This document shows, one piece after another, positions 1-57,845 of a stretch of DNA of 57,845 nucleotides. Below the pieces are notes generated by a model. It was not told the DNA's origin and did no database searches. It was given only the letters and a program-made list of their open reading frames with translations. This DNA comes from Phycisphaerae bacterium. Lineage in GTDB: Bacteria > Planctomycetota > Phycisphaerae > Sedimentisphaerales > Anaerobacaceae. The stretch spans positions 1 through 57,845 of the forward strand of contig JAAYBV010000057.1 of NCBI GenBank assembly GCA_012744475.1, read 5' to 3'. Both the position numbers and the translations under genes were made by a program. Within the stretch, counting starts at the first letter, position 1. Each line of letters opens with the position of its first letter.

Positions 1-676
<676 letters not shown>

Positions 677-761
677 GGGATATCTAGAACGTCGGCCCCT
701 TTCGGGCCGGCGCAAGTCAGGCACTTTTCGCTGTTCGGCTTAACTGACACTTGTGATGGAT

Positions 762-798
762 AGGGCCTTGTCCTCGGACAGGGCCCTCTTTTTTTTGC
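762..798 (+). terminator. Rho-independent terminator downstream of 16S
   Basis: A G+C-rich inverted repeat (AGGGCC, then TGTCC / GGACA, then GGGCCCT) is followed by a run of eight or more T from 789. It sits about 90 bases past the 16S 3' end and would end the rRNA transcript before any spacer tRNA or 23S gene. Confidence 0.85.
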
Positions 799-800
799 GG

Positions 801-825
801 GCGACGAGATACGAGCGACGAGTCA
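801..825. repeat. ACGAGCGACGAG-type dispersed repeat
   Basis: GCGACGAG...ACGAGCGACGAG units. Related copies occur at 1055-1090 (opposite orientation), at 6079-6105, and inside birA at 40341-40371. Confidence 0.6.
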
Positions 826-867
826 CGCGGCCCCTGGGCCGGCAGGCTTAACTGTTTCTTGATACAA

Positions 868-899
868 GAAGCCCCGGTCTTCGGATCGGGGCTTTTGTT
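868..899 (+). terminator. Second terminator-like hairpin
   Basis: AAGCCCCGGTC, a TTCG tetraloop and GATCGGGGCTT form a stable stem, followed by a T-rich TTTTGTTTT tract. It could act with the hairpin at 762-798 as a tandem terminator for the rRNA transcript. Confidence 0.7.
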
Positions 900-956
900 T
901 TGCGCTGCGGGATGGTATACTCCAAGCCGAGACAGGAAGGGACCTCATGGACAGAG

Positions 957-1005
957 CTTGCCTTTGGTCCCTTCGGTCCTTTTCGTCCTTTCCGTCCCTT
1001 GGAGG
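957..1005. repeat. Period-9 minisatellite, GTCC(C/T)TTnn units
   Basis: About five tandem 9-bp units (for example CCTTTGGTC, CCTTCGGTC, CTTTTCGTC, CTTTCCGTC) lie directly before the GGAGG and ATG of the relic at 1015. The same unit recurs at 1284-1340 and, in both orientations, at 53059-53143. Confidence 0.65.
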
Positions 1006-1014
1006 AGCGACCCA

Positions 1015-1060
1015 TGACCGACGGCTTCATCGCTGCCCACGGCGGCTACGCCCATCTCGT
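1015..1060 (+). pseudogene. Start fragment, possibly of a four-helix-bundle suffix-domain protein
   Basis: A GGAGG sequence stands eight bases before ATG 1015, and the frame begins MTDGFIAAHGGYAHL. From memory, this resembles the N-terminus of planctomycete four-helix-bundle suffix-domain proteins (23S-intervening-sequence-protein relatives). The match stops where the GTCTCGTCGCTCGTCGCTCGT repeat begins, and what follows is Arg/Ser-rich low complexity. A promoter-like TATACT lies at 916-921. The reading is a 5' remnant interrupted by a dispersed repeat. The family assignment is tentative because only about 15 residues remain. Confidence 0.35.
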
Positions 1061-1090
1061 GTCTCGTCGCTCGTCGCTCGTATCTCGCGG
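1055..1090. repeat. ACGAGCGACGAG-type dispersed repeat (reverse orientation)
   Basis: A run of CTCGT and CGTCG units that is the reverse complement of the repeat at 6079-6105. It begins exactly where the coding similarity of the 1015 relic ends. Confidence 0.6.
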
Positions 1091-1183
1091 TTCGCGTTGC
1101 CGTTCAGGGGCCTTTGGCCCAGCGTGAAGCTTGCGGCCTTCGGGTTCTGGATTTCAGACCGTCGCGCCCAATTTCCCAGTTCC

Positions 1184-1217
1184 CAATCATCAATCGTCAA
1201 TCGTAAATCATCAATCC
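1184..1217. repeat. TCAATCATCAAT-type AT-rich tract
   Basis: Short direct repeats of ATCATCAATCGTCAATC type in an otherwise GC-rich region. A related tract (AATAATCAATAATCAATCATCAAT class) lies at 39917-39947. Confidence 0.5.
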
Positions 1218-1283
1218 TCAGGCCGCCGTGCGCCTCGCCGCCCGCGTCCGGCAGCGCCGAACGCCCCCCGGCGCCCCCGACAG

Positions 1284-1340
1284 CCCTTAGGTCCTTTCAG
1301 TCCCTGCCGTCGCTTCGGTCCTTTTCGTCCCTTCAGTCTT
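1284..1340. repeat. Period-9 minisatellite, second tract
   Basis: Six units of 9 bp (for example CTTTCAGTC, CCTGCCGTC, GCTTCGGTC, CTTTTCGTC, CCTTCAGTC), the same family as 957-1005. Confidence 0.65.
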
Positions 1341-1346
1341 CCGAGC

Positions 1347-1530
1347 CGGACAGACTGCACCTGGCGCCCATGCTCGGCGATCCACCCGAAGACCAGACGA
1401 TCGCGCTCCACCTCCCCAAGACGATCACCAGCCTCTGCCACGTCGGCCGGCAGATCAGCCTGGCGCTCGGCAAGACGAAGAACGGCTGGCGCATCCTCGA
1501 ATCCGGCACCGTCTACGCCAGAGCCTGCCC
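1347..1530 (+). pseudogene. Unidentified coding relic with strong GC3 signal
   Basis: In the frame that contains ATG 1370, almost every codon from about 1347 to 1530 ends in G or C, the codon pattern of real genes in this genome. The translation includes LGDPPEDQTIALHLPK and LALGKTKNGWRIL. Upstream the frame runs into a period-9 repeat; downstream the codon bias disappears without a recognisable domain. I do not recognise the family. It is probably the remnant of a once-functional gene. Confidence 0.3.
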
Positions 1531-1606
1531 AGCCGCTCCAGAATCGGTAGCGGTACGTGCGGCTCAGCCCCGGGCATGTGATATTGCGGACCGACGGTCT
1601 GTCCTA

Positions 1607-4600
1607 CTACCGCAGGAGTTCATTCATTCGCTCCTGAAAATAGGCTGGATACTTATCCATGATACCGGTGGCCGAATCCCGGTTGTGTTTCAGCGCCTTG
1701 ACAAGGTCCTTTTTCCGGGTCGCGGACAGGTTCAATGACGCGGCGAGATCCTGGGAGACGACCCGGTCCGAAAGGCCGAGCTCATAGAGGGCTATGGTAG
1801 TTTCCGTGGGCAGGCCATATTTGAGGCGCTTTTGAAAAAGCTGCAGACGATTGATAACGTCTCCCGTGCCATCTTGGTCAAGTGTTTCGATGAATTCACA
1901 CAACGCGCCTATCAGCAGAGCACCGTCATAAGCAAGTGTCCCCTCGCAGACGTCAACGACATGACCGATCTTGAATTCCCGGCGCTGTGTACCGCATATC
2001 ATCTTGGTTTTACGCTTCCGGATAATTTCCAGTAAGTCGCTGAAAGGCTCCCCACTGATCCATCCATGCGCGATTTCTTTAAGCACCTCCGGTTTATCGA
2101 ATTTGGTGAATACGCCACCGTTGATATGCCGGGTGAGCAAAGGCCAGGCAAGGTCGAGAGCTTCTGTTTCATCAACAATCGAAAGCAGACTGGCAGCGTT
2201 GGATTGAACCCATCCCTCAATGGCTTGGGCATCCTGAACACCGTAAAGCGTCCTGCCGTATATTTTCCGCCGAGCCGGATCAGTGATGTTCGCTGAGATG
2301 TTCTTGGCGAGGAGTTGAAACAACCCGCGGATATGCTCTTTCTTTTGATCATCGGCCAGGAAAAAAGCAAGCGTCCCTTCGGCTAGGCGGGTCACATCTG
2401 CTTCCGAAAGACCATTCTCCGTCTCATCCCAATGGGATAACAAGAAGCTCTCGACAGAGCAGATGAGGCTGATTCTCCATGCGACTTGCCGCTCGACACC
2501 GTCTCGTGAGAATCCTTTGTCTCCATCTCGTGCTGCAATTTCGGCAGCCAGTTTGGCAACTTCATCAGGATCGTTGATATAGGCCTTGGCAAAATCCAGA
2601 GCCTCCATGGTGATGCTGTATTTCTCGTCATCACTCTTGATGCGTTCAAAGATTGAAAGGAGATTGCTGATGCATGGCTCCGAATTACGAGGCTCCAGAA
2701 GTTCTTTCACCTGATCCCATCGCCATTTATCGTTGCAAGCCTTTCGCTTGTCATAGATCAGCGGATCTGCGAACAGGATGCTGCCTTCGGTATGCATCCC
2801 GGCGCGACCCGCTCGGCCAATGAGGTTGTGGAAATCGCGAACCTTGATACGCTCCATGCCCTGATAGACGCTGGTCACGATGAGGTATCGAATCGGGAGG
2901 TTTACGCCCTGTGCCAAGGTGGATGTGCAAACAACGAATCGCACAAGGTCGTCGCGCATGGCATGCTCCACCGCCAGCCGGATACCATGCGGCGTATTGC
3001 CATGATGGGAAAAAATGCCAAGTGCTGCGCTCTGGGACGCCGGAGCGGCAGCACCGAGATTCTCGACGTGCAAATGTGTCAGCCGCTCAACTTCCTGGGC
3101 GTCAGAAAAATCTGACGGTAAGGCGAGGGGTGCGCCTCGCTCGATAATATCAACGGCCTTGTCGCAGACGCTGGCCGCTGTCGACTTCCTTCCGCAAAAA
3201 ACGGCGATACTGCCATTCGGGACCAATTTCAGACCAAGGTAAAGCGCGATAGCCTGCCCATCAGTCTTTTCAGGAAAAAAACGATCGGTCCTTTCCCGCT
3301 TCTTCCTCCCGAGATTGAATCTCTCAATCACCCTCGGAACGAAAAATTCGCTTTGTTCGGCGTCACGGCTATTAACGTACTCGATCCTTCCCAACTGATC
3401 GAGCCAGCTCGCGAACCCGACCGATCTGAAAGTCGGAATCAGCGTTATGCCTTCGACGACATTAGGCGCACCGTTCAGCCATTCGCCAACAGCCGCGGCA
3501 TTGGTAATGACTGCCGAGATCAGCACCTTTTGCGTTCCTTCGGGAATCATGGAGCGTAGCGATGTCAGAAGCAGCTCGTATGTGATACCTCGGGTGCCGC
3601 TATCAAACTGGTGGCCTTCGTCAAAGACCAGCAGCCCAATGTGGGCAGCCAGCTCCGGAGCGTGCCGAAGGACGTAGAGCAGCTTCTCGGGGGTTACAAC
3701 CAGGATCTGCTGGTGTCCCAGAAGATCGACAATCTTGAAGTCAGTCTGCAAGGCATCGGATAGTTCGTCCACCTTGGTTGGTTCGTTGTGGAACGCCTCG
3801 ATGAGGCTGTTCTTGATCTCATGGCACAGCGCCCTGAACGGGGCGATGATGATGGCCAGTGATACGCGCTCGGCCAGAAACGCGCTTCGAAGGATCAGCT
3901 CCGTTGCCTTCGTTTTGCCAGCGCTGGTGGGCATTTGAACGATGGCAGACTCGCCTTTGAGAACATCCGCCTGGCCCAAAAGGTGTTGTGCAGGCCAGAG
4001 TTCCTTGATGAACGAATCCTTTTGCAGCGCATGGAGCCATTTGTCGCGGGGCAGCCCAGAATATGACGGCAAAGCCTTCCAGGCGGAATTTTCGAGCTTT
4101 TTCCTCAGAACGGCCGCGACCACGTCACCAAACAGAAGCTGTCTGGGTGTGCCGAATTCATAGACGGCGTCCCTCAGCTTAGCGGCCAAATCGAGAAGAT
4201 TTTCTTCGCCGTTCCCATCCTCGAAAAACTGGAGAATCCATTTTGAAATCCCGTCGATGAATTCGCCGAATGGTCCATCCGCTCCATCAAAATAGGTTCC
4301 CAGATCGGCCTGCAATAACCAGAGCAACAGGTCTTCCAAACCATCGCCATCCAGATCCGGACAGTCGCCATCGATGCGCTTCGCCAATACCGATGAGCTC
4401 CCAGGCAGATCGCACAGGTAATAGGAAGCAGAGCCCAGAAGCACGAGGTATGGATCAAGTGCCTCGTTCAGCTTTGACTGGAGGTAGGAGTCGAAAAAGC
4501 GGGCGGAAAATAGCAGATTGGTTTTCAGCTCCGAGAGGGAGTCGGGATCTGGCTCCTCCCGGTTGATGGCGGCGGCGAGGTCACCCAGCAGGCCAATCGA

Positions 4601-4732
4601 GATGGTGAAGAGCTTACTTGGATGTAGTGATAAATCTATCTCCTGATATTCTTCAGGTACATGGTACTCGATCATCTTAGCTTTTGATCGAGTAACACCC
4701 AAAAGACGATTGGATTTTCTATCAGGCCTCAT
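1607..4732 (-). CDS. hamB: Hachiman antiphage helicase HamB (Ski2-like SF2 helicase)
   Basis: HamB is the helicase partner of the HamA nuclease in Hachiman (AbpAB-type) antiphage defence. The 1041-residue protein has an N-terminal region of about 260 residues without a recognised motif. It then has SF2 motifs: Walker A MPTSAGKT near 267-274, DEGH (DEAH-box position) near 371-374, SAVITN (motif III) near 407, TSTLAQGVNLP (motif V) near 604 and HNLIGRAGRAG (motif VI) near 635-645, typical of Ski2-type helicases. A TTG start at 4762 is possible. ATG 4732 is preferred because AGGAG stands eight bases upstream and the gene then overlaps the hamA stop by 11 bp, implying translational coupling. Codon use is less GC-biased than in flanking genes, suggesting horizontal acquisition. 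Confidence 0.88.
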   Translation of the reverse strand: MRPDRKSNRLLGVTRSKAKMIEYHVPEEYQEIDLSLHPSKLFTISIGLLGDLAAAINREEPDPDSLSELKTNLLFSARFFDSYLQSKLNEALDPYLVLLGSASYYLCDLPGSSSVLAKRIDGDCPDLDGDGLEDLLLWLLQADLGTYFDGADGPFGEFIDGISKWILQFFEDGNGEENLLDLAAKLRDAVYEFGTPRQLLFGDVVAAVLRKKLENSAWKALPSYSGLPRDKWLHALQKDSFIKELWPAQHLLGQADVLKGESAIVQMPTSAGKTKATELILRSAFLAERVSLAIIIAPFRALCHEIKNSLIEAFHNEPTKVDELSDALQTDFKIVDLLGHQQILVVTPEKLLYVLRHAPELAAHIGLLVFDEGHQFDSGTRGITYELLLTSLRSMIPEGTQKVLISAVITNAAAVGEWLNGAPNVVEGITLIPTFRSVGFASWLDQLGRIEYVNSRDAEQSEFFVPRVIERFNLGRKKRERTDRFFPEKTDGQAIALYLGLKLVPNGSIAVFCGRKSTAASVCDKAVDIIERGAPLALPSDFSDAQEVERLTHLHVENLGAAAPASQSAALGIFSHHGNTPHGIRLAVEHAMRDDLVRFVVCTSTLAQGVNLPIRYLIVTSVYQGMERIKVRDFHNLIGRAGRAGMHTEGSILFADPLIYDKRKACNDKWRWDQVKELLEPRNSEPCISNLLSIFERIKSDDEKYSITMEALDFAKAYINDPDEVAKLAAEIAARDGDKGFSRDGVERQVAWRISLICSVESFLLSHWDETENGLSEADVTRLAEGTLAFFLADDQKKEHIRGLFQLLAKNISANITDPARRKIYGRTLYGVQDAQAIEGWVQSNAASLLSIVDETEALDLAWPLLTRHINGGVFTKFDKPEVLKEIAHGWISGEPFSDLLEIIRKRKTKMICGTQRREFKIGHVVDVCEGTLAYDGALLIGALCEFIETLDQDGTGDVINRLQLFQKRLKYGLPTETTIALYELGLSDRVVSQDLAASLNLSATRKKDLVKALKHNRDSATGIMDKYPAYFQERMNELLR

Positions 4733-5570
4733 CCGCAGCTCTCCTGTAGAGCTCGTGGACAAGGTCCATCATGTCGGGTCCCTTGATAACCAAGAGGACA
4801 AGGCTGTCACCATTAGGATGCGGAAAGACCTCCTTGGATTTTGCTGACTTGGGAATTTTGCGGCAGTCTGCCGAAGCCAATTCTTCGGCGTCGAAACATT
4901 CATCTGAAATGATGGCTGCAGCGCCGTAGGTTTCCTTGTAGGGCATATCTACAGGGCTTTGAAATCTCTCGATCCTTTGAGCCTGTTCGATTTCCTTTTT
5001 TTCAAAGAGCTTTTGCTTGATGAAGTTCAGCGATTCATCGATTCGAATATGATCTTTGGCAGAGTCGTTAATGGCATCCTGCAGGCGGTTGATCTTAGAG
5101 ACGGAGAATTTTGTCTTGGACTCAAAGACAAACAATACGTCCTTGGTGGAGGCTTCACCATCTTTTTTGTGAAATCGGAATCCAATGACATCGCTGCCCT
5201 TGGGCGATTCATCTCGAACAACCTTTGATGACCACCGTACCCTGGGTACCCAGTAACCGAGAAGCCATTGCAGGTAATCGGAAACCAGAATTTCCCCAAA
5301 ATCTCCCGCTCTGATTCCAGGGCCGAGTTTGGATGTTCTGCAAGGGAACTTGATATTGGTCAGATAATCCGGTCGCGGACGTTTGCCCCGGAGGAAATCG
5401 ATCTCGGTATCCAGGCAGTAATGATTCCGGAAGTGTTTCGCCCAGGCCGAAAGCACTGCCTCGTCGTTCTCATGACGGAACTCCCAGACCTCGACCTCCT
5501 TGCCGTCGGCGGTCTTCAGTCGTTCGCCGGTGTCGACGAGCCATTTAATATGTTCCGATGTCCAACACAT
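4722..5570 (-). CDS. hamA: Hachiman antiphage protein HamA (DUF1837 nuclease)
   Basis: HamA is the effector nuclease of Hachiman; from the literature on the family, the HamAB complex senses aberrant DNA and HamA then degrades DNA. The 282-residue protein shows the DUF1837/HamA pattern of a PD-(D/E)xK-like nuclease: GDFGEILVSDYL with Glu93, GSDVIGF with Asp127, and FVFESKTK with Glu150 and Lys152. The conserved YLTNIKFP and GYWVPR segments also fit. It is the first gene of a two-gene unit; hamB starts inside its last codons. Low GC relative to the surroundings and neighbouring decayed sequence suggest a mobile defence island. The start is ATG 5570, with only a weak Shine-Dalgarno sequence. All putative catalytic residues are present. 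Confidence 0.88.
   Translation of the reverse strand: MCWTSEHIKWLVDTGERLKTADGKEVEVWEFRHENDEAVLSAWAKHFRNHYCLDTEIDFLRGKRPRPDYLTNIKFPCRTSKLGPGIRAGDFGEILVSDYLQWLLGYWVPRVRWSSKVVRDESPKGSDVIGFRFHKKDGEASTKDVLFVFESKTKFSVSKINRLQDAINDSAKDHIRIDESLNFIKQKLFEKKEIEQAQRIERFQSPVDMPYKETYGAAAIISDECFDAEELASADCRKIPKSAKSKEVFPHPNGDSLVLLVIKGPDMMDLVHELYRRAADEA
4741..4745 (-). promoter_or_regulatory. Ribosome binding site deciding the hamB start
   Basis: On the minus strand AGGAG lies eight bases before ATG 4732, within the 3' end of hamA. It favours ATG 4732 over the upstream in-frame TTG at 4762. Confidence 0.6.
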
Positions 5571-5879
5571 TCACGTCGAGTTCTTTCATTTCAGCGAGGC
5601 GATTGTGGGACCAGCGTACTTTTCTGGGGGCCACAAAGTGGGCGAGATCGCTGGAGGTCTGATTTCTGGGGTCTCAGCGTGCCATTTGAATGGGGGCCTT
5701 CGGCCGGAACGGGTCTTCCGCAATCGGTTTTGTGTCGTCTCATCATGTTTGCTCCCAACTATGGATTCTATCGGAAGAATAGGCCAAGAAAACAACGAAA
5801 AATACACGATTTCTGTCCTTCGGGCACATTCGGGGATCGGGCTGTGGCTGCGAAGTGCGTCTCATTCGGGGTCAGATTC

Positions 5880-5920
5880 CGTTCGGCTACGCTCAGGCTC
5901 TGCCCTGAGCCCGCCGAACG
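5880..5920. repeat. Nested inverted repeat CGTTCGGC / GCCGAACG
   Basis: The outer arms CGTTCGGC (5880-5887) and GCCGAACG (5913-5920) enclose the inner arms GCTCAGG (5891-5897) and CCTGAGC (5904-5910). Related CTTCGGCAGGCTCAGGGC-like sequence occurs at 39730-39870. This is a common type of short intergenic repeat rather than a gene-specific operator. Confidence 0.6.
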
Positions 5921-6078
5921 AGATATGGCTTCGGCTTCGCTCGGCATGACAAAGGGAATGCGGCAGGGCGGGAGGCTTTCGGCAGGCGCCCACGGGGGCG
6001 ATTGGCACGTGATACGCACGACGCTTCACGCAACCCATTTACGCTTCTACGCATCTACGCTCCAACGGCCCACCTGGG

Positions 6079-6105
6079 CGACGAGCGACGAGGGACGAGC
6101 GACGA
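6079..6105. repeat. ACGAGCGACGAG-type dispersed repeat
   Basis: CGACGAGCGACGAGGGACGA followed by GCGACGA. Its reverse complement is nearly identical to the stretch within birA at 40341-40371. Confidence 0.65.
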
Positions 6106-6147
6106 AGCCCCGCCGGGGCGCTTGTGGCCGGCGGGGGGTGGGGGCGA

Positions 6148-6153
6148 TATAAT
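6148..6153 (+). promoter_or_regulatory. Candidate -10 element for the gene at 6216
   Basis: A perfect TATAAT lies 62 bases before ATG 6216. No good -35 is visible at the usual distance, so only the -10 is called. Confidence 0.35.
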
Positions 6154-6215
6154 GGCGGCACGGCTGCAAACGGGCGTTGCGGCGGCATCGGGAACGCGGT
6201 GTGGGAGATGAGCGC

Positions 6216-6914
6216 ATGAAGGTACGACTGGACCCCAAGCGGGTGATCGCCACGATCGAACGGCTGACGTTGCGGATCAAGGACCGCTTTCCCACCTCCG
6301 ATCTGTACGAGGTCGGCCGGCACCTGCACGCGATCGCGCTGCGGACGGAACGGACCGCCAGCCGCATCGGCCGTCCCGTCTGGGCGCTTCGCTTGGTCAT
6401 CGTCGCGCTGATCGCGGCCTTTCTTCTCACCGTCGCGACGATTCTGATCGACTACGACACCGAGCAGCAAGTCACGCTCTTCGGCCTGGTGCAGGCCATC
6501 GATGCGGGCGCCAACGTACTGATCCTGATCGCGCTCGGTGCGGCGTTTCTCTGGTCCATCGAGACGAGAGTCAAACGCGGCCGGGCCATCCGCGCCATCA
6601 ACGAGCTGCGCGACATCGCCCACGTCATCGACATGAAGCAGCTCACCAAAGACCCCGACACGGTCGGCTTCCACGCCCAGCCCACCGCACACAGCCCCGA
6701 ACGAAGACTCGACGCGTACGCCCTCGGGCGCTATCTCGACTACTGCACGGAAATGCTCTCGCTGACCAGCAAGCTGGGCTACCTCTACGTCGAGAGCTTT
6801 CACGACCCCGGGGTGACGGAAGCGGCCACGGAACTCGAAAACCTGTGCAGCGGCCTGGCTGGAAAGATCTGGCAGAAGATCGTCATCCTCCAGTCGCAGC
6901 CCCACGCTCAGTAG
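6216..6914 (+). CDS. Uncharacterised two-TM membrane protein
   Basis: This 232-residue protein is not recognised as a named family. It has a charged cytoplasmic N-terminus with the helix-forming segment RVIATIERLTLRIKDRF. One strong hydrophobic helix follows (ALRLVIVALIAAFLLTVATIL, about residues 56-76) and a second (NVLILIALGAAFLWSI, about 99-114). A soluble, probably cytoplasmic C-terminal half contains LGYLYVESFHDPG. An upstream in-frame ATG at 6177 exists, but ATG 6216 has GGGAG about ten bases before it and gives a more compact N-terminus. It stands alone between the Hachiman unit and the PDZ lipoprotein; the function is unknown. Confidence 0.75.
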   Translation: MKVRLDPKRVIATIERLTLRIKDRFPTSDLYEVGRHLHAIALRTERTASRIGRPVWALRLVIVALIAAFLLTVATILIDYDTEQQVTLFGLVQAIDAGANVLILIALGAAFLWSIETRVKRGRAIRAINELRDIAHVIDMKQLTKDPDTVGFHAQPTAHSPERRLDAYALGRYLDYCTEMLSLTSKLGYLYVESFHDPGVTEAATELENLCSGLAGKIWQKIVILQSQPHAQ

Positions 6915-6927
6915 TCACGTTGCTGTG

Positions 6928-6958
6928 CGCTTCACGCTTCACGCTTCACGTTTCACGC
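6928..6958. repeat. Heptamer tandem repeat CGCTTCA
   Basis: Four units of period 7 (CGCTTCA three times, then CGTTTCA), followed by CGCATCTACCCATCTACGCTCC, which resembles 6047-6070. It fills the gap between the genes at 6216 and 7096. Confidence 0.6.
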
Positions 6959-7015
6959 ATCTACCCATCTACGCTCCCCCGGCCCGCCGGGTCAGGCATC
7001 CTGGGCAAGAAAAGG

Positions 7016-7044
7016 TTGCCAATACAGCCCAGACGGCCTACTAT
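7016..7044 (+). promoter_or_regulatory. Sigma70-like promoter for the PDZ lipoprotein
   Basis: TTGCCA (7016-7021), a 17-bp spacer and TACTAT (7039-7044), about 52 bases upstream of the start codon at 7096. Confidence 0.45.
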
Positions 7045-7095
7045 CGCGGGCAGATATTGGCTGTTCACGAAAGGCCTCTTTGAAGGGATGGAACC

Positions 7096-8130
7096 GTGAT
7101 TGTGCAGACCAAAAGGATTTGTGCCGTGATTGTGTCTGTGGCCGTTGGCATGGCTTTTTCCGGCTGCGGGGGGAGAGCCCGTCCTCTGCAACTGGAGACC
7201 AGTACGGGCAAGCCGGAAGTGGTGGTCAAGGCGAGTATGAAAGCGGTGGCGGCGTACCTGACCAGCGAGATGCTGACCGGCGACTACATGCTCAAGAGCC
7301 AGAATCCGAACGTGATCGTTTTCAATCGCTATTCGCCGTACCAGATCAACTACGAACCGGTGCCGGGCGAGAATCGCGTGACGTACAACCTGGTCAATGC
7401 GCCCGGGGGCGTGCGGGTCATGATGACCATGGTCAACGTGCTGCGGCCGGACTCGGCCTACGAACAGATCACGAGCGATCAGAGCAAGGAGTACGATGCG
7501 GCCAGTTCGTATCAGATCGTGTTGAACCGGATGAAATATCGGTTGGAGACCGAGAACCCGGGAACACTGGGTCTCAAGCTGTCGGGGTACTATGCGGACC
7601 GAATCGAGTCCGTCGATGCGGACGGTCCGGCGGCGAAAGCGGGCCTTCAGGCCGGGGACATCATTCTGACGGCGGACGGGGTTGCCGTTGCGGATGATCC
7701 CGTCGCCAATTATGCCCTGATTTTGCATCACCAGGCGGGAACGACGCACGAGCTGGTGGTCAAACGGAAGAAGGACGTGACGGAGACGGTGTCGGTCGTC
7801 TTCTCGCCGATCGAGGAGATTCCCGGCAAGTCGGTTTCTTCGGCGGCGGGCGCGCCGGCCTCTGTTGCGGCCGACGCGACGTTCAACGTCGAGAGCATCG
7901 GCGCGGCGATCAGCGGCGGCAGGATCGTTTCCGTGACGGCGGACGGGCCGGCGGAGAAGGCGGGCCTTCAGGCTGAAGACGTGGTCACCATGATCGACGG
8001 CGAACCGGTGGCCGCCGATTGGGTCCAGAATGCCGGCAAACTCGCCGGAAGGACCAACACCTCGGTGGTCGTGACCGTCAAAAGGGGCGAAGAAGAAGTG
8101 ACGGTTCCCGTGATCCGGAAGAACCCGTAG
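7096..8130 (+). CDS. Lipoprotein with two PDZ domains
   Basis: The 344-residue product starts with a signal sequence ending in the lipobox FSGC (Cys near residue 24), so it is likely lipid-anchored on the periplasmic side. Residues about 35-150 are an N-terminal domain of unknown type. Two PDZ domains follow, near 165-235 (core DGPAAKAGLQAGDIILTADG) and 260-344 (core DGPAEKAGLQAEDVVTMIDG). No protease catalytic motif is present, so it is probably an adaptor or scaffold rather than a DegP-like protease. The start is GTG 7096, preceded by GAAGGG. It converges with the HNH-AP2 gene, six bases between their ends. Confidence 0.8.
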   Translation: MIVQTKRICAVIVSVAVGMAFSGCGGRARPLQLETSTGKPEVVVKASMKAVAAYLTSEMLTGDYMLKSQNPNVIVFNRYSPYQINYEPVPGENRVTYNLVNAPGGVRVMMTMVNVLRPDSAYEQITSDQSKEYDAASSYQIVLNRMKYRLETENPGTLGLKLSGYYADRIESVDADGPAAKAGLQAGDIILTADGVAVADDPVANYALILHHQAGTTHELVVKRKKDVTETVSVVFSPIEEIPGKSVSSAAGAPASVAADATFNVESIGAAISGGRIVSVTADGPAEKAGLQAEDVVTMIDGEPVAADWVQNAGKLAGRTNTSVVVTVKRGEEEVTVPVIRKNP

Positions 8131-8136
8131 TCGCAG

Positions 8137-8859
8137 CTACGCTTCACGCCCTCTGCGTGGCGGGCCATGGGGGAAGTTGAGGGTGGCGAAGGGGCCGTGG
8201 TGGCGACGGGCGGCTTCGTCGTAGGCCAGGGCGGCGTCGATCTCGTCGTCGAAGTAGCCCAGCGGGATGGTGCGGCCCTGGACGCCGATCCGCGCGAACC
8301 ACTGGCGCATGGCCTTGTGCCAGGTGACGCCGCGATAGGCGGAGTGCCCGCCGGAGCGGCCGGCCCTCGCGCGGTTGCAGGCGTTCTGTGCGGGGGTGGC
8401 GCTCCGCAGGTTGGCCTTGCGATTGTCCAGGCCGTTGCGGCTGACGTGGTCCACGAGCAGGCCGTCGCGCACGTGCAGGATCTGGCGGTGCATCTTGATC
8501 GTGATCTCCCTGCGTGTCACGGGGTCCCAGACCTTCCGCTGGGCGTAGAAGGTGGTGCGGCCGCGCGTGGCGTGCCACTTGTGCCGGGCCAGCGACTCGT
8601 AATCCTCCGGATCGACCAGGGCGTAGAGGCCCTGGGTCAGCGGGATGCGGCGGAAGGCGTAGCCGTACCGCAGGCGCCGCCACAGCAGCGCCAGTGGCGC
8701 CGCGAGGCGTTCGAGCCAGGCCGGGACCTGGATGGGCCGCAGGATCGTCAAACCACCCGCCCGCCAACCATCGGGTTCTGCCGCCGAGGCCCGTCTCGCA
8801 GGCCCGACAGCGCTTCCGGCCGAACCAATGTCGGCCTCTATAAAGGGGCGGTGTTGCAC
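8137..8859 (-). CDS. HNH endonuclease with C-terminal AP2 DNA-binding domain
   Basis: The 240-residue protein has two recognisable modules. An HNH-type nuclease core spans about 120-163 (MHRQIL with His124, DHVSRNGLDNRKANLR with Asp137-His138 and Asn149). An AP2/ERF-like DNA-binding domain spans about 173-229 (SAYRGVTWHK, WFARIGVQGRTIPLGYF, AALAYDEAA, LNFP). This combination is typical of free-standing homing-type endonucleases in phages, plastids and planctomycete genomes. No intron or intein is visible beside it. The start is uncertain: GTG 8859 opens the frame, but the first 60 residues carry no domain and the true start may lie further in. A dispersed cloverleaf repeat lies just upstream. 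Confidence 0.75.
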   Translation of the reverse strand: MQHRPFIEADIGSAGSAVGPARRASAAEPDGWRAGGLTILRPIQVPAWLERLAAPLALLWRRLRYGYAFRRIPLTQGLYALVDPEDYESLARHKWHATRGRTTFYAQRKVWDPVTRREITIKMHRQILHVRDGLLVDHVSRNGLDNRKANLRSATPAQNACNRARAGRSGGHSAYRGVTWHKAMRQWFARIGVQGRTIPLGYFDDEIDAALAYDEAARRHHGPFATLNFPHGPPRRGREA

Positions 8860-9024
8860 GTTTGGTACGAAAAAAACGGCTGCTTTTCGAGATCGGACGA
8901 CGCTAAGCCCCTGTGCGGCAACGAATAAAAAAAATCTTCATGTCACGCGCATTTTGTCGTTTGGGTGTTGCGTGTTTGTGCGCGCCGGCGGACGCGCGAT
9001 GCGTGTCAAAACACTCTGGCATTC

Positions 9025-9140
9025 GTGTGGCAGCCTCAAGCCCGAAGGGCTTGGGGATGGCGGAGAGCACCACCGCCGCTTGATACGCAAGCCGAAATCG
9101 TATCAGCCATTCCCAAGGCTGCGCCTTGAGGCTGCCACAC
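9025..9140. repeat. Cloverleaf-type dispersed repeat, copy A
   Basis: The ends GTGTGGCAGCCTCAAG and CTTGAGGCTGCCACAC are perfect 16-bp inverted repeats. Inside lie arm 1 (CAAGCCC-GAA-GGGCTTG), a middle stem (GGGATGG with CCATTCCC) whose loop carries a TGATACG/CGTATCA hairpin, and arm 3 (CAAGGC-TGC-GCCTTG). Together they can form a four-way junction. Confidence 0.85.
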
Positions 9141-9175
9141 ACGCGACACGACGCCTGGGCCGTCGGCCGGTGCGC

Positions 9176-9204
9176 TTGACAGGCCCTGCCCAGGGGCATA
9201 GAGT
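9176..9204 (+). promoter_or_regulatory. Sigma70-like promoter of polA
   Basis: A consensus TTGACA (9176-9181), a 17-bp spacer and TAGAGT (9199-9204). The expected start site is about 9211, on the ATG at 9212, which has no Shine-Dalgarno sequence. This implies a leaderless mRNA. Confidence 0.5.
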
Positions 9205-9211
9205 GGCGGCC

Positions 9212-11971
9212 ATGCCCAGGACGCTCTACATCATCGATGGTCACGCGCACATCTATGCGGCCTATTTCGCCCCCATGCGACAGCAGTTGAGCAGCCCGTC
9301 GGGCGAGCCGACGAAGGCGACGTACATCTTCACGATGGCGGTGCTCGGGCTGATCGAGAAATACCGGCCGGACATGCTCGTGGTCGCGATGGACAGCAAG
9401 GCGCCGACATTCCGCAGCGAGATGTTCGCCGAGTACAAGGCGCACCGGCCGCCCATGCCGGAGGACATGCCTGTGCAGATCGCGCGGATCGAGCAGGTGC
9501 TCGAGGCGTTGCGGATTCCGATTCTGCGGGTCGACGGGTTCGAGGCCGACGACATCATCGGCACGCTCGCCCGACGTGCGTCGGCCGACGGGATCGACGT
9601 GCGGATCTGCTCGAAGGACAAGGACCTGCTGCAACTGCTCGATGCTCGGGTCAGCGCGTTCGATATGAAGACGGGCCAGGTCACCGACGCGGACGCGATG
9701 CGGCGAGAGTGGGGAATCGGGCCCGGGCAGATCGTCGACTGCCTGGCCCTGGAAGGCGATGCCGTGGACAACGTGCCCGGCGTGCCGCTGATCGGACCCA
9801 AGACCGCGGCCGAGCTGATCCGCGCGTACGGCGACCTCGACAACCTCTACGCCCACGTCGACGAGATTCCGGGAAAGCGGGGCGAGAACCTCCGAAACTC
9901 GAAGGACCTGGCGTATCTGAGCCGCAAGCTCGTGACGCTCGACTGCGGCGTTCCGATCGAAACCGACTACGAGTCGCTGAAGCTCGATCCGCCCGACCGG
10001 GACAAGCTGGCGGCGCTGTTCAACGAGCTGGGCTTTGCCCGGCTGCTGACACAGTTCGGCTTCAAGGTGGAAAGCAATTCGGTCCCCGCGCCGGCGCCTG
10101 TGGAGTCGCACGCTGTGGCGCCGACGCCGACTGCTGCGGCGGGTGAGCCGGCATCGGCCCGGACCACGCCACACGAGTACACGCTGATCGATACGCCCGA
10201 AGCGTTCGAGCGATTTGCGAGCGAGCTGAAGAAACAGACGCTCTTTGCGGTCGACACCGAGACGACGTCGGTCGATCCGATGCGGGCGGACCTGGTGGGG
10301 CTGTCGTTCTGCTGGGAGCCGCACCGCGCGTTCTATCTGCCCGTGCGGGGGCCGCTGGGAGCGACCTGCCTGGACCTGGCGACGGTCCGCCGGACGGTCG
10401 CGCCGATCCTGGCGGACGAGGGCGTGCGCAAGGTCGGGCAGAACATCAAGTACGACTGGCTCGTTCTGCACAACGCGGGCATGCCCGTTCGGGGCGTCGA
10501 TTTCGACACGATGGTCGCGTCGTATTGTCTCGATCCGGGCCGCAGCAGCCATTCGATGGATAACATGGCTCGCGATTATCTGCATTACGAGTGCGTGCCC
10601 ATCGTCGCGCTGATCGGCAAGGGGAAGAACCAGCTCACGTTCGATATGGTCGACACCGTGGCGGCGTGCGAGTATGCCGCCGAGGACGCCGACGTCACGT
10701 GGCGGCTGTATCTGTACCTCCAGGAGCGGCTGGCGGCCGAGCCCGGCCTGGCGAAGCTGTTCGCGGACGTGGAGATGCCGCTGGTGCCTGTGCTGGCGCA
10801 GATGGAGCTGAACGGCGTCTCGCTGGACACGAGCCTGCTGCGGACGATGTCGGTCGAGCTGAGCGAGGCGCTGGAGTTCCTCAGCGAGCGGATCTACAAA
10901 GAGGCGGGGGGCGTCTTCAACATCGACTCGCCCAAGCAGCTCGGCGAGGTGCTGTTCGACCGGCTGGGGCTGGCGGCCGGGCGCGTCGGCAAGACCGGCC
11001 GCAGCACCGACGCCAGCGTGCTGGAGGAGCTGGCCGACGAGCACCCGATCGCGGCCCTGGTCCTGGAGCATCGCACGCTGAGCAAGCTCAAGAACACCTA
11101 CACCGACAAGCTGGCGGCCATGATCAACCCGCGCACCGGCCGGCTGCACGCATCGTTCAACCAGACCGTCACGGCCACCGGGCGGCTGTCATCGAGCGAC
11201 CCGAACCTCCAGAACATCCCGATCCGTACCGAACTCGGGCGCAAGATCCGCGCGGCCTTCGTCCCGCAGAGCCCGACGGACTGCATCCTCAGCGCCGACT
11301 ACAGCCAGATCGAGCTGCGTCTGCTGGCGGAATTCTCGCGCGACGAGGCGCTGCGCGCCGCGTTTGCGGCCGACCAGGACATCCATCGCTTCGTCGCCTC
11401 GCAGGTCTACGGCGTGCCGCTGGAGGCGGTCACCAGCGAGATGCGGTCGCGGAGCAAGGCGGTCAGCTTCGGCCTCATCTACGGCCAGGGGGCGTTCGGG
11501 CTGTCGCGCGTCACGGGCATGAGCGCCGCCGACGCCAGGCAATTCATCGAAGACTACTTCGCGCGGTACGGCTCGGTCCGCGCGTTCCTCGATTCGTGCG
11601 TGGAGAAGGCCCGGCGGACGGGGTACGCCGAAACGATTCTCGGACGTCGCCGCCGGATCCTCGACATCAAGAGCCGCAACGGAGGCCGCCGCGCGCAGGC
11701 CGAGCGTCTGGCGGTCAACACCGTGATCCAGGGCTCGGCCGCCGACCTGATCAAGGTCGCGATGCTGGCGATCCAGAGGCAGATCGACACGGAGCGTTTG
11801 CCGGTCCGCATGGTGCTTCAGGTCCACGACGAGCTCGTGTTCGAGCTTCCGTCGGCCGAGGCCCAGACGCACGCCGCGTGGATTTCCAGAGCGATGACCA
11901 CCGCCATCCCGCTCGATGTCCCACTGAAGGTGGACGTTGCGTACGGCCCCTCCTGGCTCAGTGACAAATAA
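9212..11971 (+). CDS. polA: DNA polymerase I
   Basis: PolA fills gaps and removes primers in replication and excision repair. The 919-residue protein has three full domains. A 5'-3' flap nuclease spans about 1-290 (YIIDGHAHIYAAYFAP; EADDIIGTLA). A 3'-5' proofreading exonuclease spans about 330-520, with all three exo motifs (FAVDTET near 344, NIKYDW, YAAEDADVTW). The polymerase domain carries motif A DYSQIELR near 696, motif B RSKAVSFGLIYG near 746 and motif C QVHDELVFE near 869. The frame is open further upstream (to 8732), but that part crosses a repeat; ATG 9212 matches the family N-terminus. The promoter at 9176-9204 abuts the start codon. The length is normal and no residue appears missing. 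Confidence 0.97.
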   Translation: MPRTLYIIDGHAHIYAAYFAPMRQQLSSPSGEPTKATYIFTMAVLGLIEKYRPDMLVVAMDSKAPTFRSEMFAEYKAHRPPMPEDMPVQIARIEQVLEALRIPILRVDGFEADDIIGTLARRASADGIDVRICSKDKDLLQLLDARVSAFDMKTGQVTDADAMRREWGIGPGQIVDCLALEGDAVDNVPGVPLIGPKTAAELIRAYGDLDNLYAHVDEIPGKRGENLRNSKDLAYLSRKLVTLDCGVPIETDYESLKLDPPDRDKLAALFNELGFARLLTQFGFKVESNSVPAPAPVESHAVAPTPTAAAGEPASARTTPHEYTLIDTPEAFERFASELKKQTLFAVDTETTSVDPMRADLVGLSFCWEPHRAFYLPVRGPLGATCLDLATVRRTVAPILADEGVRKVGQNIKYDWLVLHNAGMPVRGVDFDTMVASYCLDPGRSSHSMDNMARDYLHYECVPIVALIGKGKNQLTFDMVDTVAACEYAAEDADVTWRLYLYLQERLAAEPGLAKLFADVEMPLVPVLAQMELNGVSLDTSLLRTMSVELSEALEFLSERIYKEAGGVFNIDSPKQLGEVLFDRLGLAAGRVGKTGRSTDASVLEELADEHPIAALVLEHRTLSKLKNTYTDKLAAMINPRTGRLHASFNQTVTATGRLSSSDPNLQNIPIRTELGRKIRAAFVPQSPTDCILSADYSQIELRLLAEFSRDEALRAAFAADQDIHRFVASQVYGVPLEAVTSEMRSRSKAVSFGLIYGQGAFGLSRVTGMSAADARQFIEDYFARYGSVRAFLDSCVEKARRTGYAETILGRRRRILDIKSRNGGRRAQAERLAVNTVIQGSAADLIKVAMLAIQRQIDTERLPVRMVLQVHDELVFELPSAEAQTHAAWISRAMTTAIPLDVPLKVDVAYGPSWLSDK

Positions 11972-12442
11972 CCAGACTCCGTTTCCTCCCATCGTCCGTA
12001 GCGGTCCCGCCCGATCCGACTCCGTCTCAACAGCAATTTCGTGTGTGGGAAAACATCCTGGCATGTGGGTGGCAGCCTCAGAGCGTAGTGCAACGGAGCT
12101 TTGGGGATGGTCCGCCTGTGGCGGATGAGTGGCACATCCACAGGCAAAGGCGTCTGCGATGCGATCCATCCCCAAGTCCTGCGGACTTGAGGCTGCCACC
12201 CCTGGTTCTTTGCGCCCTCAAGGGAGTGCTGGCCTGAAATCTTGACAGACACACAATTTTGCTTGACGGGCTTGATTCCCGCGCTGTGGCCGATAGGATA
12301 GCGTCGGTCGAGATTCGTGCGAGCGCTCCGACGCGGCGGGAGACGGCTTCTGACTGCGAGCGGAATCGGAGCTTGTGCGGATGCAATATGTCACGCCACG
12401 ACGAGACCGGTGGCGGGCAGTCAGTGAGAGGCAGACTGACAC
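11972..12442. other. Intergenic region after polA
   Basis: It contains cloverleaf repeat copy B (12067-12201) with its left flank GAAAACATCCTGGCAT (12048-12063), and a weak promoter-like pair TTGATT (12272-12277) / TAGGAT (12294-12299). No terminator with a T-run is seen after polA. Confidence 0.5.
12067..12201. repeat. Cloverleaf-type dispersed repeat, copy B
   Basis: The ends GGGTGGCAGCCTCA and TGAGGCTGCCACCC are 14-bp inverted repeats. Arm 3 is CAAGTCC-TGC-GGACTTG, the middle stem is GGGGATGG with CCATCCCC, and a CCTGTG/CACAGG hairpin sits in the central loop. Arm 1 is degenerate. Confidence 0.8.
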
Positions 12443-12655
12443 ATGATCGATGCGGAGAAGTACGTTTACGAAGTCGTTTGCGGCAATAATCCGGAGCACG
12501 TGTTTCCCTTGATCTCCGACATTCCGCTCCAGACCGGCGACAGCGCCCCGAAGCAGGAGACGTATTGCGGCTCGTGCGACGCCTTCGTCCGAGTTACTGT
12601 GCGGCGCGAGCTGACGCAGGAAAAAAGGTTCGTACGTCGCCCCATGGGGCGGTGA
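12443..12655 (+). CDS. Small hypothetical protein with Cys pair
   Basis: This 70-residue frame is not recognised. Its three cysteines (Cys13 in VVCGNN, Cys42 and Cys45 in YCGSC) hint at a small metal-binding or zinc-ribbon fold, followed by a beta-like stretch (AFVRVTVRREL). It is flanked by a possible promoter at 12272-12299 and converges with rnhA with two bases between them, which fits a real gene. No strong Shine-Dalgarno sequence precedes ATG 12443. Codon use is mixed, so the call is tentative. Confidence 0.45.
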   Translation: MIDAEKYVYEVVCGNNPEHVFPLISDIPLQTGDSAPKQETYCGSCDAFVRVTVRRELTQEKRFVRRPMGR

Positions 12656-12657
12656 CG

Positions 12658-13179
12658 TCACAAGTCGTCTCGACGCGAAGCCGTCTTGGGAAAGGCTCGC
12701 CCATATGCCTCGTCGGGGGGCAGGTCGGGGCGGGTGGCGGCCTGGTTGGCGAGGGTGTCGCAGGTTTCGTTTTCGGGGTGTCCGGCGTGGCCTTTGACCC
12801 ACTCGAAGCGGACCTCATGGCCCCGGCAGGCCTCCAGCAGCCGCTCCCACAGGTCTATGTTGACCGCCATATCCTTCTTGTTCCGTCGCCAGCCGTTGGC
12901 CTTCCAGCGCGTCACCCAGCCGAGGGTCATCGCGTCGACGAGATACTTCGAATCGCTGTAGAGCGTGACGCGGCAGGGGCCCTTCAGAGCTTCGAGGCCG
13001 GCGATGGCGGCCATGATCTCCATGCGGTTGTTTGTGGTCCGGCGAAAGCCCGCGGACAGACGCTTCTCGTGCGGCCCATAACGCAGCACCACGCCATAGC
13101 CGCCCGGGCCGGGGTTGCCCAGGCACCCGCCGTCCGTGTAGATCGTCACCTTCTTGCGATCGTTCATAGGGTTTGCCAT
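12658..13179 (-). CDS. rnhA: Ribonuclease HI
   Basis: RNase HI cleaves the RNA strand of RNA-DNA hybrids (R-loops, primers). The 173-residue protein shows the family motifs with all catalytic acids: [16 protein letters not shown] (Asp), NRMEIMAAI (Glu), [11 protein letters not shown] (Asp) and [15 protein letters not shown] (His and Asp). The basic handle [16 protein letters not shown] matches the E. coli-type enzyme. The start is ATG 13179 or, 12 bases later, ATG 13167; neither has a good Shine-Dalgarno sequence. The frame extends upstream to 13344, but that part overlaps a dispersed repeat and is not coding. The C-terminal tail after the last motif is about 25 residues longer than in E. coli. 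Confidence 0.95.
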
Positions 13180-13224
13180 TGTGGCGGCTCGCTCGCCCGC
13201 CGTCAACTCCGCTCTCTGACGTGC

Positions 13225-13313
13225 GTGTGGCAGCGGCAAGCAAAGCTTGCCGATGGCTCGGACCTTCAGAACGCCTATCGCCATCGGCAACCTGAAGGTT
13301 GCCGCTGCCACCC
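13225..13313. repeat. Cloverleaf-type dispersed repeat, copy D (GGCAAG subtype)
   Basis: The outer stem is GTGTGGCAGC with GCTGCCACCC. Arm 1 is GGCAAGC-AAA-GCTTGCC, the middle stem GATGG/CCATC, and arm 3 GGCAACC-TGAA-GGTTGCC. It sits directly upstream of rnhA. Confidence 0.85.
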
Positions 13314-13352
13314 AACGCTCCTCGTCAATTCCGTTCTCTCGCATGCGTATGC

Positions 13353-13426
13353 GTGTGGCAGCCTTCTGGCATCTGCGGTGCTGCTGAGGCCACCATTTTC
13401 AAGGCTACGCCTTGAGGCTGCCACCC
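13353..13426. repeat. Cloverleaf-type dispersed repeat, copy C (short)
   Basis: A shortened copy: GTGTGGCAGCC and GGCTGCCACCC form the outer stem and CAAGGC-TAC-GCCTTG forms arm 3. Arm 1 is degraded. Its left flank (CGTCAATTCCGTTCTCT) resembles that of copy D. Confidence 0.75.
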
Positions 13427-13445
13427 GATACTGCACTATGAGGTG

Positions 13446-15665
13446 CTACGGCGCAGCCGGTGACATCGGATGGCCGATCTGGATGTCGTCGATGTAGATC
13501 AGGCCCGCGCCGCCGGCGGCGGGACTGGTCCGACTCCCCAAACCGATATAGAGCATCGCGACGCTGTCGAGATCGACACCCGCGAGTTCGCTGAACGCGA
13601 TGCGCCATTCCTGCCACTGCGTGACTGTCGCGGCATCGGGATCGGGATGCATGACAACCGCGACGTGCCCGGCGTTGTCCTCGACGGCCGCATACAGCGG
13701 CGCGGGCTCGTTGCCCGGCGTGGTGGGCGTGGTCGCGGCCCGGCCACGGAAGTACACGACGAGCGTGTCGGCGCCGCCGGCGGTCCAGTCCTGGCCGCCC
13801 AGGTCGCGCTGGGACTCGGAGTAATACGGCGGCTGGGCGTTGTTGTACTCCAGGGGCATGGCCTGCTTGCCGGCGTGGACGATGGACAGCTCGGCGAACG
13901 GGGCTTCGATATAGCCGACGGTCGAGCCGGTGTCGTTGGTCCATCCGTCGATCCAGGTCTGGAAGATCGTCTGGCCGGCGTCGATGTCGTCGGTGTAGCT
14001 CTCGAAATCATCGACGGTGAGGTACTCCTTCGTGGAGAAGCTCCAGACGGGTCCCTCCCATGCGGCGGGATCATCGGCCTCGTTGGCCTCGTCCACCCTC
14101 CAGTAGTAGACCGTTCCGAGGTCCAGCCCGCCGATCGCGTAGCGGCTCTCGTCGACCGTATCGCGCAGAGCGGTTCCGTCCGCGACCGCCTGACGGTCGG
14201 AGCTGACGTAGACCGAGTGCGAAACCGCGTCCCGGCCGCCGCGCCAGTCGAGAGTGACCTCGAGATCGACGTCCGCCTGCCCATCGGCCGGCAGCGGATC
14301 GCGCGCGCTGGCTGGTTTGTGGTAGAAGCGGACCTCGCTGAGGCCGAACTGGCCCAGCGCGCTGTAGCCGGTGTCTGCGGTAAGGCGAACGTAGCGGGCC
14401 GCCACGTCGCCAAAGTCGATCGTGGTGTTGTGGGCGTAGTCGGCTCGCGCTGTGCCGCGACCGAACTGGAACTGGCCCAGACTGGTCCAACTCGCGCCGT
14501 CGGCGGAGTACTCCACGGTGACGTCCTTGAGGCCGAAGCCGAGCACCAGCTCGAACTGGACGTTGTAGTTCCAGACCCACATCTCCTGGAGCCTGTAGAG
14601 GCCGTCGAATTCGTACTGAATCCAGGTGGGCTGCGCGGCGCCGGGGGCGGACAGCCACATGTCGCCTGCGGCGATCGAATGCTGGTCGGCGGCGTTCAGG
14701 CCCGATCCGTTGGCGGTGTTCTCCGGGCCGGCGACCCCGTCGAAGCTGGAGGCGGTGGCGATGACGTTGGCGATTGGATAGACGAACGGCTCGGTGGTGA
14801 AGTTCCAGACGCTGCCCGGGTAGATCGTGCCGTCCGGCGGGGCGTTGACCTCGTCGATACGCCAGTAGTAGGTCTGGCCGAACTCAAGATTGCCGGGCGG
14901 GTCGAACGTCGTCGCGTCCTGGCCCTGAGTGACGAGGACGCCCAGCGGATTGCCGCGGGCGGCGTCGTTGACGTCGTTGGACACGGTCCCGAGATAGACG
15001 TCGTGCGTCGCGGCGTACGTCCCGGCGGTCCAGCTCAGAATCGTGTCGACCGGCACATCGGTCTGCATGTGCGCCGGCTGCGGCTCGCGGGCCGCGACGG
15101 GGACCGTGATCTCCGGGGCCGGTTCGGTGTCCATCCAGACCCGGTCGATGTTCAGATCGATGTCGCTCTGGTTCAGGTTGAAGTAGAAGTCGATGTCGTC
15201 GTTGAAGTTCCCGGTGCCGCCCACCGTCGCTCCGGTGTGCGCGTACTCGAAGCTGAAGGTCTGCACCTCGGTCGTCAACTGGATGTCGAGGGCGCGCCAG
15301 AACTGGGCCCAGTTGTGGGTCGTTCGACCCAGCAGCATCACCGAAATGCTCCTCGGCGCATCGGCACGGGCCATGAAGCTGATGTAATACGTCTGGCCCT
15401 GCACCAGCTCGAGATACGACTGGATCAGTTGCAGAGAGCCGGCGGCGCCGTCGGGAATGACGACGCGCAGCGACATGTCGCCGGACATGGTCGTGTCCGG
15501 CACCGGTTCGACGCGTTCGAAGTCCGTGGTCTCCCAGAGCCACCAGTTGTCGCCCGCAAGGGGCTCATCGAACTCCCAGTTGCGAATCTGATTGGCCCCC
15601 TGGGCCGCCGCGCCCATGCCCACGATCAGACCAAAGGCAACCAACGCTACACCCACTCTACACAT
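13446..15665 (-). CDS. Secreted multidomain carbohydrate-binding protein (CBM-like, Fn3-like, F5/8 type C)
   Basis: The 739-residue protein starts with a signal peptide (VALVAFGLIVGMGAAAQGA). An N-terminal beta-sandwich resembling CBM4/9/LamG modules follows (NQIRNWEFDEPLAGDNWWLWE, about 25-175). There are then Fn3-like repeats marked by AREPQPAHMQTDVPVDTILSW and YYWRIDEVNAP (about 180-290), and a discoidin-type domain (about 300-450) containing ARYVRLTADTGYSALGQFGLSEVRF. A second YYWRVDEAN module and a C-terminal jelly-roll segment complete it. No glycosidase catalytic motif is obvious, so it is probably a glycan-binding or cell-surface protein. The start codon is firm: AGGAGG stands seven bases upstream. 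Confidence 0.75.
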   Translation of the reverse strand: MCRVGVALVAFGLIVGMGAAAQGANQIRNWEFDEPLAGDNWWLWETTDFERVEPVPDTTMSGDMSLRVVIPDGAAGSLQLIQSYLELVQGQTYYISFMARADAPRSISVMLLGRTTHNWAQFWRALDIQLTTEVQTFSFEYAHTGATVGGTGNFNDDIDFYFNLNQSDIDLNIDRVWMDTEPAPEITVPVAAREPQPAHMQTDVPVDTILSWTAGTYAATHDVYLGTVSNDVNDAARGNPLGVLVTQGQDATTFDPPGNLEFGQTYYWRIDEVNAPPDGTIYPGSVWNFTTEPFVYPIANVIATASSFDGVAGPENTANGSGLNAADQHSIAAGDMWLSAPGAAQPTWIQYEFDGLYRLQEMWVWNYNVQFELVLGFGLKDVTVEYSADGASWTSLGQFQFGRGTARADYAHNTTIDFGDVAARYVRLTADTGYSALGQFGLSEVRFYHKPASARDPLPADGQADVDLEVTLDWRGGRDAVSHSVYVSSDRQAVADGTALRDTVDESRYAIGGLDLGTVYYWRVDEANEADDPAAWEGPVWSFSTKEYLTVDDFESYTDDIDAGQTIFQTWIDGWTNDTGSTVGYIEAPFAELSIVHAGKQAMPLEYNNAQPPYYSESQRDLGGQDWTAGGADTLVVYFRGRAATTPTTPGNEPAPLYAAVEDNAGHVAVVMHPDPDAATVTQWQEWRIAFSELAGVDLDSVAMLYIGLGSRTSPAAGGAGLIYIDDIQIGHPMSPAAP

Positions 15666-16079
15666 GGTGATCCTCCTTCAGAAAAGACCGGGATGATGTC
15701 AGAGCCGGCCGCGAGAGAAAAGCCGCCCGTTCCGCGCGATTCACGTCTCTTGCACGATCCATTGTCTCAGACCCTCCGGTCGCGAATGGAAATGCCGGAC
15801 CGCACGCCCACAACACCATCGATTATAGCCCCTTCCGCCCTCCCGGCCAAGAGGATTCTCCCTGACGCGATAAGCTGTCTCTTGGCGGGGGGAGCGAAGC
15901 TGTTTGTAGTGTGCCTTTGAGGGCATACTCGTCCCGGCGAAGGTAACGCCTGACGGCGTCACTACGAACCAGACCCTGACCGCAAGCCAAAATGAGTACT
16001 GGCGTCGATTCTCCCTCCGTGTGCCACGCCGGCGTCTGTGTGGATTCCACGGCAAGCCCCGTCGGGGTGTGGAGAGTCT

Positions 16080-16195
16080 GTGTGGCAGCCTCAAGGCGCA
16101 GCCTTGGGGATGGTTCTTCGCCTTTGCAACCTTCCAGCATCCGCGAGCTGTCAGGGCCTCCATCCCCAAACGCGGCGCGTTTGAGGCTGCCACAC
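16080..16195. repeat. Cloverleaf-type dispersed repeat, copy E
   Basis: 116 bp, the same length as copy A. The ends GTGTGGCAGCCTCAAG and TTTGAGGCTGCCACAC pair; arm 1 is CCTCAAGGC-GCA-GCCTTGGGG; the middle stem is GATGG/CCATC; arm 3 is CCCCAAACGC-GGC-GCGTTTGAGG. Confidence 0.85.
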
Positions 16196-16210
16196 CGCTT
16201 CGCGTGGGCC

Positions 16211-16234
16211 GTAGGGGCGAGGCATGCCTCGCCC
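16211..16234. repeat. Palindromic repeat GTAGGGGCGAGG
   Basis: GGGGCGAGGCATGCCTCGCC-type palindrome. A close relative lies inside the kinase gene at 48638-48655. Confidence 0.65.
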
Positions 16235-16316
16235 TGCCATTTCTGCCGTGGGTTAGGGGGGAGTTGCGGCGCGCCCATGAACCTCATATGGGCGATGATT
16301 CACGCCTGGATTTGCG

Positions 16317-16345
16317 TTGCGGCCCGGCGCCGGCGCTGTCACAAT
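16317..16345 (+). promoter_or_regulatory. Sigma70-like promoter
   Basis: TTGCGG (16317-16322), a 17-bp spacer and CACAAT (16340-16345), giving a leader of about 60 bases for the gene at 16413. Confidence 0.4.
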
Positions 16346-16412
16346 GGGATCTATCGGAACTCGGGGGGCGTGCTGAGAGAGACAAAGGCCGGATGTGCAA
16401 AAGGGAGATCGT

Positions 16413-17102
16413 ATGAGAGACCCGGATTCAGAGGGCGAGCCGATGGAGGAATCGGCACAGGGCCGCGGAGTGTGGCAGCGTGTGCCGCGGTCATTGAGGT
16501 TAGGGGTGGCAGTGGTAGCGGTGGCGGTCGTTGGGGTGGGGGTGACGCTGGTGGCGGGGTATCCTTTCGGCATGTGGTCCTACATGCTGACGGAGTTCGC
16601 CTTGTTGTGCCTGGCGATTGGTTCGGTGGTGGGGCTGATTCGCGGGCAGACGCCCATATGGCATTCACTTGGAACGTGCGTGGTGGCGGTCGGTCTGCTT
16701 TACGTGGTGACGCCGTTTGGCCCGGCCAATCTCATGGGGCTTACGAATCTTCGCACGCGGGCGCGCGTGGCGATGACGGGCGGGCAAGACCAGCTACAGG
16801 CGTGGGCGGCGGAGGTTCTGGCGAAACCGCGCGACCCGATGGAGCAGGACGGCTTAGGCTGGTACATGCCCAGCGAGGAGTGGTCCGAGCAGGTCCGACG
16901 GCTCAGGCCAAAGGCTCTCCTCGTTCGCATCGATCCGCTTCTGGAAGGGCGGCGCAACGCGGTGCGTTTGGGCTATGGTGGAGGCCCTTTCCATTGGTAC
17001 ATCGTGGTGGGCCCGCCGGGTTCGGTGCCCCAGCGGGATTCAGTTGATGAGCTATGGTATCGGTGGGACGATGGGGTTTACGGCTGGTTCCCGGAGAACT
17101 GA
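16413..17102 (+). CDS. Uncharacterised membrane protein
   Basis: This 229-residue protein is not recognised. A hydrophilic N-terminus of about 28 residues is followed by three predicted membrane helices: SLRLGVAVVAVAVVGVGVTLV (about 28-48), MLTEFALLCLAIGSVVGLI (about 57-75) and LGTCVVAVGLLYVVTPF (about 86-102). A soluble C-terminal domain of about 120 residues contains LVRIDPLLEGRRNAVRLGYGGGPFHWYIVVGP. ATG 16413 is chosen because AGGGAG lies about five bases upstream; an earlier in-frame ATG at 16395 lacks this. A small membrane protein follows at 17231. Confidence 0.7.
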   Translation: MRDPDSEGEPMEESAQGRGVWQRVPRSLRLGVAVVAVAVVGVGVTLVAGYPFGMWSYMLTEFALLCLAIGSVVGLIRGQTPIWHSLGTCVVAVGLLYVVTPFGPANLMGLTNLRTRARVAMTGGQDQLQAWAAEVLAKPRDPMEQDGLGWYMPSEEWSEQVRRLRPKALLVRIDPLLEGRRNAVRLGYGGGPFHWYIVVGPPGSVPQRDSVDELWYRWDDGVYGWFPEN

Positions 17103-17230
17103 GGCGGCTGCCTGGCATCCGCAGGCGGCAGACGGATCTTGCTGCTGCTGAACGCGGAGATTTTTCGACGACTCGGATGAGTCGTGCGTCTATGGAATTG
17201 GGGGGGACGTTGCTGGCAGAAGGATGATGG

Positions 17231-17452
17231 ATGATCGTATTCGGCTCGATCGCGTTGGTGGGGTTCTGGTATCTGGTGGTACGGCTGTGGTTCTTCGGAG
17301 GGCCGAAGGTCCCGCTGCTGTTCATCGGACTGTGGGTGCTGGCGTTTGTGGCAGTCGGCACATGGGAGCTGGGCGGCCATGTCTTCGTGGGGATCGAAGC
17401 AGTGCTGGCTCTATCGCTGATCGTCATCTGTGGATTTCGCGAGCCACTGTGA
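17231..17452 (+). CDS. Small two-helix membrane protein
   Basis: The 73-residue product is almost entirely hydrophobic: IVFGSIALVGFWYLVVRLWFF, PLLFIGLWVLAFVAVGTWEL and IEAVLALSLIVICGF could form two or three membrane helices. AGAAGGA lies about nine bases before ATG 17231. It follows the membrane protein at 16413 in the same direction and may be co-transcribed. No family is recognised. Confidence 0.55.
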   Translation: MIVFGSIALVGFWYLVVRLWFFGGPKVPLLFIGLWVLAFVAVGTWELGGHVFVGIEAVLALSLIVICGFREPL

Positions 17453-17542
17453 CGGTACGGCCCGGATCGATCTGGCCATTTCCAGAAATGAAATCCGACG
17501 GGGCTTGTGGCGGTTGGGACAGCGCATTGGGGGCGATAGCGC

Positions 17543-17570
17543 TTGAACGGGGCGGCTGGGCTGCTACAAT
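17543..17570 (+). promoter_or_regulatory. Sigma70-like promoter of alaX
   Basis: TTGAAC (17543-17548), a 16-bp spacer and TACAAT (17565-17570). The predicted start site coincides with ATG 17577, and no Shine-Dalgarno sequence is present, so the mRNA may be leaderless. Confidence 0.5.
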
Positions 17571-17576
17571 CGGGCC

Positions 17577-18701
17577 ATGAAACGATTGTATTGGACGCAG
17601 CCGGACACGCTGGATGCGGAGGTGGTCGTCACCGCGCTGGAGGACGGCCGTGTGACGACCGATCCGGTCCTGTTCCATCCGGACGAAGGAGGTCAGCCGC
17701 CGGACCTGGGCACGATCGGCGAGGCGAACGTTCTCGGCGTCGAGGTCGTCGACGGGCAAATCGTGCATCGGCTCGACCGGCCGCTGAGCGACGGCCGCTA
17801 TGTGGCGCGCGTGGATCGCCCGCGCCGTCAGCACACTGCGAGCCACCACACGGCGCAGCACATCATCTCCGGGATCGCGCAGGAGCGATTCGGCCTCAAG
17901 ACGACCGGTGTGCACATCGGCCTGGAGCGATGCACGGTCGATTTCGACCGCAAGATCGAGTGGGACACCGTCACAGCGCTGGAGCGCGAGGTGATGGAGG
18001 TGGTCACGCTGGATGTCGCCGTCGAGACGCTGTTCGACCAGGCGGACGTGCGCGTACGCGACGAATTGAAACCCATCGAGGCCGGCGTGATTCGCGTCGT
18101 GAAGATCGGCGCGTGGGACCAGTCCGCCTGCTGCGGGGCCCACGTGCGGACGACGGGACGGATCGGCATGGTGCGGCTGTGTGACATCGAGAGCAAGAAG
18201 GACGGGACGCGGGTGTTCTTCCTGGCGGGCCGCAAGGCGCTCGACTGTTCACAGCAGGAGACGAACGTCCTGCGGGAACTGCGAAAGGCGGCGAGCTGTT
18301 CGACGGGCGAGCTTCTCGCCACCTTCGAGAAGGCCCAGGCGCAAGCCAGGGATCTGACGAAGGAGGTCGCTCGACTGTGGACGCAGATGCTGCCCGGCCT
18401 GGCGGCGTCGGCGCAGGTGCTCGGAGTGCAGTCGTCGAAGGTCGGGGTCCAGGTGGCGGAGATTCCGCCGCAACTGGTTGCGAAGCTGGCCGGACTGATC
18501 GCCGAGGCGACCGAAGGCACAGGAATCGCGGTCAGCGGCACGCGAATCGCGATCAGCTCCAGAACACTCGATGCGGCTGCCCTGCTCAAGACGATTCAGA
18601 ATGCCGCCGGCGGCAAAGGCGGCGGCTCGCCCGGCGCCGCCAACGGCAATCTCGGCCGCGCTGTCACCGCCGACGAGATTCTGACCCTTCTCAAAAACTG
18701 A
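17577..18701 (+). CDS. alaX: AlaX-type alanyl-tRNA editing hydrolase with DHHA1 domain
   Basis: Free-standing AlaX proteins deacylate mischarged Ser- or Gly-tRNA(Ala). The 374-residue protein lacks the AlaRS catalytic domain. It has the beta-barrel lead-in (LFHPDEGGQPPDLG), the zinc-binding editing site (HHTAQHI with His91 and His95; QSACCGAH with Cys184 or Cys185 and His188), and a C-terminal DHHA1-like domain (about 230-374) ending in the GGKGGGSPGAANG glycine-rich motif. This makes it the long AlaX-L form. It starts 30 bases before the secreted enzyme gene at 18732, which may share its transcript, though the functions look unrelated. The promoter abuts the start codon. Confidence 0.88.
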   Translation: MKRLYWTQPDTLDAEVVVTALEDGRVTTDPVLFHPDEGGQPPDLGTIGEANVLGVEVVDGQIVHRLDRPLSDGRYVARVDRPRRQHTASHHTAQHIISGIAQERFGLKTTGVHIGLERCTVDFDRKIEWDTVTALEREVMEVVTLDVAVETLFDQADVRVRDELKPIEAGVIRVVKIGAWDQSACCGAHVRTTGRIGMVRLCDIESKKDGTRVFFLAGRKALDCSQQETNVLRELRKAASCSTGELLATFEKAQAQARDLTKEVARLWTQMLPGLAASAQVLGVQSSKVGVQVAEIPPQLVAKLAGLIAEATEGTGIAVSGTRIAISSRTLDAAALLKTIQNAAGGKGGGSPGAANGNLGRAVTADEILTLLKN

Positions 18702-18731
18702 CCGGATATGTGCGGAGGTTCGATCCAAGCT

Positions 18732-21014
18732 ATGAAGAGCACTGACAGCCATCTGATTTTCGGCGCGTTCGTCGCTATGGCGCTCATCATCGGCGGTCCG
18801 GCCCAAGCGGCACGGGCGGCCGAAGGGATGACGCTAGCCAGGACGGACGCGGGGTATCTTGTGACGCTCGGCGGGACGCCGTGCGTGCGGTTCTCGACGC
18901 CGGAGCTGGCGAAGTGTGATCCACCGCGTGTGGAGGTTAGCGACGTCGCCGACGGCTGGCGGCACGTCCGCATGACGTGGGACGTGGCCGAGCCGGTAGC
19001 GCAGGACGAGCTTGCGATCCGGTTCGATCTGGCCATCGAGCCGGACTTCTGGTGGGCGCCGCACCTGGCGCCGGACGACGGCTACGTGATTGCGCAGCAC
19101 GTCTTTCGTGCGCCGGCGCTGATCGTGCAGCGCGGATCGCTGACGCTGGCGGTCGCGCCCGACCTCGACGCCGTCGGCCGGCGGGCCGGGAACCCCTGGT
19201 TCATGGACTACGACGCGACGCAGCGCAAGATGTGGCTGGGCATGACACTGGCAGACATCCCCGAGCACGTCCTGTTCAAGAAGTCGCGGGGGATGACGTT
19301 CGCGCCGGGACCGGTGGAGCTGAGCTTCTTCGTCGCCGCCTATCATGACCACGGCGAGGTGCGGAACCCCTGGTCGAAGGTCGCGCGCTTCCAGTGGCAG
19401 CGATGGGGCAGCCCGCTGCTGGCCAAGGGCGAGCCACTGTCGGCGCCGCTGACCAACTATGTGAAGCACGCCTATGCATGGGCGTTCGACGGCTGGGGGC
19501 AGTTCGTCTGGCAGGAGTTCGACCTCGGCCGCGTGCGCGTCGGCGCGCCGCAGTTCATCGTCAACATCTCGCAATCTCCGAACTATCCCGGCCCGTGGTA
19601 TCAGCGGGAGTTCCTGTCGATCTGGAACCAGGCGTGGTTCTCGTCGCTGCGAAGCGCGTCGGGCCTGTATCGCTACGCCCGGCAAACGTCGGATGCGGAG
19701 CTTCTTCGCAAGGCCCGCTTGACCAAGGCGCTGGCGTTGGCGGCGCCGATGAAGGACGGGTTGTTTCCCGCGGTGCTCGGCACGCCGAATGAAACGGTTG
19801 AGGTCGACGGCCAGAAGCTGCCGCGTCCGCGCGGCTGGCAGGACGCCTCGTGGGGCAACTCGAACCGCAGTCCGCACGAGCACGGCATCTCGTCGCAATG
19901 GTACCACGTTCTGGACGCAAGCTGGACGGCGCTGCTGATGCTTCGCTGGTACCAGGAACTGGAGCCGGATGAGCGTCTGCTGAGGTACGCCTGCGCGTAC
20001 GCGGACCGGTTGCTGAGTTTGCAGGATGCCGAGGGCTTCTTCTCAGGCTGGCTGCACCCCGAGACGCACCAGCCAGGGCCCGTGATGAACCGCACGCCGG
20101 AAACGAGCATGAGCGTGACATTCCTGCTGAAGCTCGCCGAGATGACCGGCCGGATCAAGTACGGCGACGCGGCCGTCCACGCCATGGACGCGGTCGTCAA
20201 AGAGATCATTCCCGAGGGCCGATGGGAGGACTTCGAGACGTACTGGTCCTGCTGCGGATGGGGACGCGACAAGTACCTGGGCCGGAAGATCGCCCGCAAC
20301 GCGATGCACAAGCAGAACAGCCTCTCGATGTTCTGGACCGCCGAGGCGTTGCTGGCGACGTTCCGCACCACAAACGAGCCGCGGTACCTCGAATGGGGCC
20401 GGCGCACGCTCGACGAACTGTCGATGTGCCAGCAGGTCTGGCAGCCGCCGTTCATCTACGTGCCCGCGCTGGGCGGCTTCGGCGTGATGAACTGCGATGG
20501 GGAATGGAACGACTCGCGCCAGACGCTCTTTGCCGAGCTGTTCCTGGACTACTACTGCCAGACGGGTGAGCCGACCTACTTCGAGCGCGGCGTCGCAGCG
20601 CTCAAGTCCGGCTTCATCATGATGTACTGCCCGGAGAACCCGACCGTGCGGGCGATGTGGGAGAAGGTCTATCCGTGGTTCGGGCCCAAGGACTACGGCT
20701 TCACGATGGAGAACTACGGCCACGGCGGGCGGACCAGTCCCGAAGGCGAGGGGATGGGTGTCTTTACGATCTACGACTGGGGCAACGGGGCGGCGGCCGA
20801 GGCGGCGATGCGCATCGTCGATCACTACGGCCACGTCTACATCGACCGCCAGCGCGAGCTGGCCTTCGGAATCGACAAGGTGCAGGTCCGCCGCTCGGGC
20901 CAGGCATGGGAACTGATCAATGAAACCGCCGAACCGCGCGCCCTGCGCGTGGTCTTCGACGACGGCTCCGTGCGGACCGTGCCAATCAAGGACAAGGTCC
21001 TTATCTCAGAGTGA
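18732..21014 (+). CDS. Secreted putative (alpha/alpha)6-barrel glycan-active enzyme
   Basis: The 760-residue protein has a signal peptide (LIFGAFVAMALIIGGPAQAARA), an N-terminal beta-rich region (about 30-230) and a long helical region with barrel-like repeats (YARQTSDAELLRKARLTKALAL, LRYACAYADRLLSLQDAEGFFSGW, YLEWGRRTLDELSMCQQVW). The helical region resembles (alpha/alpha)6 glycoside hydrolases and lyases, and the C-terminus is a small beta domain. I cannot assign a family or catalytic residues with certainty; conserved-looking acidic and aromatic stretches include WNQAWFSSL and GRWEDFETYWSCCGWGRD. The first ATG of the frame is 18708; ATG 18732 gives a cleaner signal peptide. The isochorismatase-like gene starts four bases after its stop, so the two are likely co-transcribed. 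Confidence 0.65.
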   Translation: MKSTDSHLIFGAFVAMALIIGGPAQAARAAEGMTLARTDAGYLVTLGGTPCVRFSTPELAKCDPPRVEVSDVADGWRHVRMTWDVAEPVAQDELAIRFDLAIEPDFWWAPHLAPDDGYVIAQHVFRAPALIVQRGSLTLAVAPDLDAVGRRAGNPWFMDYDATQRKMWLGMTLADIPEHVLFKKSRGMTFAPGPVELSFFVAAYHDHGEVRNPWSKVARFQWQRWGSPLLAKGEPLSAPLTNYVKHAYAWAFDGWGQFVWQEFDLGRVRVGAPQFIVNISQSPNYPGPWYQREFLSIWNQAWFSSLRSASGLYRYARQTSDAELLRKARLTKALALAAPMKDGLFPAVLGTPNETVEVDGQKLPRPRGWQDASWGNSNRSPHEHGISSQWYHVLDASWTALLMLRWYQELEPDERLLRYACAYADRLLSLQDAEGFFSGWLHPETHQPGPVMNRTPETSMSVTFLLKLAEMTGRIKYGDAAVHAMDAVVKEIIPEGRWEDFETYWSCCGWGRDKYLGRKIARNAMHKQNSLSMFWTAEALLATFRTTNEPRYLEWGRRTLDELSMCQQVWQPPFIYVPALGGFGVMNCDGEWNDSRQTLFAELFLDYYCQTGEPTYFERGVAALKSGFIMMYCPENPTVRAMWEKVYPWFGPKDYGFTMENYGHGGRTSPEGEGMGVFTIYDWGNGAAAEAAMRIVDHYGHVYIDRQRELAFGIDKVQVRRSGQAWELINETAEPRALRVVFDDGSVRTVPIKDKVLISE

Positions 21015-21018
21015 CGGG

Positions 21019-21639
21019 ATGACAATAGAGCGACTTTCGCAGGATGGGCCTGTGACGCTTCGACAGATTGCCGGGCTGCCGTCGCAGCCGGCGCCGTTGG
21101 CGCAGAGCGTGGTAATCGTTGTCGACGCGCAGAAGGAGTACACCGAGGGCCTGCTGCCTCTGTGGGAGATCGAACGATCCATTGATGCTTTGTCACGGTT
21201 CTTGTCGCGGGCCCGCGCGGCACACGTGCCGGTCATTCACGTCGTCCAGGTGGGCGTGCCGGGCGGCAGGATTTTCGACCCCCAGAGGGGGTTCGTGGAG
21301 ATCGTCGACAAGGTGCGGCCGGTCGCGGGCGAGCCGGTCGTCGAGAAGCGTCTGCCCAGTTCGTTCACGCAGACGACGCTGGAGGCGGAGCTGACGCGGA
21401 TCGGGCGCAAAGATCTGATCATCACGGGGTACATGACTCACATGTGCCTGAATTCCACGACGCGCGACGCGGCAGAGGCGGGATACCGCTGCACCATCGT
21501 TGCCGAGCTTACGACGACGCGCCATCTGCCTGATGGCAGAGGCGGTGTGATCCCTGCCTCGACGGTCAAAGCGGTGAACCTGGCTTCGTTGGCGGACCGC
21601 TTCGCCATCGTGGTGGGAGGTGACGACGACCTGGCCTGA
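21019..21639 (+). CDS. Isochorismatase-family cysteine hydrolase
   Basis: The 206-residue protein has the Rossmann-like fold of the isochorismatase/nicotinamidase superfamily. The catalytic triad is visible: Asp36 in VVIVVDAQKEY, Lys near 110 in VVEKRLPSSF, and Cys near 142 in GYMTHMCLNSTTRDA, the nucleophile motif. The lead-in HVVQVGVPGG also fits. The substrate cannot be told from sequence; nicotinamide, carbamoyl compounds and other amides are all possible. ATG 21019 is four bases after the upstream gene, with GACGGG as a weak ribosome binding site. The frame is open further upstream, but that part overlaps the neighbour. It converges on the GspC-like gene. Confidence 0.88.
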   Translation: MTIERLSQDGPVTLRQIAGLPSQPAPLAQSVVIVVDAQKEYTEGLLPLWEIERSIDALSRFLSRARAAHVPVIHVVQVGVPGGRIFDPQRGFVEIVDKVRPVAGEPVVEKRLPSSFTQTTLEAELTRIGRKDLIITGYMTHMCLNSTTRDAAEAGYRCTIVAELTTTRHLPDGRGGVIPASTVKAVNLASLADRFAIVVGGDDDLA

Positions 21640-21680
21640 TTCGTGGACCGGCCATTCGATGGTTGGATGGACGCGGGCGG

Positions 21681-22529
21681 TCAGCTGACAGGAGCGACGA
21701 GGAATTCGAGCGTCCGGCTGTCTCTCTCCACGACGACGTGGATCTCGTCGCCGTGCTCCTTGGATGCAGTGTGCTTTCGCACGATCTGCCAGAGCTTCTG
21801 CTTGGGCCGTTGGGTGCAGAGGGCCTGGCCGTCGACGTGGGTGACCCGGTCACCGGCCTTCAGTCCGAAGGCGTTTCGTGTCAGTTGCAGTCCCCGGACC
21901 GCGCCGTTCTCTCTGTAGGTGACCAGGCCGGCATTGGCCAGTTGCTTGACCTCGATGGCTCGAACGGGCAGCCGCCTGCGTCCGCCGGACGCCGGTTCCT
22001 CCGGCTCTGCGACGAAGCCGGGCGCGGTCGGATCAAGCTGGGGGATCGTGCCGCGGTACACTGTCGTGTCCGGCTCGATTTCCGTCAGCCAGTGGCCGGA
22101 CGGGGTTTCGAAGACGATGTCGTGGTCGCGTATGCTGCGCAGGATCAAGCCCTCCACGCTGTCGCCAACGCGACAGAGCCGGTGTCTGCCGCCTGCTGCG
22201 ACAATCGCGATCGAGGAATAGGGATCGCTCATCCGCACGATACCGACGAGACGAATGTCCGGAAGGGCAGACTCGTTGACGACCTGGGGCGCCGTTTCCG
22301 GCTTGGCATCGGCGGCCCGACGGCGACCGAACATGTTCTTCTCGGCGATAACGCGGAAGCGTTCGAAGTCGCCGTCATCCGGGGATCCGGCGTCTGCCGC
22401 TGAGGCGGTAAGCGACAAGAAGACGCCGACCGCAAAGACGACGTTCAGAAGAAACGCGGGTGCCCGCCCGGCCACGTGTTGTCCCCCCGTGCGGCAAGCC
22501 CTCGAATCCGTGATGCGCAGGTGCTCCAT
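21681..22529 (-). CDS. GspC-like type II secretion protein with PDZ domain
   Basis: The 282-residue protein has one N-terminal membrane helix (FLLNVVFAVGVFLSLTASAADA). An HR-like region follows (FERFRVIAEKNMFGRR, LPDIRLVGIVRMSDPYSSIAIVAAGG, CRVGDSVEGLILRSIRDHDIVFE), matching the N-terminal domain of GspC/PilP inner-membrane components. A C-terminal PDZ-like domain follows (FGLKAGDRVTHVDGQAL). In type II secretion GspC links the inner-membrane platform to the secretin. No other gsp gene is adjacent. The frame extends to 22628, but the promoter at 22600-22628 places the transcript start inside that part, favouring ATG 22529. Confidence 0.7.
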   Translation of the reverse strand: MEHLRITDSRACRTGGQHVAGRAPAFLLNVVFAVGVFLSLTASAADAGSPDDGDFERFRVIAEKNMFGRRRAADAKPETAPQVVNESALPDIRLVGIVRMSDPYSSIAIVAAGGRHRLCRVGDSVEGLILRSIRDHDIVFETPSGHWLTEIEPDTTVYRGTIPQLDPTAPGFVAEPEEPASGGRRRLPVRAIEVKQLANAGLVTYRENGAVRGLQLTRNAFGLKAGDRVTHVDGQALCTQRPKQKLWQIVRKHTASKEHGDEIHVVVERDSRTLEFLVAPVS

Positions 22530-22599
22530 GCGTACCGACCCCCACCCGTAGTTGCGACCCAACCGATTCCATCCGGTACGCGTTGGTCCATCGCGGCAG

Positions 22600-22628
22600 A
22601 CCATAACACCATCCCGTTGCTTTGTCAA
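22600..22628 (-). promoter_or_regulatory. Sigma70-like promoter of the GspC-like gene
   Basis: On the minus strand: TTGACA (22628-22623), a 17-bp spacer and TATGGT (22605-22600). The start site would be near 22593, so translation must begin downstream of it. Confidence 0.5.
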
Positions 22629-22682
22629 GCAATTTCCTGTGCGTTTTTGAGGAAATAGATGCTTGGGGGGATTGCCGTCGTG

Positions 22683-25130
<2,448 letters not shown>

Positions 25131-25276
25131 GTATGTGCTTGGTCCACCTCACGGTTTTACCAGGATCATACCCGACAGACGCCGCTTTTCCCAAAGGCAA
25201 AACAGCGAAATCGCCACGCCACGTGGAGTTCCCCCGGAGGTGGGCAGCCGGTTCGCCCGACAGACGCCGCACAAAC

Positions 25277-25305
25277 ACTATACGCGTCCGGCAGCCTCTT
25301 GTCAA
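25277..25305 (-). promoter_or_regulatory. Strong sigma70-like promoter of lon
   Basis: On the minus strand: TTGACA (25305-25300), a 17-bp spacer and TATAGT (25282-25277), the best match to consensus in the window. No CIRCE or sigma32-type element is seen nearby. Confidence 0.65.
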
Positions 25306-25400
25306 AGCCTGCTGGGAGATACGTCCGCGGCAGGGTCCTGGTTTGTCGCTGCGTCAGGGGGGACGGACACCGCCGGCCGCCGGCCGGCAGGCGGGATGGG

Positions 25401-26342
25401 TCAGAGGTACTTTTCGAGCAGACGTTTGGTCTGGCGGATGCCGTCGTCTTCGGGCTGGGTCGGGCCCTCGAACTCGATGCCGATATAGCCTTGAAAGCCG
25501 GAGGCCTTTACGAGGTTCACGAGTCTTTTGTAGTCCATCAGGGGTTGCTCGCCGCTGGCGTCGAAGTCGTAGCTCTTGGCGCTGACGCCTTTGGCAAAGG
25601 GCAGCAACTCCGCCATGCCCCGGTAGCGGTCGTAGAGCTCTTCGCAGCCCTCCAGCGGATTGCCCCAGGGGTGGGTCAGGCAGAAGTTGCCGAAGTCCGG
25701 CAGCGTGCCTACGTTGGGTCGAGCGACCTGTCTGATGACCGACGCGAGCCAGGCGCCGTCGGATGACTCGTGGCCGTGGTTCTCCACGACCACGTTGATC
25801 CCCATTGTCCTGGCGAAATCGCCCAGCCGGCCCAGTGAATCGATGGAGGCCGAGCGTTTTTCCTCCGACGAGCCGTTGCCATGGAGGTTGACGCGGACCG
25901 TCCGACAGCCCAGGAACCGGGCGGCCTCGACCCATTTCTTGTGGTCCTCCACCGCCCGGCGTCGCGCCTTCTCGTCGGCGTCCGCCAATGGGCCTTCGTC
26001 GTCGACCATGATCAGATGGTTCACGACGCCGGCGTCGCGACTTCGCTTGAGCAGTTCCTTCAGGTAGGTGGCGTTCTTGCCCGCCTCGCGGAAGTCCATG
26101 GACCGGCCGCCGAAGAAGCCGTTGACGTACTCGACGACAGAGATGCCGAAGTCGTTCCTGCTCTTGGCGGGAAAGTCCAGATGGTCGAGCCGGCCGGAGT
26201 AGATCGTCCGATGCAGAGACCACTGCGCCAGGGAAATCTCGATCCTGGTCGCGGCGGTTTCCTCCGCTCGCACGCGACAACCGGCCAATGGCAGTGCGGC
26301 CGCCAGCAGCGACCGCCTGACGAAGCTTCTACGTGTCAACAT
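25401..26342 (-). CDS. Tat-exported sugar phosphate isomerase/epimerase-like TIM-barrel protein
   Basis: The 313-residue protein starts with a twin-arginine signal (LTRRSFVRRSLLAAALPLAGC), whose Cys near residue 22 could be lipidated. A xylose-isomerase-like TIM barrel of the sugar phosphate isomerase/epimerase superfamily follows. Typical metal-ligand segments are visible: NVVVENHGHESSDG (Glu/His), LPDFGNF (Asp) and YIGIEFEGPTQPEDDG (Glu). Members often act as epimerases or dehydratases on keto-sugars; the substrate is unknown. The reading frame opens at GTG 26360 / ATG 26357, seven to ten bases after the carB stop; ATG 26342 gives the shorter Tat n-region. It is probably co-transcribed with carB by proximity. 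Confidence 0.8.
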   Translation of the reverse strand: MLTRRSFVRRSLLAAALPLAGCRVRAEETAATRIEISLAQWSLHRTIYSGRLDHLDFPAKSRNDFGISVVEYVNGFFGGRSMDFREAGKNATYLKELLKRSRDAGVVNHLIMVDDEGPLADADEKARRRAVEDHKKWVEAARFLGCRTVRVNLHGNGSSEEKRSASIDSLGRLGDFARTMGINVVVENHGHESSDGAWLASVIRQVARPNVGTLPDFGNFCLTHPWGNPLEGCEELYDRYRGMAELLPFAKGVSAKSYDFDASGEQPLMDYKRLVNLVKASGFQGYIGIEFEGPTQPEDDGIRQTKRLLEKYL

Positions 26343-26367
26343 GTTCGGTGCCTGCATCACATCGCTG

Positions 26368-29568
<3,201 letters not shown>

Positions 29569-29591
29569 TCGGTTTTCTCCTGTGTAAGACA

Positions 29592-29608
29592 GATCTCCGG
29601 CGGAGATC
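29592..29608. other. Short hairpin in the carB leader
   Basis: GATCTCC-GGC-GGAGATC is a perfect 7-bp stem with a 3-base loop, lying between the predicted transcript start and the carB ribosome binding site. A regulatory role is only a possibility. Confidence 0.35.
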
Positions 29609-29633
29609 GCTGGGTGTCCGACAAATCGGCGGG

Positions 29634-29662
29634 ATTAGAGCAAATGAACGGCCGGTTGTCAA
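29634..29662 (-). promoter_or_regulatory. Sigma70-like promoter of carB
   Basis: On the minus strand: TTGACA (29662-29657), a 17-bp spacer and TCTAAT (29639-29634); the leader is about 60 bases. Confidence 0.6.
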
Positions 29663-29780
29663 ACGCCAAAGAGAACACGAATGACCGGGGTGTGACGGAG
29701 GAATTGGGGTGTGGTGGTTTCGACGGGGAAGGTGGCAACGTTCAGCGGGGGTCGGAGATGGCGGGGCGATTCGCCCCGGA

Positions 29781-29847
29781 CGCCGGAGACAGCGTCCATT
29801 CCCGCTTCTATAACCCCCCGACGTTCATCGGGGCGCTGTCTCCGGCG
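29781..29847. repeat. 14-bp inverted repeat with 39-bp loop
   Basis: Perfect arms CGCCGGAGACAGCG and CGCTGTCTCCGGCG; the loop contains TATAACCCCCCG. The adjacent GGGGCGATTCGCCCC palindrome at 29763-29777 resembles the GGGGCGAAT palindromes at 35380 and 48594. Confidence 0.65.
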
Positions 29848-29903
29848 AAGGGTATGGCGGGCCCCTGCTCGGCCCGCCGCGAGATGGTCCGTCGCTGCGG
29901 ACC

Positions 29904-30254
29904 TCAGACTCGTTCGGGCCCCGGCTCGGCGGGCTCGTTGGGGTCGTCGCCCAGGAGGATCAGCCCACGCGACCAAGCAGCCCTCTCGGGCCCAGGCTCA
30001 TTGGGATCGTCGTCCCCCAGGACAAGACCCTGCAACCAGCACGCCCTCTCAGGCCCGGGATCGTTGGGATCATCGTCCATGAGGACGAGACCCTGCGACC
30101 ACCACGCCCTCTCTGGTCCGGGCTCGTTGGGATCATCGTCCAGCCAGATCGCGTCGGCTCTGGCCGAGGGCACGAGCCGGACATACTGGTGGGTGAGCAC
30201 CGAGACCAGCAGCAACAACAGCAGGGTGAGCGTTCTGACAGAAATTCTTTGCAT
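29904..30254 (-). CDS. Small exported protein with 21-residue tandem repeats
   Basis: The 116-residue protein has a signal peptide or anchor (RTLTLLLLLLVSVLTHQYVRLV). It then has about three and a half copies of a 21-residue unit of the form DDDPNEPGPERAWWSQGLVLM, diverging mainly at the residues after ERA. The DNA repeats with a 63-bp period. The last copy carries a PAEPGPERV ending. The acidic, proline-rich unit resembles linker or surface repeats; no enzyme fold is expected. ATG 30254 is chosen because AGGAAAGGAAT lies immediately upstream, excluding the longer frame from 30293. It follows the PilX-like gene at 30314 by about 60 bases and is probably in the same transcript. Confidence 0.65.
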   Translation of the reverse strand: MQRISVRTLTLLLLLLVSVLTHQYVRLVPSARADAIWLDDDPNEPGPERAWWSQGLVLMDDDPNDPGPERACWLQGLVLGDDDPNEPGPERAAWSRGLILLGDDPNEPAEPGPERV

Positions 30255-30313
30255 ATTCCTTTCCTTTCTCTGAGATTGCATTGCGTCGTCCACTACTTCT
30301 GATGACAGCCGGG

Positions 30314-32026
30314 TCAGACTTCCGAATACGAACTATGATCCGGTAGGATGATGATCGGGCTGGTGATCCCGCTGGGCAGCATCATGTCTTCTTCGGGCGT
30401 GATGCTGATGACACCGATGTCGCCCAGCTCGGTGGTCTCCGAACCTCCATCGTCGAGTGTCGCTCCGATGTTCGTCACGAAGCCGCTTGTCCACGAGCTT
30501 GTGTCGGCCATGGAGATGATCGTCCCATAGATCTGAGCGTTGCCTCGAATGTCCACGATCCCGCCGACAATGGCGCCGGTCAGGACGTTGTTGTCGCTCT
30601 GTTCGGGGTTCGTGTTGCCCAGGTCCACGTTGAAGTGCGGGGCCAGAATGGTGGCCTCCTGGATCGACGACTGATTGTTGAACGTCGCGGTCCCGGTGAA
30701 GTACAGGGCGTTGTTCTGCCACAGGAGGCTCTTGGGCGTGTTGGTTACGATCACGCCGTTGAAGGTGCAGTCCTCGAATCGAACGTTGTTGTAGTAATTG
30801 CTGGCGTTCTTGTTGCAGTCGACGTAGAGGACCTCCTGGAAGGTGCAGTTGCGGAAGAGGGCGTTCTGATTGGACGGCAGCAGCGCATTGGTGAACGTCT
30901 GGTTCTGGTACACCCGGCGAGTCAGCTTGCGGCTGGAACTGCTGCTGGCCTGGGCGTAGTTGCCGGGCTTGTGAGGGAAGTATTCGGTCGTCGTGGTGCT
31001 GCTGGAAAGCGAAGCCAGCCCGGTCCTGTAATCATCCGTGTCGTAATCGGCGATGTTCAGCCCGGCCATACTGGTGGAGTGTTTGGTCGGGTCGTAGTAC
31101 TGCACGTTCTGGTGGTAGCCCTGGAGCTGATCGGCCGTGCTGTAGATGCGGTTCTCGAAGTCGACGGGGATGCGGTTGCCGTCGCCGTCAAAGACGGGAT
31201 TGCCGTCCGTGTCGGTCAACCAGAGATCGTCGTCGATCGTACCGACCGCGTCGGCTACAGGATCCCCATTGATATCGTAGACCGTCTGCCCGAACTCGAA
31301 CAAGGGTTTGCCGTCACCGCTGAGCGTTTCGAGCTGATAGCTGTAGCCGTCAATCTCATCCTGCGTGATGGCGGTGTTGACCGTCCCGAGCACGGTGGTT
31401 TCGCTGGTGGTGTTGAAGGGCGAGACCGAGGGATGCTTCCACGTGCTGAAGAGGTCTCCGTGAATGGTGGTGTCTCCCGTCAGCCACATGCGTCCCCGGC
31501 CGGCGAGGGCGTACGTCAGGATCTCTCGGTCCTTGGTGATCTTCATCTCCATGCCGACGGTGCGGATCGCCTCTCCGCTGGTTCCGGTCGACGACAGACA
31601 GATGACGTACGGGTTGTCGGCCTCGCGGTAGAATCGGACGCCAAAGGCGGTGCCGGAGCCGTCGAGCGTCATGCCGTTGATGGTCAGCTCGTTGGCATCG
31701 TAGTCGACGGTCTGGCCATCCAGGGGATTGTCGTGGACATACGTGCAAAGATCGGCCCAGACCAGATCGGCGTCATCTTCGTTGACGTAGTTCCTGTTGG
31801 TTTGCTCCAGCGGGACGGTGTGAACGATGTACTTGGCGCACTCGAGCCCGGACTGGGCGGCCAACAGCGCGGTGTTGAGTCTGTGATGGTTCGAGGCTAC
31901 TTCGACGTTGGCCCCGGAGATGGTGGCCAGTGAGACGGCCAGCGCTGAGAAGACCAGGACGAAGATCATGGACAAAATCAGCGCCGAGCCTCTGGATTTG
32001 TGGTGGTGCTTACCTGCCGTGGACAT
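30314..32026 (-). CDS. PilX-like exported protein with pilin-type N-terminus and beta-solenoid-like C-terminus
   Basis: The 570-residue protein begins with a short basic leader followed by GSALILSMIFVLVFSALAVSLATISGANVEVASNHH and NTALLAAQSGLECAKYI (split here), the class III/PilX-type membrane helix of minor pilins and planctomycete PilX-like proteins. The middle contains long Thr/Asp-rich segments. The C-terminal part (about 380-520) carries short repeated strands such as NALFRNCTFQEVLYVDCNKNAS and NVRFEDCTFNGVIVTN, suggesting a parallel beta-solenoid. No processing peptidase is in the window. The partner at 32259 has the same architecture. A promoter lies at 32089-32117 and GGGGGGAAA precedes the ATG. 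Confidence 0.65.
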   Translation of the reverse strand: MSTAGKHHHKSRGSALILSMIFVLVFSALAVSLATISGANVEVASNHHRLNTALLAAQSGLECAKYIVHTVPLEQTNRNYVNEDDADLVWADLCTYVHDNPLDGQTVDYDANELTINGMTLDGSGTAFGVRFYREADNPYVICLSSTGTSGEAIRTVGMEMKITKDREILTYALAGRGRMWLTGDTTIHGDLFSTWKHPSVSPFNTTSETTVLGTVNTAITQDEIDGYSYQLETLSGDGKPLFEFGQTVYDINGDPVADAVGTIDDDLWLTDTDGNPVFDGDGNRIPVDFENRIYSTADQLQGYHQNVQYYDPTKHSTSMAGLNIADYDTDDYRTGLASLSSSTTTTEYFPHKPGNYAQASSSSSRKLTRRVYQNQTFTNALLPSNQNALFRNCTFQEVLYVDCNKNASNYYNNVRFEDCTFNGVIVTNTPKSLLWQNNALYFTGTATFNNQSSIQEATILAPHFNVDLGNTNPEQSDNNVLTGAIVGGIVDIRGNAQIYGTIISMADTSSWTSGFVTNIGATLDDGGSETTELGDIGVISITPEEDMMLPSGITSPIIILPDHSSYSEV

Positions 32027-32088
32027 GTGTTTCCCCCCCGGAAAACGACCTGCTGTGTAACGGTGCTGCCCTTCTACGATCCATATTA

Positions 32089-32117
32089 ACTATAGGATAC
32101 AAACGGGCGGGTGCCAA
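32089..32117 (-). promoter_or_regulatory. Sigma70-like promoter for the PilX-like gene at 30314
   Basis: On the minus strand: TTGGCA (32117-32112), a 17-bp spacer and TATAGT (32094-32089), about 60 bases upstream of ATG 32026. Confidence 0.55.
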
Positions 32118-32176
32118 ACCGGACGGGGGACTTGCTCTGGGCTGGTCCTTTGGGCCTGATGCTATCGGACCTGTTT

Positions 32177-32251
32177 GGGCCCGTGCGGGTTCACGGGCCC
32201 GCGCGGCCGCCTGTCGGAGCCTGGCGGGGGGCCTTCCGTGCAGAAGGCCCC
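32177..32251. repeat. Two adjacent G+C-rich hairpins between the PilX-like genes
   Basis: GGGCCCGTG/CACGGGCCC (32177-32200) and GGGGCCTTC/GAAGGCCCC (32228-32251). The second lies eight bases after the stop of the gene at 32259. Neither is followed by a T-run, so they may stabilise or pause rather than terminate. Confidence 0.55.
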
Positions 32252-32258
32252 TGTGTGC

Positions 32259-33650
32259 TCAGATACACTCGTGGTAACTGTTGGGCGCAAACTCGAGCGT
32301 TGTCGCCGGCGCGAAACCGGCCGGGATCTTGTCACGTCCCGAGCGGTGGAATACGAGGTCCGTGTTGCCGGCCAGTTCCATGCGGTCGTCGGAGTAGTTG
32401 ATGATCGAGCCATTGATCGTTCCTCCGGCATTGCCGTAGAACTGAACCCCGCTGGCGGCGATCACCCCGTTGATCATGCTGGCGTTGCCGCCAAAGGACA
32501 CGCTGAACCCCGGCGCGACAATGAACGTCCCGGTCTGCTCGGTGAGCGCCCCGAACTCCTCCTCGGACAGGGTGGAAACGTCATGACTGAGCACGGTGCC
32601 GCCGAAATCGAGCTGGTTGAGTGCCGACGGGGCTTCCAACTGGCCTTCGGCGACGATGATGCCGTTGATCGTCGCGTTGCCGACGAAGCGGACGACATTG
32701 GGCTGGCGAACGTAGACGATGCCGTTGACGGTGGTATTGCCGGTGAACTGCGGATTGGTGTCCGGCGGGATCTCGATGTTGGTCAGCGTGGTGTTCGAGG
32801 TCGGATCGCCCGGCTGAAACGTGGTTTGGATGTAGCCTTCGAAGTCCTGTGGATTGGGGACGGGGAACGTGCAGGCATCGGCGCCGATGGTGATGTACTC
32901 GGCCGCAGCGGCGCCCTTGGCGCCATACACGGAACTGCTGCTGGCGATGTCGATGTAGGCAGAGCCGTTGGCGATGGTCACCTTGCCGGCGATCGAGGAT
33001 TTCCCGATCATCTCGAGGGCCAGGGCGCTGCTGAGGCTCTCGATGTAGATATCGGCCCAGAATTTCTCGTTGAACGTCTCGATGTCCACGTTGCCCTGGG
33101 TCATCAAAGGTCCCCGGGTGGCGATGCCGTAATCGAAGATGGGATTGCCGATCTCCTTGAACTGGTAGCTGACGGCCACCCGTTTGGTGGCCCGGCCGCC
33201 GCTGCCGGTGATCGTGATGTCGATGGCATCGTAGTCGGTTGCGCCGTCGAGGAGGCGACCGTAGGTCAGTGCGGCCGTGAAGCTGGTCTTGGTCGCCCCG
33301 TCCAGGCTGACCGGCAGTATGGTGATCGTGCTATCCTCGTACACGACTTCCATATTTGGCAGATCGGCGAATTCGGCCTCCAGTTCATCGGAGAGGTCCT
33401 CCAGGCGACTGGTCGGGGCCCCGCTGGGAAGGCTGATGTCGTTGAGGTAATACCGCAGGACTTCGAGACCCGAATGCGCGCTGGCGAGCGCGCGGCCGGC
33501 GTCCTGCTGGTTGTTTGCGACCTGGACGTTGGCGCTGGAGATCGTCGCCATGGCGATGGACAGCGAGGAGAGCACTGCCAGAAAGATGAGCGACAAGACC
33601 AGCGCAGAACCGCCTCGACGGCGGATGGTGATACACGATGACAGTCTCAT
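32259..33650 (-). CDS. PilX-like exported protein, shorter paralogue
   Basis: The 463-residue protein has the same N-terminus type as its neighbour: basic leader RRRGG, then SALVLSLIFLAVLSSLSIAMA and TISSANVQVANNQQDAGRALASAHSGLEVLRYYL. The C-terminal part has repeated short strands (NTTVNGIVYVRQPNVVRFVG, NATINGIIVAEGQLEAP, NASMINGVIAASGVQFYG) typical of a bactofilin-like or parallel beta-solenoid fold. It is likely a pilus-associated or cell-surface protein. ATG 33650 is preceded by GGGGGAAG. The two paralogues are tandem, 230 bases apart, suggesting gene duplication followed by divergence. Confidence 0.65.
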   Translation of the reverse strand: MRLSSCITIRRRGGSALVLSLIFLAVLSSLSIAMATISSANVQVANNQQDAGRALASAHSGLEVLRYYLNDISLPSGAPTSRLEDLSDELEAEFADLPNMEVVYEDSTITILPVSLDGATKTSFTAALTYGRLLDGATDYDAIDITITGSGGRATKRVAVSYQFKEIGNPIFDYGIATRGPLMTQGNVDIETFNEKFWADIYIESLSSALALEMIGKSSIAGKVTIANGSAYIDIASSSSVYGAKGAAAAEYITIGADACTFPVPNPQDFEGYIQTTFQPGDPTSNTTLTNIEIPPDTNPQFTGNTTVNGIVYVRQPNVVRFVGNATINGIIVAEGQLEAPSALNQLDFGGTVLSHDVSTLSEEEFGALTEQTGTFIVAPGFSVSFGGNASMINGVIAASGVQFYGNAGGTINGSIINYSDDRMELAGNTDLVFHRSGRDKIPAGFAPATTLEFAPNSYHECI

Positions 33651-33795
33651 TTCTTCCCCCGATGTTGCCTGATGTGTTCAGTCAATTGTGCCTGCCATCA
33701 AGAGCTCCACCAAAACATAGGAAATCGGGAAGGCTGTGGACGTTGGTCAGTGGCTAAAAGCCGCAAGCAAATGACGCAAACGAGGCAGGGGATGG

Positions 33796-34656
33796 CTAAA
33801 CGTCTTGCCGTTCGGCGAAGTAGCTGCTGCGGGCGAAGGGAGACGCCTGCACCCAGTCGAATCCGATGCTCCGCGCCTCTTGTGCCCACCAGGCGAATTC
33901 TTCCGGACGCACGTAGTCGATCACAGCAAGCGAATCCCGAGAGGGCTTGAGGTACTGTCCAATGGTGATGCGCCGGCAGCCGACGGCGCGCAGGTCTCGC
34001 AGGACCTGCATCACTTCCTCGTCGGTCTCGCCCAGGCCGAGCATGATCGAGGACTTGGTGGGAGTGTCGCGATATCGCCGGGCCGCCATATCGAGCAGGC
34101 GCAGGCTGAGCCGGTAATTGCCGCCGGATCGGGCCTTCGGATAGAGCGAAGGAACCATCTCAACGTTATGCGCGAACACGAAGGGCAATGCGTCGGCCAG
34201 GATGTCGAGGGCCTCGGACTGATTGTCGCGGAAGTCCGGCGTGAGAATCTCGAACCGCACGGAAGGGCACTGCTTGCGGACTTCGGCGACGCAGTCGCGG
34301 AAATGTCCGGCCCCTCCGTCGGGCAGATCGTCCCGATTGACGCTGGTCATCACGAGGTACTTCAAGCCCATCTGCTGGACCATGCGGGCCAGCCTGGCCG
34401 GCTCAGTCCGGTCGGGCGGCTCCGGCTTGCCCGTGGCGACCGAGCAGAACCGGCAATTGCGCGTGCAGACGTTGCCCAGGATCAGGACGGTCGCGGTGCC
34501 GCGGCCCCAGCATTCGCCCTTGTTGGGGCAGTTCGCGTGGTCGCAGATCGTCTCGATGTGCAGCGATTCGAGCGTCCGCTCGGTGTGCTGAAAGCTGTGC
34601 CCGGCGGGCCAGGGCCGGCGCAGCCACGGGGGCAGTCGTTTGGCGTTGGCGCTCAT
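33796..34656 (-). CDS. lipA: Lipoyl synthase
   Basis: LipA is a radical-SAM enzyme that inserts two sulfurs into protein-bound octanoyl groups to make lipoate on 2-oxoacid dehydrogenases and the glycine cleavage H protein. The 286-residue protein has both Fe-S clusters: the auxiliary cluster motif CDHANCPNKGEC and the radical-SAM motif CTRNCRFC, followed by the SVATGKPEPPD segment. The C-terminal ARSSY supplies the conserved Ser ligand of the auxiliary cluster. The length is typical. It overlaps lipB by four bases (ATGA-type), so the two are translationally coupled in the order lpdA-lipB-lipA. Confidence 0.96.
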   Translation of the reverse strand: MSANAKRLPPWLRRPWPAGHSFQHTERTLESLHIETICDHANCPNKGECWGRGTATVLILGNVCTRNCRFCSVATGKPEPPDRTEPARLARMVQQMGLKYLVMTSVNRDDLPDGGAGHFRDCVAEVRKQCPSVRFEILTPDFRDNQSEALDILADALPFVFAHNVEMVPSLYPKARSGGNYRLSLRLLDMAARRYRDTPTKSSIMLGLGETDEEVMQVLRDLRAVGCRRITIGQYLKPSRDSLAVIDYVRPEEFAWWAQEARSIGFDWVQASPFARSSYFAERQDV

Positions 34657-35330
34657 GGTCGCGTTCCGCCCAGGTGATGCGGGAGCAGTCTCGTCAGATG
34701 CATCTTGGCCGCGTCCATATCGCAGGGCCGGCCCGTTTCCTTTTTGACCGAAGTCATCTCGACGCCGTCGAGGCCGCAGGGGACCATCGCGTCGAACAGA
34801 CGCAGGTCGTTGCAGATGTTGATGGCCATGCCGTGGTACGTCACGAACCGGCGCACGCGCACGCCGACCGAGGCGATCTTCCTGCCGCCGGTCCAGAGCC
34901 CCGGAAAGCCTTTTCGCCTTTCGGCCGTGACGCCGGCCCGCGCGAGCAGGTCGATGCCGATTGCTTCAAGCGTCCGGACGTATTCACTGGCGCTCAGACC
35001 CAGACGTTGAAGGTGGACAATCGGATAGAAGACCAGTTGACCCGGATTGTGGGCGGTGGCGCCGCCGCCGCGACGGATCTCGACCACATCGATGCCGCGT
35101 CGCCTCAACTCATCCGGATCGACCAGCAGCCTGTTGGCGCTCTGGCGCGCTCCCAGCGTGATGACGGGCGGATGCTCGACGATCAGCACGGTGTCGCCGA
35201 TCCGGCCGGCCTGACGCTGCTGGTTCAACTGCTGTTGGAGCGACAGAACCTCACGATAGTCGGCCAGACCCAGGTCGCGGACTTCCAACGCCTCGGCGGT
35301 TGTTGCATCGATCTGGATGTCACGCGTCAC
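34653..35330 (-). CDS. lipB: Octanoyl-[acyl carrier protein]-protein octanoyltransferase
   Basis: LipB transfers octanoate from acyl carrier protein to lipoyl domains, the step before LipA. The 225-residue protein carries the family motif in the form RRGGGATAHNPGQLVFYP, where most members have RGGxxTYHGPGQ; the Tyr-His-Gly of the consensus reads Ala-His-Asn here. The catalytic Lys (GRKIASVGVRV) and Cys (MVPCGLDGVEMTS) are both present, so it should be active. It overlaps lipA by four bases and lies 145 bases after lpdA, a gap that contains a dispersed palindrome (35380-35407). Confidence 0.93.
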   Translation of the reverse strand: MTRDIQIDATTAEALEVRDLGLADYREVLSLQQQLNQQRQAGRIGDTVLIVEHPPVITLGARQSANRLLVDPDELRRRGIDVVEIRRGGGATAHNPGQLVFYPIVHLQRLGLSASEYVRTLEAIGIDLLARAGVTAERRKGFPGLWTGGRKIASVGVRVRRFVTYHGMAINICNDLRLFDAMVPCGLDGVEMTSVKKETGRPCDMDAAKMHLTRLLPHHLGGTRP

Positions 35331-35379
35331 CGGCGGACTCTCCGCACGAAATCAAAAGGCAAAGTGCAAAATGCAGATC

Positions 35380-35407
35380 GTAGGGGCGAATCATGATTCG
35401 CCCGTAC
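35380..35407. repeat. Palindromic repeat GTAGGGGCGAAT
   Basis: The core GGGCGAATCATGATTCGCCC is a 20-bp perfect palindrome flanked by GTAG and GTAC-like ends. The copy within the kinase gene at 48594-48621 differs only in the central four bases. Confidence 0.75.
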
Positions 35408-35475
35408 CTCATCCGCCTCCGCCGGATTCCGCAGTTTTGATTCTTGCCTTTTGCTGTCTGATTCATCATTCCGTG

Positions 35476-36849
35476 CTATTCCAGGAGCAGCTCGCCCAGC
35501 GCTTCGTGCATCGCGTCTTCGAGGGTCTCGGAGATCGTCGGGTGCGGGAACGTAATCTGGCGGATCGGCTCGCACGTGCCGATCAGCGTCCGGGCGAACG
35601 CGACGAATTCGGTCGCCAGCGGCCCGACCATCGTGACGCCCACGATTTCGTTGATCGCGTTGTCGCGAATGGCGTGAATCTGGCCGTTCGTGTCGTTCTC
35701 GGCAACGCTGCGTCCGTTGGCCTTGTAGAAGCCCTTGCCGACCGTGACATCCAGCCCTTCGGCCTGGCACTTCGCCTCGGTCTTGCCCACGGACGCGACC
35801 TCGGGGAACGTGAAGATCACGCGCGGAATCAGGTCGTAGTCGAGCATCTCCTCGCTGCTGCCGGTGGCGTTGGCGGCCGCGACCTCTGCCTCGGCGGTCG
35901 CGCCGTGCGCCAGGTAGGTGGTGCCGACGACGTCGCCGACCGCGTAGACGCCCGGCACGTTCGTCTCCATTCTCTTGTTGACCTTGATGACCGGTCCGTT
36001 CATCTCGAGGCCCAGCGCCGAGACGATGGCCCTATCCACGGCGGCGCGCCGCCCGACGGCCACCAGCACGCGTTCGGCCTCGATGGCTTGGCCGCCGTCG
36101 AGGTTGACCTTGGCCGACGACGGACCTTTGTCGACGCTCATCACCCTTCGCCCGGTCAGCGCCTCGATGCCGAGGCCCTTGAACTCGCGTTCGACCAGCC
36201 GGCTCGCCCACGAATCGAGCATCGGCAGCAGACTTTCGAGCGCTTCGACGATGGTGACCTTGGTTCCCATCGCGGCATACGCGCAGCCCAACTCGCAGCC
36301 GATCACGCCGCCCCCGACGACGACCATCGACTTGGGAATCTCCGGCAGCGACAGCGCCTCTGTGCTGCTGATGACGACCTTGCCGTCGAAAGGAAGGCTC
36401 GGGATCTGGATCGATTCGGAGCCGGTCGCCAGGATCAGTTTGCCCGCGTCGAGATCGGTCTTCTGCCCGTTGGCTTCGACCGTGACCTTCGTCGGCGAAT
36501 GGACGACGGCGGTCCCTTCGAAATAGGCGATCTTGGCGGACTTCATCCCGCCTTGCATGCCTTTGCGCAGGCCGGCGATGATACTCTCGCGGCGTTGCTG
36601 GATTCTGGGCCAGTTGGGCGCCGCCGACGGGATGTCGATGCCCATCTCCGACGCGCTGCGGGCCTTCATCAGCAGGTGCGCCGACGCCAGCAGCGTCTTG
36701 GACGGGATGCAGCCCCAGTTCAGGCAGGTGCCTCCGATGAACTGTCTCTCGACCAGGGCCACCGAGGCCCCTCGCTGGGCGCAGCGCCTGGCGGCCCTGG
36801 CGCCGCCGGGTCCGGCCCCGATCACCACAACGTCAAACCTCTCGGCCAT
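35476..36849 (-). CDS. lpdA: Dihydrolipoyl dehydrogenase
   Basis: LpdA (E3) reoxidises dihydrolipoyl groups of 2-oxoacid dehydrogenase complexes and the glycine cleavage system, using FAD and NAD+. The 457-residue protein has the N-terminal FAD-binding GAGPGGARAARRCAQRG, the redox-active disulfide GGTCLNWGCIPSK, the NAD-binding VVVGGGVIGCELGCAYAAMG, the second FAD segment GVYAVGDVVG, and the C-terminal dimer-interface motif FPHPTISETLEDA with the catalytic His. The length is normal. Its grouping with lipB and lipA indicates a lipoate-function operon; no E1/E2 gene is in the window. A promoter is at 36929-36956. Confidence 0.96.
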   Translation of the reverse strand: MAERFDVVVIGAGPGGARAARRCAQRGASVALVERQFIGGTCLNWGCIPSKTLLASAHLLMKARSASEMGIDIPSAAPNWPRIQQRRESIIAGLRKGMQGGMKSAKIAYFEGTAVVHSPTKVTVEANGQKTDLDAGKLILATGSESIQIPSLPFDGKVVISSTEALSLPEIPKSMVVVGGGVIGCELGCAYAAMGTKVTIVEALESLLPMLDSWASRLVEREFKGLGIEALTGRRVMSVDKGPSSAKVNLDGGQAIEAERVLVAVGRRAAVDRAIVSALGLEMNGPVIKVNKRMETNVPGVYAVGDVVGTTYLAHGATAEAEVAAANATGSSEEMLDYDLIPRVIFTFPEVASVGKTEAKCQAEGLDVTVGKGFYKANGRSVAENDTNGQIHAIRDNAINEIVGVTMVGPLATEFVAFARTLIGTCEPIRQITFPHPTISETLEDAMHEALGELLLE

Positions 36850-36928
36850 GCTCGACTACCTCACTGTACGGGTTGGCATTTCGTCGTCCAATGCTCCTCG
36901 CACGCCGGCGCCGCCGGCGCGAGGGCAC

Positions 36929-36956
36929 AGTATAGCACAACGCCCCCGAGTCGCAA
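36929..36956 (-). promoter_or_regulatory. Sigma70-like promoter of lpdA-lipB-lipA
   Basis: On the minus strand: TTGCGA (36956-36951), a 16-bp spacer and TATACT (36934-36929). A G+C-rich hairpin (about 36897-36922) lies just after the expected start site. Confidence 0.5.
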
Positions 36957-36982
36957 ACCGGAACGTTCAGCCCGTCCAGTGG

Positions 36983-38677
36983 CTACGGGGTCTTCCTGGG
37001 AGTCAGGATTTGGAATTCCCAGATGGTTGGGCCGTCGGTGGCTTCAAGGATGTTCAGACGGACCCGCTGCGCGGTGACAGGCTCGCAAGCGGCGGTGAAT
37101 TCCTCGCCGATTCGCTGGCCCTCGACGAAGGTCACCCAAGTTCCGTCGTCGGCGTATTGCAGCTCGAAACGCCGGACGCGGTCGTAGGCCTCGCTGAGCA
37201 TTACCTTCGCGATCGTCTCGGGCCGCCCCAGGTCCACCTCCAGCCACGCCTGTTTGACGCCGGAATCCGTCGCCCACCGCGTGCCGGGATCGTCGTCGAA
37301 CGCCTTGTCGGGACCGTGGGAAGGGTTGTTCTGAAAGACGTTCGAGGCTGAGGCTTTTTTGCCTGCGGCCAGCGACGACGAGGGCAACGCCAGCGCTGCG
37401 ATGTCCGCCGCCGGGCCATCCAGCGTCAGCTCCACGATCGTGTCGATCGGGTCGCGGTACTCTTCGCGCACGCCGATCACGATCGCGTCGGACGTCTGGC
37501 GGACGCTGACGGAGCCGCCGGTCAGGAGCGACGCATTGGCGATACGCTTCGGCAACGCCGGCAGCGTGACGGTCTCGTCGCGCCAGTCGAGGATGTGGAC
37601 GTAGACGGTGTTGCCCCGGTGGGTGCTGGCCAAGGAGGCGGTGGTCTTGAAGGGGCCGCCGCGCGTGCCGTAGATGGTCTGGCCGTACTTGCCGAGCCAC
37701 TGGCCCATCTCGAGCAGGCGCTCCACCTGTCGCGGTTCGATTCGCCCATCGGGCATAGGCCCGACGTTGAACAGCAGGTTCCCATCGCCTCCGACGACGC
37801 GCACGAGCGTCTGGATGCACTCCTTCTCGGATTTCATCACGTCGTTCGGCTTCCAGGCCCACTGCTGACAAATGGTCATGCAGGTTTCCCACGGCCGATT
37901 GTTCTGGAAGTTGCCGATGCGCTGCTCCGGCGTGTCGTAGTCGCCCGCGATACCGTTGCGGCCCTTGCTCACGCGGTTGTTGATCACGAGATTCGGCTGG
38001 AGGCCCTTGAGGTAGGCGTACAGTTCGTCGCCGTATTCGAGCGTCCAGGGCTCCTCCCACTGGCCGTCGAACCACATGATGCCCAGTGGTCCGTAGTTCT
38101 CGATGATCTCCCTCGTCTGGTTCTTGAGGTACTGGAAGTACCGCGGCATGTTGGGGCTGGGCTTCTTCGTGCTGCCGCCGGGACTGCCCATCGGATAGTC
38201 CGGATGGTACCAGTCGCAGATCGAGTGGTAGGTGCAGAACTGGATGCCGTGCTCGGCGCAGGCGGCGGCCAGCTCGCGCATGACATCTCGCTGGAAGGGC
38301 GTGTTGCCGATGTGGTAGTCGGTGTACTTCGACGGCCACAGGCAGAACCCGTCGTGGTGTTTGGACGTCAGGACGAGGTAGCGCATTCCGGCCTCTTTGG
38401 CGGTTGTGACCCACGCTTCGGCGTCGAACAGCGTAGGATTGAAGCGCTTGTAGAGCTGGTCGTATTCGTCAGCAGGCACCTCGCGCCCACGCGACCAGCC
38501 GATCTCGGTGCCCTTGAGGCTGACCGGACCCCAGTGCACGAAAAGCCCGAACTTCAGGTCCCGCCATGCCTCAATCGCCTCACTCTCGGCGGCTGGGCAC
38601 CGCCAGGCCCAAGCCGCGACGATGCACAGAACGATCCCCAACACTCTCGCTGTCTGACTGTGTCCGCACGTTGTCAT
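36983..38677 (-). CDS. Secreted GH29 alpha-L-fucosidase with C-terminal F5/8 type C domain
   Basis: GH29 enzymes release L-fucose from fucosylated glycans with retention of configuration. The 564-residue protein has a signal peptide (VLGIVLCIVAAWAWRCPAAES) and then the GH29 catalytic barrel: KFGLFVHWGPVSLKG, YLVLTSKHHDGFCLWPS, and GIMWFDGQWEEPW with the nucleophile Asp near residue 202. A beta-sandwich follows, and from about 430 a discoidin-like domain (SNVFQNNPSHGPDKAFDDDPGTRW) that probably binds glycans. The acid/base residue is not assigned here. ATG 38677 is firm: AAAGGAG is seven bases upstream; an earlier in-frame start at 38752 would lie before the promoter-like TATACT. Confidence 0.92.
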   Translation of the reverse strand: MTTCGHSQTARVLGIVLCIVAAWAWRCPAAESEAIEAWRDLKFGLFVHWGPVSLKGTEIGWSRGREVPADEYDQLYKRFNPTLFDAEAWVTTAKEAGMRYLVLTSKHHDGFCLWPSKYTDYHIGNTPFQRDVMRELAAACAEHGIQFCTYHSICDWYHPDYPMGSPGGSTKKPSPNMPRYFQYLKNQTREIIENYGPLGIMWFDGQWEEPWTLEYGDELYAYLKGLQPNLVINNRVSKGRNGIAGDYDTPEQRIGNFQNNRPWETCMTICQQWAWKPNDVMKSEKECIQTLVRVVGGDGNLLFNVGPMPDGRIEPRQVERLLEMGQWLGKYGQTIYGTRGGPFKTTASLASTHRGNTVYVHILDWRDETVTLPALPKRIANASLLTGGSVSVRQTSDAIVIGVREEYRDPIDTIVELTLDGPAADIAALALPSSSLAAGKKASASNVFQNNPSHGPDKAFDDDPGTRWATDSGVKQAWLEVDLGRPETIAKVMLSEAYDRVRRFELQYADDGTWVTFVEGQRIGEEFTAACEPVTAQRVRLNILEATDGPTIWEFQILTPRKTP

Positions 38678-38716
38678 AGACCGGCTCCTTTCGATGGATT
38701 CGTGTCGTGTGCACCC

Positions 38717-38745
38717 AGTATACCCGCCCGTCGCCCGCCACGAAA
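38717..38745 (-). promoter_or_regulatory. Candidate promoter of the fucosidase gene
   Basis: On the minus strand: TTTCGT (38745-38740), a 17-bp spacer and TATACT (38722-38717); the -10 is good, the -35 weak. Confidence 0.4.
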
Positions 38746-38802
38746 TACACAATAGGTCCTATTGGAGCGATAGGCCCCCACAAGACCTTTTCGGTTCTGC
38801 AC

Positions 38803-38830
38803 TTGACGCCAAAGGCGGAAACACGATAAT
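38803..38830 (+). promoter_or_regulatory. Candidate promoter of the pseudopilin gene
   Basis: TTGACG (38803-38808), a 16-bp spacer and GATAAT (38825-38830), about 88 bases before ATG 38918. It lies divergently to the fucosidase promoter. Confidence 0.4.
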
Positions 38831-38917
38831 AGATGGTGAACAGCGACGGTGGCCGAGCACCGGCAAGAGTGCCGTGCGGCGTCAGGACTCCTTGTCGAAC
38901 CAAGGAGTGCGGAAGCC

Positions 38918-39706
38918 ATGAATGCGAGAAAGCAAATCGAAAGCCAGCGGGCCTTCACCCTGATCGAACTGCTGGTGGTCATTTCCATCGTCGTCCTCCT
39001 GCTGGCCCTCCTGCTACCGGCCCTGTCCCGGGCACGGAACCAGGCGCAGGCGGTCGTTTGCCAGGGACGCTTGCGCCAGTTGGGTCTGGGCTTGTCCATG
39101 TGGATGGACGAGAACGAGACATGCTCGGCTTGCGGCGGATTCGATACCATTTGGCGGTACGTCACCGATCCTATCCTACGTAGCGACCCCGATGTGGTCC
39201 TGTGCCCTTCCGCGAGCAAGCCCCTGCCCGGCGTACCCGGCATGGTGGGCGACACGTTTCATGCCTGTTCCTGTCTGATGGGGCGTTCTGACCTTCGAGG
39301 CAGCTATGGCCTGAACGGCGGGGTATTCACCGAGAGCTCAATCGACCGCAGTGGGGAGAACCTTGTCGGGCCGGGCCGCTGGATCAGTTGGCACGCCAAA
39401 TGCGCCGGGCGCGTCCCTGTGTTTTTCGATTGCGCGATGTGCGGCGCGTGCCCGCCACACACTGACGAACCACCTGAGTACGAAGGGGCGTGGACACCTT
39501 ACACGATGTGGACGGTTTGCATCAACCGCCACCGAGGCGGTATCAACATGGCTTTCATGGACGGGTCCGTGCGCAAGGTCGGACTGAAAGAATTGTGGAC
39601 ACTGATGTGGAGTCGGCACTTTCTGACGACAGGCCCGTGGACGAAGACGGGCGGCGTGAAACCTGAGGATTGGCCGCAATGGATGCGGAAGTTCAGGGAC
39701 TATTGA
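38918..39706 (+). CDS. Type II secretion-type pseudopilin with H-X9-DG motif
   Basis: The 262-residue protein begins with a prepilin leader and cleavage site followed by the methylated helix (RAFTLIELLVVISIVVLLLALLLPALSRAR, split as RAFTLIELLVVIS and IVVLLLALLLP). A soluble domain rich in Cys follows (CSACGG, CSCLMG, CAMCGAC). Near the end is the H-X9-DG signature (HRGGINMAFMDG) characteristic of planctomycete DUF1559-like pseudopilins. Such proteins are highly expanded in this phylum and are likely parts of secretion or surface structures. ATG 38918 has AAGGAG upstream. The Cys-rich domain (more than ten Cys) is unusual for the family and could form disulfides or bind metal. Confidence 0.82.
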   Translation: MNARKQIESQRAFTLIELLVVISIVVLLLALLLPALSRARNQAQAVVCQGRLRQLGLGLSMWMDENETCSACGGFDTIWRYVTDPILRSDPDVVLCPSASKPLPGVPGMVGDTFHACSCLMGRSDLRGSYGLNGGVFTESSIDRSGENLVGPGRWISWHAKCAGRVPVFFDCAMCGACPPHTDEPPEYEGAWTPYTMWTVCINRHRGGINMAFMDGSVRKVGLKELWTLMWSRHFLTTGPWTKTGGVKPEDWPQWMRKFRDY

Positions 39707-39972
39707 GATGAAGAGTTGCGACTTTGTCATTCCGACCGAAGGACTGCCGAAGGCAGGCCCCATCGGCTGCGCTCAGGGCGGGCCGCGCGGAGGAATCTGG
39801 CCGCGAATGGGAGGCACGCGTGGTCTCTGGCCGGATCCCTTCGGCAGGCTCAGGGCAGGCTCCTCGATCCCGATGTGCATCGGGACTCGGGATGACAACC
39901 AGAAGTGCGCCCGGGCAATAGCCAATAATCAATAATCAATCATCAATGCCTCGCGGCCCTGCCGCGAGGCTG
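39707..39972. other. Intergenic region with dispersed repeat material
   Basis: It contains CTTCGGCAGGCTCAGGGC-type short repeats in both orientations (about 39730-39870), the AATCAATAATCAATCATCAAT tract (39917-39947), and the terminator-like hairpin after birA (39948-39970). No coding signal is seen. Confidence 0.5.
39948..39970 (-). terminator. Terminator-like hairpin after birA
   Basis: GCCTCGCGGC-CCT-GCCGCGAGGC is a perfect 10-bp stem starting two bases after the birA stop. Reading on the minus strand it is followed by ATTGATGATTGATT, T-rich but not a pure T-run. Confidence 0.5.
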
Positions 39973-40809
39973 TCACTTGAGGATCGTGGTGTGGGCGGCG
40001 TCGAACATGCGGACGCCGCCTCGGTCGAGCTGGAGGATCAGACCGTTGGCCGGGTCGATCCCGATGCAGTGGCCGGTGAAGGTCCGCCCGTTGCAGGAGA
40101 GCGTCACACGCTGCGACAGTTGCGTGCTCAGGCTGCTCCAGGTTTCGATCACTCGTTCTTTGTTCTTCTCGGCGGTTCGCAGCCATTGGTCCAGCGACGC
40201 GAGCGTGCGCCGCGCCAGCGTGATGCGGTCGCAGCGGACGCCGCCGACGATGTCGAGGCTCGTAGCGATTTCGCGCAGCTCCGGCGGGAACGACGCGGCG
40301 CTCTGATGGCAGTTGATCCCGATCCCGATCACGGTCGTACCTCGTCCCTCGTCGCTCGTCGCTCGTGAGGGACTGCTCAAGCTCTCAGGCGGCCGCGCGA
40401 CGCGCTTGGATTCGACAAGGATGCCGCAGACCTTCTTACCGGCCAGCAGGACGTCGTTGGGCCACTTGATCTGGGCGCGCCGGCCGCCGACGTCGCCCAA
40501 GGCCTCCGCGATGGCCACCGCGCAGGTCAAAGACAGCAGCTCGTTCTCCATCGCGCGGCCGATCAGCAGGACGGAGAACAGGAGGCTTTCGCCGTAGGGG
40601 CTTTGCCACTGCGCGCCGGTTCGTCCCCGGCCGGCGGTCTGCTCTTCTGCGAAGACCACAAGGCCGTCATGGTCCGGGTTGCGCGCGTACTCGGCCGCGA
40701 CGTCGTTCGTGCTGGCCGTGCGTTCGTAGACGAGGACCTTGCGTCCGATCCGTCTGGTCTTGAGCTTGACGCTGATCCTGTCCGGGTCGAGTCGGTCGTC
40801 ACGTGGCAT
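39973..40809 (-). CDS. birA: Biotin-[acetyl-CoA-carboxylase] ligase
   Basis: BirA activates biotin to biotinyl-AMP and transfers it to the carboxylase carrier protein. The 278-residue protein lacks the N-terminal DNA-binding domain of E. coli BirA, so it is a ligase without repressor function. Motifs: ERTASTNDVAAEY, EEQTAGRGRTGAQWQSPYG (the GRGRxG biotinyl-AMP loop), IKWPNDVLLAGKKVCGILVE and VIGIGINCHQ. Between the last two, residues about 136-158 form an unusual loop (RPPESLSSPSRATSDEGRG). It is encoded by a copy of the genome's dispersed ACGAGCGACGAG repeat (40341-40371), read in frame. It starts nine bases after nadC and ends at a hairpin. Confidence 0.93.
   Translation of the reverse strand: MPRDDRLDPDRISVKLKTRRIGRKVLVYERTASTNDVAAEYARNPDHDGLVVFAEEQTAGRGRTGAQWQSPYGESLLFSVLLIGRAMENELLSLTCAVAIAEALGDVGGRRAQIKWPNDVLLAGKKVCGILVESKRVARPPESLSSPSRATSDEGRGTTVIGIGINCHQSAASFPPELREIATSLDIVGGVRCDRITLARRTLASLDQWLRTAEKNKERVIETWSSLSTQLSQRVTLSCNGRTFTGHCIGIDPANGLILQLDRGGVRMFDAAHTTILK
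40341..40371. repeat. ACGAGCGACGAG-type repeat inside birA
   Basis: Read on the plus strand this is a run of CTCGTCCCTCGTCGCTCGTC and CGCTCGTG. It matches the reverse complement of the intergenic repeat at 6079-6105 and encodes the SPSRATSDEGR loop of BirA. Confidence 0.7.
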
Positions 40810-40818
40810 GAAGATCGT

Positions 40819-41691
40819 CTATTTGTCCAGTCCAATATCGACCGCGGCGGCCGAGTGGGTGATCGCTCCGATGGCGATTCGGTCCACCCCGCACTGCGCG
40901 ATCGCCGAGACGTTGTCCAGCGTGATGTTGCCTGAGGCCTCCAGCAGGGGCTTGTTGCCCTTGCCGCACATCTCGTCGCGCATCTTCACCGCGTGCTTGA
41001 GCTGCCACTGGCCCATGTTGTCCAGCAGGACGATGTCGATGCCCGGGATCTTCAGAACGTGGTTCAATTGATGATCGACGTGGTCCACTTCGACCGCGAT
41101 GAAGGAAAGCCCCTTGACGTTCTTGGCGTCGTCCACGACACGCTTGAGCCGCAGCGGAAAGCTCTTGCCCAGCTCGGCCAAGTGATTGTCCTTGATGAGG
41201 ATGCCGTCGTAAAGCCCGAGGCGATGGTTGTATCCTCCGCCGCAAGTGACGGCGTACTTCTCCAGCAGACGCCAGCCCGGCAGGGTCTTGCGCGTGTCGT
41301 AGATCTTGGCCTTGGTGCCGCGGATCGCCCGGACGTACTTGTTCGTGGTCGTCGCGATCCCGCTGAGACGCTGGAGGAAGTTCAGCAGAACTCGCTCGGC
41401 GCTGAGCATGGGACGCAGCGGCCCTTCGATGGTGGCCAACTTGCTGCCCACGTGGGCGACCTGGCCGTCCTTGACATGGGCGGTCATCTTCAGACGCGGA
41501 TCGTACTGCCGAAGGATCTCTTCGAGCACGGGTACGCCGCAAACGACGATCTCCTCCCGCGAGACAACGGTTGCCCGCGTGGTCGAGTCGTCGGGAAACA
41601 GCAATTCCGTTGTCACGTCGCCTCGACCGAGGTCCTCTTCGATGGCCATCTGGATCAGGGGACGGACCTGCGCGATGTTCAGTTTCTTCAT
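40819..41691 (-). CDS. nadC: Nicotinate-nucleotide pyrophosphorylase (quinolinate phosphoribosyltransferase)
   Basis: NadC converts quinolinate and PRPP to nicotinate mononucleotide in de novo NAD synthesis. The 290-residue protein contains EEDLGRGDVTTELLFPD, GPLRPMLSAERVLLNFLQRLSGIAT split around the active site, the substrate-binding DTRKTLPGWRLLEKYAVTCGGGYNHRLGL with its conserved Arg/Lys/His, and the barrel end EASGNITLDNVSAIAQCGVDRIAIGAITHSA. It lies 55 bases after uvrB and nine before birA, all in one direction; uvrB-nadC-birA may be a mixed operon. GGGGAAG precedes ATG 41691. Confidence 0.96.
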   Translation of the reverse strand: MKKLNIAQVRPLIQMAIEEDLGRGDVTTELLFPDDSTTRATVVSREEIVVCGVPVLEEILRQYDPRLKMTAHVKDGQVAHVGSKLATIEGPLRPMLSAERVLLNFLQRLSGIATTTNKYVRAIRGTKAKIYDTRKTLPGWRLLEKYAVTCGGGYNHRLGLYDGILIKDNHLAELGKSFPLRLKRVVDDAKNVKGLSFIAVEVDHVDHQLNHVLKIPGIDIVLLDNMGQWQLKHAVKMRDEMCGKGNKPLLEASGNITLDNVSAIAQCGVDRIAIGAITHSAAAVDIGLDK

Positions 41692-41746
41692 TTCTTCCCC
41701 ACCTGTCGGGCCGCACCGCGCCGGTTTGGCGGCGGACCCCGTGCCT

Positions 41747-43798
41747 CTATGCCTTCCCGCGCCGCTTCTGTTTTTTGGCGGCCAGAAAGGTGCTCTTTTT
41801 CCTGTGCGAATCGGCGAGCACCAACTCCGGCAGCTCCTTCAATTCGCGCAACTGGTCCCGCAATACCGCCGCCCGCTCGAAATCGAGGGCCTCGGCGGCC
41901 TCCAGCATCTCCCGCTCGATCTGTCCGGCCAACTCGACCTTGTCGTATTCGGAGTCCCCGAGTCGAATCGCCTCCTGGGCGACGCGTCGGGCTTTGATCT
42001 GCTCGGTCAGGCTGTTGCGGATCTCTTTCTTGATCGTTTCCGGCGTGATGTTGTGTTCCTGGTTGTACGCCAGTTGGATTGTACGCCGCCGCCCGGTTTC
42101 GTCAATGGCTTTTCGCATCGATTCGGTGACCGTGTCGGCGTACAGCAGGACGGTGGCGTTGACGTTCCGGGCGGTGCGTCCGATGGTCTGAATCAGGGAG
42201 GTCTGGCTGCGCAGGAACCCCTCCTTGTCGGCGTCGAGGATGGCCACGCAGGAGACTTCCGGCAGGTCGAGACCTTCGCGCAGCAGGTTGACGCCCACGA
42301 GCACGTCGAACTCCCCGTGCCGCAGGTCCCGCAGGATGTCGATCCGTTCGAGGGTGTCGATCTCGCTGTGGAGATACCGGCAGCGATAGCCGCGTTTGGT
42401 GATGTAGCTGGCCAGGTTCTCCGCCATCCGCTTGGTCAACGTGGTCGCCAGCACCCGCTCGTGCACCGCGACCCGCCGGGCGATCTCCTCAAGCAGATGC
42501 TCGACCTGGTTGGTCGCGGGATGGACGAAGATCTCCGGATCGAGCAGGCCGGTCGGACGGATGATCTGCTCGACGACCTCGCCGCCGCACAGCTCCAGCT
42601 CGAACGGGGCCGGCGTGGCCGAGACGAACACGACCTGCGACCAGTTCTGCTGGAATTCCTCGAACCGCAGCGGGCGGTTGTCCATCGCGCTGGGCAGACG
42701 GAAGCCGTGCTCCACGAGCACGGCCTTGCGGTTGTGGTCGCCCGCCCACATGGCACGCAACTGAGGGATGGTGACGTGGGACTCGTCGATGAACAGCAGG
42801 AAATCGTCGGGGAAGTAGTCGATCAGCGTATAGGGCCTGGCCCCCGGCGGCAGGCCCGCCAGATGGCGGGCGTAGTTCTCGATCCCGCTGCAGTAGCCGA
42901 CCTCCTGGATCATCTCGATGTCGTACATCGTCCGGGCCTGCAGCCGCTGGGCTTCGAGGAGCTTGGCCTGGCTGCGCAGCTCGCCGAGGCGCTGCGCCAG
43001 CTCGGCGCGGATGCCTTCGACGGCCTCGGCGATGCGGTCGGCCGGCATGATGTAGTGCTGGGCCGGGTAGATGAACACCTGGCTCTCGACCGCCAGAATC
43101 TCGGCCGAGACGGGATTGATGTAGCTGATCCGCTCGATCTCGTCGCCGAAGAACTCGATGCGGATGGCGAACGATTCATAGGATGGATACAGCTCGACCA
43201 CGTCGCCGCGAACGCGGAACGTCCCGCGCTGGAAGTCGATATCGTTTCGTGCGTACTGGATGTCGGCCAGCTTGCCGAGCAGGGTGTTGCGGTCGCAGGT
43301 CTCGCCGGTGCGGACGGCGACCATGCTGGCCTTGTAGGCTTCCGGCGAGCCAAGCCCGAAGATGCAGGAGACCGAGGCCACCACGATGCAGTCGCGCCGG
43401 GTCGCGAGGCTGGTCGTCGCGGAAAGCCTCAATCGATCCAGGTCGGCGTTTCGCGAGGCGTCCTTCTCGATGTAAATGTCCCGCTGCGGGATGTAGGCCT
43501 CCGGCTGGTAGTAATCATAGTAGCTGACGAAGTACTCGACGGCGTTCTCGGGGAACAGCTCGCGGAACTCCTCATAGAGCTGGGCGGCCAGCGTCTTGTT
43601 GTGCGAGATGACCAGGACGGGCCGGTCGAACCGGGCGATGACGTTGGCCATGGTGAAGGTCTTGCCGCTTCCGGTGACGCCCATGAGGGTCTGGAATTTG
43701 CTGCCGGCGCGCAAGGCGGCAGCGAGCCGCTCGATGGCCTGCGGCTGATCGCCCGACGGTTGGAACCGGTTGTTCAGCTTGAATCTGCCCATATGCAT
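41747..43798 (-). CDS. uvrB: Excinuclease ABC subunit B
   Basis: UvrB verifies DNA lesions and positions UvrC in nucleotide excision repair. The 683-residue protein has Walker A GVTGSGKT at 40-47, the damage-probing beta-hairpin [18 protein letters not shown], the DESH-type box, the helicase motifs of the second RecA-like domain ([38 protein letters not shown]), and the C-terminal UVR coiled-coil domain ([23 protein letters not shown]). The length is standard. Met3 (GRFKLNN) is an alternative start. A promoter is at 43813-43841 and nadC follows. No LexA-type box was recognised upstream. Confidence 0.98.
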
Positions 43799-43812
43799 TT
43801 GTCGTTGGGAAG

Positions 43813-43841
43813 ATTCTAACCGGCCGCCGGGCGAAATTCAC
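43813..43841 (-). promoter_or_regulatory. Candidate promoter of uvrB
   Basis: On the minus strand: GTGAAT (43841-43836), a 17-bp spacer and TAGAAT (43818-43813). The start site would lie about ten bases before the ATG, leaving almost no leader. Confidence 0.4.
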
Positions 43842-43924
43842 GCGCATTCCGCGACGCCGGACCGGTGGCAGGGGGGCTGCAAACGTCGTGGCACCGCCAC
43901 AGGGTGTGCCTTCTCTCTACGATT

Positions 43925-44719
43925 CTACTTCGACGCGGGCAGCGAGTAGGTGATGCCCACAATCATGGCCTGGCCGTACCGCTCCCACAGAGCATCCTCG
44001 CTGAGATTGGAGGCGGCCGCCGGCAGCTCCATGGTGATCGTCGGGATGCCAAGCTCCTCGCCGGTATAGGCGCCGAGCGAACCCGGCTTGGCGCCCAGCT
44101 TTTTGACCGGGAGCCTGCTGGATGACGCGACGGCGGCCGCCAGGGCCTTGCCCGGGCCGTCATAGTCGATGCAATTGAGCGGCTGGTGGAGCGACAGGAT
44201 CCGGTTCGGGCGGAACTCCTCGATTGCGGCCTGGAGCGCCCGGGTTTCCGGCTCGGACAGCGACTGGTGCCCATAATCGCCGTTGTTGACGCGGTTGGAC
44301 GCCTCGAAATTGCGGTTCAGATCGACGGCGCGGACGTTCTCCCGCGTTCCGGCGGCCATGCCGTCCGGATTGGCCACCGGGATGATAACGATGCGGCGGC
44401 CCTCCAAGAGATCCGGATTGGTCGCCAGATGATCGGCCAGTCTCTTGACCAGCGGTGTCCCCGCCGGTTCGTTGCCGTGAATCGTCGCGACGATGAGCGT
44501 TGTGTCCAGTCCATCTCCGAGGATTTGCGCGGTGATGGCCCGGCCCTGGATCGAGCGTCCCAGGAGACGGTATTGCGGGATCAACTGCGTCGTGGGCAAG
44601 GGCACCGGCCGGTCCTCGCCAATGACGCGAGGTCTCGGCTCGGGCTCATAGCATCCCGCCAGCGCCACCACAGCAAGCAGCAACGTGCAGACCAACCAGA
44701 TCGACCGTCCTTTGTCCAT
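43925..44719 (-). CDS. Lipoprotein M14-family zinc carboxypeptidase (MpaA-like)
   Basis: The 264-residue protein has a lipobox (VVALAGC, Cys23), so it should sit on the periplasmic side. The M14 zinc site is clear: HGNE (His81, Glu84) in ATIHGNEPAGTPL, and the third ligand His in LSLHQPLNCIDYDGPG. NPDGMAAGTRENVRAVDLNRNFEASN is the substrate-binding segment and TITMELP carries the catalytic Glu. MpaA-type enzymes trim murein tripeptides; given the signal, cell-wall peptide processing is likely but not proven. The start is ATG 44719 and a promoter is at 44763-44791. Confidence 0.85.
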   Translation of the reverse strand: MDKGRSIWLVCTLLLAVVALAGCYEPEPRPRVIGEDRPVPLPTTQLIPQYRLLGRSIQGRAITAQILGDGLDTTLIVATIHGNEPAGTPLVKRLADHLATNPDLLEGRRIVIIPVANPDGMAAGTRENVRAVDLNRNFEASNRVNNGDYGHQSLSEPETRALQAAIEEFRPNRILSLHQPLNCIDYDGPGKALAAAVASSSRLPVKKLGAKPGSLGAYTGEELGIPTITMELPAAASNLSEDALWERYGQAMIVGITYSLPASK

Positions 44720-44762
44720 ATCGCCTATTCCTTTAAGTCACCCCAGACTGTTAGACGGCCGG

Positions 44763-44791
44763 AATATAACCGATCGCCACTCGCTCTGCAA
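44763..44791 (-). promoter_or_regulatory. Sigma70-like promoter of the M14 peptidase gene
   Basis: On the minus strand: TTGCAG (44791-44786), a 17-bp spacer and TATATT (44768-44763). Confidence 0.45.
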
Positions 44792-44955
44792 CCGAGAAAA
44801 CACTGACGGCCGCAAGCTGCTTCCACGCCGACCTCTGTTTTCTGCCTAGCCTGGACTTTCCAAATCGCCTGCGATCCTCGACAATGGGCCTCGAAACGCA
44901 CATATGGCAGCCGTCCGGATTGGCAGCGACGGGCCCTGAGAAAGGACAGATCGGC

Positions 44956-45696
44956 GTGAAACCTTGTACTGAACTGGCGTCGACGACGACCCCGGACGGA
45001 AAGAGAATGGTCCTTTCCCGGCACGACCGGGATTTCTTCATCAGCGTGGACGGCCGGCAGTTGATGACCAGTCGGGAGCACGAATCGGAACTGGAGCTGG
45101 CCCGTCTGGGGTGCGAGAAGATCCGCAAGAGGCCGCGCCCTGTCGTCCTGATCGGCGGGCTGGGCATGGGCTACACGCTGCGCCAGACGCTCGATCTGCT
45201 GCCGCCGGGGGCCCGCGTCGTCGTGGCCGAGCTGATGCCCGACGTCGTCCGCTGGAACCAGGAGCTTCTGGGCGAACTGGCGGGCCATCCGCTGCGGGAT
45301 GGCAGGGTGACGGTCGAATCATGCGACGTCGCCCAGGTGATCCGCCGGTCCGAGAGCGCGTTCGACGCCATTCTGCTCGACGTGGACAACGGGCCCGGCG
45401 CGATGACCTATGCCGGCAACGATGGGCTGTATGGTCCCATGGGGATCGGTGCCGTGATGCGGGCCCTTCGCCCGGGTGGCTGTCTGGCGATCTGGTCGGT
45501 CGACGTCGATCCGCTGTTCGAAGGACGTCTTCGACGAGAGGGCCTGAAGGTCCGCAGTTTCCGCGTCCGCGCCTACGCGCAGGCCAAGAACCGCTCGCGC
45601 TGCGTCTGGGCAGTGGCGCAGGACGCCCGCGCGTTGCCTGAAGGCGAAACCCCTGACAAGACGCAGGACGGGCCTACGCGTTCGCGACGCCGGTGA
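44956..45696 (+). CDS. Spermidine-synthase-like Rossmann protein
   Basis: The 246-residue protein has a methyltransferase/aminopropyltransferase Rossmann fold: VVLIGGLGMGYTLRQTLDLLP (nucleotide-binding Gly-rich loop), VVVAELMPDVVRWNQELLG, VTVESCDVAQVI, FDAILLDVDNGPGAM (DxDNGP, the equivalent of the spermidine synthase catalytic loop) and ALRPGGCLAIWSV. An N-terminal beta region contains FFISVDGRQLMTSREHESE. The actual substrate is unknown; many such spermidine-synthase-like proteins are not polyamine enzymes. GTG 44956 is chosen because AAAGGA lies nine bases upstream and the following KPCTELAS resembles family N-termini. Its last 23 bases overlap the end of eno. Confidence 0.78.
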   Translation: MKPCTELASTTTPDGKRMVLSRHDRDFFISVDGRQLMTSREHESELELARLGCEKIRKRPRPVVLIGGLGMGYTLRQTLDLLPPGARVVVAELMPDVVRWNQELLGELAGHPLRDGRVTVESCDVAQVIRRSESAFDAILLDVDNGPGAMTYAGNDGLYGPMGIGAVMRALRPGGCLAIWSVDVDPLFEGRLRREGLKVRSFRVRAYAQAKNRSRCVWAVAQDARALPEGETPDKTQDGPTRSRRR

Positions 45697-46975
45697 AGGG
45701 GAAATGGGCCAGGATCGACCGGCCGCCGAGGTGACGCTCGATTCGCATCAGCTCGTTGTACTCGGCGACCCGCTCGGATCGTGAAACCGAGCCGATCTTG
45801 ACTTGGCCGACGCCGGTGCCGACGCCGAAATCGGCCTCGAAAGGCATCTCAGTCTCGCCCGAGCGGTGGGAGACGATCGCGGTCAGCCCGTTGTCCAAGG
45901 CCAAGTGGACCGTGTCGAGCGTCTCGGTGATTGTGCCGATCTGGTTGGCCTTGATCAGGACGCAATTGGCTACGTTCTTCTCGATCCCGATCCGCACGCG
46001 CTGCGGGTTCGTCGCGAACAGGTCGTCGCCGACGATCTGAACCTTGTTCTGCGTCTTGTCTTTGAGCAGGGCGAACCCGTCCCAGTCTTCCTCGTCCAGG
46101 CCGTCTTCGATCGAGATGATCGGGTACCGGCCGGCCCAGTCGACGAACAGATCGACCATCTCGGCCGAGGTGAGCGACATGCCCTCCTTGGTCAGGTGAT
46201 ACTTGCCGTCCTTATAGAGTTCGGAGGCCGCCGGGTCCAGGGCAATGGCGATGTCCTCGCCGGGGGTGTGGCCCGCCCGTTCGAGCGCCTGCATGATGAG
46301 CTTGAGCGGCTCTTCGTTGGATTCGACCGGCGGCGCATAGCCCCCCTCGTCGCCGACCGTGGTTGGCCAGCCTTGCTCGCGAATGATGCCCTTCAGTTCG
46401 TGGAACGTCTCGGCAGCCCAACGCGTCGCCTCGGCGAACGTCGGAGCGCCGATCGGTACGATCATGTATTCCTGGAAGTCGGACGAGCCGATGGCATGCT
46501 TGCCCCCATTCAGGACGTTGATCAGAGGGATGGGCATGGTAAAGGGCTCTCTGGCGGGCTTGCCGAAGACGTCGGCGACGTATTCATAGAACTGCATGCG
46601 CCGGGCCACGGCGCCGGCTCGCAGGCACGCGATGGAGACCGCCAGGATGGCGTTGGCGCCGAGGTGGGACTTGTTCTCGGTGCCGTCCAGCTCGATCATC
46701 TTCTGATCGATGCCTCGCTGATCGGTCACGTCGTGTCCGATCAGGGCCGGGGCGATGATGCCGTTGATGTTGCGGACGGCCTTGAGCACCCCCTTGCCGC
46801 GGTAGCGTTGCGGCTCATTGTCCCTCAGCTCGACGGCTTCGTACTTGCCCGTCGAGGCGCCGGAGGGCACCATGCCGCTGACGCGCGTGTACCGGTCCAG
46901 GTGGACTGTCGCTTCGACGGTCGGGTTGCCGCGTGAGTCCAGCAGTTCCTGCGCTGTGATCTGAAAGATGTCCAT
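45674..46975 (-). CDS. eno: Enolase
   Basis: Enolase interconverts 2-phosphoglycerate and phosphoenolpyruvate. The 433-residue protein has the family motifs: SRGNPTVEATVHL, VPSGASTGKYEAVELRD, NVLNGGKHA, VGDEGGYAP with the catalytic Glu, ISIEDGLDEEDWDGF, VGDDLFATNP, LIKANQIGTITETLD (catalytic Lys) and VSHRSGETE. The length is normal. It ends inside the last 23 bases of the convergent spermidine-synthase-like gene. A -10-like TATACT on the minus strand lies at 47044-47039, with a poor -35. Confidence 0.98.
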   Translation of the reverse strand: MDIFQITAQELLDSRGNPTVEATVHLDRYTRVSGMVPSGASTGKYEAVELRDNEPQRYRGKGVLKAVRNINGIIAPALIGHDVTDQRGIDQKMIELDGTENKSHLGANAILAVSIACLRAGAVARRMQFYEYVADVFGKPAREPFTMPIPLINVLNGGKHAIGSSDFQEYMIVPIGAPTFAEATRWAAETFHELKGIIREQGWPTTVGDEGGYAPPVESNEEPLKLIMQALERAGHTPGEDIAIALDPAASELYKDGKYHLTKEGMSLTSAEMVDLFVDWAGRYPIISIEDGLDEEDWDGFALLKDKTQNKVQIVGDDLFATNPQRVRIGIEKNVANCVLIKANQIGTITETLDTVHLALDNGLTAIVSHRSGETEMPFEADFGVGTGVGQVKIGSVSRSERVAEYNELMRIERHLGGRSILAHFPFTGVANA

Positions 46976-47308
46976 GCTGTTACCCCTCGATTCGTGGCGT
47001 TGTCACAGAACGTCAGCGTTTCTTGCCAATGGCCCGGCAGTATAGGCGATTCGCCCGGGCTTCGATAGCCTCGAATCGAGAAAGACCTTCCTATTTCAGC
47101 GCGAGGCGGACGCCGGGACTTGGATGTGTCGGGTTTTGAGGCCATAATTTGGGTAACAGGGGTGTCTTTGCTCCGTTCGGATCCTCTGATCAAATGGTGC
47201 CGGTGGCGTGTTGACTTGCGTCCGGCTCGGCCGTACCATGAACCCCGTAGTAGCCCGCAGGATGGGCTTTGGCCCATGCTGCATTGGCCGCAGTGAGCGA
47301 AGGCCCTT
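46976..47308. other. Divergent intergenic region between eno and the gene at 47309
   Basis: It contains the eno -10 candidate (47039-47044), the promoter for the plus-strand gene at 47211-47239, and a small hairpin ATGGGC-TTTG-GCCCAT (47262-47277) in the predicted leader of that gene. Nothing else is recognised. Confidence 0.45.
47211..47239 (+). promoter_or_regulatory. Sigma70-like promoter of the 47309-48501 gene pair
   Basis: TTGACT (47211-47216), a 17-bp spacer and TACCAT (47234-47239); the leader of about 60 bases contains the hairpin at 47262-47277. Confidence 0.45.
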
Positions 47309-48517
47309 ATGCTGGCACCGGTAGAGCACTCCTTTTCGGTGGTTCGTTTTCTGCTCTTGGGCACGATACTCGCCTGCGCTGCATCCGCGCGTGCGCAGCA
47401 GCGCACGGGCCAGGCCGATACGGTTCCGGAGATCCACTTCGGTCTTGTGGAGCCGCCGGTGGTCGCGCAGCGGGATGTCACCGTGGAAGCCCCCATTTCC
47501 GCGCAGGGGACGGAAGTCAAGCCCCTGGAGTGCAGCGGCATGGTCTGGGCCGACGGCCGTCTGATCCTGGTCAGCGACCGCCACGGGCTGGCGCTGTTCA
47601 CCTGTCCGATCGACCTGGAGCAAATGAGGATCGGGATGCCGAGTCCGCAGGTGGTGATCGGCAACGAACAGGAATTGCTCGACGATGCGGAGTGCCTGGT
47701 GGTGTCCCGGCTCGCCGGGACCCGTCGGGGCCGGGAGCAGGTTGTCTACGTGATGTGCTCGTTGAGCAACGACCCCGATGAGCTGCCTCTGCCGAAGCGG
47801 CGGCACATGCTGCGGGTGGCGCTGCGCGACCTGGACCCGGCGCGCGTGGTCCGGCCGGTGGTGCTCAACGCCGGGCGGCTGCGCGATCTGATCAACGAGC
47901 GTTTCGAGGCTGTGGGCATCGAACCCTATCGCACGTTTCATCCCGATTTCGCAGGCGGCGACAAGAACACCTATCGCTGGGGCAACGTCGAGGGGATGTG
48001 TTTCGCACCGGACGGCAGCCGCCTGCTGCTCGGGATGCGGAATCCGTTGCTGGGCTCGCATGCACTGATGGCGGTGGTTGTCGGCGTTGAGGAGGCGTTC
48101 GATGTCCGGGATGCGAACAAACTGGACCTGGCGGACCTGTTCGCGATCGATCTGGGAGACCGCGGCGTCAGCGATCTGTGCTGGGACCCGCGGACCCAGG
48201 GATACCTGATCACCGCCGCCCGGAGCAATGGGCCCAAACTGAGCAAGGATCAGCCGTTCCCGCCCAACACGCTCGACAGCGCCCTGTTCTGGTGGAGCGG
48301 GCACAAGCAGGATCGCCCGATCCTGGTTGCCCGATTTCCGGACATGAAGGTGGAGGCGGTCTGCCGGCTGAGCGACACGGCGTTCATCGCCGTCGCCTCG
48401 GACGAGGGAGACGTCAGCGAAGGGCGGCCACAACAGCAGCAGAGTGTGATCACGGTGATGTACTTCACCGGCATCAATATCGGCTCTCAGGACCGGATCG
48501 ATGTCAGCCAGAGATGA
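47309..48517 (+). CDS. Exported beta-propeller-like protein (DUF3616-like)
   Basis: The 402-residue protein has a signal peptide (VVRFLLLGTILACAASARAQQ). The rest shows repeated blade-like strands: SGMVWADGRLILVSDRHGLALF, NVEGMCFAPDGSRLLLGMRNPLL, GVSDLCWDPRTQGYLITAARSNGP and VEAVCRLSDTAFIAVASDEGD. These resemble DUF3616 or esterase-like phytase propellers, but no catalytic site is identified. The gene overlaps the start of the Ser/Thr kinase by 17 bases, so the two are translationally coupled; it may be an extracytoplasmic partner or sensor of that kinase (inference). AAGG precedes ATG 47309. Confidence 0.65.
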   Translation: MLAPVEHSFSVVRFLLLGTILACAASARAQQRTGQADTVPEIHFGLVEPPVVAQRDVTVEAPISAQGTEVKPLECSGMVWADGRLILVSDRHGLALFTCPIDLEQMRIGMPSPQVVIGNEQELLDDAECLVVSRLAGTRRGREQVVYVMCSLSNDPDELPLPKRRHMLRVALRDLDPARVVRPVVLNAGRLRDLINERFEAVGIEPYRTFHPDFAGGDKNTYRWGNVEGMCFAPDGSRLLLGMRNPLLGSHALMAVVVGVEEAFDVRDANKLDLADLFAIDLGDRGVSDLCWDPRTQGYLITAARSNGPKLSKDQPFPPNTLDSALFWWSGHKQDRPILVARFPDMKVEAVCRLSDTAFIAVASDEGDVSEGRPQQQQSVITVMYFTGINIGSQDRIDVSQR

Positions 48518-50030
48518 GCGAGGACGGATTGACGACGCGGCGTTCGAGGCGAGTCTTATCGCCGGCGACACGAAGATCGTCGAGCCGCAGACAGTAGGGG
48601 CGAATGATCATTCGCCCGTACAAACGCCGGCCGCGGGGGCGAGGCGCGCCTCGCCGGTCCGTCAGCCGCCCTGGGTGGGCAAGGTGCTGGGCCATTTCAA
48701 GCTCTTGCGCTTGATCGGCGAAGGCAAGATGGGACGGGTCATCCAGGCCCGCGACATCAACCTTCAGCGCATCGTGGCGCTCAAGGTGCTGTGCAAACGC
48801 CTGCCGGGAATCGACGCCGCCCAGCGGGTCGATCAGTTCTTCCGCGAGGCGCGCGCCGCCGCTCAGATCGATCATCCCAACGTGGTGCACATCTATGAGA
48901 TCAACCAGCACGACGGCTGGTGGTACATCGCGATGGAGATGCTCGAGGGCGGCAATCTCGGGCAGGCGATCAAGGCGGCCGGCCCGCTGCCGGCGCACCG
49001 GGCCTGCGCGTTCATCGCCGACGCCGCTTCGGCGCTGGCGGCGGCACATGAGATCGGCATCCTCCATCGGGACATCAAGCCGGCCAACCTGATGCTCACG
49101 CGCCAGGGACGGTGCAAAGTCACCGACTTCGGACTGGTGCACATCGACGATCCCAACGATCCGTTCCAGTTCACGCACAAGGCGGTGGGCTCGCCGCTGT
49201 TTATGGCGCCCGAGATGATCCTTCGCCGGGAGCAGACACCGGCCGTCGACGTCTACAGTCTGGGCACGACGCTGTTCTGTGCGCTGACCGGCCGGGCGCC
49301 CTACACGGGAAAGAGCCTCGAAGAAGTCCTTCAGCAGCACGTCAAGGCGCCGCTCCCGGACCTGCGGACGTACTTGCCGAACTGTTCGCAGACCCTGGCG
49401 ACGCTGGTGTCGCGGATGCTGGCCAAGTCCCCGAGCGAGCGGCCGTCGGCGCCAGAGGTGACCTCGGCGCTGCGGGCCGAAGCGATTGCCGGCGCGGTCG
49501 TGGACTCGGGAACGCTGGGCTCGGGGACATCCAGTCTGCTGCGTGAGCTGATGGGATCGGGAGTAACCGACTCGACGGTGGGCACACAGATCGTCGCGGC
49601 GGCGGAACGCTGGACGCGGGCCAGGCAAGCCATCCGAAGGCGCCGCCTCCTGATCGGCGCTGCCATCGTGGCCGTGGCAGCAACGCTGGTCCTGTTGGGT
49701 TTGTACGGGCCGTTCGGAAGACCGGGTCGCCGCACCGCTCCATCGCCGGCAGGTCTGGCGAAGTATTTCCCCGATGCGCCGGAAAGCCTGGGTGTGCTGC
49801 CGTCCGGCGTGGTTCCTGAGCCGGCCCGGCTGGATCGCAGCGATCCGCCGGCCTTCAGTTGGGTCCGTCAGATCGACCCCGGCGATGCCCGGTTCGTAGC
49901 CAGCCGCAGAGGCCGGCACTTCTACTCGATTGGCGCGCCCGAGGCGATCCTGATCCGCGCACGCGATCTCATCGGCTACCCGACTGCCGAGGCCGCCATC
50001 GCCGACGGCAAGATTCCGGCCGCACAATAG
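48501..50030 (+). CDS. Membrane-anchored Ser/Thr protein kinase (PknB-like)
   Basis: The 509-residue protein has a Hanks-type kinase domain, about 65-335: glycine loop LIGEGKMGRV (73-80), ATP-binding Lys95 in VALKVL, HRDIKPANL near 189-197 with the catalytic Asp, DFGL, and VGSPLFMAPEM. A membrane helix follows (LLIGAAIVAVAATLVLLGLYG, about 383-403) and then an extracytoplasmic tail of about 100 residues ending in PTAEAAIADGKIPAAQ. The N-terminal 60 residues are unusual. DNA at 48594-48621 and 48638-48655 consists of two dispersed palindromic repeats translated in frame, giving VGANDHSPVQ and GARRASP. It is coupled to the gene at 47309 and converges with the FG-GAP gene. Confidence 0.88.
   Translation: MSARDERGRIDDAAFEASLIAGDTKIVEPQTVGANDHSPVQTPAAGARRASPVRQPPWVGKVLGHFKLLRLIGEGKMGRVIQARDINLQRIVALKVLCKRLPGIDAAQRVDQFFREARAAAQIDHPNVVHIYEINQHDGWWYIAMEMLEGGNLGQAIKAAGPLPAHRACAFIADAASALAAAHEIGILHRDIKPANLMLTRQGRCKVTDFGLVHIDDPNDPFQFTHKAVGSPLFMAPEMILRREQTPAVDVYSLGTTLFCALTGRAPYTGKSLEEVLQQHVKAPLPDLRTYLPNCSQTLATLVSRMLAKSPSERPSAPEVTSALRAEAIAGAVVDSGTLGSGTSSLLRELMGSGVTDSTVGTQIVAAAERWTRARQAIRRRRLLIGAAIVAVAATLVLLGLYGPFGRPGRRTAPSPAGLAKYFPDAPESLGVLPSGVVPEPARLDRSDPPAFSWVRQIDPGDARFVASRRGRHFYSIGAPEAILIRARDLIGYPTAEAAIADGKIPAAQ
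48594..48621. repeat. GTAGGGGCGAAT palindrome inside the kinase gene
   Basis: The core GGGCGAATGATCATTCGCCC is a perfect 20-bp palindrome nearly identical to the intergenic copy at 35380-35407. It is translated as part of the kinase N-terminal linker. Confidence 0.75.
48638..48655. repeat. GGCGAGGCGCGCCTCGCC palindrome inside the kinase gene
   Basis: A perfect 18-bp palindrome related to the intergenic copy at 16211-16234, also translated in frame, 16 bases after the preceding palindrome. Confidence 0.7.
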
Positions 50031-50051
50031 CCGCCCCAGACAGCGACGGCA

Positions 50052-51839
50052 TCATTGGCCGGAGGACTTGACGATTGCGCGGTTCTCCAGGAAGTCGGCG
50101 TGGGCGTTTCCGGCGTTGGCGCTGTCGTGATAGAGACCGCTGCGCCACGTCTTCGAGACGATGTCGATGTCCCCGTCTCCATCAACGTCGCCGATCCAGG
50201 CCTCATGCCCGCCGAGATTCGCGTCGAGGATCACGTGCTCGGTCCAGACGCCGGTGGTGTTTTCCCAGATGAACCAGCGAGGCGGCGGCATGGGATTGGC
50301 ATCGCGGCAGTCCTCCTGTTCGATACTCAGGATGTCGAGCCTGCCGTCGAGGTTGAAGTCCGCCACGCGGAGGCTGTGCAGCGAGCCCCGCCGGCCCGGC
50401 GCGGTCTGCGGCAGCAGGACCTTACGCCAAGATGTGCCTCGGCCGTCTTCGTTGTAGAGAATCGCGGCGACGCAATCGGGCACGTCGCATTCGACGATGA
50501 CGATATCGTTGTCTCCGTCGTCGTCCATGTCTCGGATGACGCTTCGTGTGGCCAGGATGGCAGGCCCGCCCCATGTGGGCACGGTCCAGCGTCCGAAGGG
50601 CAGGGGATGGAACGCCCGCATCACGCCGCCATCCTCGTTCTGTGCCCAGCGGTCGCCCAGGATGATGTCGCTGTCGCCATCGCCGTCGAGATCGCCGATG
50701 CCTTCGGGTCCGAAGCTGCCGTGAGGACAGTTCGCGGCGGAGATGATCTGTCTTTCGTTCCAGAGCTCGCCGAGCAGAGCACGTTCCGGCTGCTCGTACC
50801 AGTAGCAGCCGTGGTTCTCGCTGAGCGTGACAATGTCGGCGCGACCATCGCCGTTGATGTCCGCCACGCCCACGTCGTGAAAGCCCGAATCCAGAGTGCG
50901 GTAGCGATGTGCGGCGAACGGCGTGTTCTTCGGATCCTGAGAGTTTCTGTACCAATGGTTTCCCGAGACGATGTCGATCCAGCCGTCGCCATCGATGTCG
51001 AGCAGAGCGGCGGCCTGTTGCGTCTGGCCCATCGAGCCGACGAGGCGCTCGACCCAATCTTCAGGCCCGCGATATTCGTACCAGTAGAAGTTGTTCTCGA
51101 CGCGGCCCGGCGGCCGGGCCGAGGCGATCGTGTAATCGAGGTCGCCGTCCCTGTCGAGGTCGGCCAGCGTCACCGAATGGAACCAGTCCTTGGTCGGCAT
51201 CGTCGAGCGGATGAAGTGGTGTTTGAAGTTGAACATGGGCGTCGCCGTAGCGTTGCGGTTGAGCCAATGGTCCCAGCCGGAGAACCGTCCGCCTGCCGAA
51301 ACGGCGACAACGGTCGCACGGACCTGCATCGGGAGATACTCGTGCCGGTTGGCCCAGACCTCGGGATTGGGGTTCCACGTGCTGATGTAGCCGAGCGGCT
51401 CGCTGGACCAGACGATGATGCCGCAGTGCAGGAAGTCGCGGACGCGCGAAAAGTCTACGGGATGGTTGGGGTCGAGTTCCCACCACGTGGCGGGCGAGGC
51501 GTGGTGCGTGACGACGCCGGGCCCGTGCAACTCGCAGTGGGGGCTCATCGTCTCCCGCTTGCCACCGTCCTGCCAGATGCCGAACTGCAGCTTGCTGGCG
51601 GCGTGCGTTGGCTGGCTGAGAATCTCGAAGCGGGTGTACACCTGCCCGTTCTCGTAGTCGTCCGGGCTCGTCCAGTCCTTCGGCGCATTGGCCGGCGGCA
51701 TGAACCACTTGAACCCGTTCAGCCCCTCATCAAACGTGAAGACCTCGTCGAAGATCAGGAACTCGGCTGCCCTGGTCGTACAGGGCAAAGCGAAGGTCCA
51801 TAGAGCCAACAGAATCTTCGTCCGATGCGCCAATACCAT
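50052..51839 (-). CDS. Secreted VCBS/FG-GAP repeat protein
   Basis: The 595-residue protein has a signal peptide (KILLALWTFALPCTTRAAE), an N-terminal jelly-roll-like domain (about 25-190, containing TWWELDPNHPVDFSRVRDF), and from about 200 a series of FG-GAP/VCBS blades. The calcium-loop motif DxDxDGxxD is clear in several copies: LADLDRDGDLDY, DIDGDGWIDIVSG, ADINGDGRADIVT, DLDGDGDSDIIL, DMDDDGDNDIVI, DFNLDGRLDILS and DVDGDGDIDIVS, so about seven blades form a propeller. Such proteins are surface or secreted binding proteins. The stop lies 21 bases from the stop of the convergent kinase gene. Confidence 0.85.
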   Translation of the reverse strand: MVLAHRTKILLALWTFALPCTTRAAEFLIFDEVFTFDEGLNGFKWFMPPANAPKDWTSPDDYENGQVYTRFEILSQPTHAASKLQFGIWQDGGKRETMSPHCELHGPGVVTHHASPATWWELDPNHPVDFSRVRDFLHCGIIVWSSEPLGYISTWNPNPEVWANRHEYLPMQVRATVVAVSAGGRFSGWDHWLNRNATATPMFNFKHHFIRSTMPTKDWFHSVTLADLDRDGDLDYTIASARPPGRVENNFYWYEYRGPEDWVERLVGSMGQTQQAAALLDIDGDGWIDIVSGNHWYRNSQDPKNTPFAAHRYRTLDSGFHDVGVADINGDGRADIVTLSENHGCYWYEQPERALLGELWNERQIISAANCPHGSFGPEGIGDLDGDGDSDIILGDRWAQNEDGGVMRAFHPLPFGRWTVPTWGGPAILATRSVIRDMDDDGDNDIVIVECDVPDCVAAILYNEDGRGTSWRKVLLPQTAPGRRGSLHSLRVADFNLDGRLDILSIEQEDCRDANPMPPPRWFIWENTTGVWTEHVILDANLGGHEAWIGDVDGDGDIDIVSKTWRSGLYHDSANAGNAHADFLENRAIVKSSGQ

Positions 51840-51946
51840 GTCTGCTCCTGTGTTCGACCGCGTTGGGCCTGTGAGTGTGCCATGCTATCACAGACAACAT
51901 TTCAATGCCAAATCCAAACACGCTCAATGAATCACGAAGATGCCCG

Positions 51947-51975
51947 TTGAGTGCGACCGATCTTGGCGGTAAGAT
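51947..51975 (+). promoter_or_regulatory. Sigma70-like promoter of the thioredoxin-like gene
   Basis: TTGAGT (51947-51952), a 17-bp spacer and TAAGAT (51970-51975). Confidence 0.45.
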
Positions 51976-52076
51976 GGCCCACGGATTGGGAGAAGGAGAC
52001 GGTGTTGCCGAGATACCTGACGGCTTGAGGCCCCGAGACGCCGAAGCCAACCGAACGCAAGGTAAGGAGTCTGACA

Positions 52077-53021
52077 ATGACGCAGAAGATGCTCATGTTG
52101 ATCCCCTGGTTCGTCATGGCGGCAATTGTCGGGCTGCCTCTGTTCTGTGTCGTGTTGTATAGACGAAGAAGGCTGGGAGCGTGTCTTCTGTGCAGTCATC
52201 TCTGGTGCATGATTGCGTTTTGCCTGGTGGGGATGTTCCTTTTGCACACGGCACGGCGCCAGCAGCATCGCGCCGATAATGCCGACAAGGCGAGCAAGCT
52301 GCTGCAAACGTGCCAGACGCTGCGTGCCGGCAAGGTCGAGGAGAGCCAGATGCTCCTCGACGACCACCTGGCAAGCGCCCTGTATCGAACGGCCTATGAT
52401 GTCCCGGACGCCAAAATGGGCGAGCTTGACACCGACGTGTTATGGGTATGGCAGCAGGCCAAGGAGTACTATGACACGTATGACGTCAACGAGCCGTATG
52501 TCGGCTCGATGATTCCGAGGGTCTGCGCCAAGCTGTCCCACGTGCCCTGGTCGGAAACGCAACTGGCCATCAAGAAGTTTGAGCGGACATATCGAAATGG
52601 CGAGCCGACACCGGCGCCGCCCATCCATATGAAATCCTGGATAGGACAGCCCCTGCCGAACGAGGCGCTGGCGGGCAAGGTCGTTCTGCTGGACTTCTGG
52701 AACACGCGTTGCGGTCCCTGCGTCAAGGCGCACCCCGACTTGCAGAAGACTTACGAGGCGTACAAAGACCGGGGGCTGGTCGTGATTGCCTGTGCCGGAG
52801 GAGACGAAAAGGAGACGAGGCAGTACATGGAGAAACACGCCTACACTTTCGCAGCGGGCATGGTGGCGCGCCAGATGCATCTGGATTACGCGATTCGCTC
52901 CAATCCGACGTACTTCCTGATCGATCGCCAAGGCTGCCTGGCGTGGGGGCCAGAGCATCGTCTGCCAACCGAGAATGAACTCGCCGGGCTGCTTGAAACA
53001 GGATCGCAGAGCGTACCTTGA
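52077..53021 (+). CDS. Membrane-anchored TlpA/ResA-like thioredoxin
   Basis: The 314-residue protein has two N-terminal membrane helices (MLMLIPWFVMAAIVGLPLFCVVLY and LCSHLWCMIAFCLVGMFLLHTA). A helical spacer of about 110 residues follows, then a thioredoxin fold from about 180: GKVVLLDFWNTRCGPCVKAHPDLQK split around the CGPC active site (Cys212, Cys215), and the cis-Pro segment SNPTYFLIDRQG. TlpA/ResA-type proteins reduce periplasmic disulfides, often for cytochrome c or exported proteins. The domain probably faces outside, given the helices. Start: AAGGAG seven bases before ATG 52077. Confidence 0.85.
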   Translation: MTQKMLMLIPWFVMAAIVGLPLFCVVLYRRRRLGACLLCSHLWCMIAFCLVGMFLLHTARRQQHRADNADKASKLLQTCQTLRAGKVEESQMLLDDHLASALYRTAYDVPDAKMGELDTDVLWVWQQAKEYYDTYDVNEPYVGSMIPRVCAKLSHVPWSETQLAIKKFERTYRNGEPTPAPPIHMKSWIGQPLPNEALAGKVVLLDFWNTRCGPCVKAHPDLQKTYEAYKDRGLVVIACAGGDEKETRQYMEKHAYTFAAGMVARQMHLDYAIRSNPTYFLIDRQGCLAWGPEHRLPTENELAGLLETGSQSVP

Positions 53022-53058
53022 CAGCGCAGCCGGGTCCGCCTCGGCGGACGGCGCTCCT

Positions 53059-53143
53059 CAAGGACCCAAAGGATCTCAAGGACCAAAGGGACGCAAGGGC
53101 AAGCCTTGTCCCTGAGGTCGTTCGGGTCCTTGAAGTCCCTTCC
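53059..53143. repeat. Inverted pair of period-9 minisatellites
   Basis: Units of type GACCCAAAG, GATCTCAAG, GACCAAAGG and GACGCAAGG are followed by the opposite strand form (GTCCCTGAG, GTCGTTCGG, GTCCTTGAA, GTCCCTTCC). The two halves can pair into a long imperfect hairpin lying between convergent genes. Same family as 957-1005 and 1284-1340. Confidence 0.7.
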
Positions 53144-53147
53144 GGCC

Positions 53148-55811
53148 TCACGGCAGTTGGTTGTCGATCTTGAGGTTGTCGATGAAGAAGATCGTTTTGG
53201 TCGTCGCGTGGCTGACGAAACCGAGCCAGGTCAACTGCTCGAAGGTCTTGTTGCCGTTGGCGAGCTTGTCGAACCGCCGGGGCTCCTGGCCGGGCAGCGT
53301 CACCGTGAGATTCCACGTGCCGCTGTTGCCGGCGCCGAGGTCGGCCGAGATCACGAAGTGCACCCACTGTCCGACGGGCAGGTCCAGCAGTTCCGGCGCG
53401 TTGCGACCGCCCACCCGAAGCTTGGCGTCGTCAACGCGGAGGCTCGGGCCTACGCTGTACAGGGTCGACCGCCAGTCGCGCCACTCGTGCTGGAACAGCA
53501 CGCCCGGCTCGATCCGCAGGTCGAACGAACAGTGGGTCGTGCCGGCGCTGTGGTTGGGCGAGTAGACCAGATGCGGGTTGTAGGAATACCGCAGCCCCTC
53601 GGCATCGGTGAACTTGAGGCTGCGCTGCCCGGTGGCAGCGGTTTCGTCGCTCACCGTGATGGCGTCGCCCTTGCCCTCGACGTGGACCTGGTCGGCGCGC
53701 GGGGGCTGGCCGACGTCGGTCCCTTCGAACGTGTCGTGAACCGCTAGGGGCGGCGGGTCGGGCGGCAGCTCCAGCGCCGGGTAGGTCACCTCGTTGGCCT
53801 TTCGGATCCAGGCCGGGTCGCCATAGACGCCCGCCTGCGTGTAGTCGAACGGCTTGAACCCGATCTTCAGCGCCGGCGAGTCCGGCTTCAGATGGAAGTC
53901 GAGGTTCTTGGGGTCGACGAACAACGGATCGGCGACGACGGAGTGCTGGTCGTGACCGTTCTCCTGCTGCCACTTCTCCATGGGGAGGCCCACGAACTTG
54001 ACCGGCTGGCCGGGGACGTTCCAGTAGCAGTTGTTGTCCATGTTGATCTTAACCTGGGTCCACGGTCCGGCCAGCAGCGGCCCGGTCTTCCAGTAGACGA
54101 TGTTGTTGGCGAACGTGAACGACAGGTGCTCCTCGACCCGCGTCGCCTGCAACTGGTGCAGCAGGCTGTCGACCAGGATGTTGTTGCGGATCACGTTCTC
54201 CTTGCCGTAATGCTGGTGGAAGCTGCCGGTCTTGGTGTTGTAGACGAGGTTGTTCTCCATGAGGATGCCCGTGCTGCCCTCGTCGGTGTAGAGACCCCAG
54301 CCGCCATAGGAGTAGGCGTAAATGTCGTGGAAGACGTTGTCGCTGACGGAGGTGCCTTCGGACGGCCCGAGGGTGTAGACGCCGCCCATGTCACTGAGCA
54401 CCCACCAGCCGATGTGGTGGACGTGGTTGAACCGCAGGATGTTGCGCTTGGCCAGGCTGTCGGCGTAGCCCCATCGCCAGCCGACGGAAAGGCCGGTGTA
54501 ATAGAAGTCGGCGACCTCGTTGTGCGTAACCGTGTTGTCACCGCTCTGGCCGATCCAGATGCCCACGGCCGAAGTGTAGATCCGCCCACCGCTGCGCAGG
54601 ATGTTGTTGTCGGCGGTGATGTGGCTGGTCTGGAGGTTCTCTTCGGACCGCAGTTCGCCCTCGCCGATCCGCAGACCGCCGGCGCCAAGATCATGGATGT
54701 ACGACCGCTCTAGGAGACAGTCCCGGCAGCCCCGGCGGAACCAGACGCCGTAGGTGGCGATGTGTCCGACCTCGCAATCCTGGATCGTCACGTTTCGCGC
54801 GCCGTCGGCCAGGACGGCCGCTTCCGTGACATAGGCCGCCTGGAAGGGGGCGTAGCCGGTCCGAGGCAGCAGTTCCTCGTTGTGGTGGAACGTCAATCCC
54901 TTGAGCGTGACGTGTTCGACGAACTGACCGGCTTCGGGCTGGCCCTGGAGGATCACAAGCTTGGTCAATTGCGGAGCGACAACCTCGGCGGTCGCCGGGT
55001 CCTCGCCGGGCAGAGGCTTGTAGTACAGCATTCCGTCGCGGGCGAGGAACCACTCGCCCGGTGCATCGAGGGCGGTCTTGAAATTCTCGAGGTGGAACCG
55101 CGTGTTGACGGGCCAGCCTGAATAACTCTTCAGTTGCTCGCCTGTGGTGACGATCAGGTCATCTGCGGCGTCGATCGCGGTGATGAAACGCCGCGTGATG
55201 CACCAGTTGTGGTACGCGACCATGGTGATATCCTGGATCTCCGCAACGCTCAGTTCCGCCAGCGGTGCCAGGGCGTCGCCGTGGACCTGGGTGGCGCGAA
55301 GGAACTGGCCCGCCTGCCCTTCGATGGGGACTTCCGAGGTCTCAGCCATGTAGTGGTACCATTTGTTGGGCGTTCGCGCGCGGACGGCGCGGCGGCCGTT
55401 GACGAATAACTGCTCGAAGTACCACTTGCCGTTCGCCACGTCGAGGAGGCGGACCGACCAAAGGCCGTCGGCGTCGGCCTTGAATCCCGTGATGATCCGG
55501 CCCCCGCTGAAGACCGGCCTTGCGCCAGGCGCCGCTTCGTAGCGGATCGGAAAGTCCTTCGTGCCGCTGTCGGCCGGCGTCAGGATGAGCGGCTCGCTCA
55601 ACATGTAGCGTCCGTCGGCGACGATCACCTGCACAGGCTCCTTGAGGCCTTCCGTGCCTTTGAGTTGCCGAATCACGTCACGGGCCTGCGTCAGGGTCTT
55701 GACCGGCCCGTCGGGCGCCACTTGGATCGTCGTAGCCAGGGCGGGCTCTACCGCCAGGAACGCCGCGGCTGCCCAGGCGGTCAGGACCGCCGCCGAACGT
55801 CGAATGCTCAT
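53148..55811 (-). CDS. Secreted right-handed parallel beta-helix protein, putative glycan-active enzyme
   Basis: The 887-residue protein has a signal peptide ([19 protein letters not shown]). It then has the [24 protein letters not shown] lead-in (split at PVKTL) typical of pectate-lyase-like/GH120-GH141-type beta-helix proteins. A long beta-helix (about 280-650) has many Asn/His-rich coils ([56 protein letters not shown]). The C-terminal about 200 residues form a LamG/concanavalin-like domain. Catalytic residues cannot be fixed without a structural alignment. GAAGGAAAAACCC precedes ATG 55811. The sugar-isomerase-like gene lies upstream in the same direction, 92 bases apart. Confidence 0.75.
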
Positions 55812-55903
55812 GGGTTTTTCCTTCTCAGTTGTTGCTTGTCGTATGGATGGGGAGCCGGACCCCGATGGCCCCGGCTCCCGGAATGCTCTCGTCGTCGATC
55901 CGC

Positions 55904-57478
55904 TCAGGCCGTCAGGTTCTCGAACTCGATCCCCACCCTCTTGCAGGCGTAGGCCAGCTCACGCAGGTAGTCGCCGTAGCCGGTCATCCAGTGGAAGCCG
56001 GGCATGCGTTCGGCCAACTTCAGGCTGTCGCAGGTGAAGCGAACGTCGATTTGCGACCGGCAGATCGGCAGGAACGGCGAGTCCACGATCTCGGCCCGCA
56101 GCCCCACCCATCGCTTCGACGCGAAATCGGGCGCGATGTTCGTGGTCATCTGGCCTTTGCGGAACTCGACCTTGGGGGCGGCGCCGTAGTCCGACTCGAA
56201 GTGCGTCATGATGCGGGCCGGCTCCAGGTCCTTGCCGTTCATCTTTCGCGGCGCGGTGCAGTGAGCCAGCGTGATGATGCCGTCGTGCGGATAGGTCGGG
56301 TCGTTCAGGAAGACAGGCATACCCGAGATGTTGCCCAGCAGCACGCCGGAGGGGATCACGACGAAGTCCGATTCGCAGAACGCCAGATACCGCGAGTCGT
56401 TCAGCAGGCTCAGCGTCAGGCAGGCCGTCGTGTTGGACATGGGCATGATCGTGCCCATGCAACTGTTGATCGTCAGCGCCTGACAGTCCGCCTTCTTCAG
56501 GATGCCTCGCAACACCTGTTCGAGCAGGAACGCGTTCTCGACGTATTCGGGCTTCGTTTCGAGCTTGACGCCCCGGCCTTTCATGTAGTCCTTCGCGCGG
56601 GCCTTGGCACGATCGACCGCAGCGCTGTCGGCGTTGGCCTCCTTGATCAGCTTGCCGAGTTCGTCGTAGTCAACGGTCTGGATGTCGAATTTCCAGACCT
56701 GCCGCACGAGGTTCGGGACGACGTCGGCGGGCTGGGCCCAGGCGGCGGGACCGCCGATGGCAATGATCCGCGTGCCGAGAGTGTTCTTCAGCCCGCACAG
56801 CGCCCGAAGCCGCCAGAGGATTTCGTCCTGGCTGTCGATCACGACATCGTTGTCGTCGACGCCTTTGACCTTCAGCGTGTCGGTGTGTTGTCGAAGGTAA
56901 CGCGGACTGATGATCTCATACCAGAGGTAAACCGGCCCGGACTTGTGCCGGCAGAAGATGATCATGTTCTTGCCGCGCTTGTTCAGCTCGTCGAAGATAC
57001 CCATCCACCCGCCGGCGGCGTAGATCAGATAGGTGTCGGCCTGGTCCAGATCGGAGATCTTCTTCAGCTCGTCCCCATTTCTGGCGCCAACCGGCGCGAG
57101 GAACTCCACCGGGAAGTCGGCCTTCTTCTCCAACGCGGCCAGTTCGGTCTTGATGGCCCGCAGCTCTTTTTCGGCGTCTTCCTGGGTCTCGATCCCGCCC
57201 CAGTTGCGCCAGCTCGTCTGCGGCCTTCGCTGCGGGGTGTCGTACATGAGGATCGGCTTGACCACCAGCGGTTTGCGGATGGGTCCGGCCGGGCCTTCCG
57301 CCTCCGCCATCGCCACCGAAGACCAGGTCAGGCCCGTCAGCGCCGCGCCGAAGACCGTCGCGCCGCCGACGCCCTGGAGAAAGCTGCGACGGCTGATGCC
57401 GTCATGGTCGTGACCGTGCCCGCCGCATGGGCAACAGGTCATTCGCATCGCGTGTCTGTCTGTGTCTTGGCTTGCCAT
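55904..57478 (-). CDS. Tat-exported L-fucose/arabinose-isomerase-like protein
   Basis: The 524-residue protein begins with [15 protein letters not shown] within its first 26 residues and then the twin-arginine signal [21 protein letters not shown], so the folded protein should be exported by Tat. The rest matches the fucose/arabinose isomerase-like superfamily: an N-terminal nucleotide-binding-like part ([18 protein letters not shown]) and a C-terminal part with [45 protein letters not shown], and His/Glu metal-ligand candidates in the [15 protein letters not shown] region. Isomerase activity outside the cytoplasm is unproven. ATG 57478 is preceded by AAAGGGGATC (eight bases); the open frame further upstream crosses a promoter and a dispersed repeat. 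Confidence 0.75.
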
Positions 57479-57601
57479 CGGTGATCCCCTTTCACATTGC
57501 TTCGCCGATTGCCCATAGTGGTCTTGCGCGTGCACCGTATTTTGTCGATAACGGACGGTGAAACGACACCTGCCAACCCAGCCATCCGTGGCCATGAGGG
57601 C

Positions 57602-57630
57602 AATATACCGCAACCGTTTGTGAACCACAA
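57602..57630 (-). promoter_or_regulatory. Sigma70-like promoter of the sugar-isomerase-like gene
   Basis: On the minus strand: TTGTGG (57630-57625), a 17-bp spacer and TATATT (57607-57602), about 117 bases upstream of ATG 57478. Confidence 0.45.
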
Positions 57631-57718
57631 GGCTCCAAATCTGACGCCAAGCCTGATTCTCCGGCTCGCGATGGCGTCTCGCCCTCCGCCCTGTGTCTGT
57701 GAAAATATCCTGGCAGCC

Positions 57719-57813
57719 GTGTGGCAGCGGCAAGCGCAGGCTTGCCGATGGTGATACGCATGCCGGCGAAGCCATCGGCAAACTCCGCCCTGCTCCGTTT
57801 GCCGCTGCCACAC
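57719..57813. repeat. Cloverleaf-type dispersed repeat, copy F (GGCAAG subtype)
   Basis: The ends GTGTGGCAGCGGCAA and TTGCCGCTGCCACAC are perfect 15-bp inverted repeats. Arm 1 is GGCAAGC-GCAG-GCTTGCC (sharing bases), the middle stem is GATGG/CCATC, and arm 3 is GGCAAAC/GTTTGCC with a 13-base loop. Confidence 0.85.
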
Positions 57814-57845
57814 ATGGCGCTCCGTGGTGGAAAACGGGCCTTGCC

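Follow-up and report, generated by a model that had tools for sequence, protein, structure and literature searches.

The recently spread copies of the repeat family described here are, with a probability of about 0.8, MITEs with a REPIN core that are moved by a DDE-type transposase acting in trans. MITEs of DDE-type insertion sequences are short and non-coding, with terminal inverted repeats and target duplications of fixed length. The element found here shares these properties and differs in having as its core a REPIN that corresponds to a RAYT.

The original prediction described a six-copy repeat in one contig (C33; 57,845 nucleotides, the window) of a genome of 5,747,819 bases in 118 contigs. 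The family is real, with GTGGCAGC on the left and GCTGCCAC on the right at all six places (Table 1). It is also abundant, as expected of a REP sequence: the genome search proposed for further copies gave 339 matches (176 + 163) to the half-unit pattern GTGGCAGC N10-40 GATGG and 13 (6 + 7) to the control, the same pattern read backwards, so that the proposed refutation by a lack of further copies failed. Five of the six window copies are complete doublets with the anatomy that had been ascribed to every copy; the exception is copy 4, from which the left hairpin and GATGG are gone. The central stem, given as GATGG/CCATC throughout, is GATGG/CCATT in copy 1. The boundaries first drawn were too narrow: copy 2 spans 12041-12252, copy 6 begins at 57693, an end of copy 5 lies at 16032, and a decayed end of copy 1 lies at 8999. 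All six copies were also said to be intergenic. They do lie outside the neighboring genes with Pfam support, an extragenic share seen for the window alone, while four other neighboring or overlapping ORFs, one of which (15992-17047) covers copy 5, had no Pfam match; an intergenic location of all six is therefore likely rather than proven.

Table 1. Copies of the repeat family in the window, their parts and neighboring genes
Feature	Position	Strand	Details
polA	about 9212-11971		Pfam support
RNase H	about 12661-13167		Pfam support
F5/8-CBM protein	13446-15665	-	Pfam support
Copy 1, REP doublet, subtype A	9025-9140		spacer between REPs
Copy 1, left REP	9027-9060	+	
Copy 1, right REP	9107-9138	-	
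Copy 1, short terminal repeat	8999-9021	+	decayed, 6 mismatches
Copy 2, complete element	12041-12252		212 bp, between inverted repeats
Copy 2, left target-site copy	12033-12040		GCAATTTC; 6/8 positions equal right copy
Copy 2, short end	12041-12063		
Copy 2, left REP	12069-12110	+	55-nt spacer follows
Copy 2, right REP	12166-12199	-	
Copy 2, long end	12230-12252		
Copy 2, right target-site copy	12253-12260		ACAATTTT
Copy 3, REP doublet, subtype B	13225-13313		24-nt spacer; terminal repeats not recognized
Copy 4, degraded doublet	13353-13426		ends not recognized
Copy 4, right REP	13392-13424	-	largely intact
Copy 5, REP doublet, subtype A	16080-16195		
Copy 5, long-side terminal repeat	16032-16054	+	3 mismatches; sole end recognized
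Copy 5, left REP	16082-16113	+	
Copy 5, right REP	16160-16193	-	
Copy 6, subtype B element	57693-57845		cut by contig end; includes start of long arm
Copy 6, short end	57693-57715		
Copy 6, left REP	57721-57751	+	20-nt spacer follows
Copy 6, right REP	57772-57811	-	

What is the repeated unit? A single half-unit is a hairpin with CAGC/GATG at its foot, one G·A mismatch and an unpaired GTGG on the 5' side, which agrees with the characteristic form of REPs, a short hairpin with GT[AG]G at its base. The lower stem distinguishes two subtypes, A (CCTC/GGGG) and B (CGGC/GCCG). Among distinct units, folding is better for the GTGG strand than for the complementary strand in 52 of 55 of subtype A and 29 of 31 of subtype B. 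Upper stems of subtype A are variable yet paired (pairs 8-12, 0/500 shuffles) and subtype B covaries at one pair only (1/500 shuffles, next best 50/500), in a test whose anchors fix pairs 0-3 by construction and whose shuffles overstate the signal because the units are related. Each half is a canonical REP, and two facing REPs are a REPIN; the outer and central stems noticed originally exist because one unit is inverted.

A scoring rule applied to 1,618,325 bases (1.62 Mb) of the genome found 128 units, arranged as 35 facing pairs less than 250 bases apart, no back-to-back pairs and five same-strand neighbors, with 58 units outside facing pairs. A first scan of half of the sequence, using the bare core and a 300-base limit, had given 32 facing, three back-to-back and three same-strand pairs. 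The 35 facing pairs comprise 19 A-A, 16 B-B and no mixed doublets; the notion that subtypes never mix was nevertheless dropped on finding an A-B hybrid (L112, 9370-9447) among the pairs of the first scan, which this scoring rule misses. Spacers measure 20 nt in 11 of the 16 B pairs and 46-47 nt in 13 of the 19 A pairs. None of the 35 doublets has identical arms, compared with 0.65 expected, and we claim no avoidance.

Other repeats were seen in passing. A further family resembling REPs (GTAGGGGCGA...TCGCCC, many copies having CTAC at their opposite end) occurs in the window at 16211-16234, 35380-35403 and 48594-48617; its pattern has 157 matches and the control 1, and a second Y1 gene was not found. 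Two mini-palindromes, TCCCGATGnnCATCGGGA (11 copies in 1.62 Mb, where base composition predicts 0.0006) and TCCGCCnnnGGCGGA (10 copies, 0.5 expected), lie in several cases within REP arms or spacers (window 12111-12125; REP arms of L115 and L117). DNA of the gene for the F5/8 and carbohydrate-binding-domain protein is about 70% identical to dozens of places in this genome and its congeners.

Is the doublet itself the moving unit? The reading in which the REPIN moves and a RAYT moves it was dropped when the outward flanks proved to share arms. Among 124 such flanks of 100 nt each, an arm of some 28 nt that starts GTGTSTGTGAAAATATC.TGGCA is common to 21, and one of some 53 nt that starts GTGTCTGTGCGAATTTCGCGGCA is common to 10. 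Both arms begin GTGTSTGTG and are therefore terminal inverted repeats around the doublet. These repeats are imperfect, 23 nt long (GTGTSTGTG...GGCA), and lie outside the REPs, starting at a distance of 28 or about 50-55 nt, so that copies possessing them are part of a unit larger than a REPIN. The combined end pattern has 143 matches (74 + 69) in the genome and 1 + 1 in the control. The congeners G005, G004, G001, G002 and G003 yield 19, 6, 15, 24 and 6 matches, with 1, 4, 1, 0 and 2 in the control, and G004 and G003 are thus hardly above background.

An end stands at the expected distance from 15 of the 35 doublets (six with both ends, five with one, and four with one where the contig cuts off the other side), a test passed by 49 of 20,000 random flanks. 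For B doublets with a 20-nt spacer the proportion is 9/11. Ends were not recognized in 20 of the 35 doublets of this genome or in five of eight within chosen stretches of G005, and the MITE may therefore not account for the whole family. Doublets of this kind may be older copies with decayed ends, or REPINs that spread without the MITE. Elements with two facing ends number 29 in our collection, to which members were added non-randomly from listed end matches, mostly as facing pairs: 16 are of 172 nt, two of 171, five of 183-184 and six of 212-229. The complete element is mostly 172 bp in subtype B or 212-229 bp in subtype A. One exact 23-nt subtype A end recurs at at least 15 places among the matches listed (100 of 143), and the view of subtype A as an old orphan was abandoned on that account. 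A subtype B arm here is 78% identical to a subtype A arm of G005; the same kind of arm carries either REP subtype.

At nine distinct junctions (L115:172, L244, L277, L278, L283, L286, L287, L288 and L293) a fixed linker of 9 nt (GCCGAGCGA or a variant) connects an A element to a B element, and the pair has apparently been copied together as one larger element. A unit lies within 120 nt of 15 of the 36 termini of 18 contigs, a biased set; the element family suggests an explanation of why many assembly contigs end in these repeats.

Target-site duplications were sought in 28 elements with both flanks. Exact 8-bp flanking repeats border six of them, with 0.0 expected from mismatched flanks, and 8-bp repeats within two mismatches border 10, with 0.12 expected when flanks are paired between different elements. 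Two more of the 28 have exact 9-bp repeats, for which the control is 0.46, a value that we put down to the shared linker. Repeat lengths of 3-7 and 10-12 gave no exact case among the 28. The linker to a neighboring element abuts 12 of the 28; the 16 stand-alone elements divide into 12 with an 8- or 9-bp repeat and four with none. A subtype A element of G005 has AAGGCCTC on both sides, an exact 8-bp repeat. Duplications of fixed length are the product of DDE transposases, and 8-9 bp fits several DDE families. Y1 enzymes are not known to duplicate their targets; the accounts of them, in the parts drawn on here, describe single-strand cleavage and joining. The flanking duplications therefore point to a DDE-type MITE and not to a Y1 enzyme. 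The earlier proposal of a non-autonomous element mobilized in trans is supported for complete copies by their inverted ends and duplications; a RAYT/Y1 transposase as mobilizer, offered with it, gains no support for movement of the element, given that Y1 enzymes are not known to duplicate targets.

How would such an element move? Most likely, a DDE-type transposase supplied in trans would cut at the inverted ends, and insertion into a staggered cut would produce the 8- or 9-bp duplications. An autonomous partner with the same ends was not found in facing-end scans or at the IS256-type gene. Facing end pairs 270-4000 nt apart are absent from 1.62 Mb and, read by eye, from the matches listed (100 of 143). 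The only IS256-type gene, from the one DDE family searched, lies in two parts at the ends of C43 and C100 and was rejected as partner: its flanks share TTTCGCACATT, not the GTGTSTGTG...GGCA ends. No empty site was obtained; at polA the flanks could not be aligned.

The genome's single RAYT has REPs that match the REP core of the element. The search for a co-occurring Y1/HUH transposase gene, suggested at the outset, found a single Y1 gene (C22:1650-2213). Its product scores 101.9 bits against the REP-associated tyrosine transposase model (cut-off 80) and 26 bits against the IS200 model (cut-off 55), which places it outside IS200/IS605. In an alignment of 52 proteins, H67 and H69 are invariant and Y129, the presumed catalytic residue, is present in 90% or more. 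The structure model (pLDDT 92) has 4er8 as its best match (E 6.2e-9). Two subtype B REPs lie upstream of this single-copy gene and one downstream, with no terminal repeats seen next to them. An A element with its end occupies the start of the RAYT contig; a further A unit is found some 1.3 kb downstream of the gene.

We surveyed 68 named RAYT loci (51 with planctomycete titles) and this one. Facing-order hairpins occur at 1.91 per kb beside the RAYT gene and at 0.33 per kb 1-2.5 kb away (both strands); densities were used because pair counts are conditioned on a detector that requires pairing. Of 65 loci with enough flank, 18 have hairpins on both sides, 14 on one side and 33 on neither. Loci without hairpins make up 18/33 of those under 48% identity, 12/21 at 48-55% and 3/11 at 56% or more. 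REP type follows RAYT clade in these relatives: four changes are needed to explain the lower-stem type of 13 loci on a 33-RAYT tree, and 1/1000 shuffles is as low, with labels set by eye, close variants merged (L123, L130, L150) and loci of unique, mixed or doubtful type left out (L128, L133, L136, L138, L139, L144, L186). L124 is an exception to this pattern. RAYT genes at L036 (G004) and at L039 and L052 (G028) are decaying, and have REPs or remnants alongside; an internal TAG interrupts one, and another is divided between two frames.

The two subtypes are distributed differently among relatives. Subtype B patterns match 124 units here, 0, 0, 0, 1 and 0 in G001-G005, and one across 19 other genomes. 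Subtype A patterns match 169 units here, 19, 8, 2, 36 and 37 in G001-G005, and 81, 28, 20 and 1 in G014, G028, G012 and G008, respectively; the control in this genome is 0 for both subtypes. G005 contains no match to this RAYT, while in G004 the best match has a stop and two others are distant. Near-identical copies of both subtypes are present here, so both have probably spread lately.

Could the copies be plain REPINs moved by the resident RAYT, with the common outer arms as flanks copied along? The canonical REP anatomy, the single RAYT flanked on both sides by subtype B REPs, the tracking of RAYT clade by REP type, and the 20 of 35 doublets from which outer ends are absent all speak for this reading. 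The abundance of subtype B here and its near absence from the five congeners fits a B-flanked RAYT, but it is explained equally by a MITE burst in this lineage, and units of subtype A are likewise found on each side of the RAYT, at about 1.3-1.6 kb. Sharp copy ends at inverted repeats with 8-9 bp duplications are not predicted by the RAYT mechanism, and we consider plain REPINs improbable. As to the preferred DDE-type MITE, its REP core may travel as a passenger or may still be acted on by the RAYT. A tentative, rather unlikely extension is that two enzymes are involved: a DDE transposase would use the ends to move the element, and the REP core would be acted on, or selected, by the resident RAYT. 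It is hinted at by the one arm kind that carries either subtype and by the subtype that bloomed here (B), which is the one flanking the resident RAYT.

Two further explanations start from the fold. The four-way junction read from the window copies uses pairings that are possible, but none of the six copies has it as predicted minimum. The five complete copies have their minimum in a long hairpin, and degraded copy 4 in a smaller branched form. For the complete copies the long hairpin reaches -39.4, -40.8, -31.3, -39.5 and -36.7 kcal/mol compared with -26.7, -29.3, -20.1, -25.8 and -27.0 kcal/mol for the four-way form, which is about 10-14 kcal/mol worse in 5/5, where the four-way forms were assembled from separately folded arms and the best one is possibly somewhat better; two separate hairpins give -11 to -21 kcal/mol. 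An element recognized as a four-way junction is accordingly scarcely credible. Doublets do fold much better than their shuffles (z -5.1 to -7.3) and some copies lie 20-100 nt from gene ends, as might suit a structured RNA kept for a role in mRNA. The mobile-element ends and duplications argue against this, as does Rfam, whose only match in the window at gathering score is SSU rRNA, with none to the copies. Nor did a loose pattern find any unit at the polA loci of the five congeners (three covered in part), and we regard a structured RNA as very improbable.

How does the element compare with known systems, as described in the parts of the cited reports drawn on here? REPINs, REP heterodimers, GTGG variants and Planctomycetes REPs are already known (PMC3116915, PMC3733652, PMC6006769). 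REPINs of Pseudomonas fluorescens SBW25 likewise have an inverted REP doublet, a spacer, a long hairpin and a RAYT nearby, and their group I 16-mer GTGGGAGGGGGCTTGC also starts GTGG (PMC3116915); many copies here, in contrast, lie within an element bearing terminal repeats and target duplications. The suggestion that the repeat is more elaborate than ordinary REP/BIME units thus fails for the doublet and holds, for another reason, for the whole element. REP dimers inside longer palindromes are described in A. variabilis and H. neapolitanus (PMC3733652). The A. variabilis GTAG-15 dimer is similarly central in a longer, partly palindromic outer sequence, but its sequences differ and those parts of the report mention neither a transposase nor duplication of the target. 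TnpA-REP of E. coli (PMC8266576; 4er8) resembles the RAYT system here in its HUH/Tyr enzyme, tetranucleotide at the hairpin foot and imperfect stem; 4er8 is about 20% identical to our RAYT, which is known from its sequence and model. The element was not recognized among the papers listed on REPs, RAYTs or MITEs in Planctomycetes or Phycisphaerae, or on REP sequences with a MITE and target duplication, searches in which subscription journals were thinly covered.

Why should this matter? If two enzymes are indeed involved, the REP type of the MITE would correspond to the local RAYT, with the two REPs switching together. How REPINs spread is an open question to which RAYTs are the usual answer. 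This REPIN family carries the marks of another route in a genome that also keeps a matching RAYT. With inverted ends, target duplications and a matching RAYT in one genome, the two routes should be separable by comparison of close strains.
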